64,000 nucleotides of DNA from Erysipelothrix piscisicarius (GTDB taxonomy: Bacteria > Bacillota_I > Bacilli_A > Erysipelotrichales > Erysipelotrichaceae): the NCBI RefSeq assembly GCF_003931795.1, contig NZ_CP034234.1, forward strand, positions 868,001 to 932,000, given 5' to 3'. Below, piece after piece: positions 1 to 64,000 of this stretch. Below the pieces are notes generated by a model that saw nothing but the letters and a program-made list of their open reading frames with translations, was not told the DNA's origin and did no database searches. How positions within the stretch are numbered: position 1 is the first letter of the stretch; the number at the start of each line of letters is the position of its first letter. The position numbers and the translations under genes are program-made.

Positions 1-788
1 TTATATGCAGGTTAGTTTTGATGGGATTACAAAAATTCTTCAACACGGTAAGACTGAGTTGGAACAACATGGTTATTGTTTTAAATCGGTAGATGTTGCA
101 ATTGGAACAGCAGGTTATGGCAATGATCCTAAAATTAGAGAAAAATTGAACATGCAATTTGGTCTGTATTTCCCCAGGCACTTATTATGAATGATGCGCA
201 ATTCGCGATGGTTTCAGCATTGGATAATTATGACGGTGTTTATCTTATTTCGGGAACAGGGTGCATTGCTATGCGTAAAATAGGATGTTCTACGGACCGG
301 AGAGGTGGTTATGGGTATTTGCTGGGTGATGAAGGAAGTGCTTTTTGGATTGGACGCAATTTATTAAGTGTTTTACCCAAGAATCGGATGGGCGCTTACC
401 GAAATCTGATTTTTATCATGCGATGATGGAGCATTTCAAATTAAACCAGCCTTATGATCTTGTGGGTGTTGTGAATGAATCCCAAGACCGTTATCGAGGC
501 TTTGCGGCAGAGGTTAGTCTTGTGGGTTCAAAATGTTTGCATGTTGACCATGTTGCCACAATCTATCGAAATGCGGGGATCGAACTTGCGAAACTGGCAA
601 ACAGTTTTGAGCTTAATGGAAAAACGAAAATTGCCTTTGGTGGCGGTGTCCTATTAAATAATGAATGTGTTCGAGATTCAGTTATCGAGCACATTCAGGA
701 AGGTTATGATGTCGTGGGGAACCATCAAGCTGTAGAATATGCCGCCTATCTACTTTTAAATCAAAAAAAACCTTATGAAATTTCATAA
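1..788 (+). pseudogene. BadF/BadG-type ATPase (N-acetylglucosamine kinase-like), 5' cut off by window and frameshifted
   Basis: The three overlapping reading frames read as one BadF/BadG/BcrA/BcrD ATPase-family protein of the ASKHA kinase fold; members near cell-wall genes often phosphorylate amino sugars. Visible are the SGTGCIA phosphate-loop segment (from about 256), the GYGYLLGDEGSAFWIG segment (about 307-356) typical of the family, and the late FGGGVLLN segment (about 640). The frame changes near 170-185 and again in a T run near 370-373, where one extra T would join GRNLLSV to FTQESDGR. The N-terminal phosphate-1 motif is missing because the window starts inside the gene. It ends in a perfect bidirectional terminator. 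The substrate is not shown by the sequence. The breaks could be real decay or homopolymer sequencing errors. Confidence 0.7.
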
Positions 789-796
789 GGTTTTTT
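765..796. terminator. Bidirectional intrinsic terminator
   Basis: A perfect 16-bp palindrome has an A run on the left arm and a T run on the right. It lies between the convergent kinase gene and the XRE regulator gene and overlaps both stop codons, so it can end transcription from either side. Confidence 0.85.
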
Positions 797-989
797 CTTC
801 GTATTGAAAGAGTTCATCAAGAGTACAATTCAAAATGATTGCACATTTAAATGCGAGTTCTAAAGACGGATTATAAGACCCTTTCTCAAGAGCAATAATG
901 GTCTGCCGTGACACCCCGACTTGATCGGCGAAAATCTGTTGGGTATAGCCACAAGCTGCTCGTTTTTCACGAATATGATTGAGTATCAA
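783..989 (-). CDS. Small XRE-family transcriptional regulator
   Basis: A 68-residue protein that is almost entirely one Cro/C1 helix-turn-helix domain. The recognition region reads QIFADQVGVSRQTIIALEKG (about residues 18-37), followed by NPSLELAFKCAIILNCTLDELF, the usual last helices of this small regulator class. The start at 989 lies 11 bases after the stop of the upstream membrane protein gene, so the two form an operon on the minus strand. Such minimal XRE proteins next to a small membrane protein are common in Firmicutes and often regulate their own operon. The signal they respond to is unknown. Confidence 0.85.
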   Translation of the reverse strand: MILNHIREKRAACGYTQQIFADQVGVSRQTIIALEKGSYNPSLELAFKCAIILNCTLDELFQYEEKTL

Positions 990-1000
990 AAATAAGCCTC

Positions 1001-1465
1001 CTATCGGTAATAGAGTTGTTTTAATTTAAAGTAATAGCTTAACTCGTAGACTGTAAAAAGGATTGCGATGGCATAAAGAATCGTGCTACTTTGCACAGAG
1101 AGTGGCCCCATCATGAGTGCAAAAAGATAAATGAGCATTGTCATTACAAGAATATTGCCTGCAAAGCGACGTGCAGGCGCATCAATTAAAATACTTCGTT
1201 CATCTTCATTCAATTGATCAATCTCTTCAAACAGAAATGTTTTCCAAGAATCTCCACTTTTTTTCTTGTAGATAAATAGAATCGTTAGGGCAAATGTAAT
1301 GAAAAGGAAGACCCATATAATAGAAATTTTAGCCTGAATTGTGACGGGTTCCACACCCGCATCAGTTATAATGAGTTGTTTTATCTTATCAAATTGGATC
1401 ATGGTTCCAAGAAATCCCCAAATTAGAATGATGACATAAATAATTCGATTACGTGTTTGTTTCAT
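1001..1465 (-). CDS. Four-helix membrane protein of unknown function, partner of XRE regulator
   Basis: A 154-residue protein with about four hydrophobic helices: residues 7-23, 48-66, 103-121 and 126-144. A charged cytoplasmic stretch of about 40 residues lies in the middle and includes FEEIDQLNEDERS. I do not recognise a catalytic motif. The gene is cotranscribed with the small XRE regulator downstream, an arrangement common in Firmicutes for regulator/membrane-protein pairs of unknown role. An AGGAGG-type site lies just upstream of the start, and GTTAAGTTAAC (1477-1487), a short palindrome, sits at the likely promoter and may be a regulator binding site. Function is not assigned. Confidence 0.7.
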   Translation of the reverse strand: MKQTRNRIIYVIILIWGFLGTMIQFDKIKQLIITDAGVEPVTIQAKISIIWVFLFITFALTILFIYKKKSGDSWKTFLFEEIDQLNEDERSILIDAPARRFAGNILVMTMLIYLFALMMGPLSVQSSTILYAIAILFTVYELSYYFKLKQLYYR

Positions 1466-1667
1466 AGTATTCCTCCTGTTAAGTTAACTTCACATCAAAG
1501 AAACCACTATGTCAAGTTTGGTTTACATGAAAGCAATAAGCACTTTATTTATTTCGTTTTGATAAATGGCTTTAAGTTGCGGAAATGCACCAACTGCATC
1601 GAATTCATCAGTTCATGCTTGAACTTACATCTTTAATTTCTTACGATTGATATGGTAGGAGGAAGTT

Positions 1668-3811
1668 ATGATGAAAACCGAAAATAGTACTTCTTGTTTT
1701 ATCGCTTTTGACACTTATTACTCCTGGATCTACAGTCCTCTCTGTGGCTGCAGATACTTCGATACAAGCGCAAAATACTGTTACGATTATGCACACCAAT
1801 GATATGCACGGTCGTTTTGGTACGAAATCGCTTGGGCTTGCACACATTAAGACACTAAAAGATGAGATAAATCCACTACTATTAGTCGATGGTGGCGATG
1901 CCTTTCAAGGTCTACCGATTTCAAATGTAGATAAGGGTGCAAGTATGGCAAAAATCATGAATGCCGTTGGCTATGATGCAATGGTCGTTGGAAACCACGA
2001 GTTTGATTTTGGTACGGCGGTTGCATTAGGTGAAGCGGAAGGTTTTGGTTCAAACGTAAAGTTTCCAGTCCTTTCATCAAATACGGTCTATACTGAGTCA
2101 AATCAAAAAGTCTTTAAAGAGTCGACGCTTATTTCAAAACCAAATTCAAACGCTGCCCTTATTGAAAAGGATGGTTATAAAATTGCGGTGATTGGGGCAA
2201 CAACTCCTGAAACTCAGACTAAAACGCATCCTAAAAATATTGAAGGCATATCATGGTTGGACCCAATTCCAACCGTTACACATGAAATTCTAAAAGAAGA
2301 CTATCAGGATGTTGATTTTTATGTTGTCTTAACACATCTCGGTATTGATAATGAAACTAAAAATGCATGGCGCTCAGATACGCTAGCACAATCTTTATCT
2401 GAAAACAGTAGTATGAAAGATAAGAAGATTCTCATTGTAGATGGTCATTCTCATACGCCTATTGAAAATGGAATTCATGTCGGGGATAATGTAATCTTAG
2501 TTCAAACCGGAGAGCATTTAAACAACGTAGGACTTGTAACGCTTAATCTAGATGATTTCGGTTCAAGTGTTGCGAAATTAATTCCCTTAAAGGACATTGC
2601 AAATCAACCAGATCCAGAAATAATGAATATTATTCAAACTTCAGATGCGGCATATTCAGATCTCGTCGCGAAAGTCATTAAAGAAAACAATATGATTGAA
2701 TTCCAAGGTCAACGGGATTGGGTACGTGTTCAAGAAACAAACTTGGGTAATATCATTACCGACTCGATGGTAGCTTATGGAAAAGAAGGATTTAAAAATC
2801 CTACAGATTTCGCGGTCATTAATGGTGGTGGTATTCGGGCAAATCTTTCGAAAGGACCGATAACATTAGGTGATGTCATCAGTGTATTGCCCTTTGGGAA
2901 TGTAATGGCTCAAATTTCGGTAAACGGCCAACAAGTTTGGGATATGTTCGAGTTCTCGCTGCGTACTGATGTGCAAGATGCTCTTGATAATCATGGACTT
3001 CCAAAATTAGGTTCAAATGGAGGTTTCTTACATGTATCGGATACGATCCGCATCCATTATGATCCCACAAAAGATGCATCCAGTCGCGTCCTAAGAATTG
3101 AAATTTATGATGCTAATCAGGATCAATTCGTTCCAATTGATTTCGAAAAAACTTATTACATGGCGACCAATGATTTTCTTGCTGCTGGTGGCGATGGATA
3201 CTCGATGTTGGGTGGTGCGCGTGAAGAAGGACCATCCCTTGATGCAGTCTTCGCAGATTTTATAGAACATAACGCATTTATCGATTGGGGACGCTATGAT
3301 GAAACCCAAATTCCGCAACGAATTATTTCGATTCTTGAAAAAGATTATGCCAGCCCAGGTGTATCTCCTTAGAATTTGGAGCGCTTGAGCAAATCTTGAT
3401 AAAGCAAAGGCAATTAAGGCGAAGGATTATCCAGAAGATAGTTTTCAAAACCTTCAAGATGCGATTGCTATCGGAGAATCTTACCTTCAGACGCTAAGCA
3501 AGAGAACCGCTTCGCCTGTTTCACAAGCCGATATTAATAAAGCGATTGAGCAGATTGAAGCGGCGATTGCGAATCTCAAACTTAAAGACATGAAGAAGCC
3601 AATCGTGGTTCCTGAAAAACCGGAAACACCTGGAATCGGTACAAAAGATCCAATTCTATCAAGTGAACAAGAAAGTTTAAATATTTCGACCTTACCCAAA
3701 ACAGGAATCAACAATCGTTTTACTTACGGTCTAGGGAGCGGTTTAACAGTTCTTGGCTGGATTTTTGTGAGAGGAATTCACAAAAAGAAATCAATAACTA
3801 ATAAGAAATAA
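1668..3811 (+). pseudogene. LPXTG-anchored 5'-nucleotidase/2',3'-cyclic phosphodiesterase, split by three frameshifts
   Basis: This reads as a cell-wall-anchored 5'-nucleotidase of the UshA/YfkN type, which hydrolyses extracellular nucleotides. The metallophosphoesterase domain shows IMHTNDMHGRF, DGGDAFQG, VGNHEFDFG, THLG and DGHSHTP (1787-2460). The C-terminal nucleotidase domain shows NLGNIITDSM, NGGGIR and TNDFLAAGGDGY. After 3398 a FIVAR-like helical segment leads to LPKTG (about 3694), a hydrophobic helix and a lysine-rich tail, so it is a sortase substrate. An AGGAGG lies before ATG 1668/1671, but the signal peptide (KPKIVLLVLSLLTLITPG) is in another frame, so the A run near 1674 carries an indel. 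Two more indels lie near 3368-3371 and 3398. Either decayed or mis-sequenced; the intact protein would be about 710 residues. Confidence 0.8.
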
Positions 3812-3942
3812 GAGGCTAAATAAATATCAAGAATGAATATTAGAATTAACACGAAGTTTACACAATCTTCCGCGTCTTATAACTTTAATTTCCACTTGAA
3901 TCTGTGGTAGAATAGTAATAGATAAGAAAGGGAGGATCATGT

Positions 3943-4125
3943 ATGAAAAAAGTATTTCCACTCGCAATTCTTGGCGCCGCAATTGGAGCTGCAGGTTATT
4001 ATATGAATCAAAATAACAAAAAGCATGTTGAGAAAACGATTGAAACTCTCGATGAAATTAGCCGATCAGCTGAAGATACGGTCTCAGAACTTGCACAAGA
4101 AATTGATGAATCGGAAGAAGCTTAG
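3943..4125 (+). CDS. Small YtxH-like membrane-anchored protein
   Basis: A 60-residue protein with one glycine/alanine-rich hydrophobic segment (residues 5-20, LAILGAAIGAAGYY) followed by a highly charged amphipathic helix ending in an acidic tail. This layout resembles YtxH/gas-vesicle-like small stress proteins, but the match is by style only. A good GGGAGG ribosome binding site precedes the ATG and a strong terminator follows directly, so it is a single-gene transcription unit. A promoter with TAGAAT as the -10 lies at about 3908-3913. Confidence 0.6.
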   Translation: MKKVFPLAILGAAIGAAGYYMNQNNKKHVEKTIETLDEISRSAEDTVSELAQEIDESEEA

Positions 4126-4143
4126 TAAAACTAAGCTTTTTTT
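4118..4143 (+). terminator. Intrinsic terminator
   Basis: Eight-base stem AAGCTTAG/CTAAGCTT with a five-base loop and a T run; it overlaps the stop codon of the small YtxH-like gene. Confidence 0.85.
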
Positions 4144-4206
4144 AGTTTTACGGTCTCAAATATGATAAAATATCATAAGTAAACACATAAAAAGGTGAGG
4201 TAAATA

Positions 4207-5433
4207 ATGAAAAAGACACTAATAGAACGACTTGTTCGTTATACAAAAATTAATACCCGTTCCGATGCGGCGTCCCAAACGCTTCCATCATCGAAAAACC
4301 AATTTGATTTAGCTGAGGTTCTCTATAATGAGTGTATTCAAATCGGTCTTGAAAAAGTTCATATGGATGAATTTGGAATTGTGACGGCGCTTTGCCCATC
4401 AAATGTTGATGAGGAGGTACCGACCATTGGATTTATTGCGCACATGGATACAGCTGATTTTAATTCAGAGAATGTAAATCCTCGTGTTATTGAAAACTAC
4501 GACGGATCTGATATCGTTTTAAATGAAGAACTTAATATAGTTTCTAAAGTATCGATGTTTCCATCCCTTAAAAATTACGTAGGGAAAACATTAATTGTGA
4601 CAGATGGTACAACGTTACTTGGCGCCGATAATAAAGCTGGAGTTACGGAAATTATGACTGCCATGGAATATCTTATTGAGCATCCAGAGGTAAAACATGG
4701 AGCTATTCGAATTGCGTTTACCATTGATGAAGAGATCGGTACAGGGGCTGAAAGTTTTGATGTTGAAGCATTTGGGGCTGATTTTGCCTATACTGTTGAT
4801 GGTGGTGCTTTAGGCGAAATGGAATAGGAAACATTTAATGCGGCGGAATCCGTTGTTACGGTGAAGTGTGTTTCGGTACATCCCGGTTCTGCAAAAGATA
4901 CAATGGTAAATGCTTCTGTGGTAGCGCATGAATTCTTTGTGATGTTACCAGTTCACGAGCGACCTGAACACACTGAGGGTTATTAAGGATTTTACTTATT
5001 AACCGAAATGAGTTCAACTATTGAAGATGCAACGATGTCATTTATCATTCGTGATCATGATATGGATCGATTGATAAGTCGTAAAGCAATGTTGGACACC
5101 ATTGCATCAAAACTTAATGAAAAATATGGTTATGACTGTGTTTCTGTAAAAACAACGGATACATACTACAATATGAAAAACATTATTGAAAAAGATATGA
5201 GTATTGTTGAACTTGCAAAGAAGGCAATGGTTTCCATTGGTGTTGAACCTATTATTGCGCCAGTACGTGGTGGTACCGATGGATCACGTCTTTCTTACAT
5301 GGGATTACCAACTCCCAACCTCTTTACAGGTGGTGAAAACTTCCACGGTAAACATGAGTTTGCGGTCGTGGAAACAATGGCAAAAGCTACAGAATTAATT
5401 ATTGCGATTTCAGAATTAAATACAGAGCGCTAG
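4207..5433 (+). pseudogene. pepT: Peptidase T (tripeptide aminopeptidase) with two in-frame stop codons
   Basis: An M20-family zinc tripeptidase that trims the N-terminal residue from tripeptides in the cytoplasm. Motifs in order: TIGFIAHMDTADFN (metal-binding His and Asp, about residues 76-89), LLGADNKAGV (bridging Asp), FTIDEEIGTG (catalytic Glu and metal Glu), and PVRGGTDGSRLSYMG with NLFTGGENFHGKHEF near the end. One continuous frame of 409 codons, the normal PepT length, is interrupted by TAG at 4825-4827 (family expects Tyr in EMEYETFNAA) and TAA at 4984-4986 (family expects Glu in GYEGFYLL). Both are substitutions, not indels, so this looks like true inactivation unless the base calls are wrong. 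An ecf operon starts 16 bases downstream. Confidence 0.85.
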
Positions 5434-5449
5434 TTTGGAGTGATTAGAG

Positions 5450-6277
5450 TTGAAACAATTAGCAGTTAATGGATTAACGTTTTCATATGATGGTTCAAGA
5501 AATGCTATTGATAACGTATCATTTGATGTTAAAAAAGGGGATTATGTAACCGTAATTGGTCATAATGGAAGTGGTAAATCTACCCTTGCAAAACTAATAA
5601 TCGGATTACTTGATTGTAAAGAAGGAACCATTGAAATTGATAATTTACGTTTAAATCCTGACAATGTATATGATATACGCGAGAAAATTGCAATCGTATT
5701 TCAAAATCCGGACAACCAGTTTATTGGTTCCACTGTTCGCGATGACATCGCATTTGGATTGGAAAATCGAATGATTGATCCAAGTGAGATGGATGCTTTG
5801 ATCCACGCGTATTCAAAACGTGTTGGGATGGAAGATTTTCTGAGTCATGAACCTACTAAATTAAGTGGAGGACAAAAACAACGTGTTGCAATTGCAGGTG
5901 TTTTAGCCATGCAACCGGAGTTGTTAGTTTTAGATGAGGCAACAAGCATGCTTGATCCCAAGGGTCGAAAAGAAGTGAATGATCTCGTTCATGAATTGCA
6001 TACAGAAAATAAAATGAGCATTTTATCCATTACCCATGATATCGAAGAAGTGACAATGAGTGATTATGTCATCGTTATGAATGACGGAAAAATTGCAATG
6101 CAAGGAACTCCAGAAGAAATTTTAGTTCACGCGGAACGTTTGGTTAAACTCTCATTGGATATTCCTTTTAGTCTTAAATTTTACCAAGCAATGAAGGCTT
6201 ATGGAATTACATTATCAACGCCATATGATTTAGAAGGGATGGTGGAAGAATTATGTCAATTACATTCGAAAATGTAA
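5450..6277 (+). CDS. ecfA1: Energy-coupling factor transporter ATPase EcfA1
   Basis: One of the paired ATPases that power group II ECF transporters, which import vitamins and trace metals through interchangeable S components. Visible are Walker A GHNGSGKS (residues 37-44), a Q-loop in VFQNPDNQF, signature LSGGQKQR (about 138-145), Walker B LLVLDEATSML (about 158-168) and the switch His in SITHD. Length 275 matches the family. The start is TTG at 5450 with GGAGTGAT upstream, the only good site before the conserved N-terminus. The gene overlaps ecfA2 by 25 bases, and ecfT and truA follow with overlaps, so all four are one operon. No S component is adjacent, as is usual for the shared module. 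Confidence 0.93.
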   Translation: MKQLAVNGLTFSYDGSRNAIDNVSFDVKKGDYVTVIGHNGSGKSTLAKLIIGLLDCKEGTIEIDNLRLNPDNVYDIREKIAIVFQNPDNQFIGSTVRDDIAFGLENRMIDPSEMDALIHAYSKRVGMEDFLSHEPTKLSGGQKQRVAIAGVLAMQPELLVLDEATSMLDPKGRKEVNDLVHELHTENKMSILSITHDIEEVTMSDYVIVMNDGKIAMQGTPEEILVHAERLVKLSLDIPFSLKFYQAMKAYGITLSTPYDLEGMVEELCQLHSKM

Positions 6278-7101
6278 GTTATGTTTATGCACCCAATTCG
6301 CCATTTTCCCATCATGCGTTGACGGATATTAATACATCCATCCAAACAGGTAAGATTACGGCCATTATTGGAGCAACAGGAAGTGGTAAATCAACTTTGG
6401 TCCAACATTTGAATGGACTTATCCAGCCCAGTCATGGCAGGGTAACAATCTTAGACCATAAAATACAAGCAAATGATAAAACACGTAATTTGAAGCAATT
6501 ACGTTCAAAGGTTGGCTTGGTATTTCAATTTCCAGAGATGCAACTCTTTGAAGAAACGATTTACAAAGATGTTGCTTTTGGACCGAAGAATTTTGGTTTT
6601 GATGAGAAACAAATTCAAGAGAACGTTGCCCGATCATTAAATCTTGTTGGAATTCAACCGGAAATATGGGAGCGATCGCCTTTAGATCTTTCAGGAGGCC
6701 AAAAACGTCGCGTTGCAATTGCAGGGGTTCTTGCAACCAATCCAGATGTAATCGTTCTTGATGAACCGACTGCAGGCTTGGATCCACAAGGAAGCAAGGA
6801 CATGATGGATTTATTTGTTCGATTGAATCAAGAGATGAACAAAACAGTGATTATGGTTACCCATGATATGGATCATGTCCTAAGATATGCAGATAATGTT
6901 TTAGTGCTAAATCAAGGCCGCGTCTATTACGATGGACCTGTTAAGGAATTCTTTGACGATCCAAACAAGCTTGAGACCTTGGGCTTTGTAGCGCCGAAAA
7001 TATTGCAGTTGAAGCAACTACTCAAAAAGCGTGGTTTTGATACAGACTCGTCTTTAGAACTTGATGAGATTGCTGGAATGATCAAGGGGGAATTAAAATG
7101 A
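6253..7101 (+). CDS. ecfA2: Energy-coupling factor transporter ATPase EcfA2
   Basis: The second ATPase of the ECF module; it forms a heterodimer with EcfA1 under the EcfT scaffold. Walker A GATGSGKS (residues 40-47), signature LSGGQKRR (about 146-153) and Walker B VIVLDEPTAGLDP (about 166-178) are intact, and the switch histidine is in VTHDMDH. The N-terminus begins inside ecfA1 behind a GGAAGAA site, which suggests translational coupling and equal production of the two subunits. It overlaps ecfT through ATGA. Length 282 is normal. Compared with EcfA1 it has the consensus DEPT rather than DEAT in Walker B, the usual A1/A2 difference. Confidence 0.93.
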   Translation: MSITFENVSYVYAPNSPFSHHALTDINTSIQTGKITAIIGATGSGKSTLVQHLNGLIQPSHGRVTILDHKIQANDKTRNLKQLRSKVGLVFQFPEMQLFEETIYKDVAFGPKNFGFDEKQIQENVARSLNLVGIQPEIWERSPLDLSGGQKRRVAIAGVLATNPDVIVLDEPTAGLDPQGSKDMMDLFVRLNQEMNKTVIMVTHDMDHVLRYADNVLVLNQGRVYYDGPVKEFFDDPNKLETLGFVAPKILQLKQLLKKRGFDTDSSLELDEIAGMIKGELK

Positions 7102-7895
7102 ACGATATTGCACTCGGTCGTTATGTCCCACTCGATTCTAAAATTCATAAAATGGATCCGCGAATTAAAATTATTGCAATGCTTGTCTTAATGGTATCGA
7201 TTTTTATGGTTAAAAATGTTTGGGCGAATGGGTTGCTCTTCCTCTTTTTTGTATGTGCAATCCTTGCCTCCAAATTAACATTTAAATTTATTCTGAAATC
7301 AATTAAACCGATGATGTTTATGCTTATCTTCTTATTTGTGATGAATATGTTTCTAATACGAGATGGGGAATTGTTGGTACATGTTGGTTTCTTTAAAATA
7401 TACAGCGGAGCACTATATCAAACGGCATTTATTGTTACGCGATTAGTCTTGATGATTATGGTCACAACACTGCTGACGGCAACAACGGCACCCCTCGATC
7501 TAACACTTGGTATTGAAGATTTGTTGAATCCCTTGAAGAAAATTGGCGTGCCTTCTCATGAAATCGCGATGATGATTTCGATTGCGCTTCGCTTTATCCC
7601 AACGCTTATTGAAGACACGCAACGAATAATGGATGCTCAAGCGAGTCGTGGGGTTGATCTCAAAGAGGGCACATTTAAAGAGAAAATAAACGGTGCAATT
7701 TCTATGTTGATTCCTTTATTTGTTTCAATTTACCATCGTGCGGAAGATCTAGCGGATGCAATGGAAGCACGTGGTTATTATCCTGGTAAAACCCGAACCC
7801 GTTATAAGCAACTTAAAATTACTGCTTCGGATTGGATGATGCTGTTTCTCTGTATCATGATCCTCATTGCTGTAATTGGAATGGGGCGCTTCTAA
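7098..7895 (+). CDS. ecfT: Energy-coupling factor transporter transmembrane protein EcfT
   Basis: The membrane scaffold that links the EcfA ATPases to substrate-binding S components. The 265-residue protein has about five to six hydrophobic helices, mostly between residues 25 and 115 and at 240-262. Two cytoplasmic coupling motifs of the family are visible: IMDAQASRGVD and LADAMEARGYYPG, each with the conserved A-R-G that docks in the ATPase grooves. It starts at the ATGA overlap with ecfA2 and its stop overlaps the truA start by one base (TAATG), so translation is coupled through the operon. Confidence 0.93.
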   Translation: MNDIALGRYVPLDSKIHKMDPRIKIIAMLVLMVSIFMVKNVWANGLLFLFFVCAILASKLTFKFILKSIKPMMFMLIFLFVMNMFLIRDGELLVHVGFFKIYSGALYQTAFIVTRLVLMIMVTTLLTATTAPLDLTLGIEDLLNPLKKIGVPSHEIAMMISIALRFIPTLIEDTQRIMDAQASRGVDLKEGTFKEKINGAISMLIPLFVSIYHRAEDLADAMEARGYYPGKTRTRYKQLKITASDWMMLFLCIMILIAVIGMGRF

Positions 7896-8629
7896 TGCGA
7901 TTTAAAGCGACAGTTCAATACGATGGATCTATGTTTAAAGGCTGGCAAAAACAGCCGTCAGGTCGTTGTATTCAAACTGAAATTGAATCAGTCCTCACAA
8001 GAATCAATAAAGTTCCAATTCATATCAGTGGATCAGGACGCACCGATGCAGGCGTTCATGCCTTAGGTCAAGTCTTTCATTTTGATAACATCGTAAATAT
8101 GGACGAAAAACAATTGTTTCGTGCACTTAATACACTTTTACCCGATGATATCTCAATAACAGATATCCATCCAGTTCATTCTGATTTTCATGCTCGTTTT
8201 GATGTTGTGTCGAAAACGTATGAATATCGGTTAAACATGGGGTCTTACAATCTTTTCGAACGAAACTATGTTTATCAATACAATAAGTCTTTAGATCTTC
8301 AAGCTGTTCGAGAAGCAATGCAAGTTTTTATTGGAACGCATGATTTTACTTCATTCAATGCGACCGGTCTTGATGAAATTGAAAATCAGGTTCGAACCAT
8401 TACTGATTTTGATCTCATCGTAGCGGGTGATCAATTAAGTTTTGTAGTTTCTGGAGATGGATTTTTGCGTTATATGGTTCGCATGATCGTTGCGACATGT
8501 GTTGCATGTGGGAGTGGTAAATGTACACCTCACGATATCAATTTGATGCTCAAAGAAGCAGATAAAAACAGTGTTTCCTACAATATTGATGCTTGTGGTT
8601 TATACTTGAAGGAAGTTAACTATAAATAA
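7895..8629 (+). CDS. truA: tRNA pseudouridine(38-40) synthase TruA
   Basis: Converts uridine to pseudouridine at positions 38-40 of the tRNA anticodon arm. The catalytic aspartate is D51 in the family motif GSGRTDAGVHALGQ; YDGSMFKGWQ near the start and FLRYMVRMIV near residue 190 are also typical. Length 244 fits. The start at 7895 shares a base with the ecfT stop, which rules out the longer upstream frame. The ecfA1-ecfA2-ecfT-truA-rplM-rpsI order is widespread in Firmicutes, and this conserved neighbourhood supports all the calls in the block. Confidence 0.94.
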   Translation: MRFKATVQYDGSMFKGWQKQPSGRCIQTEIESVLTRINKVPIHISGSGRTDAGVHALGQVFHFDNIVNMDEKQLFRALNTLLPDDISITDIHPVHSDFHARFDVVSKTYEYRLNMGSYNLFERNYVYQYNKSLDLQAVREAMQVFIGTHDFTSFNATGLDEIENQVRTITDFDLIVAGDQLSFVVSGDGFLRYMVRMIVATCVACGSGKCTPHDINLMLKEADKNSVSYNIDACGLYLKEVNYK

Positions 8630-8640
8630 AGCTTGTTTTC

Positions 8641-8733
8641 TTGACATGAGCCTTTAAAAAGCATACAATAGTAATCGGCACTTTATGCCAATAGTAGCCC
8701 CGGAAACTACTTTTGGTTTAGGAGGAAATTATT
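8641..8733 (+). promoter_or_regulatory. Promoter and probable L13 autoregulatory leader of rplM-rpsI
   Basis: A strong sigma-A promoter is visible: TTGACA at 8641-8646, 17 bases, TACAAT at 8664-8669. The transcript leader that follows can form GGCA/TGCC (8677-8689) and GTAG/CTAC (8694-8710) hairpins before the AGGAGG. This matches the position and style of the ribosomal protein L13 leader element of Firmicutes, in which L13 is thought to repress its own mRNA. Assignment to that RNA family is by position and rough fold, not by covariance search. Confidence 0.65.
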
Positions 8734-9171
8734 ATGCGTCAAACAACTATGACGAAACCAGCAGAGGTTGTACGCCAATGGTACATCGTCGACGGAACAA
8801 ACATGACATTAGGTCGTCTTGCGAGTGAAGTTGCACATGTATTACGTGGTAAACACAAACCTTCATACACACCTAACGTTGATGGTGGAGATTACGTAAT
8901 CGTAATCAACGCTGACAAGATTAAAGTCAGTGGAGATCAAGAATATAAGAAAATGTACTACAATCACTCACACTACCCAGGTGGTATGAGAGAGCGTTCA
9001 ACACGTACAATGCGCGAAACATACACAATCGAATGGGTTGAAAGAGCTATTCATGGTATGTTACCACATACACGTTTAGGCGATAAACAACGTACACACT
9101 TATTTGTATACAAGGGCGAAAACCACCCTCACGCAGCACAACAACCTGTGGAAATGGTTATTAAGGGATAG
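8734..9171 (+). CDS. rplM: 50S ribosomal protein L13
   Basis: Ribosomal protein L13 of the large subunit, needed early in 50S assembly. The protein is 145 residues, the normal length, with the characteristic [47 protein letters not shown] and [10 protein letters not shown] segments. AGGAGG precedes the ATG at the normal distance. The start [16 protein letters not shown] includes the usual short N-terminal extension. It is followed eight bases later by rpsI, the near-universal L13-S9 pair. Confidence 0.97.
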
Positions 9172-9179
9172 GAGAATAT

Positions 9180-9587
9180 ATGACAACAAAAAATAAAAAC
9201 GCTGTACAATACCTAGGTACAGGACGTCGTAAGACATCTGTTGCTCGTGTTTATTTAACTCCTGGAACAGGTGTGATTACAATTAATCACAAACCAATTG
9301 AAGAGCATTTGCCTTCAGAACTATTACGTATGACAGTTCGTTCACCATTTGAAGTTACTTCAACTCAAGATACATTTGACGTAAACGTTAATGTTAAAGG
9401 TGGCGGTTTAACAGGTCAAGCCGGAGCAATCCGTCATGGTATTACTCGTGCTTTAATGGAAGCATCAGCAGATTACCGTCCATTGTTAAAAGCAGCTGGA
9501 TTCGTTACACGTGATCCACGTGCTAAGGAACGTAAAAAACCAGGTCTACGCGGCGCTCGTCGTGCACCTCAATTCTCAAAACGTTAA
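9180..9587 (+). CDS. rpsI: 30S ribosomal protein S9
   Basis: Ribosomal protein S9 of the small subunit head, whose C-terminal tail contacts P-site tRNA. Visible are [14 protein letters not shown] (residues 13-26), the [20 protein letters not shown] core and the conserved basic end [12 protein letters not shown]. At 135 residues it has the usual length. It follows rplM closely, shares its promoter, and is followed by a strong terminator that ends the operon. Confidence 0.97.
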
Positions 9588-9610
9588 TCTCAAAGATTTT
9601 CAATTTTGGA

Positions 9611-9638
9611 AACTCTCACTTCGGTGGGAGTTTTTTTT
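9611..9638 (+). terminator. Terminator of rplM-rpsI
   Basis: A nine-base stem (9611-9619 with 9624-9632), a TTCG tetraloop and eight T residues. Confidence 0.9.
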
Positions 9639-9732
9639 ATCTTATTCACAGGATGGGTGTGTTAAAAATGATGCACTAAAATCACGATTGTGATTGTTCC
9701 TAAAGGAATTTTCACAATTTTAGAAATATCAA

Positions 9733-9761
9733 TTGACACCCTTATTTATAGATGATATATT
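9733..9761 (+). promoter_or_regulatory. Promoter of tRNA-Ile/Ala unit 1
   Basis: TTGACA (9733-9738), 17 bases, TATATT (9756-9761), followed by an AAGGCAGTTAAGAAAT leader directly before the tRNA. The same arrangement precedes the two other Ile-Ala pairs. Confidence 0.85.
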
Positions 9762-9780
9762 GTTAAGGCAGTTAAGAAAT

Positions 9781-9857
<77 letters not shown>

Positions 9858-9875
9858 TTTCTTTAATAAATTTTT

Positions 9876-9951
9876 GGGGTTTTAGCTCAGCTGGGAGAGC
9901 GCCTGCCTTGCACGCAGGAGGTCAACGGTTCGATCCCGTTAAGCTCCACCA
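9876..9951 (+). tRNA. tRNA-Ala(TGC), copy 1
   Basis: 76-base cloverleaf with encoded CCA and anticodon TGC in GCCTTGCACGC. The acceptor stem carries the G3-T70 pair, the alanine identity element. It follows tRNA-Ile by 18 bases in the same unit. Confidence 0.97.
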
Positions 9952-9961
9952 ATTTTAAATT

Positions 9962-9989
9962 AAAAGCCATTCAATGAATGGCTTTTTTT
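9962..9989 (+). terminator. Terminator of tRNA unit 1
   Basis: Ten-base stem AAAGCCATTC/GAATGGCTTT followed by a T run. Confidence 0.88.
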
Positions 9990-10215
9990 ATTGATACTTC
10001 AAAATTTGGAAGGGTGAAATTATCACTTATCCAGGCGTTTTAGCGATTCTAAGCCCTGTTTGATGCATTTATAACTATAACTGGCATACATACCGTTTAA
10101 CGCTTAGGAGCGCCCAAATAAAGAGGTGTAAATATATTGGAAATATATACTATATTGCTGAATTTACTATTGTTTTTTTTAGGAACCTGTGATATTATAA
10201 ATACACGAAATACAT
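9990..10215. other. Intergenic stretch without a gene
   Basis: About 225 bases between tRNA unit 1 and the solo tRNA-Ala. No credible coding frame is present. The only clear signal is a promoter-like TTGTTT...TATTAT (about 10170-10198) for the tRNA that follows. Confidence 0.5.
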
Positions 10216-10291
10216 GGGGTTTTAGCTCAGCTGGGAGAGCGCCTGCCTTGCACGCAGGAGGTCAACGGTTCGATCCCGTTAAGCTCCACCA
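10216..10291 (+). tRNA. tRNA-Ala(TGC), solo copy 2
   Basis: 76-base cloverleaf identical to the other tRNA-Ala copies but with no tRNA-Ile before it. Its own weaker promoter-like boxes lie about 20-45 bases upstream. Confidence 0.96.
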
Positions 10292-10304
10292 AATTTCAAA
10301 TAAC

Positions 10305-10328
10305 AAACGACATCAGATGTCGTTTTTT
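10305..10328 (+). terminator. Terminator after solo tRNA-Ala
   Basis: Stem ACGACATC/GATGTCGT with a one-base gap in the primary sequence and a T run; the real loop must open a few pairs. Confidence 0.8.
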
Positions 10329-10447
10329 TATTGCGATTCGTAGTTTAATCTTGAATTGTGTGATGATTGGGCACAAGATTATCACAGTCATTTCATTGCA
10401 AATATTTAGGTATCGGCGTTATACTATACATATAGGAGGATTTTGAG

Positions 10448-10888
10448 ATGAATAACTTGTATGAAGAAATGAATGTATTTTTGGCTGATCAAATTGTTTT
10501 GGGTATGAAAATTCATAATATCCACTGGTTCTTAAAAGGTGAAGGCTTCTTCCCTGTTCACGAACAAATGGACACCTATTATGAAGAAGCAGAAGAACGT
10601 ATTGATGAAGTTGCTGAACGCCTTCTAACAATCGGATCAAAGCCTGTAGGAAACTTAGCAGAAGTCCTAAAAATGACTTCGATTAAAGAATTGGATCAAT
10701 CTTGGAAAACAGCAAAAGAAGGTTTTGAGCACCTTATTGTTGATTTTGAACACATGAATCGTTCTGCATTACGATTGGTTGAACTTGCTGAAGCAGCAAA
10801 CGACCCTGGAACTGCGGACTACTTTACGGCAGTGTCACAAGATCTTGGCAAAAACTTATGGATGTTTAATACTTACATTCGTGACTAA
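10448..10888 (+). CDS. dps: Dps-family ferritin-like DNA-binding protein
   Basis: A 146-residue Dps-type miniferritin. Twelve subunits form a cage that oxidises and stores iron with hydrogen peroxide and protects DNA from Fenton damage. The ferroxidase-site ligands are visible as H26 (in NIHWFLKG), H38, and D53/E57 in RIDEVAERL. The two-helix repeat pattern matches the four-helix bundle. It has its own AGGAGG and terminator, so it is monocistronic. In Firmicutes dps is usually controlled by PerR or sigma-B; no clear PerR box is seen upstream. It sits oddly between tRNA units. Confidence 0.92.
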   Translation: MNNLYEEMNVFLADQIVLGMKIHNIHWFLKGEGFFPVHEQMDTYYEEAEERIDEVAERLLTIGSKPVGNLAEVLKMTSIKELDQSWKTAKEGFEHLIVDFEHMNRSALRLVELAEAANDPGTADYFTAVSQDLGKNLWMFNTYIRD

Positions 10889-10899
10889 GTTGTTATTTT

Positions 10900-10926
10900 A
10901 GAGCATCTTTTGATGCTCTTTTTTTT
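10900..10926 (+). terminator. Terminator of dps
   Basis: Stem AGAGCATC/GATGCTCT with a TTTT loop and a T run. Confidence 0.9.
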
Positions 10927-11005
10927 ATATTTGAACTTATTTTGTCGCGGTTTAATCACGTTTTTTGTTTTATTTTTTTATTTGTTTGATTTGACTCATT
11001 TCGTG

Positions 11006-11034
11006 TTGACATGGGTGTTTGAGAGTGGTATATT
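11006..11034 (+). promoter_or_regulatory. Promoter of tRNA-Ile/Ala unit 2
   Basis: TTGACA (11006-11011), 17 bases, TATATT (11029-11034), then the same AAGGCAGTTAAGAAAT leader as unit 1. Confidence 0.87.
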
Positions 11035-11053
11035 ATTAAGGCAGTTAAGAAAT

Positions 11054-11130
<77 letters not shown>

Positions 11131-11149
11131 TTTCTTTTGTTTAAATTTT

Positions 11150-11225
11150 GGGGTTTTAGCTCAGCTGGGAGAGCGCCTGCCTTGCACGCAGGAGGTCAAC
11201 GGTTCGATCCCGTTAAGCTCCACCA
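11150..11225 (+). tRNA. tRNA-Ala(TGC), copy 3
   Basis: 76-base cloverleaf with TGC anticodon and encoded CCA, 19 bases after tRNA-Ile copy 2. Confidence 0.97.
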
Positions 11226-11239
11226 ATTTATCAATTTGT

Positions 11240-11283
11240 AAACGTTCTACTGAGATCGATGATCCTTGTATGAACGTTTTTTT
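11240..11283 (+). terminator. Probable terminator of tRNA unit 2
   Basis: Stem AAACGTTC/GAACGTTT around a loop of about 24 bases, followed by a T run; weaker than its neighbours because of the large loop. Confidence 0.6.
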
Positions 11284-11482
11284 ATTATAGATTTGATGAG
11301 TGAATGAGAGAGTCCGTGTTCTCTTATTTAGAGACGATTCGATACGTTTTAGAGTCTTTGGATGTCCTCATCCTTGATGATGTCTTGAGTGTGTTCGGAT
11401 TGCTGAATTTGGAACATTTACGGCATATAGGGTGATGTAAAAGCACGATAGCGTAAAAAGTGATAATTGTTTGAAAATCTTA

Positions 11483-11511
11483 TTGACACACTATGTTTTG
11501 GGTGGTATATT
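11483..11511 (+). promoter_or_regulatory. Promoter of tRNA-Ile/Ala unit 3
   Basis: TTGACA (11483-11488), 17 bases, TATATT (11506-11511), with an AAGGCAGTCAAGGAAAT leader that differs slightly from units 1 and 2. Confidence 0.87.
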
Positions 11512-11531
11512 ATTAAGGCAGTCAAGGAAAT

Positions 11532-11608
<77 letters not shown>

Positions 11609-11630
11609 TTTTTACTTGACAATAAGATTT

Positions 11631-11706
11631 GGGGTTTTAGCTCAGCTGGGAGAGCGCCTGCCTTGCACGCAGGAGGTCAACGGTTCGATCCCGTTAAGCT
11701 CCACCA
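11631..11706 (+). tRNA. tRNA-Ala(TGC), copy 4
   Basis: 76-base cloverleaf, TGC anticodon, encoded CCA; closes the last Ile-Ala unit. Confidence 0.97.
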
Positions 11707-11719
11707 TATATAAATTAAC

Positions 11720-11744
11720 GCATGACTACGGTTATGCTTTTTTT
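11720..11744 (+). terminator. Terminator of tRNA unit 3
   Basis: Stem GCATGAC/GTTATGC (one G-T pair), TACG loop, T run. Confidence 0.8.
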
Positions 11745-11841
11745 GTATGGGGATGTTTATCACAATAATACATAGAACTGTCGACAAAATGTCCCTGTTG
11801 TGAACTCATTTCCCGTTATAATAAGGATAAGAGGTGGTAGG

Positions 11842-12286
11842 ATGATTAAAACAATTGATTTACATCATGATGACGTGATGCGACTTGTGGATGTATGGGA
11901 GCAGTCTGTGCGTGATACGCATGATTTTATTACTGAAGCAATGATTGATGCGATGCGTCCAGAAGTTCATACCGCATTTGCATCAATGGATGCAGTCGTT
12001 GTCTATGAGGATCATCATATGATTTCAGGGTTTATGGACGTATTAAATCAAAAGGTCGAGATGCTCTTTCTTGATGCATCTGCTCGAGGGCACGGTGTGG
12101 GTTCGCGTCTCATCCACTATGCGATTTCAGAATTCTCTGTAAATCGAGTTGATGTGAATGAACAAAATTATCAAGCGCGGGGGATTTTATGAACATTTGG
12201 GTTTTGAGGTGTATGACCGTTCAGAGTGTGATGATGCAGGTCGTCCGTTCCCAATCTTACATATGAAGCGTTCTAGGGTGGTTTGA
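11842..12286 (+). pseudogene. GNAT-family N-acetyltransferase with one frameshift near the end
   Basis: A GNAT acetyltransferase of the YjaB/ElaA-like size class; the substrate is unknown. The acetyl-CoA binding loop is visible as ARGHGVGSRLIHYAI (motif A, R-G-x-G-x-G). The first frame stops after NYQARGIL. The next frame continues as FYEHLGFEVYDRSECDDAGRPFPILHMKR, the normal GNAT C-terminus, and both join if one G is removed from the run at 12179-12183. The start at 11842 follows GAGGTGG; the longer upstream frame has no support. Intact length would be about 148 residues. A single G-run indel is more likely a sequencing error than decay, but the protein as written lacks its last beta strands. 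Confidence 0.75.
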
Positions 12287-12403
12287 GTGTGTTTTTTTTT
12301 CGATTTACATGCTTTATTTGAGAAATGTTAATTTAATTTCATATTCACCGTTTTTTCACGTGGTATCATGAGAATGGTCGAATTTTATAAATGGAGGCAT
12401 ACT

Positions 12404-14107
12404 ATGCAATTATTGGCTGCACAATCACAGTCTATTATGGATTTGGGAATTCACGTAATTTTAGGTGGGTTCGGTTTATTCATGTTGGGAATTAATTCAT
12501 TGGGAGATGGTTTTAAAAAAGTAGCGGGAAACCGCATGCGGGATTATATTGATAAATATACGAGCAATCTTTTTTCTGCAATTTTAGTGGGGGCTTTGAT
12601 TACAGGAATTATGCAATCGAGTTCTGCGGCTACGGTTATTTCCATTTCGCTTGTTCGCGCGGGCTTAATGCGCTTAGATCAAGCAATCGGAATTTCTTTA
12701 GGCGCAAATATTGGTACGACTGTAACGGCGATTATCGTTGGATTAAATATTGATGAAATGGGTTATTTCTTCTTATTTATTGGGGCAATGATGGTGCTCT
12801 TTGCGTCACGTCGTGATATTAAAAACTATGGACAAGTTGTTCTTGCATTTGGTTTAACATTCGTTGGGTTACAAATTATGAGTGAAAAGCTCATGCTTAT
12901 ACAACAAATGCCATTTTTTGAAGCGTTAATGGTGCAACTCTCTGATCATCCTTGGTTTGCGATGTTAGGTGGTACGGTGTTAACTGGAATTATTAATTCA
13001 TCTTCCGCAACAATTGCGGTTGTTCAAAAGATTTATGGTAACGGTGGTATGTCCATGGTTGCTGCGACGGCGTTTGTATTTGGTTCAAATATTGGTACGA
13101 CGGTGACAGCATTGTTTGCGTCAATGGGTGGTTCCATTGCAACACGTCGTGCTGGTTTGTTCCATACAATGTTTAACGTTATTGGGGCAGTCTTGATGAT
13201 GTTATTTGTAACACCTTATTCACAATTTATTTTAAAAATTAATGCCTTAATGGGTGGTACGGATGCTATGGCCGTGGGAATTGCGCATTTTGTATTTAAC
13301 CTGTTCTTTGCAATTCTGGTAATTCCGTTTGTTCCAGCCTTTATACGTCTTCTTAAGATTTTAATTCCTGGTGAAGATAAAATTAGAAGTCGTGAAAAAC
13401 TGAAACCTCTTGATCGTGATATTATTCATACTTATCCAGAAGGCGCGCTTCAACTGGCAAAAGCACGCACCACCAAAATGGGTGACTTGGTTCTGGAAGC
13501 CGTGGATGCATCCCATGGTTACTTACATTCTAAGGATGACGAGGATTATGAGATTGTCATGCAACTTGAAGGTATGGTGAACCAGTTGGATACGGAATTG
13601 ACGGAGTACCTCCTTGAAATTATGAAACATAGTAATTCTGATTCACATATCGCGGATACGTATACAAAGTATTTAGAAGTTATTAAAAATTATGAACGTA
13701 TGAGTGATTTATCAACCAATCTCGTTGAGTTTTATCGTATGGTTTTTGAAAATCGTGAGAATTTCTCTGAAGATGCTTTGCATGATTTAGATACAATGTA
13801 TAAACTTCTTATGGATATGATGCGTCGTTCACTCAAAATCTTTGATACTGAGGATTTAACGCGTTTTGATGCTTTAATCCGCGATGAGGAGTATCTAGAC
13901 TTGATTGAAGATAAATATCGTGAGAAACATTTCCAACGCATGGCGGAAGGGATTTGTGATGAAAAGGTTGCAAGTTCTATCTTCATTGACGTTCTCGGTA
14001 TTTTAGAACGTATTGGCGATCATGGCGTTAATGTTTCAGGTTATGTGCATTCCGCAGTTGGTGTGCATGCGAATCGTGAAGATGTTATTTTAAAATCAAA
14101 TAATTAA
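12404..14107 (+). CDS. Na+/phosphate cotransporter (NptA/PhoU-domain type)
   Basis: A 567-residue sodium-dependent phosphate symporter of the bacterial Na/Pi II family. The N-terminal membrane half holds two inverted repeats with the family's glutamine-serine signatures: MQSSSAATVISISLVRAG (about residues 67-84) and a second NSSSATIAVVQK segment near residue 200. A PhoU-like helical domain fills the C-terminus from about residue 350. The start at 12404 has GGAGG at the right distance. A near-copy follows 125 bases downstream but is broken, so this copy may carry the function alone. The hairpin at 14112-14142 ends the transcript. Confidence 0.92.
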   Translation: MQLLAAQSQSIMDLGIHVILGGFGLFMLGINSLGDGFKKVAGNRMRDYIDKYTSNLFSAILVGALITGIMQSSSAATVISISLVRAGLMRLDQAIGISLGANIGTTVTAIIVGLNIDEMGYFFLFIGAMMVLFASRRDIKNYGQVVLAFGLTFVGLQIMSEKLMLIQQMPFFEALMVQLSDHPWFAMLGGTVLTGIINSSSATIAVVQKIYGNGGMSMVAATAFVFGSNIGTTVTALFASMGGSIATRRAGLFHTMFNVIGAVLMMLFVTPYSQFILKINALMGGTDAMAVGIAHFVFNLFFAILVIPFVPAFIRLLKILIPGEDKIRSREKLKPLDRDIIHTYPEGALQLAKARTTKMGDLVLEAVDASHGYLHSKDDEDYEIVMQLEGMVNQLDTELTEYLLEIMKHSNSDSHIADTYTKYLEVIKNYERMSDLSTNLVEFYRMVFENRENFSEDALHDLDTMYKLLMDMMRRSLKIFDTEDLTRFDALIRDEEYLDLIEDKYREKHFQRMAEGICDEKVASSIFIDVLGILERIGDHGVNVSGYVHSAVGVHANREDVILKSNN

Positions 14108-14111
14108 ACCG

Positions 14112-14142
14112 AAAACTGAAACGCATAAGTTTCAGTTTTTTT
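14112..14142 (+). terminator. Terminator between Na/Pi paralogues
   Basis: Ten-base stem AAACTGAAAC/GTTTCAGTTT with a six-base loop and a T run. Confidence 0.88.
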
Positions 14143-14231
14143 CTTTTAACTCTTTTAAAGAAATATATACCATGCTTGATTGATATTGTGATATTATGGT
14201 GATGGTCTAAATTTTTTTTATGGAGGAAAGA

Positions 14232-15918
14232 ATGAATAGTTTATTCTTGGCAACTCAAAATCCATCGTTTTCGGATTTGGGTATTAATGTCATTCTAGGT
14301 GGATTCGGCCTTTTTATTCTTGGAATTAAATTTCTTGGAGAAGGATTAAAGGAAGCCGCAGGGCCTAAAATACGAGATTATATTGAAAAATACACGAGTA
14401 ATACCGTGATGGCGATTTTAGTTGGTGTTGCAATTACTGCAATCATGCAATCAAGTACTGCCGCAACGGTTATCTCAATTAGTTTAGTACGCGCAGGGTT
14501 AATGCGTTTGGATCAAGCGATTGGTATTTCAATTGGAGCGAACGTAGAAACAACGGTAACCGCGTTAATGATTGGTTTAAATGTTGATGAATTGGGTTTT
14601 ATTTTTATTTGTAGGTGCGATGATTATTGCATTTTCAAAACGCAAAAAATATAAAAATATCGGTCAGATTTTATTTGGCTTTGGAATTACTTTTGTTGGT
14701 TTAAAACTGATGAGTGATAAGTTAATCCTCATTCAATAGTATCCATTCTTTGAAGCATTTATGCTTAAAATGTCACAAAGTCCTTGGCTTGCTCTTTTTG
14801 CAGGTACCATAGCGACGGCAATTATTAATTCTTCTATGGCAGTCATCGCACTTGTTCAAAAGATTTATGCGAACGGCGGTATGTCGATGGTTGCGGCTTC
14901 TGCCTTTGTATTTGGTTCGAATATTGGAACGACACTTACGGCAGTGCTTGCATCCATTGGTGGGTCCGTGTCAACGCGACGCGCCGGATGGTTTCATGTA
15001 ATTTTTAACTTTACAGGGGCAATTATTGTTATGATATTCATAGAGCTTTACGCTGCCTTTATGGTAAGTGTTAATGAATTAATTGGTGGCTCACTCGCTT
15101 TTGCGGTGGGACTGAACCATTTCTTTTTTAATCTAATTTTCGCGATTGTGATCATACCTTTTGTACCAGCGTTTATTCGTTTGATGGAATTTTTAATTCC
15201 TGGTGAAGATAAAATCAAAGAACGTGAAAAGATTAAACCTCTTGATTACGGTTTGATTGGAACCTTTCCAGAAGGGGCGCTTCAATTAGCACGTAAAACG
15301 ACGGTGAAAATGGCAGATTTAGTTCTAGAATCAGTCGAAACGTCGAATCAGTTCTTGCATTCGCGAGATATGGAAGATTATGATGTTGTGATGCAACTTG
15401 AGGAAATGGTGAATGGTTTAGATACAGATCTTACTAAATATTTACTCGAAATTGCGAAGCAAACGGATGTTTCCGGACATATTACCGAAGAATACACCAA
15501 AAACTTAGAAATAATAAAGAATTATGAACGCATGAGTGACCTCTCGACAAATCTAGTGGAATTTTATAAAATGAGTTTTGAGAATCGTGAGTCGTTTTCA
15601 GAAGACGCGCTTCGTGATTTGGATACTATGTACCAACTGCTTATGGATATGTTGAAGCGTTCAACGAAAATATTTGAACGTGAGGATTTATCAGGATTTG
15701 AATCTCTATGTCGTGATGAAGAGTATATGGATCTTATTGAAGAGAAATACCGCGAGAAGCACTTTCAACGCATGGCAGAAGGAATCTGCGATGCAAAGGT
15801 TACGAGCTCAATCTATATTGATATTTTAGGTATTCTTGAACGTATTGGAGATCATGGCGTTAATATTGCACGGAATATGTTCTCGGCTGTGAAGTTGCAT
15901 ACTTCTGACGAACACTAA
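14232..15918 (+). pseudogene. Second Na+/phosphate cotransporter paralogue, broken by frameshift and stop
   Basis: A tandem paralogue of the gene at 12404, alike throughout, including the QSSTAATVISISLVRAGLMRL motif region, the second NSSMAVIALVQK repeat and the PhoU-like tail. Reading breaks at a T run (14602-14606): one added T restores GFIFLFVGAMIIAFS. After that an in-frame TAG at 14737-14739 replaces the glutamine that the intact paralogue has in LIQQMPFFEA (here LILIQ-stop-YPFFEA). One lesion is an indel and one a substitution, so simple sequencing error is less likely than for the other indels. The second repeat has Met where the first paralogue has Ser in NSSSAT. The remaining frame overlaps nothing downstream, and a nucleoside enzyme follows 12 bases later. 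Confidence 0.85.
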
Positions 15919-15930
15919 AAGGGGGATATT

Positions 15931-16413
15931 ATGAAGAAAATTTATTTTGCAAGTCCATTGTTTACGCATATGGAGTTTCGTTATAATGCGGAAGTTGTTG
16001 CACAAATTCGATCGGTTTACCCAAATGTGGAGGTCTATCTTCCTCAGGAACAGATGGAAATTAACGATAAGAATAGTTATGCGAATTCCATGATGATTGC
16101 ACAGGCAGACACGGATGCGCTTTTGAAATCAGATCTTATTGTTGCGGTATTGGATGGGCAAACCATTGATGCCGGTGTCGCATCAGAGGTGGGTGTTGCC
16201 TATCAAGCAAATATTCCGATGATCGGACTCTATACGGATAGTCGTCAACAAGGGGCTGACAACGCAGAAAAAATCAATGCTTTGCGTGAAGTTGCGGAAT
16301 CACAATTTTCTTATGTGAATTTGTACACTGTGGGTCTTATCAAACTTAAGGGAACAGTCGTAACGGATGAACAAACACTTATTGAACTTATTGGTGAAAT
16401 ATTAGGTCAATAA
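15931..16413 (+). CDS. Nucleoside 2-deoxyribosyltransferase
   Basis: Transfers 2-deoxyribose between purine and pyrimidine bases in nucleoside salvage. The 160-residue protein has the family's opening KKIYFASPLFT (residues 2-12), the substrate-binding LDGQTIDAG segment (about 74-82) and the nucleophile E86 in ASEVGVAYQ. The usual C-terminal Asn-aromatic contact is weak here (residues 148-160), so substrate choice is uncertain. It follows the broken Na/Pi gene by 12 bases behind a GGGGG ribosome site and may share its transcript. A short inverted repeat (16404-16421) without a good T run lies at its end. Confidence 0.9.
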   Translation: MKKIYFASPLFTHMEFRYNAEVVAQIRSVYPNVEVYLPQEQMEINDKNSYANSMMIAQADTDALLKSDLIVAVLDGQTIDAGVASEVGVAYQANIPMIGLYTDSRQQGADNAEKINALREVAESQFSYVNLYTVGLIKLKGTVVTDEQTLIELIGEILGQ

Positions 16414-16422
16414 TTGACCTGT

Positions 16423-16451
16423 TTGACACCACCTTTGTTTTTGGGTATAGT
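16423..16451 (+). promoter_or_regulatory. Promoter of the first ABC-F leader
   Basis: TTGACA (16423-16428), 17 bases, TATAGT (16446-16451). The transcript should start near 16458 and carry the leader peptide and the ABC-F gene. Confidence 0.75.
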
Positions 16452-16474
16452 ATCAATAACAAGGCGGTGGGAAC

Positions 16475-16521
16475 ATGGACAGAATTTCTTTCTAAATCAT
16501 TAATAATAAAATAGGAGGAAG
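16475..16521 (+). promoter_or_regulatory. Leader-peptide attenuator upstream of ABC-F gene 1
   Basis: A short ORF, MDRISF-stop (16475-16495), has a purine-rich GGCGGTGGGA site in front. Its last codons (16485-16494, TTTCTTTCTA) can pair over ten positions, with three G-U pairs, to 16512-16521 (TAGGAGGAAG), which is the Shine-Dalgarno region of the ABC-F gene. The loop is 17 bases. A ribosome stalled on the small ORF would keep this pairing open and release translation, the known logic of antibiotic-sensing leaders in front of ribosome-protection genes. That this leader acts so is inference. Confidence 0.55.
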
Positions 16522-16528
16522 TTTTGTC

Positions 16529-18025
16529 ATGTTTAATTTTAGTCTTAATATTAAGACGGAAGCAGGGCGCGAGCTTATCGCGCCTTTTTCTATGTCTTTA
16601 AATCAAAATGATCGCGTCGCATTAATTGGTGAGGAAGGGAATGGAAAAAGTCTAACCCTTAAGGCACTCGTCCAAGATAATTCTTTAGATGAGCTTCATG
16701 TTTCAAGGACGCTAAACAGTCGTCATGTGGTATTTGGCTATCTGAGTCAAGAAATGCCTCGAACGTTGCTTGAACAAGATGCGCTTTCGTATATCATTAA
16801 AGAACAATGGAATCGATATGGTGATGTGTCTCGGAAAATGAAGGAAGTCTTACCTCATTTTGAAATGGAGGATTTAAATCGTCCCATGCACTCATATAGT
16901 GGTGGGGAGCGCGTGCGCTTGCAGTTATTACAGTTGATGGTGCATCCATGTGACTGTTATCTTCTGGATGAGCCCAGCAATGACTTAGATTTAGAAACGT
17001 TAATGTGGCTCGAAGGGTGGATGCTTGCGCAAACCAAACCCATTATCTTTGTATCGCATGAAGTCATGTTCTTGCAAACGTGTGCGAATCGTATTGTTCA
17101 TCTTGAACAAACACATCGTAAAACACGCTCACATGTTACAGTCTATGAAGGTGATTATCAAGGATATTGTGATGCCTTTCTCAGTCAGATTCAAAAACAT
17201 AATCATGATGTTAAGTTGCGTCAAAAAGAAAAACAAAAACAAGAAGCGCGATGGCATCAGTTATACCAAAAAGTAGAGCATCGTCAACGGACACAAACCC
17301 GTCAAGATCCAGCAAAAGGACGTCTTTTGAAGAAAAAAATGCATACGATAAAATCGATGGAGCGACGTTTTGAGCGGGAAGTCGTGCCGGAAAAACGCGA
17401 TTTTGAAGGTGCGATCAAGCTATCGTTTGAGGAACAAGCGAGAATCCATCAAAAAAAGATCTTAGATTTTCATCTTGATGAATTGGTGCGAGAAGGACGT
17501 ATTCTGGCTTGTGATCTCGATATTGTGGTGTATAGCCGTGATCGCATTGCCATTGTTGGGTCCAATGGTGTAGGGAAGACAACGTTTCTGCATGAAATAA
17601 TAAAAGAAATTGATGCTGAAGATGTCGGTGTGATGCATCAGTCCTACGATCTTAACTTGGATTATGATTTGTCACCGATTGAAAACTGTGTTCTTGAAGG
17701 GTCCCGCGATGAACGTGGTCTGATCACAAATCATCTAGGGAGTTTGAAATTTACAGAGGATGAGATGAACACGCCGATGGAACGGCTATCGGGTGGTCAA
17801 AAAGCTAAGGTATCACTGCTGAAATTAGTTCTTAAGAATCCGAAAATAATCATTCTCGATGAGCCAACACGAAACTTGAGTCCACTCAGTGTTGGTGTGA
17901 TCTATCACTTACTTAATAACTATCAAGGGGGGATTATTTCTGTAACGCATGATCGTGCACTGATTCAAGAAGTGATGGATGATGTTTATTCATTTGATGC
18001 ATCTGGACTTAAGAAAATATCTTAA
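16529..18025 (+). CDS. ABC-F ATPase, probable ribosome-protection type, copy 1
   Basis: A 498-residue soluble protein with two ABC domains and no membrane segment, the ABC-F layout. Domain 1: Walker A GEEGNGKS (about residues 34-41), signature YSGGERVR, Walker B CYLLDEPSNDLDLE. A charged linker follows (about 210-290), which in ABC-F proteins reaches the P-site tRNA and sets drug specificity. Domain 2: Walker A GSNGVGKT, signature LSGGQKAK, Walker B IIILDEPTRNLSPLS. The divergent DEPTRNLSP is typical of the antibiotic-resistance side of the family (VmlR, Vga, Lsa relatives) rather than housekeeping EttA. A paralogue lies at 26284. The uORF leader suggests drug induction. The drug class cannot be read from the sequence. 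Confidence 0.85.
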   Translation: MFNFSLNIKTEAGRELIAPFSMSLNQNDRVALIGEEGNGKSLTLKALVQDNSLDELHVSRTLNSRHVVFGYLSQEMPRTLLEQDALSYIIKEQWNRYGDVSRKMKEVLPHFEMEDLNRPMHSYSGGERVRLQLLQLMVHPCDCYLLDEPSNDLDLETLMWLEGWMLAQTKPIIFVSHEVMFLQTCANRIVHLEQTHRKTRSHVTVYEGDYQGYCDAFLSQIQKHNHDVKLRQKEKQKQEARWHQLYQKVEHRQRTQTRQDPAKGRLLKKKMHTIKSMERRFEREVVPEKRDFEGAIKLSFEEQARIHQKKILDFHLDELVREGRILACDLDIVVYSRDRIAIVGSNGVGKTTFLHEIIKEIDAEDVGVMHQSYDLNLDYDLSPIENCVLEGSRDERGLITNHLGSLKFTEDEMNTPMERLSGGQKAKVSLLKLVLKNPKIIILDEPTRNLSPLSVGVIYHLLNNYQGGIISVTHDRALIQEVMDDVYSFDASGLKKIS

Positions 18026-18123
18026 TATTTCCCGGGTGAATTTTTTGTGAAGAAAATTGTTTTCGAATCAATTTGAGACTTTGCGTGAAAACGAGTAGAA
18101 TAAAAGATAAGGATGGTGGAACT

Positions 18124-18540
18124 ATGAAAGAACACGTAATTCGTTTAATGCCGGGTGATGATTTATTGCAAGGAATTGATGCTTACTGTAAGAAATTTCA
18201 AATTACATCAGGCTATATTGGAACCTGTGTTGGCAGTTTATCCAGTGTAGTGTTTCGAAAAGGACATAATAAAAAAGAGATACAACTCAAAGGGCCATAT
18301 GAAATTGTTTCGTGTGTGGGAACCGTTTCTCAAGGAGGACACCATATTCACGCTTCCATCAGTGATTTGGAATTTAAAGTAATGGGTGGTCACGTAGCGC
18401 TGGGATGTACGGTAAAGTCAACGGCAGAGATTGTTATTATTGAGCTGGAACATCATCAATTAACACGAACTAAAGGTGAATTATCTGGATTTAAGGAGCT
18501 TGAAATCGAAGTTACCGGTAGTGTATGTAAAGAGCGTTAA
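18124..18540 (+). CDS. PPC/DUF296-domain protein
   Basis: A 138-residue single-domain protein of the PPC (DUF296) family, found alone in bacteria and fused to AT-hooks in plants. The metal-binding signature is visible as GGHHIHASISD (about residues 78-88), preceded by the LMPGDDLLQGI opening and the TSGYIGTCVGSLSSV strand pair. The start is ATG 18124 behind GGTGGA; the longer frame is unsupported. It is monocistronic, with a convergent neighbour sharing its terminator. The cellular role of stand-alone bacterial members is not known; some bind metal, some are linked to nucleoid function. Confidence 0.85.
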   Translation: MKEHVIRLMPGDDLLQGIDAYCKKFQITSGYIGTCVGSLSSVVFRKGHNKKEIQLKGPYEIVSCVGTVSQGGHHIHASISDLEFKVMGGHVALGCTVKSTAEIVIIELEHHQLTRTKGELSGFKELEIEVTGSVCKER

Positions 18541-18569
18541 AAAAAGAACGGAGGCCTCCGTTCTTTTTA
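18540..18569. terminator. Bidirectional terminator
   Basis: A perfect 14-base palindrome (18541-18554 with 18555-18568) with A and T runs at the two ends. It serves the converging PPC-domain gene and the LURP-one gene. Confidence 0.88.
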
Positions 18570-19058
18570 TGTATTTGAATTATTAACAGTTTGTTTAGAT
18601 TTCGCAAGTTCTGCGTCGATGGCAATGGCGATACAAAGACATATTAATGCATTGCGATCGTCATTAATATCAAGTTCATAACTATCACCCCAACGCAGCC
18701 ATTTTTTTGAAATCGTCATGATGGTATTATCGCGGGACGTAACTTTATAATGGTGATCAAGATAATCACCACTTAGTTTCCAATCAAGGTGTTTAAGTGA
18801 AAATTTCATTTTTAAAAATGTGAAGTTCTTTTTTAAGTTGATCTTGTGATCAGGGGTGATCAGGGTATATTCAGATAAAAATCGAAATGGTCTTTGTTTT
18901 ACGGTTGCAACTGATTTTTGTGTTGCATCTTGAATTGTAAATTTTCGACCGATGGTTAAGGCTGGGCCTTTGACTGTGTATACGGTAGTTCCGTTTTCGT
19001 CCTTGACCTCAAAGCGATCACGAATTGAGAAGACGTGTTGTTTTATATATAATTTCAT
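18567..19058 (-). CDS. LURP-one-related (YxjI-type) protein
   Basis: A 163-residue protein with the beta-rich LURP-one/Tubby-like pattern: MKLYIKQHVFSIRDRFEVKDENG at the start, then FTIQDATQKSVATVKQ and the DHHYKVTSRDNTIMTISKKW segment with a conserved tryptophan. Related proteins (YxjI in Bacillus) have no firmly known role. Structural relatives bind lipids or membranes. The start at 19058 has a GGAG site and faces tRNA-Thr across a short gap. Only this gene lies on the minus strand here. Confidence 0.8.
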   Translation of the reverse strand: MKLYIKQHVFSIRDRFEVKDENGTTVYTVKGPALTIGRKFTIQDATQKSVATVKQRPFRFLSEYTLITPDHKINLKKNFTFLKMKFSLKHLDWKLSGDYLDHHYKVTSRDNTIMTISKKWLRWGDSYELDINDDRNALICLCIAIAIDAELAKSKQTVNNSNT

Positions 19059-19113
19059 ATTTTTTCTCCTTAGGTCTTGATTTGAAAGTCAATGAGATGT
19101 ACAATTTAATCAC

Positions 19114-19189
19114 GCCGGCTTAGCTCAATAGGTAGAGCAACTGAATCGTAATCAGTAGGTTGGGGGTTCAAGTCCTCTAGCCGGCACCA
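19114..19189 (+). tRNA. tRNA-Thr(CGT)
   Basis: 76-base cloverleaf with encoded CCA. Anticodon stem ACTGA/TCAGT encloses the loop ATCGTAA, giving anticodon CGT. Confidence 0.95.
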
Positions 19190-19197
19190 TAACATTT

Positions 19198-19218
19198 ACA
19201 CCAGATGGTGTTTTTTTT
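19198..19218 (+). terminator. Terminator of tRNA-Thr
   Basis: ACACC/GGTGT stem with AGAT loop and eight T residues. Confidence 0.82.
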
Positions 19219-19422
19219 ACAGTCTCAGTTTATCACAATCAATTCATGTCGTCGATGGATGTGTTTTGAAATATATAGAAAAAACATTTCATATAAGTAT
19301 TTGAGTGTAAGGGGTTTATGTCCTTTATTTAAAGGAAATCTATGAAATATTATTTCAATACATTGGGCTACCATTTTGAAAATGAATTTGATATAATGAC
19401 ACTGTACATAAAGGAGAATATC

Positions 19423-19731
19423 ATGGAAGGTTTAGAATTACTTAGTTTTCAAATGATTTCATTTAACGGGTCGGCTCGTTCATGTTTTGTGGAAGCAATT
19501 CAGGCAGCGAAAGAGGGCGACTTCGAACGTGCAGAACAGCTTATGGCTGAAGGTGAAGAACAATTTGTTGAGGGACATCGTGTTCATGCACAATTAATTC
19601 AACAAGAAGCTCAAAATGGTGCTACTCAAGTCAATTTATTGTTGATTCACGCAGAAGACCAAATGATGAGCGCAGAAGTATTAAAAATTATGGCTACAGA
19701 GCTTATTGACATTCACAAGAAAATTCAATAA
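19423..19731 (+). CDS. PTS lactose/cellobiose-type IIA component
   Basis: A 102-residue all-helical IIA protein of the lactose/N,N'-diacetylchitobiose PTS family. It accepts phosphate from HPr on H76 (in NLLLIHAEDQMM), with D79 matching the Mg-binding aspartate of the trimer. The start is ATG 19423 behind AAAGGAG; the longer frame reads into non-family residues. A hairpin with T run follows. The matching IIB lies 1.7 kb downstream after a HerA-like ATPase gene, and no IIC is present in the window, so the sugar is unknown. Confidence 0.9.
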   Translation: MEGLELLSFQMISFNGSARSCFVEAIQAAKEGDFERAEQLMAEGEEQFVEGHRVHAQLIQQEAQNGATQVNLLLIHAEDQMMSAEVLKIMATELIDIHKKIQ

Positions 19732-19751
19732 GAGCTGTGGCTCTTTTTTTA
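19731..19751 (+). terminator. Terminator of PTS IIA gene
   Basis: AGAGC/GCTCT stem with TGTG loop and a T run, starting right at the stop codon. Confidence 0.8.
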
Positions 19752-19811
19752 TTATTTAGCACATGGTACAATGCAATTAGTTAGATAGAAACATAAAATG
19801 AGGAGATCATC

Positions 19812-21341
19812 ATGTTAAAAGAAAATAAAATATGGATTGCACAGGGCGAAACCCCAGTGTATATTTTACCGCAGATGTTAAATCGTCATGGACTTATTAC
19901 TGGTGCTACGGGTACCGGAAAGACGGTTACATTGAAAGTTTTAACGGAAGCATTAAGTGATTTAGGTGTTCCTACGTTTTTAGCGGATATTAAAGGTCAT
20001 GTGTCCGGTCTTGCTTCCGCAGGGATTGAAAATCCAAATGTTTCCAGCCGTGTTGAAAAATTTGGCGTGGACGGTTTTGAGTACAAAGGGTTCCCGGTAA
20101 CGTTTTGGGATATTTACGGTAAGGGTGGTATTCCAGTTCGTACTACTATTTCAGAAATGGGCCCCATTATGCTCTCAAAACTTATGGATCTTAATGAAAC
20201 ACAGGCAAGTTTACTCTCGTTAGTTTTCAAAATTGCGGATGCTCAGGGACTGTTACTGCTTGATATTAAAGATCTCAAATCCATGTTAGATTATGTTTAT
20301 CAAAACAATAAAGAGCTCACTGCCGAATATGGATTGATGTCTACACAAACCATTGGTGCGGTTGTTCGCAAGGTTGTGTTTTTAGAGGAACAAGGTGCAG
20401 ACATCTTTTTTGGTGAACCAGCTTTAGATATTCAAGATTGGATTTGTACAGATTCGAATGGACGAGGTATGGTTAATATTCTTCATAGTGTGGAATTGTT
20501 CCGCCACCCAACACTGTATGCGACGTTTTTACTTTGGATGTTATCGGAACTCTTTGAAACCTTACCTGAAGTGGGTGATGTCGAAAAACCGAAGATGGTT
20601 TTCTTCTTTGACGAAGCCCATCTACTCTTCAAAGATGTACCTAAAGCATTGGTGGACCGTATTGAACTTGTTGTTAAGTTGATTCGATCAAAAGGTGTGG
20701 GCGTTTATTTTATTTCTCAAAGCCCATCGGATATCCCCGACCGTGTTTTAAGTCAATTGGGAAATCGTATCCAACATGCCCTTCGTGCCTATACCCCTGG
20801 CGAACAAAAACAAGTACGAGCAGCAGCTCAAAGTTTTAGAGCGAATCCAAATTTTAATACTGAAACTGCAATAATGGAGTTGGGTACAGGTGAAGCTATT
20901 ATCTCAACACTCGATGAGAAGGGGACGCCACAAATTGCGGAACGTGCTTTTGTCTTGCCTCCACAAAGTCTTATGGCTGAAATTGATGCAAGCTTACGTA
21001 CATCGATGATTCAAAGCAGTAGTTTTTATCAAAAATATATAGAATCTATTGATCGCTTTTCGGCCTATGAATCGTTAGCTGAAAAAATGACACAAGCAGG
21101 AATTGAAGAGGAACAAGATAAAATGAATTTAGAACTTGAAAAAGAACGTCTCGCTCTTGAAAAAGAAAAGCAAAAATTAGAAAAAGAAAAAGAAAAATTA
21201 CAAAATCGTAAGAAGACAACAACACGTCATCGTCAAACACCGATTGAAAAAGGCATGAACCGAACGATGAGTACCATTGGGAATGAACTCGGTAAAGCGA
21301 TTACAAGAAATATTATGGGAATTCTTACTGGAAAGAAATGA
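19812..21341 (+). CDS. HerA-like ATPase of the DUF853 (YjgR) family
   Basis: A 509-residue P-loop ATPase of the HerA/FtsK superfamily, DUF853 branch. Walker A GATGTGKT lies at residues 31-38, followed by FLADIKGHVSG; Walker B is FFFDEAHLL (about 264-272); the ISQSPSDIPDRVLSQLGNRIQHALRAYTP block is the family's sensor region. A lysine/glutamate-rich coiled coil (about 430-470) precedes a basic tail. Bacterial YjgR proteins are widespread but have no proven function; DNA translocation is suspected from the superfamily. It stands between two PTS component genes but has its own AGGAG site and promoter region, so a link is not shown. Confidence 0.9.
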   Translation: MLKENKIWIAQGETPVYILPQMLNRHGLITGATGTGKTVTLKVLTEALSDLGVPTFLADIKGHVSGLASAGIENPNVSSRVEKFGVDGFEYKGFPVTFWDIYGKGGIPVRTTISEMGPIMLSKLMDLNETQASLLSLVFKIADAQGLLLLDIKDLKSMLDYVYQNNKELTAEYGLMSTQTIGAVVRKVVFLEEQGADIFFGEPALDIQDWICTDSNGRGMVNILHSVELFRHPTLYATFLLWMLSELFETLPEVGDVEKPKMVFFFDEAHLLFKDVPKALVDRIELVVKLIRSKGVGVYFISQSPSDIPDRVLSQLGNRIQHALRAYTPGEQKQVRAAAQSFRANPNFNTETAIMELGTGEAIISTLDEKGTPQIAERAFVLPPQSLMAEIDASLRTSMIQSSSFYQKYIESIDRFSAYESLAEKMTQAGIEEEQDKMNLELEKERLALEKEKQKLEKEKEKLQNRKKTTTRHRQTPIEKGMNRTMSTIGNELGKAITRNIMGILTGKK

Positions 21342-21416
21342 TTGGAAATGTTAACGCTTTCTTATAGACGCTATTTGCCTTTGTTGTTATAATAGTTTCA
21401 TATCGAGGAGGATATT

Positions 21417-21722
21417 ATGAGAAAAATTATTTTATTATGTTCAGCAGGTATGTCAACAAGTATCCTTGTTACAAAGATGCAAGAAGCCGCTGCTGCACAA
21501 GGATATGATGTAGAAATATCAGCTCACGCTGTAAGTGAAGCCGCACGCGTTGGTGCTGATGCAGACATCATCCTATTAGGACCCCAAGTTCGATTCAATT
21601 TAAGTACAGTTCAAAAACAATTACCAGAAAAACCAATTGAAGTTATCGATATGCGTGCATACGGTACGATGAACGGTGAAGCCGTGATTGCGGAAGTTAA
21701 AAAAGTACTTGGTGATGCTTAA
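21417..21722 (+). CDS. PTS lactose/cellobiose-type IIB component
   Basis: A 101-residue IIB protein of the lactose/cellobiose PTS family. The phospho-cysteine is C8 in IILLCSAGMSTSILV, the exact family pattern. IILLGPQVRFNL and the VIDMRAYGTMNGE end also fit. It passes phosphate from IIA to the sugar in the missing IIC membrane unit. AGGAGG precedes the ATG, and a hairpin terminator follows, so it is a single-gene unit separate from the IIA gene. Confidence 0.93.
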   Translation: MRKIILLCSAGMSTSILVTKMQEAAAAQGYDVEISAHAVSEAARVGADADIILLGPQVRFNLSTVQKQLPEKPIEVIDMRAYGTMNGEAVIAEVKKVLGDA

Positions 21723-21725
21723 ATC

Positions 21726-21757
21726 TAAAAAATGTTAGTGAAAAATAACATTTTTTA
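21726..21757 (+). terminator. Terminator of PTS IIB gene
   Basis: AAAAAATGTTA/TAACATTTTTT stem with a nine-base loop. Confidence 0.8.
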
Positions 21758-21792
21758 TTTTATAATAGAAAGTAATTACGATGGAGGTTGTT

Positions 21793-22215
21793 ATGAAAAT
21801 AAATATCGTGTATTATTCAGCTTCAGGAAATACGCAAATGATTGCGGATTCAATTTATGAAGCGGTTGAAGATTTGGGAATTGATGGGAGTAATGATTTT
21901 GTGACAGACGTGACAGCGGATGCTGTTATTGATGCAGATATCCTATTTCTAGGATCCCCAGCAATGAATGATGAGAATGTTGAGGAGTATGAGTTTAGAC
22001 CGTTCTTTGATGATTTGCTTCCCATGCTGTCAGGGAAACGTGTGGTGTTGTTTGGCTCTTATGATTGGGGCGAAGGTGTTTGGATCGAAAATTGGGAACG
22101 TGAGATTGTTGATGCGGGTGGAATTGTGGAACGAAAATTTGCATATCAATGGGAACCGACCGAAGCACAATTAAAAGAAGCATATGAGGAAACGAAAACA
22201 CTTCTCACAATGTAA
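21793..22215 (+). CDS. Flavodoxin
   Basis: A 140-residue short-chain flavodoxin. The FMN phosphate loop is SASGNTQM (residues 8-15). The second loop LFLGSPAMNDENVEE and third loop FGSYDWGEGVWIENWER contact the isoalloxazine ring; the tryptophans there are typical. It is a small electron carrier that can replace ferredoxin when iron is low. The start at 21793 follows GGAGG; the in-frame ATG at 21781 overlaps that site and is rejected. No partner redox gene is adjacent. Confidence 0.92.
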   Translation: MKINIVYYSASGNTQMIADSIYEAVEDLGIDGSNDFVTDVTADAVIDADILFLGSPAMNDENVEEYEFRPFFDDLLPMLSGKRVVLFGSYDWGEGVWIENWEREIVDAGGIVERKFAYQWEPTEAQLKEAYEETKTLLTM

Positions 22216-22260
22216 ATTGTTTCAATGAATGTATAATTTACATATTCTTTGTCAAAAGTG

Positions 22261-22288
22261 TTGACATTTTTCATTGTGTCGGTATAAT
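22261..22288 (+). promoter_or_regulatory. Strong promoter of an orphan transcript
   Basis: TTGACA (22261-22266), 16 bases, TATAAT (22283-22288), both perfect consensus boxes. No ORF with a ribosome site follows before the terminator hairpin. Confidence 0.8.
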
Positions 22289-22293
22289 TAGTT

Positions 22294-22428
22294 TATAGAT
22301 AGTTCATCTATCTAAAAAAACTTGTCCTTTAGACCATCGCTCATAGATAATCTATTTCCTCAAAATTATATAAATTAAGTATTCCTCCAATAATACTGAC
22401 GATGGATCTTAAAAAACACACATCACTC
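22294..22428 (+). ncRNA. Candidate small RNA, its terminator split by an IS
   Basis: Downstream of the consensus promoter, about 130 bases show folded elements but no coding sequence. An AGATAG/CTATCT hairpin lies at about 22299-22313. AGACCATCG (22331-22339) pairs imperfectly with CGATGGATCT (22400-22409). AGTATT/AATACT (22378-22397) holds an exposed CCTCC loop. The last element is the left arm of a terminator (22411-22424), whose right arm (23711-23725) now lies beyond the IS. C-rich loops facing outward resemble Firmicute small RNAs that pair with Shine-Dalgarno sequences. No match to a named RNA family was recognised. Confidence 0.45.
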
Positions 22429-22468
22429 GGAACTGACCTAGTTCCTTGGGACTAAAGAAAAAACCAAG

Positions 22469-23316
22469 TTAGGATGAAGTTAACCGATAATTTACGGGAG
22501 ATTGATATCCTAGCTTTTCTTGTATTCTATTTTCATTGTAATATTTTAAATAGTTTATCACAGTTTGTGATACAATTTCAGTAGAACCCTTTAGTTCTGG
22601 GTTTAATTCGAATGTTTCACACTTTAGCGAGGCATGAAACGATTCGATAGGAGCATTATCAGCGGGTACCCTTACGGGACATACTCATGGTAATGCTTTT
22701 ATTTTTTACTTTGAGTTGATACTCTTTTGATGTATAGACACTCCCTTGATCAGAATGAAGAATACATGGCTGAACGATATCCGGAAGTTGATTTAATGTA
22801 TCAACCACACATTCTAGGTTTTGTCTGTCACTCAATGTAGACGCAATAATCTCACCATTATATAAATCCATGATCGTAGATAAATAGAGCATCTTATGGC
22901 CATAAGGGATGTAAGTGATATCTGTCACCAATTTCTAGAGGACGTAGTGATTTAAAGTCGCGATTAATGATATTGGGCATAATGATCTTCGGATTTTTGT
23001 TTTTTCGATACCGTTTGACCTTAACACGGCATTGACATTGGTGTTTCTGCATTATCTTTTGAACAGTGTTCTTATTGATAATTCTTTCTTTTCGAATTAA
23101 TGCAGTTATTTTTCGATATCCATAACGAAATTTATTTTCTTTACAAAGTTCAATTACTAATCCTTCATTGACAGAATAATTATTAGACTCTAGTTGCTCT
23201 TTTTTAGTCCAACGGTAATACGTTGACTTAGGTACCCCAAAAAGATTCAAGATATCTTTAAGAGATACAGTGTTGCGATACTCTTCAACGAGCTTGATGA
23301 TTATTTCAGGAACCAC
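22469..23316 (-). pseudogene. IS3-family OrfB (DDE integrase) with two frameshifts
   Basis: The catalytic transposase frame. Segments in order: the HTH_21 region (KFRYGYRKITALI), then the rve integrase core with VTDITYIPYGHK (first Asp), LHSDQGSVYTS (second Asp) and NAPIESFHASLKCE (Glu), ending QEKLGYQSPVNYR. Frame breaks occur near 22920 (an A-run indel before VTDITY) and near 22670 (between SRKG and ADNAPIE). All three catalytic residues survive, but in three frames. Confidence 0.85.
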
Positions 23317-23618
23317 ATCCTTTCTCTTTCCAAATACTTTTTTAATAGTTCAATTTGTTGCTCCAAAGATTTAATTCTAAGTCTTTGTGTTTCTTCGACC
23401 GTGTCTCCTTCAGGCCCTTTTCCAAAAGTATATTGCTTGCCTACAGGTTGAGAAAATCGATAGTGTTCACCATTTCGATACCATCTTCACCATGTTTTGA
23501 CTTGTGTTACATTTTTTATTCCAAGTTCAGTCTGAATAAACCTGCTTGAGTAGCCTGCCAATTTCATTTCTATAACTTTCATCTTTGTCTCATAGCTATG
23601 TATAGTTCGTGTTCCCAT
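23301..23618 (-). pseudogene. IS3-family OrfA (helix-turn-helix) with in-frame stop
   Basis: The first transposase frame reads MGTRTIHSYETKMKVIEMK and a helix-turn-helix region, then a leucine-zipper-like segment IKSLEQQIELLKKYLERE. Codon 44 is TGA (23487-23489) where the family has tryptophan in KTWWRWYRNG, a G-to-A type change. The frame is 106 codons and overlaps orfB by 16 bases, where ribosomal slippage would normally join the two. Confidence 0.8.
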
Positions 23619-23789
23619 ATAAAAACCTCCTATATTGAACTATTTTACAATAATTCTCATACAAGAGGTTTTTTTCTTTAGTCCCACGGAACTAGGTCAG
23701 TTCCCTCCCAGATGTGTGTTTTTTTGTAATTCATCACAACTATTAACATTAAAACGACCGATTCGCTTAAACCATTCTTTTTAAATCAT

Positions 23790-23824
23790 AAAAGTCATAA
23801 GCACATCAAATTATGACTTTTTTA
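23790..23824. terminator. Bidirectional terminator before coaD
   Basis: Ten-base stem AAAGTCATAA/TTATGACTTT with a ten-base loop, A run on the left and T run on the right. Confidence 0.8.
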
Positions 23825-23867
23825 AAAAACACAAATACGTTATAATAAGTTCAAGTGAGGTAAGTCT

Positions 23868-24368
23868 ATGAAAGTAATGTATCCAGGATCTTTTGATCCA
23901 ATCACAACAGGTCACATTGATTTAATCGAACGTTGTGCAAATATGTTTGATCATGTAGTTGTGGCAATTATGGTTAATGAAAAGAAATCAGGAACGTTTA
24001 CAATGTCAGAACGTTTAGAAATGGCTTGTGACTGTTTATCTCATCTGTCCAATGTTGAGGTTGTTATTGGCGAAGGTCTCACCATTGATTTTGCGGAAAA
24101 GCAATCATGCCCAATTCTTGTCAGAGGGATTCGCGCAGTTATGGATTATGAAAATGAATTGCAGTTAGCGACTTCCAATCGTGTTCTAAATGAATCCATT
24201 GAGACGCTTTTTTTGGTCGCATCACCCAAGTATTCATACATTTCTTCCAGTGTAGCGCGTGAGATTGCTCGTTACGGAGGTGACCTTACTGGATTTGTTC
24301 CTCAAAGTGTTGCAGTGCGACTGTATCAAAATATGATGTTGTGGTTTAGGTCTATAACGCGGCTTTAG
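23868..24368 (+). CDS. coaD: Phosphopantetheine adenylyltransferase
   Basis: Catalyses the fourth step of coenzyme A synthesis, adenylation of 4'-phosphopantetheine. The nucleotidyltransferase opening YPGSFDPITTGHIDLIER holds the (H/T)xGH motif (residues 14-17). RGIRAVMDYENELQLA and the YSYISSSVAREIARYGGDL motif are typical. Length 166 is slightly long. The end WFRSITRL is not family-like, and the frame runs ten bases into tRNA-Arg. One extra A in the run at 24327-24331 would give a shorter C-terminus ending LYQKYDVVV before the tRNA. So a one-base deletion near the end is likely, with little effect on the core. Confidence 0.93.
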   Translation: MKVMYPGSFDPITTGHIDLIERCANMFDHVVVAIMVNEKKSGTFTMSERLEMACDCLSHLSNVEVVIGEGLTIDFAEKQSCPILVRGIRAVMDYENELQLATSNRVLNESIETLFLVASPKYSYISSSVAREIARYGGDLTGFVPQSVAVRLYQNMMLWFRSITRL

Positions 24369-24434
24369 CTCAGTGGATAGAGCAAGTGCCTCCTAAGCGC
24401 TGTGTCACAAGTTCGATTCTTGTAAGTCGCACCA
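24359..24434 (+). tRNA. tRNA-Arg(CCT)
   Basis: 76-base cloverleaf with encoded CCA. Stem AGTGC/GCGCT-type pairing encloses the loop CTCCTAA, anticodon CCT. The first ten bases overlap the annotated end of coaD, which suggests an indel in coaD. Confidence 0.94.
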
Positions 24435-24443
24435 AATATTTTT

Positions 24444-24473
24444 ACTCTTGAAGTTGTATCAAGAGTTTTTTTT
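24444..24473 (+). terminator. Terminator of coaD/tRNA-Arg
   Basis: ACTCTTGA/TCAAGAGT stem, seven-base loop, T run. Confidence 0.88.
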
Positions 24474-24578
24474 ATTGATATTGGCTCGTTTCGTGAGCAC
24501 ATTAGTTTTATAGAAATCTATGATATAATAACAAGTGCACATATAAAAAATAAAAACAAAAGTCAAAGGTCTCATTCT

Positions 24579-24608
24579 ATGAGTATAAGAGAGGAATACA
24601 TTTTATGA
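24579..24608 (+). CDS. Possible nine-residue leader peptide overlapping murJ start
   Basis: ATG 24579 opens MSIREEYIL, whose TGA overlaps the ATG of murJ as ATGA. The reading frame contains the murJ ribosome site GAGAGGA. An AAAGG lies upstream. If translated it would couple to murJ. The evidence is positional only. Confidence 0.3.
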   Translation: MSIREEYIL

Positions 24609-26131
24609 AAAAGAACGCAATAGTTTTAATATTGCTGATGGTAGTTAATAAATTCTTTGGAATTTTTAGAGAATTGTTACTGGCCAAGTATTTTGGTGCG
24701 ACGGCGATTACTGATGCATACATCATCGCATCGTCCATTCCTAATTCATTATTTAGTTTTATTGCAACAGGGATTACGACGTCATTTATCCCGATTTTTA
24801 GTAAGATTCATAAGCGTGAGGGAAGTGACAAAGCTGAAGGATTTACAAGTAATATCATTAATATCTTACTTGTAGTTTTCGTGGGTGTTATTCTTTTAGC
24901 GGAAATCTTTACTGAGCCGCTTGTACGTCTATTTGCTTCTGGATTTAACGCAGAAACGATGGCTTTGGCAGTTTCCTTTACAAGAATTACATTACTTGCT
25001 GTGTTTTTCCAAACCATTCTCGCTGTATTACAAGGCTACTTACAAATTAAGGAACGCTTTGCAGCTCATGGTATAAGCTATGTAATTATGAATATCGTAA
25101 TTGTTATAAGTATTATTTTATCAAAAGGAAATTCTATATACCTTCTAGCCTATGGGGTAACCTTTGCGATTGCCAGCCAATCACTCTTTATCTATTTGAT
25201 TGCGAAACGCTCGGGTTATAAACATCAATTCAAATTAAAAGTTCGCGATGAACACATTAAAATTATGCTTGTTATGGCAGTTCCTGTAATTATTGGTTCG
25301 TCGATTGATCAAGTTAACGCTAGTTTTGATAAGACAATTGCTTCAGGGGTTATTGAAGGTGGGATTTCAATTGTAAATTATTCAAATAAAATTAGTGATT
25401 CAATTATCGGTCTCTTTGTGAGTTCGATCATTACAGTTTTATTTCCGGCTATGGCGAAGTTTGCTGCCAATGGTGATCATGATGGACTTAAAAAATCAAT
25501 TTCCAATACGCTGATAGCGGTCAATATGATTGTTGTTCCAGCAACATTGGGGATGATGGTGTTATCACAACCTCTGGTTCAGTTGTTCTTTGGTCGTGGG
25601 GCTTTTACACCGGAAGCGGTTGTTTTAACGTCGAATGTGTTAATTGCCTCGTGTTTGGGTCTTATTGTTAATGCGAATGCAATGATTTTACTCCGTGTCT
25701 TTTACTCATTAGGGGATACCCGTCGTCCGGTGGTATACGGAGCAATTTCTGTTGGCGCAAACATCGTCGCGAGCTTATTCTTTGTTCAGTTTATGGGATT
25801 ACCGGGTCTGACCCTTGGTACAAGTATCTCAAAACTGTTTTATTTTATCCTAATCTATTATTTCTTGTATAAAATGATCGGAGATTTCAACAATCAATAT
25901 ATTTTTAAAACCGTTCTTAAACTGATCGTGTCAGGATCAATCATGGCGGCTGCGGTCTTCTTTGCCTATCCATTTATCAGTGCGAAATTGAGTTTGGTAA
26001 CGGGTCTTGTTCTTGTAGTTTTACTGAAAATCGTTGTCTACTTTGTTGCGGTTAAATTAATGCGAATCGAAGAATTTGATCAAGCACTCGATAGTGTGAA
26101 AGCAAAATTTATCAGTAAACTAAAACATTAA
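24605..26131 (+). CDS. murJ: Lipid II flippase MurJ
   Basis: A 508-residue MOP-superfamily flippase that moves lipid II across the cytoplasmic membrane for peptidoglycan synthesis. The opening NKFFGIFRELLLAKYFGAT and the LFFGRGAFTPEA segment (about residue 325) are MviN/MurJ hallmarks. About 14 hydrophobic helices spread over the full length. GAGAGGA precedes the ATG, and a hairpin terminator directly follows the stop, so it is expressed alone or with the tiny upstream ORF. Confidence 0.93.
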   Translation: MKKNAIVLILLMVVNKFFGIFRELLLAKYFGATAITDAYIIASSIPNSLFSFIATGITTSFIPIFSKIHKREGSDKAEGFTSNIINILLVVFVGVILLAEIFTEPLVRLFASGFNAETMALAVSFTRITLLAVFFQTILAVLQGYLQIKERFAAHGISYVIMNIVIVISIILSKGNSIYLLAYGVTFAIASQSLFIYLIAKRSGYKHQFKLKVRDEHIKIMLVMAVPVIIGSSIDQVNASFDKTIASGVIEGGISIVNYSNKISDSIIGLFVSSIITVLFPAMAKFAANGDHDGLKKSISNTLIAVNMIVVPATLGMMVLSQPLVQLFFGRGAFTPEAVVLTSNVLIASCLGLIVNANAMILLRVFYSLGDTRRPVVYGAISVGANIVASLFFVQFMGLPGLTLGTSISKLFYFILIYYFLYKMIGDFNNQYIFKTVLKLIVSGSIMAAAVFFAYPFISAKLSLVTGLVLVVLLKIVVYFVAVKLMRIEEFDQALDSVKAKFISKLKH

Positions 26132-26154
26132 AGTTCTCATTTGAGAACTTTTTT
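26131..26154 (+). terminator. Terminator of murJ
   Basis: AAGTTCTCA/TGAGAACTT stem with a two-base nominal loop and a T run, adjoining the stop codon. Confidence 0.87.
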
Positions 26155-26228
26155 ACTTGTAAGGGATAAAAAGCCATGTTATATTATAAATAACTAGAAA
26201 GGTAGCAGATTGCTATCCGGTGAGACTT

Positions 26229-26281
26229 ATGGGAAATGCGCCTCGACTTAAAACATAATAACTAAAAAGGAGGCGTTTTTT
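26229..26281 (+). promoter_or_regulatory. Leader-peptide attenuator upstream of ABC-F gene 2
   Basis: A nine-codon ORF, MGNAPRLKT-stop (26229-26258), has a GGTGAG site before it. Its CGCCTC (26239-26244, codons 4-6) pairs with GAGGCG (26270-26275), which contains the end of the ABC-F Shine-Dalgarno AAGGAGG. A G-U and three A-U pairs can extend the helix, and six T residues follow. The same hairpin can therefore act as an intrinsic terminator or hide the ribosome site. An upstream hairpin (GGTAGCA...TGCTATCC, about 26202-26219) may be the alternative partner. Drug-stalled ribosomes on the small ORF would free the gene. Mechanism is inferred. Confidence 0.65.
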
Positions 26282-26283
26282 CA

Positions 26284-27756
26284 ATGTTTAACATAAGTCT
26301 TGATGTTAAGACAGATCAAGGACGTGATCTTATCACGTCTTTTTCTATGTCCGTAAATAAAGGGGATCGTGTGGGCGTGATCGGAGAAGAGGGAAATGGT
26401 AAAAGTGTATTTCTTAAATCACTTGTCAATCGTCCCGAAATTCAAAAACTCAGAATCCACCGTTCCTTGCATCCAGAATCCATCGTTTTTGGATATCTAG
26501 GTCAGGAGTTGGAACCGCAGGAGCGTGCTCTAACGCTCTTGGAATTTGTGTTAGGGAGTGCTTGGGATCGTTTTGGGGAGTTTGTCCCCTTGTTTTTAAC
26601 GATGGTACCAACATTGGATGAAAATGACTATAATCGCACCATGGACTCATTAAGTGGTGGTGAATGTGTTCGTATTCAATTACCAAAGCTTCAGATGCAA
26701 GATGTTGACTGTTATGTTTTGGATGAGCCCACCAATAATTTAGATATAGAAGGCTTAATCTGGTTTGAACACTGGATGGAAATGCAAACCAAACCCGTTA
26801 TCTTTGTATCACACGATCTTAATACGTTAAAACACAGTGCAAATCGCATTCTACACTTTGAACAATTACATCGTAAATCAATTTCAAAATTAACACTGTT
26901 TGAAGGATCCTATGATGCATATATTGAAAATCGTGAACGAGCCAGAGCGCACCATAATCAACAAGTTCGTTTTCAGAAACGATTTGAAGCGAAACAAGAG
27001 GCAACATGGCAAAAGCAGTATCAAAAAGTGGGTCATCAACTTCGAAATGTGAACCGGGCAGACCCTGGTCTTCAAAAGAAAATGAAAAATTTAAAAGCAC
27101 AAAAGAAGCGACGATCTAAACAAGTGACCTTGGAACACCAAGATCAAGAAGAAGCAATTAGAATGGAATTCGGCAAACAAAAACCAGTCTATTCGAATGT
27201 TGTTTTATCCATTGATATTCCATTTTTAGAGACCGATTGGGGTGTCCGAGGCCGAAACTATTACTACCGTTTACATGCAGGTGAAAAAGTTGCGCTTGTA
27301 GGTCTAAATGGTAGTGGTAAAACGACTCTTTTTCATCGTATGATTCAGGGTCTTGAAGGGAATGTAGGTGTGATGCATCAGGATCATCATCAAAATCTTG
27401 ATGTGAGAAAAAATGCAATTGAAAATTGTATGCGGCTTGGGGAAGCGGAAATGGAAGTTCGAATTGAACTTGGCAGACTTAACTTTACTTCTGATGAGAT
27501 GGAACTTCCGATTATCCATTTATCCGGTGGACAAAAGGCAAAATTATCGCTGTTAAAGATATTACGGACAAAACCGGATGTGTTGTTATTGGATGAACCG
27601 ACGCGTAATTTAAGTCCATTTTCATTAAAGGTGATCTATGAGATGTTAGCGGATTATCACGGTGCGATTTGGTGTATTACGCATGACCTCCAACTTATCC
27701 AACATGTATTTAAAGATGTTTTAGAAATGACACCCAATGGTTTTACGAAACGTTAA
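26284..27756 (+). CDS. ABC-F ATPase, probable ribosome-protection type, copy 2
   Basis: A 490-residue paralogue of the ABC-F protein at 16529, alike from the opening MFNISLDVKTDQGRDLI to the end. Domain 1: GEEGNGKS, LSGGECVR, CYVLDEPTNNLDIE. Linker with KRFEAKQEATWQKQYQKVGHQL (about 215-290). Domain 2: GLNGSGKT (about residues 340-347), LSGGQKAK, VLLLDEPTRNLSPFS. No membrane helices. The shared DEPTRNLSP motif groups both with antibiotic-resistance ABC-F proteins. The attenuator-like leader is more terminator-like than that of copy 1, so the two may answer different drugs. The drug class is not shown by the sequence. Confidence 0.87.
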   Translation: MFNISLDVKTDQGRDLITSFSMSVNKGDRVGVIGEEGNGKSVFLKSLVNRPEIQKLRIHRSLHPESIVFGYLGQELEPQERALTLLEFVLGSAWDRFGEFVPLFLTMVPTLDENDYNRTMDSLSGGECVRIQLPKLQMQDVDCYVLDEPTNNLDIEGLIWFEHWMEMQTKPVIFVSHDLNTLKHSANRILHFEQLHRKSISKLTLFEGSYDAYIENRERARAHHNQQVRFQKRFEAKQEATWQKQYQKVGHQLRNVNRADPGLQKKMKNLKAQKKRRSKQVTLEHQDQEEAIRMEFGKQKPVYSNVVLSIDIPFLETDWGVRGRNYYYRLHAGEKVALVGLNGSGKTTLFHRMIQGLEGNVGVMHQDHHQNLDVRKNAIENCMRLGEAEMEVRIELGRLNFTSDEMELPIIHLSGGQKAKLSLLKILRTKPDVLLLDEPTRNLSPFSLKVIYEMLADYHGAIWCITHDLQLIQHVFKDVLEMTPNGFTKR

Positions 27757-27763
27757 GAAATGC

Positions 27764-28055
27764 TTGACAGCAAGGATATTCGTGCTATTATTGCATTAAT
27801 AACAAACTTTATGATTGAGAGGAGTAGCTTTCAAGAAGTAAGTTCAGAGAGTCTGTGGTTGGTGTGAACAGATCTTACCTCGAAGGTGAATGGGCTCATG
27901 AAAGGCGGAATGAACACTTCGGTAAGTAGTTTACGACGGTTGCCCCCGTTAAATGGGCAGGAATATGATAGTATTCCTATTGAGCTACGTAGATTACGTA
28001 GAGTTTCAGGTGGTACCGCGAAGACTTCGCCCTGTATGGGTGAAGTTTTTTTTGT
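27764..28055 (+). promoter_or_regulatory. T-box riboswitch (Trp) upstream of trpP
   Basis: A TTGACA (27764-27769) starts a leader of about 260 bases with the T-box layout. The AGAGAG and GGTTGGTGTGAA stem I distal elements are at about 27847-27872. A specifier candidate TGG follows in GGTGAATGGGCTCATGAA (about 27885-27902). The T-box sequence AGGTGGTACCGCG is at 28008-28020. A terminator stem ACTTCGCCC/GGGTGAAGT with T run (28024-28053) is the off-state. Uncharged tRNA-Trp would stabilise the antiterminator and turn on the transporter gene. TGG and the downstream TrpP gene agree with each other. Confidence 0.9.
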
Positions 28056-28128
28056 TCTTAGGGAGGTGATGACCGTGGTATGAAGTGATTGGTGTTTGTT
28101 GAATCATTTTGATAAAGGAGCGAAACAT

Positions 28129-28647
28129 ATGAAAATCAAAAATTTAACCCTTTCGACCTTGTTTTTAACACTGGGTCTTGTATTACATATCACGGTCCCG
28201 GGTACCGTAGGTTTTATGAAACCCGATTTTATGCTTGCGATGTTTTTCTTTGCGCTTTTTGGACTGCAATCGTTTCGAGAGGTTATCGTTGTAAGCATAG
28301 TTTGTGGCTTTTTGACTGCCATGACAACGGCAATGCCTGGTGGGGAAGTTGCTAATGTCATCGATAAACTCATTACCGGTCCACTTGTCTTCTATGGATA
28401 CCAATTCTTAGTTAGAAAATTGGATTTAAAGGTTTCGTCGTGTTTGATTACGTGTCTTGGAACTTGTATATCCGGCTTGATTTTTTTAAGCATCGTTCAA
28501 GTGCTGGGTGGGATTTCCCTCCCGCTACAATTTTTCCTATTGGGTATCATTCTTCCGGCGATGGTTGTAAATAGCATCCTTGTTTTGCTAATTTCAAAGG
28601 TGATGGAACGCATTCAACCGAAAAAAGAGCCTAATCTTCATTATTAA
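28129..28647 (+). CDS. trpP: Tryptophan transporter TrpP
   Basis: A 172-residue membrane protein of the TrpP (YhaG) family, which in Bacillus imports tryptophan. About five hydrophobic helices cover most of the length. The FMKPDFMLAMFFFALFG stretch (about residues 25-41) and TAMPGGEVANVIDKLITG (about 64-81) are typical of the family. ATG 28129 has AAAGGAG at the right distance. It is the sole gene behind the Trp-specific T-box, which fits uptake when charged tRNA-Trp is scarce. No trp biosynthesis genes are in view. Confidence 0.88.
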   Translation: MKIKNLTLSTLFLTLGLVLHITVPGTVGFMKPDFMLAMFFFALFGLQSFREVIVVSIVCGFLTAMTTAMPGGEVANVIDKLITGPLVFYGYQFLVRKLDLKVSSCLITCLGTCISGLIFLSIVQVLGGISLPLQFFLLGIILPAMVVNSILVLLISKVMERIQPKKEPNLHY

Positions 28648-28894
28648 ATATGAGATGGTTTCGTATCAAAAAATAATGTTTTGGATCAGATTATTTTCTG
28701 TGTTTTTAAAGATAAGTTTGATTAAGAAGACTAGAGTGGGTATACGTCCATGGAACACGATTGTATCAGTGTGTGTTTTGAGATTAAAAAGTCTTATACG
28801 TTGATAATGCGCTTTGATTATTTGTATAAATCCGATAATTTCACACTAGCATTCCCATAGTTTTTCGTTATAATAGGAACGAGGGATAAAATAT
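28648..28894. other. Intergenic stretch without a gene
   Basis: About 247 bases between trpP and the cyclase gene. I see no coding frame and no strong hairpin. A promoter-like TTATAAT lies near 28866-28872 with GAGGGATAAA before the next start. Confidence 0.5.
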
Positions 28895-29512
28895 ATGAAA
28901 CTGATCGATTTAACACAAACATTTAATGAAGCAACTGGGGTCTTCCCAGGCGATACGAAAACAAAATTTGACTTGGATGCATGTTTTGAAGATGACGGCT
29001 ACACAAACTATTCGGTGACGGCATCCTTGCACACAGGAACTAATGTGGAAGTTCCCATGCACCTATCAAGTGATGAGCGATTTATCAGTAATTTCCCCAT
29101 TGACCGGTTTATTGGTCGTGGCGTTATGATTGATGTTCGCAATCAAAAAGAAATTGGTTATAAACCGGATTACGAGCTCTTGGTGAATCAAGGGGATGTC
29201 GTCGTGTTTTATACTGGATTTGATGAGCGCCGTGGTGAGAAAGCGTATTTCGAAGATCATCCAGTCTTTACTGAGGAACTTGCAATGTTTCTTGTGGAAA
29301 AACAAATTAAGATGGTAGGGATGGATATTCCATCACCTGATTTGGAACCTTATTATGTCCATAATATTCTTATGGATGCGGATATTATGATCTTAGAAAA
29401 TCTCAACAACTTAGATTCATTACGCTATCATAAAGATTTTATTATTTCGGCAGTGCCGCTCAAAATCGAATCAGAAGCAAGTCCTGTTCGTGCTTATGCT
29501 GTTTTAAAATAA
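28895..29512 (+). CDS. Cyclase-family metal hydrolase with altered metal motif
   Basis: A 205-residue member of the cyclase/kynurenine formamidase-like family (PF04199). The opening IDLTQTFNEATGVFPGD and the late PSPDLEPYYVHNILM segment fit well. The family metal motif HxGTHxDxPxH reads HTGTNVEVPMH (about residues 46-56): the second His is Asn and the Asp is Glu. So metal binding or reaction may differ from kynurenine formamidase. It overlaps the following lipoprotein gene by one base (TAATG), which suggests a shared role. Substrate unknown. Confidence 0.82.
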   Translation: MKLIDLTQTFNEATGVFPGDTKTKFDLDACFEDDGYTNYSVTASLHTGTNVEVPMHLSSDERFISNFPIDRFIGRGVMIDVRNQKEIGYKPDYELLVNQGDVVVFYTGFDERRGEKAYFEDHPVFTEELAMFLVEKQIKMVGMDIPSPDLEPYYVHNILMDADIMILENLNNLDSLRYHKDFIISAVPLKIESEASPVRAYAVLK

Positions 29513-29976
29513 TGAGGCGTAACGTAACGTATGTGTGTATTGTGATGCTTTTTGGACTTACAGGCTGTCAAACACATCAAAACTCCGTCTGCGAAAAAGA
29601 CTATGTTGTCGATGGAAGTCTAATCCATGAAACGTATCGTGATACAATCTCGGATAATTATACAATTGAGCGTCTCCATACTTTTCAAATCAGTGATTTA
29701 AAGGAAAATATCGATGACTGGTTTTTAACGCAATTACCCCAAAAGGAAATCGTGATGTTCAAGGAAATTTTGAATCAAGAATCGTTGCGGTTTACCATGT
29801 TAAGTACAGACCAAGATTTTAATCAAGGAACGTTTTTAATTTCTCATCGTTATGTTTTTGATATGATGAGTTCGGATGAATTGCATCTTGTTTCCACAAC
29901 ATTTAATCAGTCCGTTCTAACTTTTGAAGCGTTAAAGACTTATCGCACACAACAAAATTTTAAATGCACGTATTAA
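29512..29976 (+). CDS. Hypothetical lipoprotein
   Basis: A 154-residue protein with a lipoprotein signal: MRRNVTYVCIVMLFGLTGCQ, where LTGC is the lipobox and C19 the lipidated residue. The mature part is soluble and acidic; I do not recognise a domain. Its ATG overlaps the cyclase stop, so the two are translationally coupled. A strong terminator ends the unit. Confidence 0.7.
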   Translation: MRRNVTYVCIVMLFGLTGCQTHQNSVCEKDYVVDGSLIHETYRDTISDNYTIERLHTFQISDLKENIDDWFLTQLPQKEIVMFKEILNQESLRFTMLSTDQDFNQGTFLISHRYVFDMMSSDELHLVSTTFNQSVLTFEALKTYRTQQNFKCTY

Positions 29977-29990
29977 CGTGCATTTTTTAT
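29962..29990 (+). terminator. Terminator of cyclase-lipoprotein operon
   Basis: AATGCACGT/ACGTGCATT stem, four-base loop, T run. Confidence 0.88.
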
Positions 29991-30046
29991 TGCTTCGATA
30001 AATGCGTTGTGGTATTGTATCGGTATAACGATACAGAGGTGGAACT

Positions 30047-30745
30047 ATGAAATTAGAGATTAATAATCTTTCAAAATCGTTTGATCAACAAGTAGTTTTG
30101 AAGGACATTAATTTAACGCTTGAAAAGGGAAAGATTTATGCGTTATTGGGGCGCAATGGAGCAGGGAAAACAACATTTTTTAACTGTATTAGTCAAGAAA
30201 TTCCCTATGACCAAGGGACGGTTTGTTTTGAGGATGGATCACCCTTAACCCAACAAGATGTCGGGTTTGTTTATACAAATCCGATGTTGCCTGAGTTTTT
30301 GACAGGACTTGAATTTCTGACATTTTTTATTGATATTCATAAGGATCAAGGATTTAAACGTGAAGATGTTCATTCTTATTTTGATACAATACAATTCAAT
30401 CAAGATGACCGTTATAAACTTATCAAAGACTATTCACATGGAATGCGTAATAAGCTGCAGATGCTCTGCATTATGATGTTGAAGCCAAAAGTTCTCTTTC
30501 TTGATGAACCATTAACTTCATTTGATGTGGTTGCATCCATTGAAATGAAACGTCAACTCGTAGCGTTTAAAGAAGACTGTATTATGGTTTTATCAACCCA
30601 TATGATGCAGATCGCTGAGGATATTTGTGATGAGGTGATTATCTTACATCACGGTGAAGCATCCATCTTAGATTTTGGGCGATTGCATGATCCTTCGTTT
30701 GAGGAAGATATCATTCATATCTTAAGTGATAATCATCAATCATAA
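30047..30745 (+). CDS. ABC transporter ATP-binding protein
   Basis: A 232-residue ABC ATPase. Walker A GRNGAGKT lies at residues 35-42 and Walker B VLFLDEPLTSFD near 151-162, with the switch His in LSTHMM. The signature position reads YSHGMRNKLQ instead of LSGGQ, a variant seen in bacitracin/lantibiotic-type and CcmA-like exporters. A large integral membrane protein overlaps the end by 20 bases, giving an exporter pair. Cargo is unknown; no precursor peptide gene was seen nearby. Confidence 0.85.
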   Translation: MKLEINNLSKSFDQQVVLKDINLTLEKGKIYALLGRNGAGKTTFFNCISQEIPYDQGTVCFEDGSPLTQQDVGFVYTNPMLPEFLTGLEFLTFFIDIHKDQGFKREDVHSYFDTIQFNQDDRYKLIKDYSHGMRNKLQMLCIMMLKPKVLFLDEPLTSFDVVASIEMKRQLVAFKEDCIMVLSTHMMQIAEDICDEVIILHHGEASILDFGRLHDPSFEEDIIHILSDNHQS

Positions 30746-32318
30746 TGTTTTAAAGGATATTACAAGGGTAAATCGAACGAATCAATTTATTTACTACCTT
30801 CGTTCGATAAAACCACTACGTAAAGTCATCTATACCAATATTTATGAAAAAACGGATCAAAAAAAGAAACTGGGGCGCGTTGTATCGGTTTTTCATTTTA
30901 TACGAATCGTCGTGAATCAATTTGTTTATCTATTTATTGTTTTTGGTCTGATTGCGAAAATATTTCCATCCGTTCCGATTGCGTTTATTTGGTTGCTCTT
31001 GGTGTTGCTTGGGTGCTGTATCAACACCATATCGACGGATGACTCTAAAGAGAAGTGGACCTTAATACGTTCCTTCAAAGTGGATTATCAATCTTACTAC
31101 ATGTTTCGTATGCGAAATGACTTCATTGAACGGATGCTTTACGCAATCGTGATGATGTCTACCGTTTTAATGTATAACCAAAGTTTTTGGATTGCATTGA
31201 TGATGGGACTGTTTGTGATGGCGTCCAAAATTATCGCGGAAGGCATTGATTTAACCTATTTCGATCGATACCACGAGAAGATTAAAGGAAGTTATAAAAT
31301 AGGATTTATGCTGGTGCTTACTTTGAGTGTAGGTGGTCTATATTTATTGAACCTCTTATCGGATCATTTGTTCTTGATTGTGACATGCATCACTGTCGTC
31401 GGTGCAATTGGATTTATAATTCGCAATCCATTTAATGCATCGGATATACATGAAGCATATGGACTCACGATGCTTCAACGTACACGTCCCGATGAAAGCC
31501 TTGCAGAGATAAATCTTAAAACAACACAGGAAACGTTACGCATTGATGATGATTACAATCTTGAACGATCGAATCGTGTTTTGAATCATCAAGAAGGATA
31601 CAGTCTTTTGAATCGACTTTTTCTTGAACGTCACCGGCGCCTATGGTTTAAACCCTTGCGTTTCCGATTTGTAATTATTTTGGTGGCAATGCTCCTAAGT
31701 ATCGTGGTGTTATGGGGAATGCGAATTCTTTTCCCTAATGAATTTATTGATGTCTCGAAAACACTTTCTACGGAGATTTTTAAATCGATAGGACCTTATA
31801 TTTTTGTCGTCTATTTGCTGAATATTGGCGAATCGATGACCCGTGCTTATTATCTAAACTGTGATTCGAAATTATTGAATTACGCTTTCTATCGTCGTCC
31901 TGAAATTATTTGGAAACAATTTCTTGGGCGGCTTGGAACGCTTGTAACATTGAATTTGATTCCACTTTTACCAATCATCTTGGGTGTGGTTTTTATGGTT
32001 TCAGTTGAATTCATTGTACCAGTACGTGGTGAAGTCATGATGTTTATACTTACCCTAATACTTTTAAGCATCTTCTTCAGTGTTCATAATCTACTGATGT
32101 ATTATACGTTGCAACCTTACAATGAATCGATGCAAGAGAAGGGAATACTCTACAACCTCATGAAGATTCTTGTGGTGATGGTTGCTTATAATGGTAATCG
32201 TCTAAGTTCAGTACCGAATCTAAATATATGGCTGTCTATTATTACAACCGTCTATTTTGTATTGGGTGTGTTTTGTGTACGAATGTTTTCAGGGAAAACC
32301 TTCAAAATCAGGAAATAG
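30726..32318 (+). CDS. ABC transporter permease, large membrane protein
   Basis: A 530-residue protein with about 10-12 hydrophobic helices in two blocks (about residues 45-95, 130-245 and 310-520), separated by a charged cytoplasmic loop (about 250-305). It belongs to the exporter-permease style rather than a named family. The start is GTG 30726 inside the ATPase gene; the next ATG is out of frame. It pairs with the upstream ATPase. Substrate unknown. Confidence 0.75.
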   Translation: MIIINHNVLKDITRVNRTNQFIYYLRSIKPLRKVIYTNIYEKTDQKKKLGRVVSVFHFIRIVVNQFVYLFIVFGLIAKIFPSVPIAFIWLLLVLLGCCINTISTDDSKEKWTLIRSFKVDYQSYYMFRMRNDFIERMLYAIVMMSTVLMYNQSFWIALMMGLFVMASKIIAEGIDLTYFDRYHEKIKGSYKIGFMLVLTLSVGGLYLLNLLSDHLFLIVTCITVVGAIGFIIRNPFNASDIHEAYGLTMLQRTRPDESLAEINLKTTQETLRIDDDYNLERSNRVLNHQEGYSLLNRLFLERHRRLWFKPLRFRFVIILVAMLLSIVVLWGMRILFPNEFIDVSKTLSTEIFKSIGPYIFVVYLLNIGESMTRAYYLNCDSKLLNYAFYRRPEIIWKQFLGRLGTLVTLNLIPLLPIILGVVFMVSVEFIVPVRGEVMMFILTLILLSIFFSVHNLLMYYTLQPYNESMQEKGILYNLMKILVVMVAYNGNRLSSVPNLNIWLSIITTVYFVLGVFCVRMFSGKTFKIRK

Positions 32319-32410
32319 TTTTATTCGGACAAATTTCGATAAACGAGTAAGAGACTTGAACCCCGAGGATATCTTCTCTATAATTAAGAAAATGCAGGGG
32401 AGCTGGATTG

Positions 32411-32809
32411 ATGAAAAGAAGAAAAGGGTATTTAATGGTCATGACCGGTGTGTTTTTTATCGCCGCGGTGTCTCATTTGATTTTCCCAAGTTATATGATT
32501 GAAAATTCAATTTGGGGTTTTGATTTTGGATGGCAGCGTGAATTGGGAGCAATGTATCTCGCGATAACCTTTGTGAACTGCTATGCACTCTATACACACA
32601 ATGATGATCAACAACATATTTTGGTCATGCTGGCGATGACGATGTGTATTGGAGTGGGGTTTAATAATTTAGGTGCATGGCTTTCATCGCCTTTAGACCA
32701 TAATTCTGTTCATATCGTAGGTGTGATTAATTTTTTAATAATTGGTGGATTTGCTGGGGTTTATCAAGGCTATCGAATTATGGCAAATGCAGTGGAACAA
32801 CGACAATAA
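32411..32809 (+). CDS. Small four-helix membrane protein of unknown function
   Basis: A 132-residue protein with about four hydrophobic helices (residues 7-25, 43-60, 70-88 and 100-118). An NNLGAWLSSPLDHNSVHI loop links helices 3 and 4. I do not recognise the family with certainty. ATG 32411 follows GGGGAG; a TTG one codon earlier is less likely. Its last three codons (CGA CAA TAA) are the first unit of an 11-bp tandem repeat. Confidence 0.65.
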   Translation: MKRRKGYLMVMTGVFFIAAVSHLIFPSYMIENSIWGFDFGWQRELGAMYLAITFVNCYALYTHNDDQQHILVMLAMTMCIGVGFNNLGAWLSSPLDHNSVHIVGVINFLIIGGFAGVYQGYRIMANAVEQRQ

Positions 32810-32854
32810 AACGACAATAAAACGACAATAAAACGACAATAAAACGACAATAAA
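32800..32854 (+). repeat. Five tandem copies of an 11-bp unit (VNTR-like)
   Basis: ACGACAATAAA repeats five times without change, from the end of the small membrane protein gene to its terminator. The unit includes the gene's last codons, so the array is a run of repeated gene ends. Confidence 0.95.
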
Positions 32855-32882
32855 ACGAGGCTTAGATGTCCTCGTTTTATTA
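32850..32882 (+). terminator. Terminator after the 11-bp repeats
   Basis: Eleven-base stem ATAAAACGAGG/CCTCGTTTTAT; the left arm borrows the last repeat bases. Confidence 0.8.
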
Positions 32883-32904
32883 TGTCAATTCTTGACTAAA
32901 ACAT

Positions 32905-32929
32905 AAAAAAACCAACCGAAGTTGGTTTG
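32905..32929 (-). terminator. Terminator of tRNA-Leu
   Basis: On the minus strand AAACCAAC/GTTGGTTT with a TTCG loop and T run, just after the tRNA. Confidence 0.8.
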
Positions 32930-32939
32930 AAGATATATT

Positions 32940-33024
32940 TGGTGCACCAGATAAGATTTGAACTTACACGACTTGCGTCACACGCCCCTCAAGCGTGCGC
33001 GTCTACCGATTCCGCCACTGGTGC
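32940..33024 (-). tRNA. tRNA-Leu(GAG)
   Basis: 85-base class II tRNA with long variable arm and encoded CCA. Anticodon stem CACGC/GCGTG encloses TTGAGGG, anticodon GAG. Confidence 0.93.
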
Positions 33025-33148
33025 ATTGCACTTAATTGCTTTTTTATTATAGCATTGGAATAAACAATGTGCAAGATTAAAAGTGGCTAATTTAATGATT
33101 TACGTAAAATATCGTGTATAATATTTATGGTTAAGAAGGAAGGTTATA

Positions 33149-34489
33149 ATGAAAATTCATAAAAAGACGTCAATGACAGAGGGCGTCATTTGGAAAGAAA
33201 TGCTCTTGTTTTCAATTCCGCTTTTGATTGGGAATCTATTCCAACAACTTTATAATACCGTGGACTCCTTTGTGGTTGGAAACTATGTGGGTGAAGAAGC
33301 GCTTGCGGCAGTTGGTGCAAGTACGCCTCTAAGTAACGTTATTATTGGTTTGTTTATGGGGATTTCGACTGGTGCGGGTATTCTTATTTCTCGATATTTT
33401 GGGGCGAAGAAAGATGAAGAATTGCATGATTCGATTCATACCTTTATGGCGTTTTCGTTGATTGTAAGTGTTTTTCTTACATTTTTCGGTTACGTAATGT
33501 CCCCAATATTTCTGGGGTGGCTCAAGACACCCGCAAATATTATGGAACCTGCAACACTTTACTTAAGAGTTTATTTTTGGGGTGTAACCGGTCTTGTTAT
33601 TTATAACTCAGGAGCAGCTATTTTACGTGCAATCGGGGATTCACGCAATCCCTTAATTTATCTATGCATCTCAAGTCTTATAAATGTTTCATTAGACTTA
33701 TTGTTTGTTATTGTTTTTGATATGGGAATTTTAGGTGTTGCGGTTGCAACACTGATTGCTCAGCTTACATCTGCAATTTTAGTCTGGATGCATTTACTAC
33801 GCGTTGATGATATTTATCAACTCAAGATGACAGATATTCGTATTCATCGAGATAAACTGTATGAAATTATTCGATTGGGAATTCCTACTGGAATTCAACA
33901 GACTGTAGTTTCATTTTCCAATGTCTTGGTACAATCGTATATCAATGCCTTTGGTTCTGCAGCCGTTGCCGGATTTAGTGCGGCGGATAAATTTAATGCG
34001 TTTTTATCCATGCCAACTCAAAGTTTTTCGTTAACAATAACGACTTTTACCGGTCAAAACCTTGGAGCTGGACGTAAAGAACGTATTATGGAGGGGGTTC
34101 GTACTGCTCTAGTTTTAGCGGTCGGGATCGTTATTATTATCGGGATTCCAACGTTTATCTATGCAGATCAACTCATTGGTTTCTTTTCACCTGAACCGAT
34201 GGTTATTGTATATGGTGCACGGATGTTACGGATTATGGTGCCATTCTATTTTGCACTCAGCACAACAAGTATTTTGAGTGGTGCATTACGTGGTGCAGGC
34301 CTCACAATGGTTCCGATGATTATCATGATTTCGTGTTTCACCATCCTAAGACAAATATTCTTATTTATCATGATGCGAATCAATCATTCCATTGATTGGG
34401 TATATTGGAGTTATTCTGTTACCTGGATCAGTTCAATGATTCTTACGCTTCTTTATTCAAAAGCTTCAAAATGGCTTGAAAAAGCATAG
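33149..34489 (+). CDS. MATE-family efflux transporter
   Basis: A 446-residue multidrug and toxin extrusion transporter with 12 hydrophobic helices. The opening LLFSIPLLIGNLFQQLYNTVDSFVVGNYVGEEALAAVGAS is the family hallmark, with the Asp of VDSF in helix 1-2. TFTGQNLGAGRKERI in the second half is the matching repeat. It likely exports cationic compounds using a sodium or proton gradient; the substrate is unknown. Its AAGGAAGG site is good and a terminator follows. Confidence 0.92.
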   Translation: MKIHKKTSMTEGVIWKEMLLFSIPLLIGNLFQQLYNTVDSFVVGNYVGEEALAAVGASTPLSNVIIGLFMGISTGAGILISRYFGAKKDEELHDSIHTFMAFSLIVSVFLTFFGYVMSPIFLGWLKTPANIMEPATLYLRVYFWGVTGLVIYNSGAAILRAIGDSRNPLIYLCISSLINVSLDLLFVIVFDMGILGVAVATLIAQLTSAILVWMHLLRVDDIYQLKMTDIRIHRDKLYEIIRLGIPTGIQQTVVSFSNVLVQSYINAFGSAAVAGFSAADKFNAFLSMPTQSFSLTITTFTGQNLGAGRKERIMEGVRTALVLAVGIVIIIGIPTFIYADQLIGFFSPEPMVIVYGARMLRIMVPFYFALSTTSILSGALRGAGLTMVPMIIMISCFTILRQIFLFIMMRINHSIDWVYWSYSVTWISSMILTLLYSKASKWLEKA

Positions 34490-34511
34490 TCCTCCAACGA
34501 GGACTTTTTTA
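34488..34511 (+). terminator. Terminator of MATE gene
   Basis: AGTCCTC/GAGGACT stem, CAAC loop, T run. Confidence 0.9.
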
Positions 34512-34541
34512 TGTTACAATAAAATAAAAAGGGTGGACAAT

Positions 34542-35060
34542 ATGAAAAAATTAAACATTATCGTTGATGTTCAAAATGACTTTGTATCGGGGACACTTGG
34601 TTTTGAAGGTGCAAACCAAGTGGTTATGAATATAATCCAAAAATTAGAAAATGAGCAAGATTGTGATGTTGTGTTCACACGTGATACGCATGGTTCAAAC
34701 TATCTTGAGACGCAAGAAGGACGTCGATTACCAATTGAACATTGTATTTTGGGGTCTCATGGATGGGCGTTGGATGCGCGGTTAGAGCCATTTATTAAGC
34801 CGGATTCAATTATTTTTAATAAACCGACGTTTGCATCGTTGGAGTTGGGGAATTATTTAGATCAAAAAAATTATGATGAAATTGAAGTGATGGGTCTTGT
34901 TTCAAATATCTGTGTTATTAGCACGTGTGTGATGGTTAAGGCTGAGTGTCCCGAATCCCGCATTCTTGTAGATGCATCATGTACAGACAGTTACGATCCT
35001 CTTTTAAATCAAAAGACCTTTGATGTCCTTGAAGGTTTACATGTGGATGTGATTCGATGA
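34542..35060 (+). CDS. Isochorismatase-family cysteine hydrolase (nicotinamidase-like)
   Basis: A 172-residue cysteine hydrolase. The triad is visible as D9 (IIVDVQNDFV), a Lys in FNKPTFAS, and C124 in VSNICVISTCVMV. The cis-peptide region before the Cys also fits. Metal ligands of true nicotinamidase (DxHxxxH) are reduced to DTHGSNYL, so nicotinamide as substrate is uncertain. ATG 34542 follows GGGTGGA. It overlaps the next gene by ATGA-type contact. Confidence 0.85.
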   Translation: MKKLNIIVDVQNDFVSGTLGFEGANQVVMNIIQKLENEQDCDVVFTRDTHGSNYLETQEGRRLPIEHCILGSHGWALDARLEPFIKPDSIIFNKPTFASLELGNYLDQKNYDEIEVMGLVSNICVISTCVMVKAECPESRILVDASCTDSYDPLLNQKTFDVLEGLHVDVIR

Positions 35061-36070
35061 GTCGGGCGAGTATTAAGCGCGGACTTTTAGCTGTATTAGC
35101 TTTGGTTCTTTTAATTGTAGGTGGCGTTGCTGTTTACTTTATTGTGGATCCATCTCCTGCAGCATATCTTATTCGAAAAGTGTTTGAAGGCGGGTTAGCG
35201 GTAAAACCACATGGTTATGAATTGATTGAATCTGAAGTTGATGCTTACACCGATTTAACGTATTAATCCACTGCTGGAAGAAATACCTTTGATTTGTTTG
35301 GACCGAAAAATGCCCAGAAGTTGCCGACGATTATTTGGGTTCACGGTGGTGCATTTGTGGGTGGTGATAAGCACGATAATTATGAGTATGCGGTTCAATT
35401 AGCGCATCAAGGCTATCGTGTTATTAATCTTAATTATGACCTCGCTCCAGAGGCGGTTTATCCGTCCCCAGTTCACCAAGTTGGTGAAGCCATAACATAT
35501 CTTCAAACCCATGCGGATCTCTTTGGTTTAGATATCAATAATATTATTCTCGCGGGCGACTCTGCGGGGGCACACATTATCTCGCAATTCATGATGGTTC
35601 AGGTGGATCCGGCGTATGAACAAAAATTGAATCAAAATGTAACTTTAAATCCAAGTTCTGTCAAAGGGATGGCATTGTTTTGTGGTCCCTATGATTTAAA
35701 TGGTCTTTTAAATATGCAGTCTTCATCCGGTATTTTAGATTTCTTTGTGAGCCGTTTAGCGTGGGCTTATATGGGTGAAAAGGCATGGATGGATACCGAT
35801 TATGTTGAGTCATTGTCCATTCTTAATCATGTAACGAGCGATTTTCCACCGACATTTATTACTGACGGAAATCAAATGAGTTTCATGGAAGATGGCTTAA
35901 AAATGCAGGCAAAATTGGAATCGCTCGATGTTCCAGTCACTTCTGTCTTTGATGAAGGTGTGGCAGATGTTTTAGGTCATGAGTATCAATTTAAAATGGA
36001 TAATCCGTATTCGGTTCATACATTTGAAGAATTTGTTGGATTTCTAAATAATTATACAAAGAAGGTGTGA
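35057..36070 (+). pseudogene. Alpha/beta-hydrolase (esterase/lipase) with in-frame stop
   Basis: An alpha/beta-hydrolase of the hormone-sensitive-lipase-like type with an N-terminal membrane anchor (residues 10-27, hydrophobic). The oxyanion motif IWVHGGAFVGGD and nucleophile GDSAGAH (Ser) are intact, as are the late Asp (TDGNQMSF) and His (LGHEYQF). A TAA at 35264-35266 stops the frame after DAYTDLTY; the same frame resumes with STAGRNTFDLFG. It is a substitution, not an indel, so the anchor is cut off from the enzyme. A new start downstream would lack a clear ribosome site. Confidence 0.82.
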
Positions 36071-36153
36071 AGGCTTACATCTTTTTTGATGGGGTTTTAT
36101 ATATGCAATGAATATGCGATAATGTTATAATAAACACATGAAATGAGAAAGTT

Positions 36154-36615
36154 ATGAAGAAACGTTTAGGATTATTAAGTGTCGTAATTATCGTGATCGA
36201 TTTGCTATCTAAGACATGGATCGACAAAACAATTCCATTATGGGAATCGTTACACGTTATACCCGGATTTTTCTCACTTCGGTATGTACGTAATACAGGA
36301 GCAGCATGGAGCTTGTTGGATGGTCAAAAATGGCTGTTTATCGTTCTTGCATCAGCAGTATGCATTGTGCTCGCCTATTATTATGTAAAAGAAGATAAAC
36401 CTGTCATTTTGACAGCGATTGCCTTAATATTTGCAGGTACTTTTGGGAATTTGTTCGACCGCGCAGTTTATGGCTATGTACGTGATATGTTTGCGTTCAA
36501 TATCTTTGGATATCAGTTTCCTGTATTTAACGTAGCAGATATGAGTTTGGTTGTAGGGGTTTGCATTCTAGCAATCGTACTCTATCTCGATGAAAGAGGT
36601 CAAAAATATGAATAA
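36154..36615 (+). CDS. lspA: Lipoprotein signal peptidase (signal peptidase II)
   Basis: Cleaves signal peptides of prolipoproteins in the membrane. The 153-residue protein has four helices, and the two catalytic aspartates lie in GNLFDRAVYGYVRDMF (about residues 95-110) and FNVADMSLVVGV (about 122-133). RYVRNTGAAWSLL is also typical. A GAAAG site precedes the ATG. It overlaps rluD by eight bases; lspA-rluD is a common Firmicute pair. Confidence 0.95.
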   Translation: MKKRLGLLSVVIIVIDLLSKTWIDKTIPLWESLHVIPGFFSLRYVRNTGAAWSLLDGQKWLFIVLASAVCIVLAYYYVKEDKPVILTAIALIFAGTFGNLFDRAVYGYVRDMFAFNIFGYQFPVFNVADMSLVVGVCILAIVLYLDERGQKYE

Positions 36616-37516
36616 ATTAATTGTAGAAGAAATGTTTGATGGAATGCGTATTGATCAGTATATGGCACTTGCTGTAACAGATTATTCACGCAGTGTTTTA
36701 CAAACATGGATTAAAGATGGAAAAATAACAGTGAATGGGAATGCGGTTAAACCGAACCTTCGCTTAAAAGAAGATGATATTGTTGAGTATGAAATTACGG
36801 AAGAACAAATTTCGATTGTTCCCGTCGCGATGGATTTGGATATCGTCTATGAAGATGACGCAATCCTTGTTGTGAATAAACCAAAAGGGTTAATTGTGCA
36901 CCCATCACCATCAACCTTAAATCAACCTACGTTGGTTCATGGCTTGTTAGCACACACAACGCAGTTAAGTAATCTTAATGGCGAACTTCGCCCAGGTATT
37001 GTTCACAGAATTGATAAAGATACAACGGGTTTGTTAGTTGTAGCAAAAACAAATGAAGCGCATGAAATTTTAGTTGAAGACTTAAAACAACGACTTATTT
37101 CAAGAGAATATGTTGCAATTGTTCATCATCAATTTAAACATCAAAGTGCAACGGTTGATGCGCCAATTGGTCGTGACCCCAAAAACCGTCAACGCATGGC
37201 TGTCACAGATCAAAACAGTAAGCATGCAGTAACGCATTTTTATTTGACAGAACGGTTTAACGATTATAGCGTCTTGCGTTGTAAGTTAGATACAGGGCGT
37301 ACGCATCAAATTCGTGTTCATGCTCAGTATATTAAACATCCAATTGTAGGTGACCAAACGTATAGTTATAAAAATACATGGGATACAAACGGTCAATGTT
37401 TGCACGCTCAAAAATTATCGTTAACGCATCCCATTACAAAAGAGGTTATGACGTTTGAAGCTGAATTACCTCAAACAATGAAAGATGTAATCGAGGACAT
37501 CAGGAGGTTAGATTAA
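36608..37516 (+). CDS. rluD: Pseudouridine synthase, RluD-type
   Basis: A 302-residue RluA/RluD-family synthase that modifies 23S rRNA uridines. An N-terminal S4 domain (about residues 12-60) is followed by the catalytic domain with PKGLIVHPSP and the active Asp in HRIDKDTTGLLV. GRTHQIRVHAQYI near the end binds RNA. The start ATG 36608 lies inside the end of lspA; the longer frame is rejected. The rhomboid gene begins at its last base. Confidence 0.93.
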   Translation: MNKLIVEEMFDGMRIDQYMALAVTDYSRSVLQTWIKDGKITVNGNAVKPNLRLKEDDIVEYEITEEQISIVPVAMDLDIVYEDDAILVVNKPKGLIVHPSPSTLNQPTLVHGLLAHTTQLSNLNGELRPGIVHRIDKDTTGLLVVAKTNEAHEILVEDLKQRLISREYVAIVHHQFKHQSATVDAPIGRDPKNRQRMAVTDQNSKHAVTHFYLTERFNDYSVLRCKLDTGRTHQIRVHAQYIKHPIVGDQTYSYKNTWDTNGQCLHAQKLSLTHPITKEVMTFEAELPQTMKDVIEDIRRLD

Positions 37517-38679
37517 TGTATACAAAGTCTCAATATGATGCATGGGTAATTGAAGTCGCAAACTATTTTATGAAGCATTTTCAATATCAAATGGTTTCAA
37601 TGACTCAAGACAGTTCACAGGTATGGCTTGTGAATCAAAATGTTGAGGACAATTCGATAATCATGGTTACTTCGACATCCCTTTCAAATATTGATCGTGC
37701 AATGATTTCAAAACACCGTGAAAGCCTTGCACTCGTGTTTAAGACGAAGGCAGAGGGTCTTAATATCAGTGTGAATCAAGAAGACAAAGTTGGGGATGAT
37801 TTGAATGTGGTTGTTGGACCGAATTATATTTCATCGTCGCAAATCTTAGATTCTTATGGTGAATTGAAGGGGTTACTAAAAGTAAGCCAAAATCCGGATC
37901 GTTCTTTGTCAAAAGCGGTTCTTAGTCTGAAAAAAACAATCGGAAAAATGCAAAAACAAGCACGTCATCGCTCATTTCCTGTAACCAATGTTATCTCAAT
38001 TATTTGTGTTGTGGTGTTCTTAATTGCACAATACTTAATCTTAGTGCCTGGGTTAAACATCAATACGGTTGCGGTTATGTTGGGGGCATTTTATAAACCA
38101 TTTATTGTTCATGCTCATGAGTGGTTCCGTTTTTTAACTGCAGGATTTCTTCATATTTCGTTCCTTCACCTGATTATGAATCTGATGTCTCTCAGAAATT
38201 TAGGTGTGGTGATGGAAACGGTGATGGAAGGTAAAAAGTACTTATTTACCTTGATTGCTGGAATTTTGATGGGGAATGCATTTGTTTTTATTCTCGATGA
38301 GGGTGTTATTGGACTTGGTATCAGTGGTGGTTTATTTGCCTTGCTGGGTGCAATGTGCGTTTATTTGGTTGAAACAAAAGCAATGCGTAATCCAAAGGTT
38401 ATGTCTCAAGTTTTCCAAGTGTTATTTATTAACTTAATTATTAGTACTTTACCTGGTGTGAGTGCAACGGCTCACTTAGGTGGTTTAATTGCTGGAGTGT
38501 TGTGTGGACTTATTTTTTCAAAACGAAAAGATTGGGACTATTTACGTAAAGGAACCATGGTATTATCGTCAGTATTTGTCGTTGGCATTGGAATCGTAAT
38601 GACTCAGCATGCTGGAACCTTATCCAGTCCAAGATTGGATATGTCTGTGATTAATAGTTGGTATAAACTTGGATTTTAA
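37516..38679 (+). CDS. Rhomboid-family intramembrane serine protease (GluP-like)
   Basis: A 387-residue protein with a soluble N-terminal half of about 155 residues and a rhomboid domain of six to seven helices. The catalytic Ser is in GLGISGGLFALLG, with Ser before Gly-Gly, and the catalytic His in TAHLGGLIAG. HEWFRFLTAGFLHISFLHLIMNL is the conserved loop/helix region. It resembles GluP (YqgP) of Bacillus, which helps degrade membrane proteins. It shares the lspA-rluD transcript and ends at a short terminator. Confidence 0.88.
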   Translation: MYTKSQYDAWVIEVANYFMKHFQYQMVSMTQDSSQVWLVNQNVEDNSIIMVTSTSLSNIDRAMISKHRESLALVFKTKAEGLNISVNQEDKVGDDLNVVVGPNYISSSQILDSYGELKGLLKVSQNPDRSLSKAVLSLKKTIGKMQKQARHRSFPVTNVISIICVVVFLIAQYLILVPGLNINTVAVMLGAFYKPFIVHAHEWFRFLTAGFLHISFLHLIMNLMSLRNLGVVMETVMEGKKYLFTLIAGILMGNAFVFILDEGVIGLGISGGLFALLGAMCVYLVETKAMRNPKVMSQVFQVLFINLIISTLPGVSATAHLGGLIAGVLCGLIFSKRKDWDYLRKGTMVLSSVFVVGIGIVMTQHAGTLSSPRLDMSVINSWYKLGF

Positions 38680-38687
38680 AATTATGC

Positions 38688-38707
38688 AAACCGCTTAAGC
38701 GGTTTTA
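38688..38707 (+). terminator. Terminator of lspA-rluD-rhomboid operon
   Basis: AAACCGCTTAAGCGGTTT palindrome followed by TTTATG; the T run is short. Confidence 0.7.
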
Positions 38708-38724
38708 TGAAGTAGGGGAATCGT

Positions 38725-39204
38725 ATGAGTAAACGAGATAATGTCATTTCTTGGGATGAATATTTTATGGGCTTGGCTCATTTGTCGGCGTTACGGTCAA
38801 AAGACCCTTCAACTCAAGTTGGTGCCGCAATTGTGGATCAGCAAAAAAAAATCTTTGGAATTGGCTATAATGGCCTTCCAACGGGATTGAGTGATGATGC
38901 GTTTCCTTGGGAGCGTGAGGGAGATTTTCAAACAACGAAATATGCTTATGTCGTTCATGCAGAGTTGAATGCAATTCTCAATGCGACCCAATCGTTACAG
39001 GGGTGTACAATTTACGTTTCTTTATTCCCATGTAATGAGTGTTCAAAAGCAATTATTCAAAGCGGTATTAAAGAAATGGTTTATGAAGATGATAAGTATG
39101 CAGAAACAGATGCTGTTTTAGTGTCAAAACGCATGTTTGATGCAGCAGGGGTTTCCTATCGTAAGATTGATAAACCCATCGCGGTTTCGCTTACACATCG
39201 TTAA
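38725..39204 (+). CDS. dCMP deaminase-family protein
   Basis: A 159-residue zinc deaminase. The zinc and catalytic residues are in HAELNAI (HAE) and SLFPCNECSKAII (PCxxC). DPSTQVGAAIVD, near residue 28, is typical of deoxycytidylate deaminase/ComEB proteins, which convert dCMP to dUMP for thymidylate synthesis. AGGGG precedes the ATG. It converges with rnhC, overlapping by 14 bases. Confidence 0.9.
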   Translation: MSKRDNVISWDEYFMGLAHLSALRSKDPSTQVGAAIVDQQKKIFGIGYNGLPTGLSDDAFPWEREGDFQTTKYAYVVHAELNAILNATQSLQGCTIYVSLFPCNECSKAIIQSGIKEMVYEDDKYAETDAVLVSKRMFDAAGVSYRKIDKPIAVSLTHR

Positions 39205-40078
39205 GAATGCGTTGTGTATTGGCGAAGTGAACCTTAGCAACATTTTCGAGTTCCTCTTTGCCATAACGCTTTACAAATTCTTTACCAAATGTATCAACGT
39301 GAGGACCAGCGCCTTTGGGGAATGTACAGTCGTATTTGCTGGATAGTTTATCAAGGTAATCTAAAAAACCAAATCGCGCAATGATTGCACCGCATGCGAC
39401 GGCAATATATTTGTTTTCGGCTTTAGTTTCACAGATTAATCCCCTGAAGATTTCCGGTTCGCCTTTAAGGGCATTGTAGTAAGGTTTTTCAGCCATGAAC
39501 TGATCAATGATTGCATAGGGAGGCATTACATAGCGTTTTTTTAAATTTAAAAAAGCTTGATTATGGAGCTTTGCCTTAATAACATTCATGTTCATAGTTG
39601 GATGGACACGGTTGTATTTCTTATTATCGAGAATAAGAAGACTGTATTGAAGCTCACGTTTCAGAATCGGTGCGATGTTTCGAATTTTATCATCCGTCAT
39701 TTGCTTCGAATCCACAATCTCCGAAACGGGAATGCGTGATAAGTCGGATTCATTCACAATACAAGCACACACCGTGATGGGGCCGAAGTAATCTCCGGTA
39801 CCGACTTCATCACTTCCTGCCATAGAACCTTTGAGCTTCGATGTTGAAGCAACACTAGATTGTGGTTTTGCAGGCTGTTCTGAATAGGATGAAGCGTGAA
39901 AAGATGCGCCTTCCCCGCTGAAAACAACCTTACCACTGGTATAGGCTGTAATGGTTACATCACTTCCCTTAATTTGGAAGTGAGTGTACTGAATATCGTA
40001 ACGAATCGGATATTTTGAATATCGTGATTTTAATTCGTTAATTTGGTTATCTGTTAATTTTAATGTAATAGTTGTCAT
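39191..40078 (-). CDS. rnhC: Ribonuclease HIII
   Basis: A 295-residue RNase HIII, which removes RNA from RNA-DNA hybrids. The N-terminal TBP-like substrate domain (about residues 1-85) is followed by GSDEVGTGDYFGPITV with the catalytic Asp and Glu (about 93-108). The other acids lie in DSKQM and DQFMAEKPY. The C-terminus has GAIIARFGFLDYLDKLS. It is divergent from cvpA, the usual Firmicute neighbour. zapA, often between them, is not present. Confidence 0.93.
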   Translation of the reverse strand: MTTITLKLTDNQINELKSRYSKYPIRYDIQYTHFQIKGSDVTITAYTSGKVVFSGEGASFHASSYSEQPAKPQSSVASTSKLKGSMAGSDEVGTGDYFGPITVCACIVNESDLSRIPVSEIVDSKQMTDDKIRNIAPILKRELQYSLLILDNKKYNRVHPTMNMNVIKAKLHNQAFLNLKKRYVMPPYAIIDQFMAEKPYYNALKGEPEIFRGLICETKAENKYIAVACGAIIARFGFLDYLDKLSSKYDCTFPKGAGPHVDTFGKEFVKRYGKEELENVAKVHFANTQRILNDV

Positions 40079-40152
40079 ACTAATAATATAGACTATTTTT
40101 TATGAAATGAACAGTTGAACCCTTAAAATAAAAATACAAAAGGAGTGATTTT

Positions 40153-40818
40153 ATGGTGATGTTTCCTAATGATTGGATGGGCTACTTAAATGGGGTTATT
40201 ATAATATGGTTTGCGGTGACCTTATACATTGGATACAAGAAAGGTTTGTTGTTGCAACTTGTTGATGTTGTTGGAACATTTGTATCTCTTTTTGCAGCAT
40301 GGATTTTTGCACCGGTTTTTGTGCAAGTTTTCCAATTCTTCAAAGCATCGGGAACGGGGTTTTTAACCATTAATCAACTCGTTGTACATCAAATGAATCA
40401 GTTGATTTGGTTTGTAATTCTATTCATTGTGATTCGTATCGTTTTAATGCTTGTAACACCACTTGCAACGGTAATCTCAAAAGTCCCTTTAGTAAAGCAA
40501 GTAAACTCAGCAATTGGAGGGGTCTTTAGTGTCGTGTTTTTTGCACTTAAACTTGTTTTGATCTGCGTTATATTGACGACACCAATCATCAAAAATGGCC
40601 AGGAAGTGATCGATAACACGTGGCTCGTTTATGTTGAGAATGCTTCAAAACCAGTTTTAGGAGCTTTTGATGATTTCATGAATCAAAATACTGCAATTCA
40701 AAGCATTATTACAGATCAACAATTATCGCCAAGTCAACAAGAAGCCATGGTCAAGTGGCTTGAAAAACATGGTTTTAATGAAATACAGATTAGGGAGTAT
40801 CTAGAAAAATATGAATAA
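40153..40818 (+). CDS. cvpA: CvpA-family membrane protein
   Basis: A 221-residue protein with four helices, the second starting at VTLYIGYKKGLLLQLVDVVG, the CvpA/YshB signature. In Bacillus the gene lies between rnhC and mutS2, as here. In enterobacteria CvpA affects colicin V production and purine genes; its role in Firmicutes is not settled. The start has AGGAGTGA upstream. It overlaps mutS2 by eight bases. Confidence 0.85.
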   Translation: MVMFPNDWMGYLNGVIIIWFAVTLYIGYKKGLLLQLVDVVGTFVSLFAAWIFAPVFVQVFQFFKASGTGFLTINQLVVHQMNQLIWFVILFIVIRIVLMLVTPLATVISKVPLVKQVNSAIGGVFSVVFFALKLVLICVILTTPIIKNGQEVIDNTWLVYVENASKPVLGAFDDFMNQNTAIQSIITDQQLSPSQQEAMVKWLEKHGFNEIQIREYLEKYE

Positions 40819-43099
40819 TACATCGTCTCGATTAGAGTTCGATAAAGTGCTTGAGCGCATCGCTCATTTCGCATCTTTTTCCTTGGGAAAGGAAGCGGTT
40901 TTGAATACGGTTCCTTCATTTTCTTCATTAATCGTAAAACGTGATTTGGCTCGTGCTAAAGATGCGTTGCAATTAGTGGTTGTGAATGGCTCAATGTCCT
41001 TTGGAGGGATTACCGATGTGTCCTATGCCTTAACCCTTGCTGAAAAGGGTGGGACTTTATCCGTAGAAGATATCGTAGATGTCGGACGCTTTATGCAAGG
41101 TCTTGAACGTCTAAAAAAACAATTTAGAAATTTAGAAGGGTCTTATCCTGCACTTGAGGATTTATTTGAAAGTCTTGAAGTGAAAGCATCAACTTTGAAA
41201 CATATTGAGCATTGTTTTGGAGAACAAGGTGAAGTTTTAGATCGTGCAAGTGCTCATTTGGGCGAACTAAGACGCCAAAGCAAAGCACTGGAACAAAATA
41301 TTGAGAATAAAACACAAGAGTTTTTAACAAAAAATCGGGCAATGCTGAGCGAAGCCGTCGTTTCACTCCAACATGGTCGTCGTACATTTTTAGTCAAACC
41401 TTCAGATAAGTATAAGCTTGAAGGAACAATTTATGGTGAATCCGCAAGTGGGCAGTCGGTTTATTTTGAGCCTGCCTTTTTAGCGCGAATGCAAAATGAA
41501 TATCAAAGTCTCATCCATCAAGAACATGATGAAATTGAACGTATTTGTCGTGAAACATCAAACTTAATTGCGGAAGATGCTCAACAGTTAACCACAGATC
41601 TTGATACGGTCGCAATCATCGATTGTCTTTTTGCGAAAGCAGAATGGGGATCACACAATGATGCTGTGGTAGCGACCTTGACCCAAGATCGTTTATACTT
41701 AAAAAATGCACGTCATCCTCTTATTAATCCGAAAGAAGTTGTCGCGAATACATATACCTTAACACCACCTCATAAAATGATCTTAATTAGTGGTCCCAAT
41801 ACAGGGGGGAAAAGTGTGAGTTTGAAAACAATGGGGTTATCGATTCTCATGACTTTAGCGGGTTGTCCAATTTGTGCGGAATCAGCAGAAGTGATGTTAG
41901 TGGACCAAGTGTTTGTGGATATTGGTGATCAACAGTCAATTGAAAAATCATTATCTTCTTTTTCTGCTCATATGGAAACAATGACGCAAGTGAATGCTCA
42001 AACAACATCCAAATCCATTGTATTGCTTGATGAATTGGGATCGCAAACGGATCCTCTTGAAGGGGAAAGTTTGTCAATGGCTATTTTGGATCACTTTAGA
42101 TCGGTTGGTTGTTGGGTTATTGCGACGACACACTTTTCAAGACTTAAAAAATACGGAACGCAATATGACGATATTCTGATTGCAAGTGTTGAGTTTGATT
42201 TGCAAAATCTTAAACCAACATACCGTTATCGTGAAAATGTAATGGGGGAATCCAATGCTTTTGCGATTGCGAAGCGTCTAGGGTTACAAGCGGACATTAT
42301 TGACCGTGCTTTTAAATACAAACAAGAAGGTCAATATGAAGCGGATCATTTATTAGAAATTCTTGAAGCGAAAATTAATGAACAAGATAAGCTTGAACAA
42401 GAGCTTCTAAAAGAAAAAGAAGCGATTGAAACACTTAAGCACGAAGCATTGATGAAACAAAAAGCACTTGAAGCTGAGTTTGTTCGTAAAGAACAAGCCT
42501 TGCGTGAAGAGAATGAAGCATTATTGGAACAGATGGTTGAAGAGGCGGAACGCCAATTGGATGTATTAAATAAAACGAATCGTCCTGACCTTCGAAAAAA
42601 AGCAGTTAAGCAAATTCAATCATTGCAAGCAGAAACAGCTGTTGATGAGACCATTGGTAAGGGTGATCGTGTACAGTTAAAATCCACCAACCAAGTTGGT
42701 ATTGTAGATTCAATTGAAAAAAACACAGCCTTTGTCTCGATTGGTGGTTTAAAAGTAAATGTTGATTTAAGCAAGCTCACTCGTATTGCTGGACCTGCGA
42801 AAAAGGTGAAAGCAAAACCAACACGAAGTCATAGTGTTAATGCGAGATCTTCATTTAAAACAGAATTGAATATTATCGGTCTTCGTGTTGTGGAGGCTAT
42901 ACCTCAAGTTGAGAAATATATTGATGAGTGTGTACTTCATAAAGTACCAACGTTTAGAATTATTCATGGACATGGGACGGGACAACTTCGTACTGCAGTT
43001 CATCAAACACTACGTCGTAATAAACATGTAGGCTCCTTTGAATTAGGTGGTGTTGGTGACGGTGGTATGGGTGCGACGATTGTGAAATTAAAACAATGA
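40811..43099 (+). CDS. mutS2: Endonuclease MutS2
   Basis: A 762-residue MutS2, which suppresses recombination and in Firmicutes also helps split collided ribosomes. Walker A GPNTGGKS (about residues 327-334) and Walker B VLLDELGSQTDP (about 405-416) are intact. After a long coiled coil (about 510-620), a KOW-like patch and the C-terminal Smr domain carry IHGHGTGQLR. The MutS mismatch-binding domain I is absent, as expected. It overlaps both neighbours, so the cvpA-mutS2-uvrC-murI-yfcE run is one operon. Confidence 0.95.
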   Translation: MNNTSSRLEFDKVLERIAHFASFSLGKEAVLNTVPSFSSLIVKRDLARAKDALQLVVVNGSMSFGGITDVSYALTLAEKGGTLSVEDIVDVGRFMQGLERLKKQFRNLEGSYPALEDLFESLEVKASTLKHIEHCFGEQGEVLDRASAHLGELRRQSKALEQNIENKTQEFLTKNRAMLSEAVVSLQHGRRTFLVKPSDKYKLEGTIYGESASGQSVYFEPAFLARMQNEYQSLIHQEHDEIERICRETSNLIAEDAQQLTTDLDTVAIIDCLFAKAEWGSHNDAVVATLTQDRLYLKNARHPLINPKEVVANTYTLTPPHKMILISGPNTGGKSVSLKTMGLSILMTLAGCPICAESAEVMLVDQVFVDIGDQQSIEKSLSSFSAHMETMTQVNAQTTSKSIVLLDELGSQTDPLEGESLSMAILDHFRSVGCWVIATTHFSRLKKYGTQYDDILIASVEFDLQNLKPTYRYRENVMGESNAFAIAKRLGLQADIIDRAFKYKQEGQYEADHLLEILEAKINEQDKLEQELLKEKEAIETLKHEALMKQKALEAEFVRKEQALREENEALLEQMVEEAERQLDVLNKTNRPDLRKKAVKQIQSLQAETAVDETIGKGDRVQLKSTNQVGIVDSIEKNTAFVSIGGLKVNVDLSKLTRIAGPAKKVKAKPTRSHSVNARSSFKTELNIIGLRVVEAIPQVEKYIDECVLHKVPTFRIIHGHGTGQLRTAVHQTLRRNKHVGSFELGGVGDGGMGATIVKLKQ

Positions 43100-44868
43100 C
43101 CCATACAACAATTGAAGAAAAACTGAAACGACTACCGATGGAGCCGGGTTGTTATCTTATGAAAAATAAAAATGGGGAAATCATCTATGTGGGAAAAGCG
43201 AAAAAATTAAAAAATCGCGTAAGCTCCTACTTTACAGGTGCCCATGATCATAAGACAACGCGCATGGTACGTCAGATTGCTGATTTTGAATTTATCATAA
43301 CCAGTACGGAGAAAGAGTCCTTAATTCTAGAGATTAATTTAATTAAAGAACACCGTCCTCAATTCAATATTATCTTTATGGATGATAAATCATATCCATA
43401 TCTTAAAGTACCACGTGAGGGGAAACCCGAGGTTTTGGTCGCTCGCGATCGAAAGCAATCAAAGCAATTTCATTACTTTGGACCGTATCCAGATGCTACT
43501 GCAGCCCGTGATATGGCGCGGCTTCTAAACGATTCTGTGCCTACAGGAGATACCTTATTACCCAACACATTAGCCATTTACAGTGCATTTAATCGAACGG
43601 GAAAACGTTATTCAAAAGAAGAATTAGATGTTTGGCGTCAAAATGTTATGAGTATTTTGAATGGCAATATAAAAACCTTTAAAGAAGAATTAGAGCGAAA
43701 AATGCTAGAGGCGAGTGAATCTTTAAATTTTGAGTTGGCTCAAGTCTATAAAGAAAAATTGCACGCTCTAGATTATATTGGTGATAAACAACAAGTTCAG
43801 TTTTCTTTAAACGAACGATTTGATTTGTTCCACTACGCCTACTATCAAGGTTACATTGCAATTGTCGGATTGTTTGTTCGTGGGGGTCGTTTATTAGAGC
43901 GCAGTATGGCGGTTGAAGCATGCATGGAGGAGCCCCTCGATGCGTTTGTCTCTTTTATTGCGCAATTCTATGAAAATCAACCGTTACCGAAAACAATTTA
44001 TGTTCCAAACGTTGTCGATGCGGAAGAGTTGGGGGATGTTTTAGAGGCTGAAGTCAAAATTCCGATTCGAGGTAAGAAGAAAACCTTGTTGGAGATTACC
44101 CAAAAAAATGCACAACAACAGCTCGATGATCAATTCTCATTACTTCGTGAACGTCAACAATTCAAAGATGAAGCGTTGAAGGATTTAAGTGATGCTTTAG
44201 GTATGGAGACTTTGATTCATCGTATTGAAGTTTTTGATAACTCACATATTTCGGGTTCATTCGCAGTATCAGCGTGTGTTGTTTATGATGATGGGGAGCC
44301 AAATAAAAACTTATATCGACGGTATAAGTTGCATCAAGGTAATGATGACGTTGCATCCATGAAGGAAGTTTTGTATCGACGTTATTTCCGTTTGTTACGT
44401 GAAGAGAAGCCAATGCCAGATTTAGTGTTGGTTGATGGTGGTAAACCACAACTTAATGCGCCTTTGGAGGTTTTAAGGGATCTCGAATTGAATTTAAGGG
44501 TGTGTTCTCTTGTTAAAGATGATCGTCACCGTACACATGCTTTAATGCGTGAAGATGGCAGCATGATTTCAATCAATAAAACCAGCTCCCTTTTTAATTT
44601 CCTTATGCAAATGCAAGATGAGGTGCACCGCTTTGTGATTACATATCATCGTAACCTAAGGAAAAAAGCAATGACTCGATCAATTCTTGATGAAGTAAGT
44701 GGATTAGGGAAGGTTCGACAAAAAGAACTATATAAGAAATTTGGATCACTTAAAAATATTCGTGCAGCATCTTTAGAAACTTTGAAGACGGTTTTACCGG
44801 AGGATGTTGCGATTGATTTGTATGATATACTACATATAGATTGGAATGATTATCATGAAAAAAATTAG
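43096..44868 (+). CDS. uvrC: Excinuclease ABC subunit C
   Basis: A 590-residue UvrC, which cuts both sides of a DNA lesion in nucleotide excision repair. The GIY-YIG domain opens with PGCYLMKNKNGEIIYVGKAK (about residues 16-35). The UVR motif lies near residues 200-235. The RNase H-like half carries FDNSHISGSF and LVLVDGGKPQLN, and helix-hairpin-helix repeats fill the end (SGLGKVRQKELYKKFGSLKNI). All parts are present at normal length. Confidence 0.96.
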   Translation: MTHTTIEEKLKRLPMEPGCYLMKNKNGEIIYVGKAKKLKNRVSSYFTGAHDHKTTRMVRQIADFEFIITSTEKESLILEINLIKEHRPQFNIIFMDDKSYPYLKVPREGKPEVLVARDRKQSKQFHYFGPYPDATAARDMARLLNDSVPTGDTLLPNTLAIYSAFNRTGKRYSKEELDVWRQNVMSILNGNIKTFKEELERKMLEASESLNFELAQVYKEKLHALDYIGDKQQVQFSLNERFDLFHYAYYQGYIAIVGLFVRGGRLLERSMAVEACMEEPLDAFVSFIAQFYENQPLPKTIYVPNVVDAEELGDVLEAEVKIPIRGKKKTLLEITQKNAQQQLDDQFSLLRERQQFKDEALKDLSDALGMETLIHRIEVFDNSHISGSFAVSACVVYDDGEPNKNLYRRYKLHQGNDDVASMKEVLYRRYFRLLREEKPMPDLVLVDGGKPQLNAPLEVLRDLELNLRVCSLVKDDRHRTHALMREDGSMISINKTSSLFNFLMQMQDEVHRFVITYHRNLRKKAMTRSILDEVSGLGKVRQKELYKKFGSLKNIRAASLETLKTVLPEDVAIDLYDILHIDWNDYHEKN

Positions 44869-45604
44869 TACATTGGGAATTTTTGATTCGGGACTGGGTG
44901 GCTACAGTGTCTATCAATACTTAAAACAAAATCTTGATCCAGTCTCTTTGGTGCTCTATGCAGATCAAAAGCATGCACCTTATGGGAATCAATCGGATGA
45001 TGCAATCATTGGGTATACCATCAATGCAATGCAATGGTTCCATGATCGAGAGATCTTAGATGTCGTCATTGCATGCAATACGGTTTCGGCGGTTGCTCTG
45101 ACAACCGTACGTAAACATTTTCCCGATATGAATCTTATTGGTATCATTGAACTTACCGTTGGTCAAATTGATTTGACAGATGATGTTTGTGTGGGAATTG
45201 TATCGACACTTGCCACATTTAATGCCCATGCATATCGTAATTTGATTCATGAAAAAGGATCAGGATCGGTTAAAGAACTTGCGCTCCCTGAATTGGTTAA
45301 TATTATTGAAGGTCTAAATCAAAATTTAGATTTAGAAACATACCTTCGGAATGAATTAACGCCAATTCTTGAGGCAACCGATTTGATTCTTGGATGTACG
45401 CATTTTCCACTAGTAGAAGATGTCTTTAGAAAAATATATAAGGGAAATATTCATGATTCCAAACGACCGATTCGTGAATTTATTGAAATGAATTATTCGT
45501 TTAACTCATCAGTGTGTCAAACCTATACAACGGGTGACGCCCATAAAATGGAACGTCAAATAGAACGTCTCTTTAAATCAATAGAAAAGGTGGAAACAAT
45601 ATGA
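44855..45604 (+). CDS. murI: Glutamate racemase
   Basis: Makes D-glutamate for peptidoglycan. The 249-residue protein shows the opening IFDSGLGGYSVY, the two catalytic cysteines in IACNTVSAVAL (about residue 72) and LGCTHFPLVED (about 180), and the APYGN loop. It starts inside uvrC (ATG 44855, after a GGAATG-like site). It overlaps the phosphodiesterase gene by four bases. Confidence 0.94.
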   Translation: MKKISTLGIFDSGLGGYSVYQYLKQNLDPVSLVLYADQKHAPYGNQSDDAIIGYTINAMQWFHDREILDVVIACNTVSAVALTTVRKHFPDMNLIGIIELTVGQIDLTDDVCVGIVSTLATFNAHAYRNLIHEKGSGSVKELALPELVNIIEGLNQNLDLETYLRNELTPILEATDLILGCTHFPLVEDVFRKIYKGNIHDSKRPIREFIEMNYSFNSSVCQTYTTGDAHKMERQIERLFKSIEKVETI

Positions 45605-46071
45605 CAGAAATTATCGTTTGCAGTGATAACCATGGTAAGAAAAAAGTTCTCGATGCGATTTTACAGAATTATCCTCATGCAGATGCCTACATTCATTGTG
45701 GCGATAATGAACTTGATCTTGAATCCATGAAACCCTTCCATGCAGTGACCGGTAATAATGATACATTCTATAAGTACCCTGAATCGTTAGTTATTGAGGT
45801 TAAGGGAACCCGTATTTTTGTAGCGCACGGTCATTTAATGCGTTACCGTCATATCGAAGAGGATATTATTGCCTTGGCCAAGGAACACCGTTGTACCATT
45901 GCGTGTTACGGTCATACGCATGTTCCGGTTGTGAAAGATGTCGATGGGATACTGCTCATCAATCCCGGTTCACTCTATTATAATCGTGACGGATCGCCGA
46001 CATGTTTCGCAAAAATCACGATTACAGATGATAAAGTGACCGTCGAAGAATTATTTGAAAGAGATTTATAA
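45601..46071 (+). CDS. YfcE-type metallophosphodiesterase
   Basis: A 156-residue calcineurin-like phosphoesterase. The metal motifs are complete: CSDNHG (residues 7-12), HCGDNELD, GNNDTF, VAHGHLM and YGHTHVP. Relatives include E. coli YfcE and Methanococcus MJ0936, active on phosphodiesters in the test tube; the natural substrate is unknown. It follows murI with ATGA overlap, the usual place in Firmicutes. Confidence 0.92.
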   Translation: MTEIIVCSDNHGKKKVLDAILQNYPHADAYIHCGDNELDLESMKPFHAVTGNNDTFYKYPESLVIEVKGTRIFVAHGHLMRYRHIEEDIIALAKEHRCTIACYGHTHVPVVKDVDGILLINPGSLYYNRDGSPTCFAKITITDDKVTVEELFERDL

Positions 46072-46083
46072 AAAGCATTGTAT

Positions 46084-46120
46084 TCTATGCGTCTTAATGA
46101 TATTATTGTAGACGCATAGA
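46084..46120. promoter_or_regulatory. Inverted repeat spanning the tRNA-Arg promoter
   Basis: Perfect 11-bp arms TCTATGCGTCT (46084-46094) and AGACGCATAGA (46110-46120) enclose 15 bases. A promoter TTGTAT (46078-46083), 17 bases, TATTAT (46101-46106) lies across it, so it may be an operator or a read-through hairpin. Confidence 0.55.
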
Positions 46121-46129
46121 GCACAATTT

Positions 46130-46205
46130 GTCTCCGTAGCTCAGTGGATAGAGCACGCGCCTTCTAAGCGTGTGGTCGGGAGTTCGAATCTCTCCGGGGA
46201 CGCCA
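46130..46205 (+). tRNA. tRNA-Arg(TCT)
   Basis: 76-base cloverleaf with encoded CCA. The loop CTTCTAA in a CGCGC/GCGTG stem gives anticodon TCT. Confidence 0.95.
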
Positions 46206-46217
46206 ATTTTAAACGAT

Positions 46218-46244
46218 AACACCTAAATTAGGGTGTTTTTTTTT
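46218..46244 (+). terminator. Terminator of tRNA-Arg
   Basis: AACACC/GGTGTT stem with eight-base loop and a long T run. Confidence 0.85.
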
Positions 46245-46359
46245 ATGTTTTCCAAAAAAGTTCACATATAATAAAATCTACACGATAAAATGAGTTTAAC
46301 AATAGGATTTTATGTGAAAATTTAGTACAATTATACAAGAACTTTATATGGAGGGGCAT

Positions 46360-47187
46360 ATGAAAGTAGAAAAGAAACACATTATTGGATTTTTTGGATT
46401 ATTAGTTTTTTGCTTAGGTTGTGGTGTTGAATATTTTCAAGGTGTATCCAAGAAACCAGTGGAACAAGAGCCCCCAAAGATTATAAAAAAGAAGCCGGAT
46501 CAATTTAAGGTTTCAAAGTTTGTAAAGCGTGAAAAACAAGATGATGTAGAGATTGAGGAAGGCGATCATTTTGTGGAGAATGTTCGTAGTGAAGAAACAC
46601 CGATTCCCTTTGATACGATAGAAAAAAATGATGATGGACTTAATAAAGGCGAAACGGTAATTGAACAAGAGGGACAACTGGGTCTTAAGCGTACTGTTTA
46701 CAAAGAACTCTATAAAAATAATGATTTAATTGACTCAACAATGGAATATACCGAAGTGGTTTACCAACCCGTAGATGAAATTACACGGGTTGGCATTAAA
46801 GAGGTTGTTGTGAATCATGAGTACATTAATAAAGAGGAATCGCTCTTAATGTTTCAACGTGTGAATCAGATTCGAAGTGAACATCAGTTAGAACCTTTAA
46901 CGTGGTCGGAATCCTTATTTGAATACGCTGGGATTCGTGCAGTGGATTTAGAACAAAGTTTTGAACATCGACGACCCGATGGAAGCTCATGGGATAGTTT
47001 AAATCCACAGTTGATTTTTGCTGAAAACTTGGCAAAACGGGCATTTTCAGTTGATAGTGCCATCAGTGGATTTATGGAATCACCAAGTCATCGTGCAAAC
47101 ATTTTAGATGATTTTAAATCGGGTGCTTGTGCTCTTTATAAAGCATCTGATGGAAATTGGTATTGGGTGCAATTGTTTGGATATTGA
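46360..47187 (+). CDS. Secreted G5-like plus CAP-domain protein
   Basis: A 275-residue exported protein. A signal/anchor segment (residues 8-24, ending LGCG, a weak lipobox) leads to a lysine-rich linker. A G5-like domain follows (about residues 85-150, with KGETVIEQEGQLGLKRTVYK), a fold that binds sugar chains or zinc. The CAP/SCP domain ends the protein, with LTWSESLFEYAGIRAVDL, FEHRRPDGSSW, AENLAK and SPSHRANILD, typical of bacterial YkwD-type proteins. It may act at the cell surface; no activity is proven. The ATG has GGAGGGG upstream. Confidence 0.85.
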   Translation: MKVEKKHIIGFFGLLVFCLGCGVEYFQGVSKKPVEQEPPKIIKKKPDQFKVSKFVKREKQDDVEIEEGDHFVENVRSEETPIPFDTIEKNDDGLNKGETVIEQEGQLGLKRTVYKELYKNNDLIDSTMEYTEVVYQPVDEITRVGIKEVVVNHEYINKEESLLMFQRVNQIRSEHQLEPLTWSESLFEYAGIRAVDLEQSFEHRRPDGSSWDSLNPQLIFAENLAKRAFSVDSAISGFMESPSHRANILDDFKSGACALYKASDGNWYWVQLFGY

Positions 47188-47247
47188 AACGGTCTTGTTT
47201 GAAATGGAAACAAAGGTTATTATAGATGAGGTATGTGGAGGTAAAGC

Positions 47248-48246
47248 ATGGGTCGTATAAAATATTATTTTAGAAGGTTAAAAGCATTGGATTATAAAAA
47301 CATGTGGCGAATTGCAGGTATAATTCACCAGGAAACAGGAAAATTTAGACTTGTGATTCTTCTTGATATGATTGGTTGTTCGTTTATCTATCAATCGGGT
47401 TATTTTGATTATTTTGAGTTTGAGTTTTATTTATTGAATCGTGCTGAACGAAAAACGTTTATCACAGGGGGAATCGCAAACTCAATTATAGTAAAGTATA
47501 ATCAAAAAGAGTTTAGACATAAATTTGCGGATAAGTCAGAATTTAATAAAGTGTTCCGAGAATATATCGGGCGTGATTTTGTGGACTTACGAGAATCATC
47601 TGATGAATTAATTAAGGCTTTTTTAGAGGGGCATGATGTTGTGATGGCTAAGGTTACTGATAGTTTGATGGGATATGGTGTCGAACGATTTGTAACTTCT
47701 GAAATTCAGGATTTTGACTCCTTTAAAAAAGAACGTATGGAACGCCGTCAATTTTTAATTGAAGAGTATTTTGTTCAGCATGAAGCCATGTCATCCCTTT
47801 ATCCAGAAAGTGTTAATACACTTCGCATGATTACGTTCTTTGATGGTAAAGATGTTCATGTGTTGGAAGGGGTCTTGAAAATTGGAAATGGTGGACATTT
47901 GGACAATTTTGGTGCGGGTGGTATGTATACCGTTTTGGATGATGGTGGTAAGGTGCTGTATCCAGCATTTGATAAAGATGCCGTTGCCTTTGATAAACAT
48001 CCAATTACCGGTACTGATATTGTTGGTTTCCAAGTGCCTCTTTACGACGAAATTGTTGAGATGCTAGATCGCGCAGCGCGTGAGGTTCCTCAGATTCAAT
48101 ATGTTGGCTGGGATGTTGCTGTGGGTCAAAAACGACCTTCACTCATTGAAGGAAATTACAATACCGGTGTATTCCAAATGAAACCAAGTTTAACGGGTTC
48201 AAAGGAAGGGCTGTTGCAAAAGTTCCGAAAAGTAATCGATATTTAA
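47248..48246 (+). CDS. Sugar-transfer-associated ATP-grasp protein, copy 1
   Basis: A 332-residue protein of the sugar-transfer-associated ATP-grasp family (PF14397), found in capsule and surface-polymer loci, where members ligate or modify a carrier-linked group. Visible are RQFLIEEYFVQHEAMSSLYPESVNTLRMITF (about 170-200), the glycine-rich GNGGHLDNFGAGGMYTVLD loop (about 212-230), and WDVAVGQKRPSLIEGNYNTG (about 290-309) with the metal-binding Glu/Asn. It is a paralogue of 53391. The exact reaction is unknown. It ends at a strong terminator. Confidence 0.8.
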   Translation: MGRIKYYFRRLKALDYKNMWRIAGIIHQETGKFRLVILLDMIGCSFIYQSGYFDYFEFEFYLLNRAERKTFITGGIANSIIVKYNQKEFRHKFADKSEFNKVFREYIGRDFVDLRESSDELIKAFLEGHDVVMAKVTDSLMGYGVERFVTSEIQDFDSFKKERMERRQFLIEEYFVQHEAMSSLYPESVNTLRMITFFDGKDVHVLEGVLKIGNGGHLDNFGAGGMYTVLDDGGKVLYPAFDKDAVAFDKHPITGTDIVGFQVPLYDEIVEMLDRAAREVPQIQYVGWDVAVGQKRPSLIEGNYNTGVFQMKPSLTGSKEGLLQKFRKVIDI

Positions 48247-48272
48247 ACCTCGACATTGTCGAGGTTTTTTTT
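48245..48272 (+). terminator. Terminator of ATP-grasp copy 1
   Basis: AAACCTCGAC/GTCGAGGTTT stem, ATT loop, T run. Confidence 0.92.
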
Positions 48273-48371
48273 GATTTTGTACCCTTTTAAAAGATAACGA
48301 AAACAAATGCGTTACTTTTGTTTTTTATCAAACAAAAGTGTGTTAAAATGAAACAGTATGAAAGGAAAAGT

Positions 48372-49007
48372 ATGAACAACTATTATGAAACGTGCATGAA
48401 CTCAATTCAAAGCCTTCTTGATGAAGGAAAAACACGTGAAGCACTTGTGCTTATCGATGAAGAATTGAGAATGCCTTATGTACCCGAACCATATTTTACG
48501 CAGTTTCAATCCATTCGTGATTCGATACGAATCGATACAAGCCCATCAAGTAAATACTATGAAGATATTGAGGACTTAGAGGAAGCATTACGTGGAAATG
48601 AACTTTTACAACAAAAGGCCATTATTTCTTTGGAACGTATGAACCTACGTAATGAACTCCCTCATATAAAAAAATGGCTTGCAGATGAGTACACCGAAGA
48701 TTGGATCAAAAAACAAATATTATTTTTCTTGATTGATCAGTCGATTGATTTGAAATTGAATTTAAAGTTAAAAATGACGGAGCAGGTGGTTGATACATCT
48801 CAATTGGAAAATCCATTTGAATCAGAAGCGTATCAAGCATGTGTATTACAGTTGGGTGATATGCTTGAGTCTGAAAACCCGAGTTTATTAATTCTTTGTC
48901 TTGGTGCTTTGGAACAACGCGTCCTCGATGCATTCCCAGTGTCAATTGATGAATTAAAAGCAGAGGAAATATTGTATACAGTGAACACTTATTTGTATAA
49001 AGTATAA
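48372..49007 (+). CDS. DUF3196-like helical protein upstream of tig
   Basis: A 211-residue acidic, mostly helical protein. Repeating helices such as YETCMNSIQSLLDEGKTREAL (residues 4-24) resemble a TPR-like fold, and similar proteins sit before tig in related Firmicutes. I match it to DUF3196 by position and style, not by a clear motif. ATG 48372 has AAAGGAAAAG before it; a longer start at 48348 is possible. Function unknown. Confidence 0.65.
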   Translation: MNNYYETCMNSIQSLLDEGKTREALVLIDEELRMPYVPEPYFTQFQSIRDSIRIDTSPSSKYYEDIEDLEEALRGNELLQQKAIISLERMNLRNELPHIKKWLADEYTEDWIKKQILFFLIDQSIDLKLNLKLKMTEQVVDTSQLENPFESEAYQACVLQLGDMLESENPSLLILCLGALEQRVLDAFPVSIDELKAEEILYTVNTYLYKV

Positions 49008-49056
49008 AGAATGCAATCCCCACTCATTTCGGTTAAAATAGAGTGGTCGTAAGTTT

Positions 49057-49098
49057 TTAGCACTCGTGTGTTGACTGTGCTAAAAGTTATGTTATAAT
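49057..49098 (+). promoter_or_regulatory. CIRCE-like HrcA operator over the tig promoter
   Basis: TTAGCACTC (49057-49065), nine bases, CTGTGCTAA (49075-49083): the left arm is perfect CIRCE and the right differs at two positions. It overlaps the -35 TTGACT (49071-49076) of a promoter with TATAAT (49093-49098). HrcA bound here would block RNA polymerase. Confidence 0.75.
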
Positions 49099-49121
49099 AG
49101 TGAAGTACTAGGAGGACAAAA

Positions 49122-50393
49122 ATGAAATCTACATGGACATTAAATGAAAACTCAACAGGATTATTAACTGTTGAAGTTGAAGAAAAAGCTTGGAAAAAAG
49201 CACAAGATAAAACTTTAGAAAATGCAATTAAAAACGTTGAAATTCAAGGGTTCCGAAAAGGACAAGCACCTAAAGAATTAGCTCGTAAACAAGTAAACGA
49301 ACAAATGATTATGATGGATGCAGTTAATGCCATCGCTAATGAAGCATTTGTTGCAGGTATGGTTGAACAAAAAATTGAACCTGTTGCAACACCTGAATTA
49401 GACATCGAAGCAATGACTGAAGATGCATTAACATTGAAATTTATCGTTACTGTTAAACCAGAAGTTGAATTAGGTGAATATAAAGGTCTTGATATCAAAC
49501 GTAAACGAATTACTGTTTCTGCAAAAGATATCGAAGCTGAGCTTGAAAAATTACAAGCAGAACAAGCAGAATTACAACTTAAAGACGGTGCAGTTGAAAA
49601 CGGCGATACAGTTGTAATGGATTTTGAAGGATTTAAAGACGGCGTTGCATTTGAGGGTGGAAAAGGTGAGAACTATACATTAGAAATTGGTTCAAACTCA
49701 TTTATTCCAGGTTTCGAAGAAGCAATGATCGGTATGGTTTCAGAAGATGAAAAAGATTTAGATATCACTTTCCCAGAAGAATACCATGTAGAAGAACTTG
49801 CTGGTCAACCAGTTGTCTTCAAAGTTAAATTACACGAAGTAAAAACTAAAGTGTTACCAGAATTAAACGATGAGTTTGTTGAATTGTTAGATGATGAAGA
49901 AATTACATCTTTAGATGCACTTAAAGATTCAATTAAGAAAAATCTAAAAGCACAACGTGAACAAGCAGAAGAAGATCGCGTAAATGAAGAACTTGTGGAA
50001 ACAATTTCAAATAATGCAAAAATTGATATTCCTGCAGCAATGATTGAAGAAGAGTTAAACCAAATGTTTAATGAATTCAACCAACGTCTTGCACAACAAG
50101 GTATGAACTTCGATCTTTACTCACAAATTCTAGGACAATCAGAAGAAGATGTTAAAGAACAAATGCGTGAAGATGCAGAAAAACGTGTACGTACTCGCTT
50201 AACACTTGAAAAAATTGCTGAAGTTGAAGGATTAAAAGTAGAAGACGAAGAAATTGAAAAAGAATTTACAACAATTTCTGAAGTATACGGTATGGAACTT
50301 GACCAAGTTAAAAACTTAGTTTCACCTGATGCTATCGGATACGATATTTTATTACGAAAAGCGATGGAGCTAGTACAAGAAACTCTTGCTTAA
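49122..50393 (+). CDS. tig: Trigger factor
   Basis: Ribosome-bound chaperone and prolyl isomerase. The 423-residue protein has the ribosome-docking segment VEIQGFRKGQAPKELA (about residues 40-55; family signature GFRxGxxP). The FKBP domain is near residues 150-240 (GDTVVMDFEGFKDGVAFEGG), and the long helical C-terminal arm follows. A CIRCE-like operator covers its promoter, which suggests heat-shock control by HrcA. A small terminator separates it from lon. Confidence 0.96.
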   Translation: MKSTWTLNENSTGLLTVEVEEKAWKKAQDKTLENAIKNVEIQGFRKGQAPKELARKQVNEQMIMMDAVNAIANEAFVAGMVEQKIEPVATPELDIEAMTEDALTLKFIVTVKPEVELGEYKGLDIKRKRITVSAKDIEAELEKLQAEQAELQLKDGAVENGDTVVMDFEGFKDGVAFEGGKGENYTLEIGSNSFIPGFEEAMIGMVSEDEKDLDITFPEEYHVEELAGQPVVFKVKLHEVKTKVLPELNDEFVELLDDEEITSLDALKDSIKKNLKAQREQAEEDRVNEELVETISNNAKIDIPAAMIEEELNQMFNEFNQRLAQQGMNFDLYSQILGQSEEDVKEQMREDAEKRVRTRLTLEKIAEVEGLKVEDEEIEKEFTTISEVYGMELDQVKNLVSPDAIGYDILLRKAMELVQETLA

Positions 50394-50395
50394 TT

Positions 50396-50418
50396 AAAAG
50401 ACGCTTAGCGTCTTTTTT
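50396..50418 (+). terminator. Terminator between tig and lon
   Basis: AAAAGACGC/GCGTCTTTT stem with a TTA loop and T run. lon has no clear promoter after it, so read-through probably occurs. Confidence 0.8.
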
Positions 50419-50439
50419 ATCCTTAAAGGAGGGATTGCT

Positions 50440-52755
50440 ATGAGCGAAAAAAATATAACAATAAGCGTTCCTGTTGTTGCAACGCGCGGTGTTATTGTGT
50501 TTCCAGAACAAGAAATTATGATTGAAGTTGGCCGTCACAAGAGCATGAATGCTATTGACGAAGCAGAAAAGTTCTTTAATGGACAAGTCGTGCTTGTAAG
50601 TCAAAAAGACATTCTTGTGGATGATCCGCGTCAAGATGAACTTTTTGAGTATGGTTCACTTGTTAATATTAAAGCCGTAAAACGTAAACAAGGATTTTTA
50701 CGTGTTACATTTACAGGATTAAAACGTGTTAAAATCGACACATTAAACGATGATGGACGCATGCTTTTCGGTGCAGTAACATCTTTAGATGATATTATTG
50801 GCGAAGAAAACGAAGAAATGGCATTAGTTCGTCGTATTACGAATGAAATTGAACAGGTTTCTGTTCAAAATATAACAATCCCTACTGAGATTGTTAATCA
50901 ACTAACGATGGGCGTGTCTGCCTCACAATTGAGTGATCAATTTTCTCAATACTTCCCACTTCAACTTGAACGCAAGCAGGAATTGCTGGAAGAATTAAGT
51001 GTAAACGAACGTCTTCTAATGATTATCGAAGAGATTCAACGCGAGCATACGCTTGCTCAGATTGAAAACACGATTAACGAAAAGGTTAAAGATCGTGTTG
51101 AAGAAAACCAACGTGAATATTACTTACGTGAAAAAATGCGCGCAATTCGTGAAGAGTTGGGTGATGTCAGTGATATTGGCGAGGATAGCGATGAATTCCG
51201 TGAAATGATCGAGAACAATCCTTATCCAGAATATGTTAAAGAAAAAGCGATGGAGGAATTGCGTCGTTATGAAATGTTACCACAAGCCTCAGGTGAGTCG
51301 GGTGTTATTCGTTCATATCTAGAATGGCTATTAAAAACACCATGGTGGCAACAAACGGAAGATATTAAAGATTTAAATCTTGTGCGTGAACAACTTGATG
51401 ATGACCACTTCGGTTTGGATAAAGTTAAAGATCGTATTATGGAGTATCTTGCGGTTAAAGAAATGACCGGGAATTTAGAAGCTCCAATCATCTGTCTAGT
51501 GGGGCCTCCAGGGGTTGGTAAAACGTCACTTGCGAAATCAATTGCGGATTCACTTGGTCGTGAATTTGTAAAAGCATCTGTAGGTGGTGTGCGTGATGAA
51601 GCGGAAATTCGTGGTCACCGTCGTACTTATCTTGGATCATTACCAGGACGTATTATTCAGGGAATGAAAAAAGCGGGTGTTGTGAATCCAGTGTTCTTAA
51701 TTGATGAGATTGATAAAATGGCTTCAGATTATAAGGGCGATCCTTCAAGTGCGATGCTTGAAGTGTTGGATCCTGAACAAAACAAAATGTTTAGCGATAA
51801 CTACTTAGAAGAACCTTATGATTTATCAAATGTTATGTTCGTAGCGACTGCAAACTACTTAGGGGATATTCCTGAAGCGTTACGCGATCGTTTAGAAATT
51901 ATTCAACTTAGTTCATACACTGAAGAAGAAAAACTTAATATAGCGAAAGAACATTTAATACCAAAACAATTGGAATCAAACGGACTTAAAAAATCTCAAT
52001 TCCGTATGAGTGATGCACAATTACGATATGTAATTCGTCACTACACACGCGAAGCAGGGGTTCGCCAATTAGAGCGTGTCATTGCGTCGTTATGTCGAAA
52101 AACGGTTCTTGCAATCCTCAAAGATGGTAAGAAAACAATTACAATCAATAAAGACCTAATTACAGAGTGGTTGGGACAAATTATTTTCGAATATGGCCAA
52201 AAAGAGAAGAAAGATCAAGTTGGTGTTGTAACAGGTCTTGCTTATACTCAATTTGGTGGTGATGTACTTTCAATTGAAGTAACAACGTACGAAGGTAAGG
52301 GTCGACTTGTGGTTACGGGACAATTGGGTGATGTAATGAAGGAGTCGGCAGAAATTGCAATGGGATATGTTAAGAGTCATGCTCGCAGCTTGAATATTGC
52401 TCCGGATTTCTTTGAAAAACATGATGTCCAAGTTCACGTACCAGAAGGTGCTGTTCCAAAAGATGGTCCTTCGGCAGGTGTAACCTTTACGACGGCATTA
52501 ATCAGTGCTTTAACTGAAAACAAAGTGCGTGCAAACCTTGCGATGACTGGTGAAATTACATTGCGCGGTAATGTCTTGCCAATTGGTGGTTTAAAAGAGA
52601 AATCCCTAGCGGCACATCGTGTAGGCATTAACCGAATTGTCATTCCAAAACTCAATGAAAAAGACTTAGCAGAAGTTCCAGATGTTGTTAAGGAAAGTGT
52701 AACATTTATTCCATGCGAAACCATTGATGAAGTGTTGAAAGAAGCGCTTATTTAA
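50440..52755 (+). CDS. lon: ATP-dependent protease Lon
   Basis: A 771-residue LonA protease for damaged proteins. The N-terminal substrate domain spans about residues 8-205. The AAA+ module has Walker A GPPGVGKT (355-362), Walker B FLIDEIDKM and a sensor region. The protease domain shows the catalytic Ser678 in PKDGPSAG and the Lys in the following helix region. AAAGGAGG precedes the ATG. It overlaps engB by one base. Lon lies between trigger factor and the engB GTPase as in many Firmicutes. Confidence 0.97.
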   Translation: MSEKNITISVPVVATRGVIVFPEQEIMIEVGRHKSMNAIDEAEKFFNGQVVLVSQKDILVDDPRQDELFEYGSLVNIKAVKRKQGFLRVTFTGLKRVKIDTLNDDGRMLFGAVTSLDDIIGEENEEMALVRRITNEIEQVSVQNITIPTEIVNQLTMGVSASQLSDQFSQYFPLQLERKQELLEELSVNERLLMIIEEIQREHTLAQIENTINEKVKDRVEENQREYYLREKMRAIREELGDVSDIGEDSDEFREMIENNPYPEYVKEKAMEELRRYEMLPQASGESGVIRSYLEWLLKTPWWQQTEDIKDLNLVREQLDDDHFGLDKVKDRIMEYLAVKEMTGNLEAPIICLVGPPGVGKTSLAKSIADSLGREFVKASVGGVRDEAEIRGHRRTYLGSLPGRIIQGMKKAGVVNPVFLIDEIDKMASDYKGDPSSAMLEVLDPEQNKMFSDNYLEEPYDLSNVMFVATANYLGDIPEALRDRLEIIQLSSYTEEEKLNIAKEHLIPKQLESNGLKKSQFRMSDAQLRYVIRHYTREAGVRQLERVIASLCRKTVLAILKDGKKTITINKDLITEWLGQIIFEYGQKEKKDQVGVVTGLAYTQFGGDVLSIEVTTYEGKGRLVVTGQLGDVMKESAEIAMGYVKSHARSLNIAPDFFEKHDVQVHVPEGAVPKDGPSAGVTFTTALISALTENKVRANLAMTGEITLRGNVLPIGGLKEKSLAAHRVGINRIVIPKLNEKDLAEVPDVVKESVTFIPCETIDEVLKEALI

Positions 52756-53330
52756 TGGCGTGGAAGACAAATGATGCGCAGTTGATTATCTCAGCTGCGC
52801 ATTCGTCTCAATTTCCTGAGACGGGACAAAAAGAAATTGTTATGGTAGGTAAATCAAATGTAGGGAAATCTTCGTTGATAAATGCGATAACAAACCGTAA
52901 GAAGTTAGCTTATGTTGGACAAACACCTGGGAAAACCCGTTTAATAAACTTCTATCATATTAACGATGAAGTTATTTTAACGGACGTACCAGGTTATGGT
53001 TTCGCAAATCGTTCCAAACAAGAGCAAATCCATTATGGGACGTTGATGGATAGTTACTTTGAATTACGTCATCCATCCGTCATGCTTGTCCTTGTGGATG
53101 TTCGTCGTGGTGTAAGCCAAGATGACCTAATGATGATTGAGTTTGCGATTCATTACGGAATTCGTTATGCTCTTGTTTTATCAAAAGTCGATAAATTATC
53201 AAAGAACAAGATCAATAACATAAAGCGTGATGTCTTTAAGGAATTCCCGGATGTTACGGTACTTGAGTTTTCATCATTAAAAAATGAAACGCGTGAACCA
53301 ATCATTAAATTTATTGAACAAAATATTTAA
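52755..53330 (+). CDS. engB: Ribosome biogenesis GTPase EngB (YsxC)
   Basis: A 191-residue GTPase needed for 50S assembly. The G motifs are all visible: G1 GKSNVGKSSL (residues 32-41), G3 DVPGYGFA, G4 LSKVDKLSK and G5 FSSLK. The threonine switch is in TPGKTRLINFY. The ATG 52755 shares a base with the lon stop, so translation is coupled. This lon-engB pair is common in Firmicutes. Confidence 0.96.
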   Translation: MAWKTNDAQLIISAAHSSQFPETGQKEIVMVGKSNVGKSSLINAITNRKKLAYVGQTPGKTRLINFYHINDEVILTDVPGYGFANRSKQEQIHYGTLMDSYFELRHPSVMLVLVDVRRGVSQDDLMMIEFAIHYGIRYALVLSKVDKLSKNKINNIKRDVFKEFPDVTVLEFSSLKNETREPIIKFIEQNI

Positions 53331-53390
53331 CAATATTAACTGCAATGCGATGTCAATGACATCGCGATGGAACACATGAGAGGGACGAAA

Positions 53391-54413
53391 ATGAAAAAAC
53401 TATTTTGGAAAATTAAGTATTATTTTAAACGTCTTTTTAGTATGGATTTTTCTGGATTTAAAAATGCTATCCAATATGCACATGAAAAGAGTGGGCGTTC
53501 TCGTATCGTGTTATTTTTTGATATGGTTTGGTGTTCATTTAAATATACTGCGGGCTATGTTGATTACAATGAGTTTGAATTCTATGATTTGAACAGTAAG
53601 CAACGGGAAACCTTTATTACACTCGGTCATTCTGCAAGGATTGCTAAGTACTATAATGATCCTGAATATCTCGATATTTTTGATGATAAATCAATTTTTG
53701 TGAAGCGTTTTAGTGATTTTGTTCACCGTGATACCTTTGATATTCGTGAAAGCGACGCAAAAGGGCTTGAAGCCTTTGTTCGTAAACACGGAAAAGTCAT
53801 GGCAAAACGTACAACGGATTACGTTGGTCGTGGTATTGAGGTTGTTGATGTGAATGAAAATCCGGATCTTGATTTTGAAGAACTTTATGTAGCATTGATG
53901 GATAACCGTCAATATCTTATTGAAGAGTTCTTTAAACAACATCCTAAAATGAATGAATTATCACCTACGAGTGTTAATACGCTACGCGTCATTACATTTT
54001 TAGATGATGAGAATGTTCCTCGAATTTTAGTATCGGTATTAAAATCGGGATTAGGAAGCCACGTTGATAATATCGGTCAGGGCGGTATGTATACCATTCT
54101 TGATGATACGGGAACCGTTGTTTACCCATTTATCGACAAAAACTGTAATCAACATACAAAGCATCCAATTACTGGAACTGATTTGATTGGTTTTCAAGTG
54201 CCCCATTATGAACAACTGATTTCGAGCATTAAAGAAGCGTGTCTTGTGATTCCACAAGTTCGCTATATGGGTTGGGATGTTGCGGTTGGTGTTGATGGTC
54301 CTGAAATTATTGAAGGCAATTCATCGACTGGTCCATTCCAAGTGATTCCAAGTATGTCTGATGAAAAAGTCGGTGTTAAGCCGATCTATGATCAATACAT
54401 TAAAACGTATTAA
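53391..54413 (+). CDS. Sugar-transfer-associated ATP-grasp protein, copy 2
   Basis: A 340-residue paralogue of the protein at 47248, similar along its whole length. It shows NRQYLIEEFFKQHPKMNELSPTSVNTLRVITF, GLGSHVDNIGQGGMYTILD and MGWDVAVGVDGPEIIEGNSSTG. The ATP-grasp ligands are kept. The start ATG 53391 follows GAGAGGG, and the upstream frame is discarded. The two copies flank the tig-lon-engB block, which suggests an old duplication. It ends at a terminator. Confidence 0.8.
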   Translation: MKKLFWKIKYYFKRLFSMDFSGFKNAIQYAHEKSGRSRIVLFFDMVWCSFKYTAGYVDYNEFEFYDLNSKQRETFITLGHSARIAKYYNDPEYLDIFDDKSIFVKRFSDFVHRDTFDIRESDAKGLEAFVRKHGKVMAKRTTDYVGRGIEVVDVNENPDLDFEELYVALMDNRQYLIEEFFKQHPKMNELSPTSVNTLRVITFLDDENVPRILVSVLKSGLGSHVDNIGQGGMYTILDDTGTVVYPFIDKNCNQHTKHPITGTDLIGFQVPHYEQLISSIKEACLVIPQVRYMGWDVAVGVDGPEIIEGNSSTGPFQVIPSMSDEKVGVKPIYDQYIKTY

Positions 54414-54433
54414 AGAGCGAAAGCTCTTTTTTT
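54412..54433 (+). terminator. Terminator of ATP-grasp copy 2
   Basis: AAAGAGC/GCTCTTT stem, GAAA tetraloop, T run. Confidence 0.9.
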
Positions 54434-54449
54434 ATCTGCTCAGGTCTAA

Positions 54450-54700
54450 TTGACGGGTAAGTTTTTATGTGATAAAATAAGATAAATCGTTGAACAAGAA
54501 GAGTAACTTATGGATTGAGCTAAGAGAGTTGTTGGTTGGTGCGAAACAATCTGATGCATGAGTGAAGGTAGCTTGGGAGATTGATGTCTGAACGTTAAGT
54601 AAGATGTTACGTAGCCCGCGTTAACGGCAAGAAGGCATACGCATGTATGTAAATTAAGGTGGTACCACGATTCATCGTCCTTTGGATGGTGTTTTTTTTT
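54450..54700 (+). promoter_or_regulatory. T-box riboswitch (Val) upstream of GNAT-valS
   Basis: TTGACG (about 54450) begins a leader with T-box features. AGAGAG and GGTTGGTGCGAA form the stem I distal part (about 54524-54546). A specifier candidate GTA lies in GTGAAGGTAGCTTGGG, at the same offset from the distal loop as TGG in the trpP leader. The T-box sequence AAGGTGGTACCACG is at about 54657-54669, and a terminator stem CATCGTCC/GGATGGTG with T run at 54672-54700. Uncharged tRNA-Val would raise expression. A GNAT gene, not valS, is the first gene read. Confidence 0.88.
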
Positions 54701-54718
54701 ATTTTTTAAGGAGGAATT

Positions 54719-55309
54719 ATGAAGGCTAAGACAGATTTAGTACTTGAAACGGAGCGGTTAATTCTTCGTCCGGTCGTTCTTGAAGATGCCGATGATATGT
54801 ATCTCTATGCACGGACGTATCAAGTAACACGTATGACACGATTTAAGCCTCATCAAAATGTCGAGGATACGAAGCAGGCAATTAAGAATGTCTTTTTATC
54901 CAGACCTCAAAAAAGTTGGCCGGAAGCGTTTGCGATTACTTTAAAAAATAATGGCCGAATGATTGGTACGTGTGATTTTTGGCCAATCAGTGAATCGGAA
55001 GGTGTGTACGAGATGGGTTATGCATTAAATCCGCGTTTTTGGGGATTAGGTCTGATGACTGAAGCGGCAACTGCGGTTTTAGATTTCGCATTTAACACAT
55101 ATGATGTACGTCGTATGGAATTGAAACATTTAAAGTGTAACCCCGCGTCGGGTGCTGTCGCACGAAAAATAGGTTTTATTGAAGAAGGAATCAAACGTCA
55201 AGCGGCGAAGTTCGAAGACGGCTATGATGATATTGTATGTTATGGACTACTCAAGGAGGAATATGATGACCGAGAAACTGGCGAAGAAGTATGCTCACAA
55301 CGAAGTTGA
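54719..55309 (+). CDS. GNAT acetyltransferase, RimJ/RimL-like, in valS operon
   Basis: A 196-residue GNAT of the RimJ/RimL type. [18 protein letters not shown] opens the protein, and the acetyl-CoA loop is [20 protein letters not shown] (about 104-123). Such enzymes often acetylate ribosomal proteins or small amines; the substrate is unknown here. It is the first gene after the Val T-box and overlaps valS by 44 bases, which ties its output to valS control. Its ribosome site AAGGAGGA is good. Confidence 0.85.
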
Positions 55310-57849
55310 ATTAAATAAATACAATGAATGGATTGAAAAGGGTTATTTTACCGCAGGAGATACCTCAAAGACGCCTTATTCATTGGTAATTCCACCCCCA
55401 AATGTTACAGGTAAATTACATTTAGGGCACGCATGGGATAATACATTACAAGATATTATTATTCGTTATCAGCGATTGCTGGGTAAGGACGCACTTTATT
55501 TACCTGGTATGGATCATGCAGGGATTGCGACTCAGGCTAAAGTTGAGCAAAAAATGCGTGAACAAGGCATTTCACGATATGATCTTGGGCGCGAGGCTTT
55601 TTTAGATAAATCGTGGGAATGGAAAGAAGAATATGCGGGTCATATTCGCGAACAATGGTCTAAACTGGGGATTTCAGTTGATTATTCGCGTGAACGATTT
55701 ACACTTGATGAAGGTTTAAACCAAGCAGTTAATAAAGTTTTTGTGGATTTATATCGTGATGGTCTAATTTTTCAAGGTTATCGCATTATAAACTGGGATG
55801 TTGAAGCACAAACTGCGCTTTCAAATATTGAAGTGATTCATAAAGAAGTCGAAGGAATTGCTACACATTTGACTATACTGTTGTTGAAACAGGGAACAAT
55901 TGAAAGTTTCCACAACACGTCCTGAGACGATGTTTGGGGATGTTTGTATTGTTGTCCATCCGGATGATTCTCGTTACACTCATGTTGTCGGTATGCATGC
56001 GATTAACCCTGCCAATGGGGGATCTTTACCGATTATTACCGATGATTACATCGATATCGAATTTGGTACGGGTGTCATGAAATGTACACCTGCTCATGAT
56101 CCTAATGACTTTGTTATTGGTGAAAAATATGGTCTTGAAATGCCAATTTGTATGAATCCTGATGGCACGATGAATGATCTTGCAGGGAAATACCAAGGTA
56201 TGGAACGTTTTGAATGTCGTAAGGCTTTAGTGGCGGATATTGAAGCAGCTGGTAAACTTGTTTCAATCGAGAAACATGTACACCAAGTTGGGCACTCAGA
56301 ACGTACGGATGTTATTGTGGAACCATATCTTTCAAAACAATGGTTTGTTAAGATGAAGCCCTTAGCGGATGAAGTTCTTGCACACCAACAAGGTGATGAT
56401 AAAATTAATTTTTACCCGGAACGCTTTGAAAATACGTTCACACGCTGGTTGGATAATATTGAAGATTGGTGTATATCGCGTCAATTATGGTGGGGTCACC
56501 GTATACCCGCATGGTTCCACAATGAAACTGAAGAGATTTATGTAGGACTTGAAGCACCGGAAGATATTGAAAATTGGCATCAAGATGAAGATGTTTTAGA
56601 TACATGGTTCTCGAGTGCATTATGGCCGTTTTCAACGCTTGGATGGCCAGAGAACACAGAAGATTTGGAACGTTATTATCCAACGAATGTCTTAGTAACC
56701 GGATATGATATTATCTTCTTCTGGGTCGCACGTATGGCTTTCCAAGCCCGTTATTTTACGAATTCAAGACCATTCGATGATGTCTTAATTCATGGTTTAA
56801 TTCGTGATCAAGATGGCCGTAAGATGAGTAAGTCATTGGGTAATGGTGTTGATCCAATGGACGTGATTGAAACGTATGGTGTTGATGCCTTGCGTTATTT
56901 CCTCACGACAAATTCAACACCGGGTCAAGATATGCGCTATATGCCAGAAAAAGTAGAATCTTCTTGGAATTTTATTAATAAAATTTGGAATGCATCCCGT
57001 TTTGTATTAATGCATATAGAAGACGGCGTTTATGAACTCGAGAAAGCTACATTATCACAAGTTGATCGTCATATTATCGATAAGTTAAATCAAACACTTG
57101 AAGAAGTATCACGAAATATGGATAAATATGAATTTGCGCTCGTAGGAAATACCTTAACACGTTTTGTTTGGGATGATTTCTGCAGCTGGTATATTGAATT
57201 GAGTAAGAGCGGATTACAAAGTGATGTGGCTGATGTTGTGTACGCAACCAAGGCAACGCTCTCACATATGCTTAAAAACATTGTCATCCTCTTACATCCT
57301 TTTATGCCATTTGTTACTGAAGAAATATATTGTGCATTACCGAATCATTTAGATTCGATTAACTTGGAATCATGGCCAGTTGCACTGGACATTGAATCAA
57401 CAGATCTTGAAGAAGTTGACTTTATGATTGAAGCAATTCAAGCAGTTCGTGAGGTTCGTGTAAGTTATGATGTGAAACCTTCGAAACCACTAAACGTTGC
57501 GGTTCTCGATGCAAATAATGGCGTGTACGCTTTTAATCCAGTACTTACACGTATGTTTGAATCGATGGTTAAGGTTACTATAACCTCATTAACTGAAGGC
57601 AGTATTACCCAACCAATTCATGGTGGTGCAATCTGTTTCGTACAAGAAGAGCTTGTTGATCGTGAAGCGTTGGTTGCGAAACTTCAAAAAGAGCAACAAA
57701 AACTTGAAAGTGAAATTACTCGTGCAGAGAAAATGCTTTCAAATGAAAAATTTATTGCGAAAGCGCCAGAATCAAAAGTATTAGAAGAACGCGCTAAACT
57801 TGATCAATATCGTCGACAACTATCATTGGTTTTAGAACAATTACAATAA
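55266..57849 (+). CDS. valS: Valyl-tRNA synthetase, with two frameshifts as written
   Basis: Charges tRNA-Val. [17 protein letters not shown] holds the HIGH motif (HLGH), and [11 protein letters not shown] holds KMSKS. The editing domain has [10 protein letters not shown], the body [14 protein letters not shown], and a coiled-coil arm ends the protein. Two one-base losses break the frame: a T in the run at 55868-55870 and a G at 55892-55894. Restoring both gives [22 protein letters not shown]. About 860 residues in all. ATG 55266 is best placed after AAGGAGGA. As valS is essential, these indels are probably sequencing errors. Confidence 0.95.
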
Positions 57850-57878
57850 TTAAAAGGACCCTCGAGGTCCTTTTAATT
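57848..57878 (+). terminator. Terminator of GNAT-valS operon
   Basis: ATTAAAAGGACC/GGTCCTTTTAAT stem with a CTCGA loop. Confidence 0.88.
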
Positions 57879-57927
57879 TGCTTAAATTACGAATGTACGT
57901 GTATAATCGAACTTAGAAGGATAGGTT

Positions 57928-58455
57928 ATGAATATGAAATTAGATAAAACAACATTCTCGATTATTGAATTTAACGAAGAGGTGAGCTACCTTGAAACGA
58001 AAGCTGAAGAAGGATTGATGCTTGAAAGCTATGATGGAATTGGCTACCATTTCAAGGCAAGTGAGCCAGCCAAATTAAACTTCGAAGTGGCGTATACAAT
58101 AGAACCGATGCACGACAACCTTATGGACTTGTATCTGAATCAAGGATTTATTTTAATTTGCGATTACAGGAGTGAAAAAGGAGGAACTTATTATTATTTC
58201 GCAAGACCACGTTCAAACCAACCCATAGAATCGTTTAATGAGGACCGCGTTGAGGTCATACAAATGATGATCCACCGCATTGAAAGGTTTACAGGGATTG
58301 TAATTGGGGCGTTGCTTGTATTTTTCATCTATTTGTATTTAAATTATCGCAATAATCTTTATTTCATTATTATTGGTGCTGGTGGTGTTTTGGGTATCTA
58401 TACGTACCAACTTCGTCGTAAAGCGAAAGCGGTACTTGAAGAAATTAGTAAATAA
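57928..58455 (+). CDS. DUF2812-like membrane protein
   Basis: A 175-residue protein with a cytoplasmic N-terminal domain of about 120 residues and two C-terminal helices (about 122-140 and 145-160). The FNEEVSYLETKAEEGLMLESY segment matches the DUF2812 style, in which a short globular domain is often followed by membrane helices. Function unknown; such genes are often near PadR regulators, but none is seen here. It lies between valS and the galactose operon. Confidence 0.7.
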   Translation: MNMKLDKTTFSIIEFNEEVSYLETKAEEGLMLESYDGIGYHFKASEPAKLNFEVAYTIEPMHDNLMDLYLNQGFILICDYRSEKGGTYYYFARPRSNQPIESFNEDRVEVIQMMIHRIERFTGIVIGALLVFFIYLYLNYRNNLYFIIIGAGGVLGIYTYQLRRKAKAVLEEISK

Positions 58456-58458
58456 TAC

Positions 58459-58483
58459 TGGTAAATCAAGTCAAAATTTACTA
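58459..58483. promoter_or_regulatory. Candidate operator upstream of the LacI-type regulator
   Basis: TGGTAAAT (58459-58466) and ATTTACTA (58476-58483) form an imperfect inverted repeat. GGTAAA/TTTACT half-sites recur upstream of mglB. Spacing differs, so the site is only a candidate. Confidence 0.4.
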
Positions 58484-58495
58484 AAATCAAGATAG

Positions 58496-59551
<1,056 letters not shown>

Positions 59552-59574
59552 TGGGTTATTATGACCTTGCTAGT

Positions 59575-59589
59575 GGTAAAACATTTACT
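59575..59589. promoter_or_regulatory. Candidate GalR operator before mglB
   Basis: GGTAAA-ACA-TTTACT inverted half-sites lie between the cre site and the mglB ribosome site. They share half-sites with the motif before the regulator gene. Confidence 0.4.
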
Positions 59590-59615
59590 AGAATTTAGTA
59601 CAGGAGGAAGTACAG

Positions 59616-60698
59616 ATGAAGAAATTGAGTAAATTGATTTTAGTATCATTGTTAGCGCTTACTTTATTCGGATGCTCATCCAAGGGTGGAGCAGAAGGAA
59701 ATGCTAATGAAGGTGGAAAGACTTACAACATCGGAGTTGCAATCTATAAATTCGATGATAACTTCATGACACTATATCGTGAAGAACTTGCATCATACTT
59801 TAAAGAAGTAGGGGAAAAAGACGGAAACACTTACAAACTTGACATTCAAGATGGTAAGCAAGACCAAGCAAACCAAACAGAGCAAATTAATAACTTTATT
59901 GCTCAAGGTAAAGATTTAATCATCGCAAACATGGTTGACCCTACAGCAGCAGGATCAATTATCAATTCAGCAAAAGCAAAAGACATTCCAGTTGTATTCA
60001 TTAACCGTGAACCAGAAACACAAGAATTAGAAATCTGGCCAGGAAAAACAACATATGTTGGTGCTGATGCAACACAATCCGGAACAATCCAAGGATATAT
60101 GATCGCAAACCTTGAAAATAAAGGTGATATCGATGGTGATGGCGTTGTAAGTTACATTACTTTAATGGGTGACCCTGCAAACGTTGATGCAAAACAACGT
60201 ACAGAGTTCTCAGTTAAAGGTCTTGAAGAAAAAGGCGTTAAAACAAGTGCTTTAGCTCAACCTTACCAAGCGAACTGGGATACAGCTAAAGGTCAAGAAT
60301 TTACAGCAAACGCATTAGAACAATTTGGAAATAAATTAGAAGTTGTATTTGCAAATAATGACGGTATGGCAGTTGGTGCTGTTACAGCAATCGAAGCAGC
60401 TGGACGTAAAGTTGGTGAAGATATCTTCGTAGTTGGAGTTGATGCAATTCCAGATGCGATCGAACTTCTAAAAGTTGGTAAGTTAACAGGTACGGTTCTT
60501 AATGACCACTTTAACCAATCACACACAGCAGTTGATGTAGCACTTGAATTATTGCAAGGAAAAGATGTTTCAGCTTACTACTGGCATGATTATGTTGGAG
60601 TAACAAACCCTGAAGAAGCAGAACTTAAACGTGCAGAAGCTCGTAAAGAAACTGTAGAAGAAGCAGTAAAACGTTACGCAGAACGTGACGCTCAATAA
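59616..60698 (+). CDS. mglB: Galactose/glucose-binding lipoprotein
   Basis: A 360-residue sugar-binding lipoprotein of the MglB type. The signal ends in the lipobox LFGC (C20). VAIYKFDDNFMTLYREEL opens the ligand-binding domain, and VFINREPE, NNDGMAVGAV and VVGVDAIPDAIELLKVGKLTGTV are classic MglB parts. It delivers galactose or glucose to MglAC. AGGAGGAAG precedes the ATG. A strong hairpin lies between it and mglA. Confidence 0.93.
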   Translation: MKKLSKLILVSLLALTLFGCSSKGGAEGNANEGGKTYNIGVAIYKFDDNFMTLYREELASYFKEVGEKDGNTYKLDIQDGKQDQANQTEQINNFIAQGKDLIIANMVDPTAAGSIINSAKAKDIPVVFINREPETQELEIWPGKTTYVGADATQSGTIQGYMIANLENKGDIDGDGVVSYITLMGDPANVDAKQRTEFSVKGLEEKGVKTSALAQPYQANWDTAKGQEFTANALEQFGNKLEVVFANNDGMAVGAVTAIEAAGRKVGEDIFVVGVDAIPDAIELLKVGKLTGTVLNDHFNQSHTAVDVALELLQGKDVSAYYWHDYVGVTNPEEAELKRAEARKETVEEAVKRYAERDAQ

Positions 60699-60723
60699 TT
60701 TAAAAATACGTTAATGTTTAATC

Positions 60724-60749
60724 TCAAGTGTGCTTAACGGCACACTTGA
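60724..60749 (+). other. Stem-loop between mglB and mglA
   Basis: TCAAGTGTGC/GCACACTTGA, ten bases perfect, loop TTAACG, without a T run. Such hairpins in binding-protein operons protect the 5' part and keep more of the binding protein than of the transporter. Confidence 0.75.
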
Positions 60750-60778
60750 ATATTTATAAGGATAGGAAGGTGACCGAC

Positions 60779-62280
60779 ATGAGCGAATACATCCTAGAAA
60801 TGAAAGATATTAATAAAACATTCCCTGGGGTTAAAGCATTAGACCATGTCAATTTACGATTAAAACCGGGTACAGTTCATGCACTTATGGGTGAAAATGG
60901 AGCTGGGAAATCAACGTTGATGAAATGTTTATATGGAATCTATCATAGAGATTCAGGGTCCGTAATCTTTAATGGTAATGAGGTTGAATTTAAAGATGCA
61001 AAGGAAGCCATTGATTCAGGAATTTCAATGATTCATCAAGAATTACAACCAATTCGTATGATGACTGTTGGGGAAAATATTTTCTTAGGAAATTACCCAA
61101 TGACCAAATTTAATACGGTCGATCATAAGAAAATGTATCATGAAACGAAACGTTTATTAGAAGAAGTTGGATTGGATGTGGAGCCAACAACGTTACTTAA
61201 TGAATTAACCGTTTCACAAATGCAGTCAATTGAAATTGCAAAGGCAATTTCGCATAACGCTAAGGTTGTAATTATGGATGAACCAACATCATCACTAACT
61301 GCTACAGAAGTGGAGAAACTGTTTGCAATTATTGATAAACTCACCAAAAAAGGCATCGCAATTGTTTATATTTCCCACAAGATGGATGAAATATTAAGAA
61401 TTTCGGATGAAATAACAATCATGCGGGATGGTTGTTATGTTGGCACATGGCCAGCAAGTGAAATGACGAATGATTCAATTATTAAAAATATGGTTGGTCG
61501 TGAGTTGAAAAGTTTATTCCCTCCAAAGACAAACAAACCGACTGATGAAGTTGTCTTACGTGTTGAGAATTTAACGTCACCAAATCCATTGTCATTTAAA
61601 GAGTGTTATTTTGAATTAAAACGTGGTGAAATCTTGGGGGTAGGGGCCTTGTAGGCGCTCAACGTACCGAACTTATGGAAGCGATCTATGGTATGCGCGC
61701 AATTGATCATGGGATTGTAAAATTAGGGGATAAACAACTTGTTGTGAATCGTCCTCAAGATGCAATCCGTAATGGAATCGCGCTGGTTACGGAAGACCGA
61801 CGCGGGAATGGTATCTTTGGTGTTTTATCCGTATCGGATAACGTTGCCATCGCATCGATTGATCAGTATATTCATAAAGGTCTTTTGGATGATAAAAAAA
61901 TAAGCGAAGTTGTTGATCGCAGTATTGATCGCCTAAACATTAAAACTGCAAGCAAGAAAACGCATATTGAAAATCTATCTGGAGGAAACCAACAAAAAGT
62001 AATTCTATCGCGTTGGTTAGCCAATAATCCTGACATTCTAATTTTAGATGAACCAACACGTGGTATTGATGTTGGTGCGAAGTTTGAGATTTACCAAATC
62101 ATTAATGAGTTAGCTGCTGAAGGTAAGAGCATCATCATGATTTCTTCAGAGATGGCGGAACTTTTAGGGGTCTCAGATCGTATTATGGTAATGTGTGAGT
62201 GTCGTGTTTCAGGCTTTTTAGATAAAGAAGAAGCAACACAAGAAAGTGTTATGACGCTTGCAACGAAGTTTATGGAATAA
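60779..62280 (+). CDS. mglA: Galactose/methyl galactoside ABC ATPase, one frameshift as written
   Basis: A double-ABC sugar ATPase of about 500 residues. Domain 1 has GENGAGKS (Walker A), LTVSQMQSIEIAKAI (the reduced signature) and VIMDEPTSSL. Domain 2 has the LSGGNQQK signature and ILDEPTRGIDVGA. The frame breaks at 61643-61646, where one more G would give GEILGVGGLVGAQRTELM. ATG 60779 lies behind AGGAAGG. As this is a G-run deletion, a sequencing error is likely. Confidence 0.93.
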
Positions 62281-62292
62281 GGGAGAAAAATT

Positions 62293-63303
62293 ATGACAAC
62301 GCATTTATTTGAAAAAAAAGATAAAAAATTCGATCTTAAAGATTTTTTAACAAATTACTCTATGTATATCGTGGTTGCGGTTATGATTCTGTTTACAGGT
62401 ATTACACAAGATAACTTCTTTACCGTCGGAAACGTTTCCAACATTCTTGCGAATACATCAGTACGCTTTATTATCGCTTTAGGGGTTTCAGGTACATTAA
62501 TTATTCGAGGAACTGATTTATCGGCAGGACGTATCGTGGGATTATCCGCATTTATTACCGGAACACTTGTTCAAAAGCCGGACTTTATTGGTAAATTCTT
62601 TCCAAATGTTCCAGATATGCCTTTAATTGTACCATTACTGATTGTATTGGTTGTATGTACGGTATTTGGGATTATCAATGGTCTCATTGTTGCTTATCTT
62701 AATGTTCCACCGTTCCTAGCAACATTGGGTACACAAATTATGATTTATGGGATCAATATGCTTTACGGTCAAAATAAACCGATTGGTACGTTTAAAGATG
62801 AGTTTATCCAAATTGGTCAAGGTAAAATTTTTGGCGCCATTCCATACTTAACGATTATCGCAATTTTTGTTGGGATCTTAATGTGGATCTTATTTAATAA
62901 GACAAAACATGGTAAATATATGTATGCGATCGGTGGTAATGAAAATGCAGCTGAAGTATCAGGTGTGAACGTTCGCCGTTCTAAAGTACGTATCTTTGCA
63001 CTCGCAGGGTTCTTATATGGATTAGCTGGCTACTTACTCTCTGCTAAAACTGGATCTGTTGGACCATCAGCAGGACAAGGTTATGAACTTGAAGCGATTG
63101 CATCAGCAACAATCGGGGGTGTTTCAACAGCTGGAGGACAAGGTACAGTACCGGGAATCTTACTTGGGGTATTTGTATTTGAACTCTTAAAAGTTTGTCT
63201 TTCATACTTAGGTGTATCACCTGATATGACAAACGTAATTCAAGGTATTGTTATTATTATTGCCGTTGCACTTGATATCCGTAAAACGACACGTAAAAAA
63301 TAA
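62293..63303 (+). CDS. mglC: Galactose/methyl galactoside ABC permease
   Basis: A 336-residue membrane component of the galactose transporter with about ten helices. The family motifs GTDLSAGRIVGLSAFITG (about residues 74-91), NVPPFLATLGTQIMIYG and ATIGGVSTAGGQGTV are clear. GGGAGAAAAA precedes the ATG. galK follows after two bases, so sugar entry and phosphorylation are in one operon. Confidence 0.94.
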   Translation: MTTHLFEKKDKKFDLKDFLTNYSMYIVVAVMILFTGITQDNFFTVGNVSNILANTSVRFIIALGVSGTLIIRGTDLSAGRIVGLSAFITGTLVQKPDFIGKFFPNVPDMPLIVPLLIVLVVCTVFGIINGLIVAYLNVPPFLATLGTQIMIYGINMLYGQNKPIGTFKDEFIQIGQGKIFGAIPYLTIIAIFVGILMWILFNKTKHGKYMYAIGGNENAAEVSGVNVRRSKVRIFALAGFLYGLAGYLLSAKTGSVGPSAGQGYELEAIASATIGGVSTAGGQGTVPGILLGVFVFELLKVCLSYLGVSPDMTNVIQGIVIIIAVALDIRKTTRKK

Positions 63304-63305
63304 TT

Positions 63306-64000
63306 ATGGAAAAACAACTTGCACAACAATTTGAGACCGTATTTGGTGTAAATCATGAATTTGAATTTTTTGCACCAGGTCGTATTAATTTAATTGGGGA
63401 ACATATTGACTACAGCGGCGGTTCAGTATTTCCTTGCGCGATTACATACGGTACTTATGCGCTTGTTCGTAAGCGCAACGATAAACAACTCAATCTTTAT
63501 TCAGCCAATTTTGAGAATTTAGGCATTATCACTTCGGAAGTCGATCAACTTGTTTATGATGAAAAAGATGATTGGGCCAACTATCCCAAAGGTGTGATCA
63601 AAATGTTTGAGTTGGAAGGTCATGTATGTGACTTTGGCCTCGATATTCTCTATTATGGAAATATTCCAAATGGAGCGGGTCTTTCAAGCTCAGCTTCGAT
63701 TGAAGTTCTAACAGCTTGGATTGTCAATAAACTGTTTCATTTCAATGAAGATATGATTACATGTGTTAAATTATCACAGAAAGCAGAAAATCAATTTATT
63801 GGTGTAAACTGCGGTATTATGGATCAATTTGCTGTGGGGATGGGCCAGAAAGATCATGCAATTTTATTAAATACGAATACGCTTGCTTATGAATATGTTC
63901 CTGTTGAACTGGGGAATGCATCCATCGTCATTGCGAATACAAATAAACGTCGTGGATTAGCGGATTCTGCTTATAATGAACGCAGAGCTCAATGCGAAAA
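63306..64000 (+). CDS. galK: Galactokinase, cut off by window end
   Basis: The first 231 residues of a GHMP-type galactokinase, which phosphorylates galactose to start the Leloir pathway. The galactokinase signature GRINLIGEHIDYSGG (about residues 26-40) and the ATP-binding loop PNGAGLSSSASIE (about 122-134) are both visible, as is MDQFAVGMGQKDHA. The frame is open to the end of the window. A clear ribosome site is lacking before ATG 63306, so translation may be coupled to mglC. Confidence 0.94.
   Translation, partial: MEKQLAQQFETVFGVNHEFEFFAPGRINLIGEHIDYSGGSVFPCAITYGTYALVRKRNDKQLNLYSANFENLGIITSEVDQLVYDEKDDWANYPKGVIKMFELEGHVCDFGLDILYYGNIPNGAGLSSSASIEVLTAWIVNKLFHFNEDMITCVKLSQKAENQFIGVNCGIMDQFAVGMGQKDHAILLNTNTLAYEYVPVELGNASIVIANTNKRRGLADSAYNERRAQCE

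Follow-up and report, generated by a model that had tools for sequence, protein, structure and literature searches.

The leader of the ABC-F gene at position 26284 is most readily interpreted as a minimal ABC-F-type translational attenuator, in which a short upstream open reading frame (uORF) is itself the anti-Shine-Dalgarno (anti-SD) strand. A terminator-like hairpin lies inside the ABC-F ORF, and our favoured reading, held with a little more belief than doubt, is a ribosome-mediated attenuator with two tiers: the leader switch and the in-ORF terminator. Positions are those of the window, the whole 64-kb stretch of DNA that was analysed. A paralogous gene at 16529 has the same arrangement. 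The features of the two loci are as follows.

26157-26185, +, sigma-70-like promoter TTGTAA-17-TATATT (9/12 matches, weak alone; orthologs have promoters at the same place)
26196-26223, +, type A 5' stem-loop AGAAAGGTAGCAGATTGCTATCCGGTGA, ending in the uORF SD
26219-26224, +, uORF SD GGTGAG (a GGTG-type SD precedes the uORF in all orthologs)
26229-26258, +, uORF MGNAPRLKT-stop, ATG at 26229 to TAA at 26258 (start position and length class conserved, peptide not)
26238-26244, +, anti-SD (left) arm GCGCCTC, +10 to +16 of the uORF
26267-26281, +, ABC-F SD AAGGAGG (26267-26273), right arm GAGGCGT (26270-26276) and T6 (26276-26281; not conserved)
26284-27756, +, ABC-F gene, 490 aa, ATG at 26284
26318-26344, +, terminator-like hairpin (codons 12-20) and T5 inside the ABC-F ORF (terminator scan, synonymous shuffles, covariation)
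16423-16451, +, promoter of the paralog, TTGACA-17-TATAGT
16475-16495, +, uORF of the paralog, MDRISF-stop, overlapping its anti-SD arm
16512-16528, +, right arm of the paralog leader hairpin, TAGGAGGAAGTTTTGTC, with its SD
16529-18025, +, paralogous ABC-F gene, 43% identical to the gene at 26284
16564-16589, +, terminator-like hairpin with T5 inside the paralog ORF, at the same codons as in the gene at 26284

The ABC-F proteins

The genome that holds the window is 1.72 Mb, and its nearest named relatives found were Erysipelothrix aquatica and E. anatis. Analysis of the 490-aa protein with NCBIfam gave a ribosomal-protection ABC-F model, NF000355, as the closest (248 bits, below the cut-off of 380); the Vga model was likewise below its cut-off (215 bits versus 725). 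An AlphaFold model (pLDDT 89) contains two ABC domains and a helical interdomain linker (helices 210-255 and 261-279), without a membrane domain. The best TM-scores were obtained with PoxtA, VmlR2, LsaA and VmlR (0.78-0.82; 0.76-0.82 with VgaA included), and the model also resembles YbiT and YheS (0.76-0.77) and EttA (approximately 0.7). The predicted fold leans towards the resistance ABC-Fs without amounting to proof, and YbiT and YheS are not cleanly separated from them. Based on sequence and model, we describe the protein as resembling an ARE-ABCF and do not class it as one. No plasmid-borne close relative of the gene was found: all were below 60% identity, and those listed were 26-28% identical.

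Published wild-type strains of E. rhusiopathiae are not resistant to lincosamide or macrolide, and strains lacking lsaE have MICs of 0.125-1 for lincomycin and 1-4 for tiamulin (PMC10058941). Thus, if those strains carry the gene, it would confer at most modest resistance. This susceptibility, the NF000355 score under the curated cut-off and the lack of a clean structural split from YbiT and YheS all favour a different reading, namely that these ABC-F proteins are general translation factors that do not protect against drugs, and that the leader responds to any slowdown of initiation or serves autoregulation. We consider this decidedly unlikely, as the top TM-scores are those of resistance proteins, the ABC-F genes of relatives are strongly enriched in short uORFs (see below), and six of ten genomes have two copies that differ in the interdomain loop. 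The linker tip (residues 225-300) is of two types: type A has a short NRADPG-LQ loop, as in Lysinibacillus and Brevibacillus relatives, and type B a longer TRQDPAKGRLL. Given these differences in sequence, the two paralogs in the window may protect against different drugs.

Predicted pairing of the uORF with the ABC-F SD

The leader of the gene at 26284 is approximately 90 nt long and that of the paralog approximately 70 nt, if transcription starts 7 nt past the -10 box. Within the former, GCGCCTC of the uORF pairs with GAGGCGT and the paired strand overlaps AAGGAGG, the SD of the gene. The uORF, hairpin, ABC-F SD and T6 had been proposed in a sequence-only reading and lie where it had placed them. 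Moreover, none of 200 dinucleotide shuffles was as stable as the leader fold (z = -3.66). The duplex between the uORF and the SD strand was significant for this gene (p = 0.001) and across nine divergent Erysipelothrix genes (Fisher p = 1e-11, with related genes treated as independent). A scan of the 64 kb for uORF codons that pair with the next SD returned four matches, and an ATG uORF occurred only at the two ABC-F genes. One match, a TTG uORF pairing with the SD at 48372, may be due to chance. No known RNA family was found at the leader of the gene at 26284.

We compared 16 ABC-F genes of this clade from ten Erysipelothrix genomes and modelled the 14 distinct ones. The genes are homologous, so tests across them are not independent, and the folds are predictions. 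A uORF with a GGTG-type SD was present in all 16 genes, the paralog included. Among the 14 distinct genes, 51-56 nt separated the starts of the uORF and the gene, the SD partners were located at +10 to +19 of the uORF, and the uORF codons paired with the SD of the next gene in every case. By sequence and comparison, the uORF, its pairing with the SD and this geometry are features of the clade. Modelling a ribosome on the uORF start codon reduced the SD:uORF pairing from 0.62-1.00 to 0.02 or less (14/14). In several models (L041, L045 and L047) the released SD takes other partners, so release is incomplete and relative. Together, the ubiquity of the uORF, the constant geometry and the modelled SD release support the earlier proposal of a ribosome-mediated uORF attenuator before the gene.

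The leaders are of two types. Type A, found at the gene at 26284, has an extra 5' stem-loop; type B, found at the paralog, begins very close to the uORF SD. The type A 5' element, CTAGAAAGGTAGCAnATYGCTA..CYGGTGA, is better conserved than the downstream protein, its loop included. It occurs once per genome in seven Erysipelothrix genomes and in none of the others among 316 genomes of the order, and no copy was found before other genes. One clade member, L042 (G150:C1:693487-694899), has an in-frame TAA, yet retains the leader and the intragenic hairpin; it is a recent pseudogene or a sequence error.

The uORF peptide is not conserved

The sequence-only reading had suggested that the uORF peptide might be a new, sequence-specific drug sensor. 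Type A uORFs encode MGNAPRLKT, MGNAPTLKHNK, MGNAPTLKHNN and MGENSVDKK, as well as MGKLPH and MGQFLII from a TTG start. Type B uORFs encode MDRISF, MDRNSF, MDRKSF, MNRTSF, MYNSSYTA, MRTTPTH, MKIALS and MNSSSIN. A 2-nt deletion, which shifts the reading frame beyond codon 5, distinguishes the closest type A orthologs. Within the most similar type B group, all coding differences are nonsynonymous, and it is the codons paired to the SD strand that stay constant. Across the uORFs, the constant codons are mostly those that pair; the Gly codon that follows the type A start is also constant, and pairing offers no explanation for it. These sequences suggest that selection maintains the pairing, the start, the stop and the spacing of the uORF more than its residues.

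The invariant Gly at the second position of type A peptides, the M-G-N-A-P shared by three orthologs and the reported importance of uORF(MIN) identity for vmlR induction (PMC10201436) would suit a drug-specific arrest peptide. The frameshift between closest orthologs, the unrelated type B peptides, the purely nonsynonymous differences within the closest type B group and the pairing of the constant codons with the SD strand all run against it, as does the length of the uORFs, which at 6-12 codons are short for tunnel-sensing arrest. A sequence-specific sensor is therefore highly improbable, and we set that suggestion aside. A stall on the uORF start codon or close to it, of the kind proposed for vmlR and cplR, is in better agreement with these data.

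The leader hairpin probably acts mainly on translation

The leader hairpin had also been put forward as a combined terminator and ribosome-site attenuator. The second half of this description was supported, inasmuch as the hairpin is predicted to hide the SD. Its first half found little support: the hairpin has a loop of approximately 25 nt, the standard terminator scan makes no call there, and the T run varies across the genus, with six T residues in the gene at 26284, five in three other genes and three or four in the rest. Because the six-T tail is not conserved, the hairpin probably acts mainly on translation. With its long, uncalled loop and unconserved T run, it was rejected as a standard terminator of conserved function.

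The hairpin of the gene at 26284 in particular might nevertheless double as a working intrinsic terminator that attenuates transcription before the ORF, as in cplR, whose terminator likewise sequesters the SD (PMC10201436). Its T6 directly abuts the stem, and three orthologs have T5. Against such a role stand the long loop, the T3-T4 of the other genes and the fact that no more than approximately 20 nt of transcription separate a loadable uORF from the T run. Overall, we judge it fairly unlikely.

A terminator-like hairpin lies inside the ABC-F ORF

The standard terminator scan calls a hairpin within each ABC-F gene of the window (26318-26342, and 16564-16586 in the paralog). The hairpin occupies codons 12-20 in 16/16 genes, and TTTTT abuts the stem (TTTT in L042). 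The stem is bulged in L041, where a count of fixed pairs overlooks it. Compared with synonymous-codon shuffles, the hairpin window had a mean z of -3.4, and each of the 14 distinct genes scored below -1.5; elsewhere in the 600 nt scanned, the best separate window reached a mean z of -1.4. Two pairs of the stem are altered on both sides and 96% of pair cells are kept. No shuffle reached the covariation score, a control that is inflated by relatedness. Further, a Thr-Ser to Ala-Pro change in the protein is accompanied by synonymous changes in the paired Gly-Arg codons. All genes have the T tract beside the stem, and only on the sense side; with the codon use of these genes, such a tract on its own would not be unusual (p = 0.13-0.26 per gene). 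From the sequence comparison, the hairpin is under selection as RNA, and in sequence and predicted fold it has the anatomy of an intrinsic terminator.

Outside the clade, codons 12-20 of 100 outgroup ABC-F genes gave no hairpin signal (mean z between about -0.3 and -0.4), and many of these genes carry a terminator in the leader. Similarly, a more distant Erysipelothrix ABC-F gene, L044, has a uORF and a leader terminator, both identified by eye, and has no intragenic hairpin. Within the window, seven intragenic matches of comparable strength occur in 52 ORFs, and the two ABC-F genes rank first and third. A terminator-like hairpin with a T tract lies 10 nt into the ORF at 34475, whose start is perhaps wrongly placed, and a similar match lies 58 nt into the ORF at 40810; either may be due to chance.

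The intragenic hairpin is predicted to form in both states of the leader, so the only evident link between the two would be translation of the ORF. In the ON state, pairing of the SD with the terminator region was 0.20 or less in 11 of the 14 genes and 0.59-0.70 in L045, L047 and L041. A conserved antiterminator linking the leader to the intragenic hairpin was considered and rejected, as the terminator hairpin stays formed in the ON state. A search of the literature, in which few subscription journals were covered, returned no matching intragenic terminator in ABC-F genes.

Proposed mechanism

In the first tier of the favoured mechanism, the short uORF would be translated and vacated when drug is absent, its codons would pair with the ABC-F SD, and the gene would go untranslated. 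In the presence of drug, arrest at or just after initiation would park a ribosome on the uORF. The leading edge of this ribosome, at about +16, would cover the anti-SD arm (+10 to +19) and so free the SD. The signal would be the stalled ribosome and not the sequence of the peptide; as first candidate inducers we infer inhibitors of the PTC such as pleuromutilins or streptogramin A. In the second tier, the hairpin at codons 12-20 and its T tract would act as an intrinsic terminator on untranslated mRNA, and full-length mRNA would be made only when a working ribosome enters the ORF after the first tier opens.

Two points speak against the second tier. The T5 (T4 in L042) is a short U tract, and a drug that blocks initiation at the uORF would also hit the main ORF, whose translation the second tier requires. 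The second tier would further require ribosome-polymerase coupling, which is unproven in the Erysipelothrix lineage: when coupling is tight, ribosomes of E. coli can block terminator hairpins (PMC5021804), whereas in Bacillus subtilis coupling is absent and transcription is of the runaway kind (PMC13323073). That the in-ORF terminator is a true second gate, at which transcription goes on only if another ribosome translates the start of the gene after the uORF signal, is put forward tentatively and with more doubt than belief. If correct, the switch would read drug damage together with leftover translation capacity.

Formation of the hairpin in both leader states with no antiterminator between them, the shortness of T5, and a selection that points to an RNA function without specifying its kind are also compatible with an attenuator confined to the leader. 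The first tier would then work as described, and the intragenic hairpin would slow early elongation, stabilise the mRNA or pause RNA polymerase. We regard this as somewhat unlikely, because every gene has a T tract abutting the stem, solely on the sense side, and because relatives retain a leader terminator that is absent from these genes. Under the two-tier reading, the hairpin makes translation-dependent termination in a Bacillota lineage testable by synonymous mutations, for which the paralogs provide two natural versions.

Relation to known attenuators

Of 94 outgroup ABC-F relatives, 42 have a short ATG uORF with a strong SD upstream, compared with 3.4 expected. The layout is therefore general for these ABC-F genes, and the RNA designs are lineage-specific. 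The attenuation logic of cplR and vmlR has been established experimentally, and arrest soon after initiation is the proposed signal in both (PMC10201436, PMC9226507). Like the Erysipelothrix leaders, cplR of Clostridioides difficile has a short uORF(MRI) and a hairpin that sequesters the ABC-F SD; it combines transcription and translation attenuation, and stalling is expected to show little context specificity (PMC10201436). In cplR, however, the leader contains a terminator hairpin and a separate 5' hairpin that holds the uORF (PMC10201436), whereas the Erysipelothrix uORF serves as the anti-SD arm and the terminator-like element is found within the ORF. Likewise, vmlR of B. subtilis shares a uORF(MIN), a proposed post-initiation stall and attenuation in an ABC-F leader, but uses four separate stems (anti-antiterminator, pause hairpin, terminator and SD hairpin) in a 219-nt leader (PMC9226507). 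The two leaders of the window, at approximately 90 and 70 nt, have one switching hairpin and no antiterminator.

In Listeria monocytogenes, lmo0919 (rli53) also has a uORF before an ABC-F gene, with drug-dependent read-through of a leader terminator/antiterminator; the passages that concern it mention no intragenic element (PMC11550727). An intrinsic terminator within an ORF, antibiotic-responsive through ribosomes, is known from bmrB-bmrCD of B. subtilis, where it is part of the leader ORF and termination is prevented, through an antiterminator, when translation slows (PMC4191407). In contrast, the Erysipelothrix element lies within the main ORF, where termination would have to be averted by translation as such. 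Finally, in toiL-topAI of Escherichia coli the uORF sequence pairs with the downstream translation start, which is freed when tetracycline or retapamulin stalls ribosomes at the uORF start codon (PMC12121999). Unlike the Erysipelothrix loci, this is a toxin-antitoxin operon with Rho-dependent termination and no ABC-F gene (PMC12121999).

With the uORF doubling as the anti-SD, the Erysipelothrix leaders extend the known ABC-F attenuators by a compact architecture, and they suggest that selection has kept geometry and not leader-peptide sequence. The intragenic hairpin was not found in the compared relatives outside the clade, and searches confined to leaders would miss elements of this sort.

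Two further groups of ABC-F leaders were observed. In a group mostly from uncultured Bacilli (L058, L067, L075, L087, L091, L092, L097, L099, L100, L101, L103, L107, L116, L119, L123 and L125), uORFs of the form MR[T/N/I][L/I]xK lie approximately 61-68 nt before the ABC-F start and are reminiscent of the MR[I/M] consensus of cplR (PMC10201436). In four ABC-F leaders of Erysipelotrichaceae (L015, L019, L022 and L028), the uORFs begin MYK or MYR, and the leaders have an apparent four-segment 1:2/3:4 layout of the ermC kind.

Other RNA features of the window

A T-box leader (27802-28037) lies directly behind the ABC-F gene at 26284 and before a membrane protein gene at 28129, and a second T-box leader occurs at 54481-54685. 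Positions 22566-22665 match the Listeria antisense RNA family rli23, beside transposase-like ORFs on the other strand.
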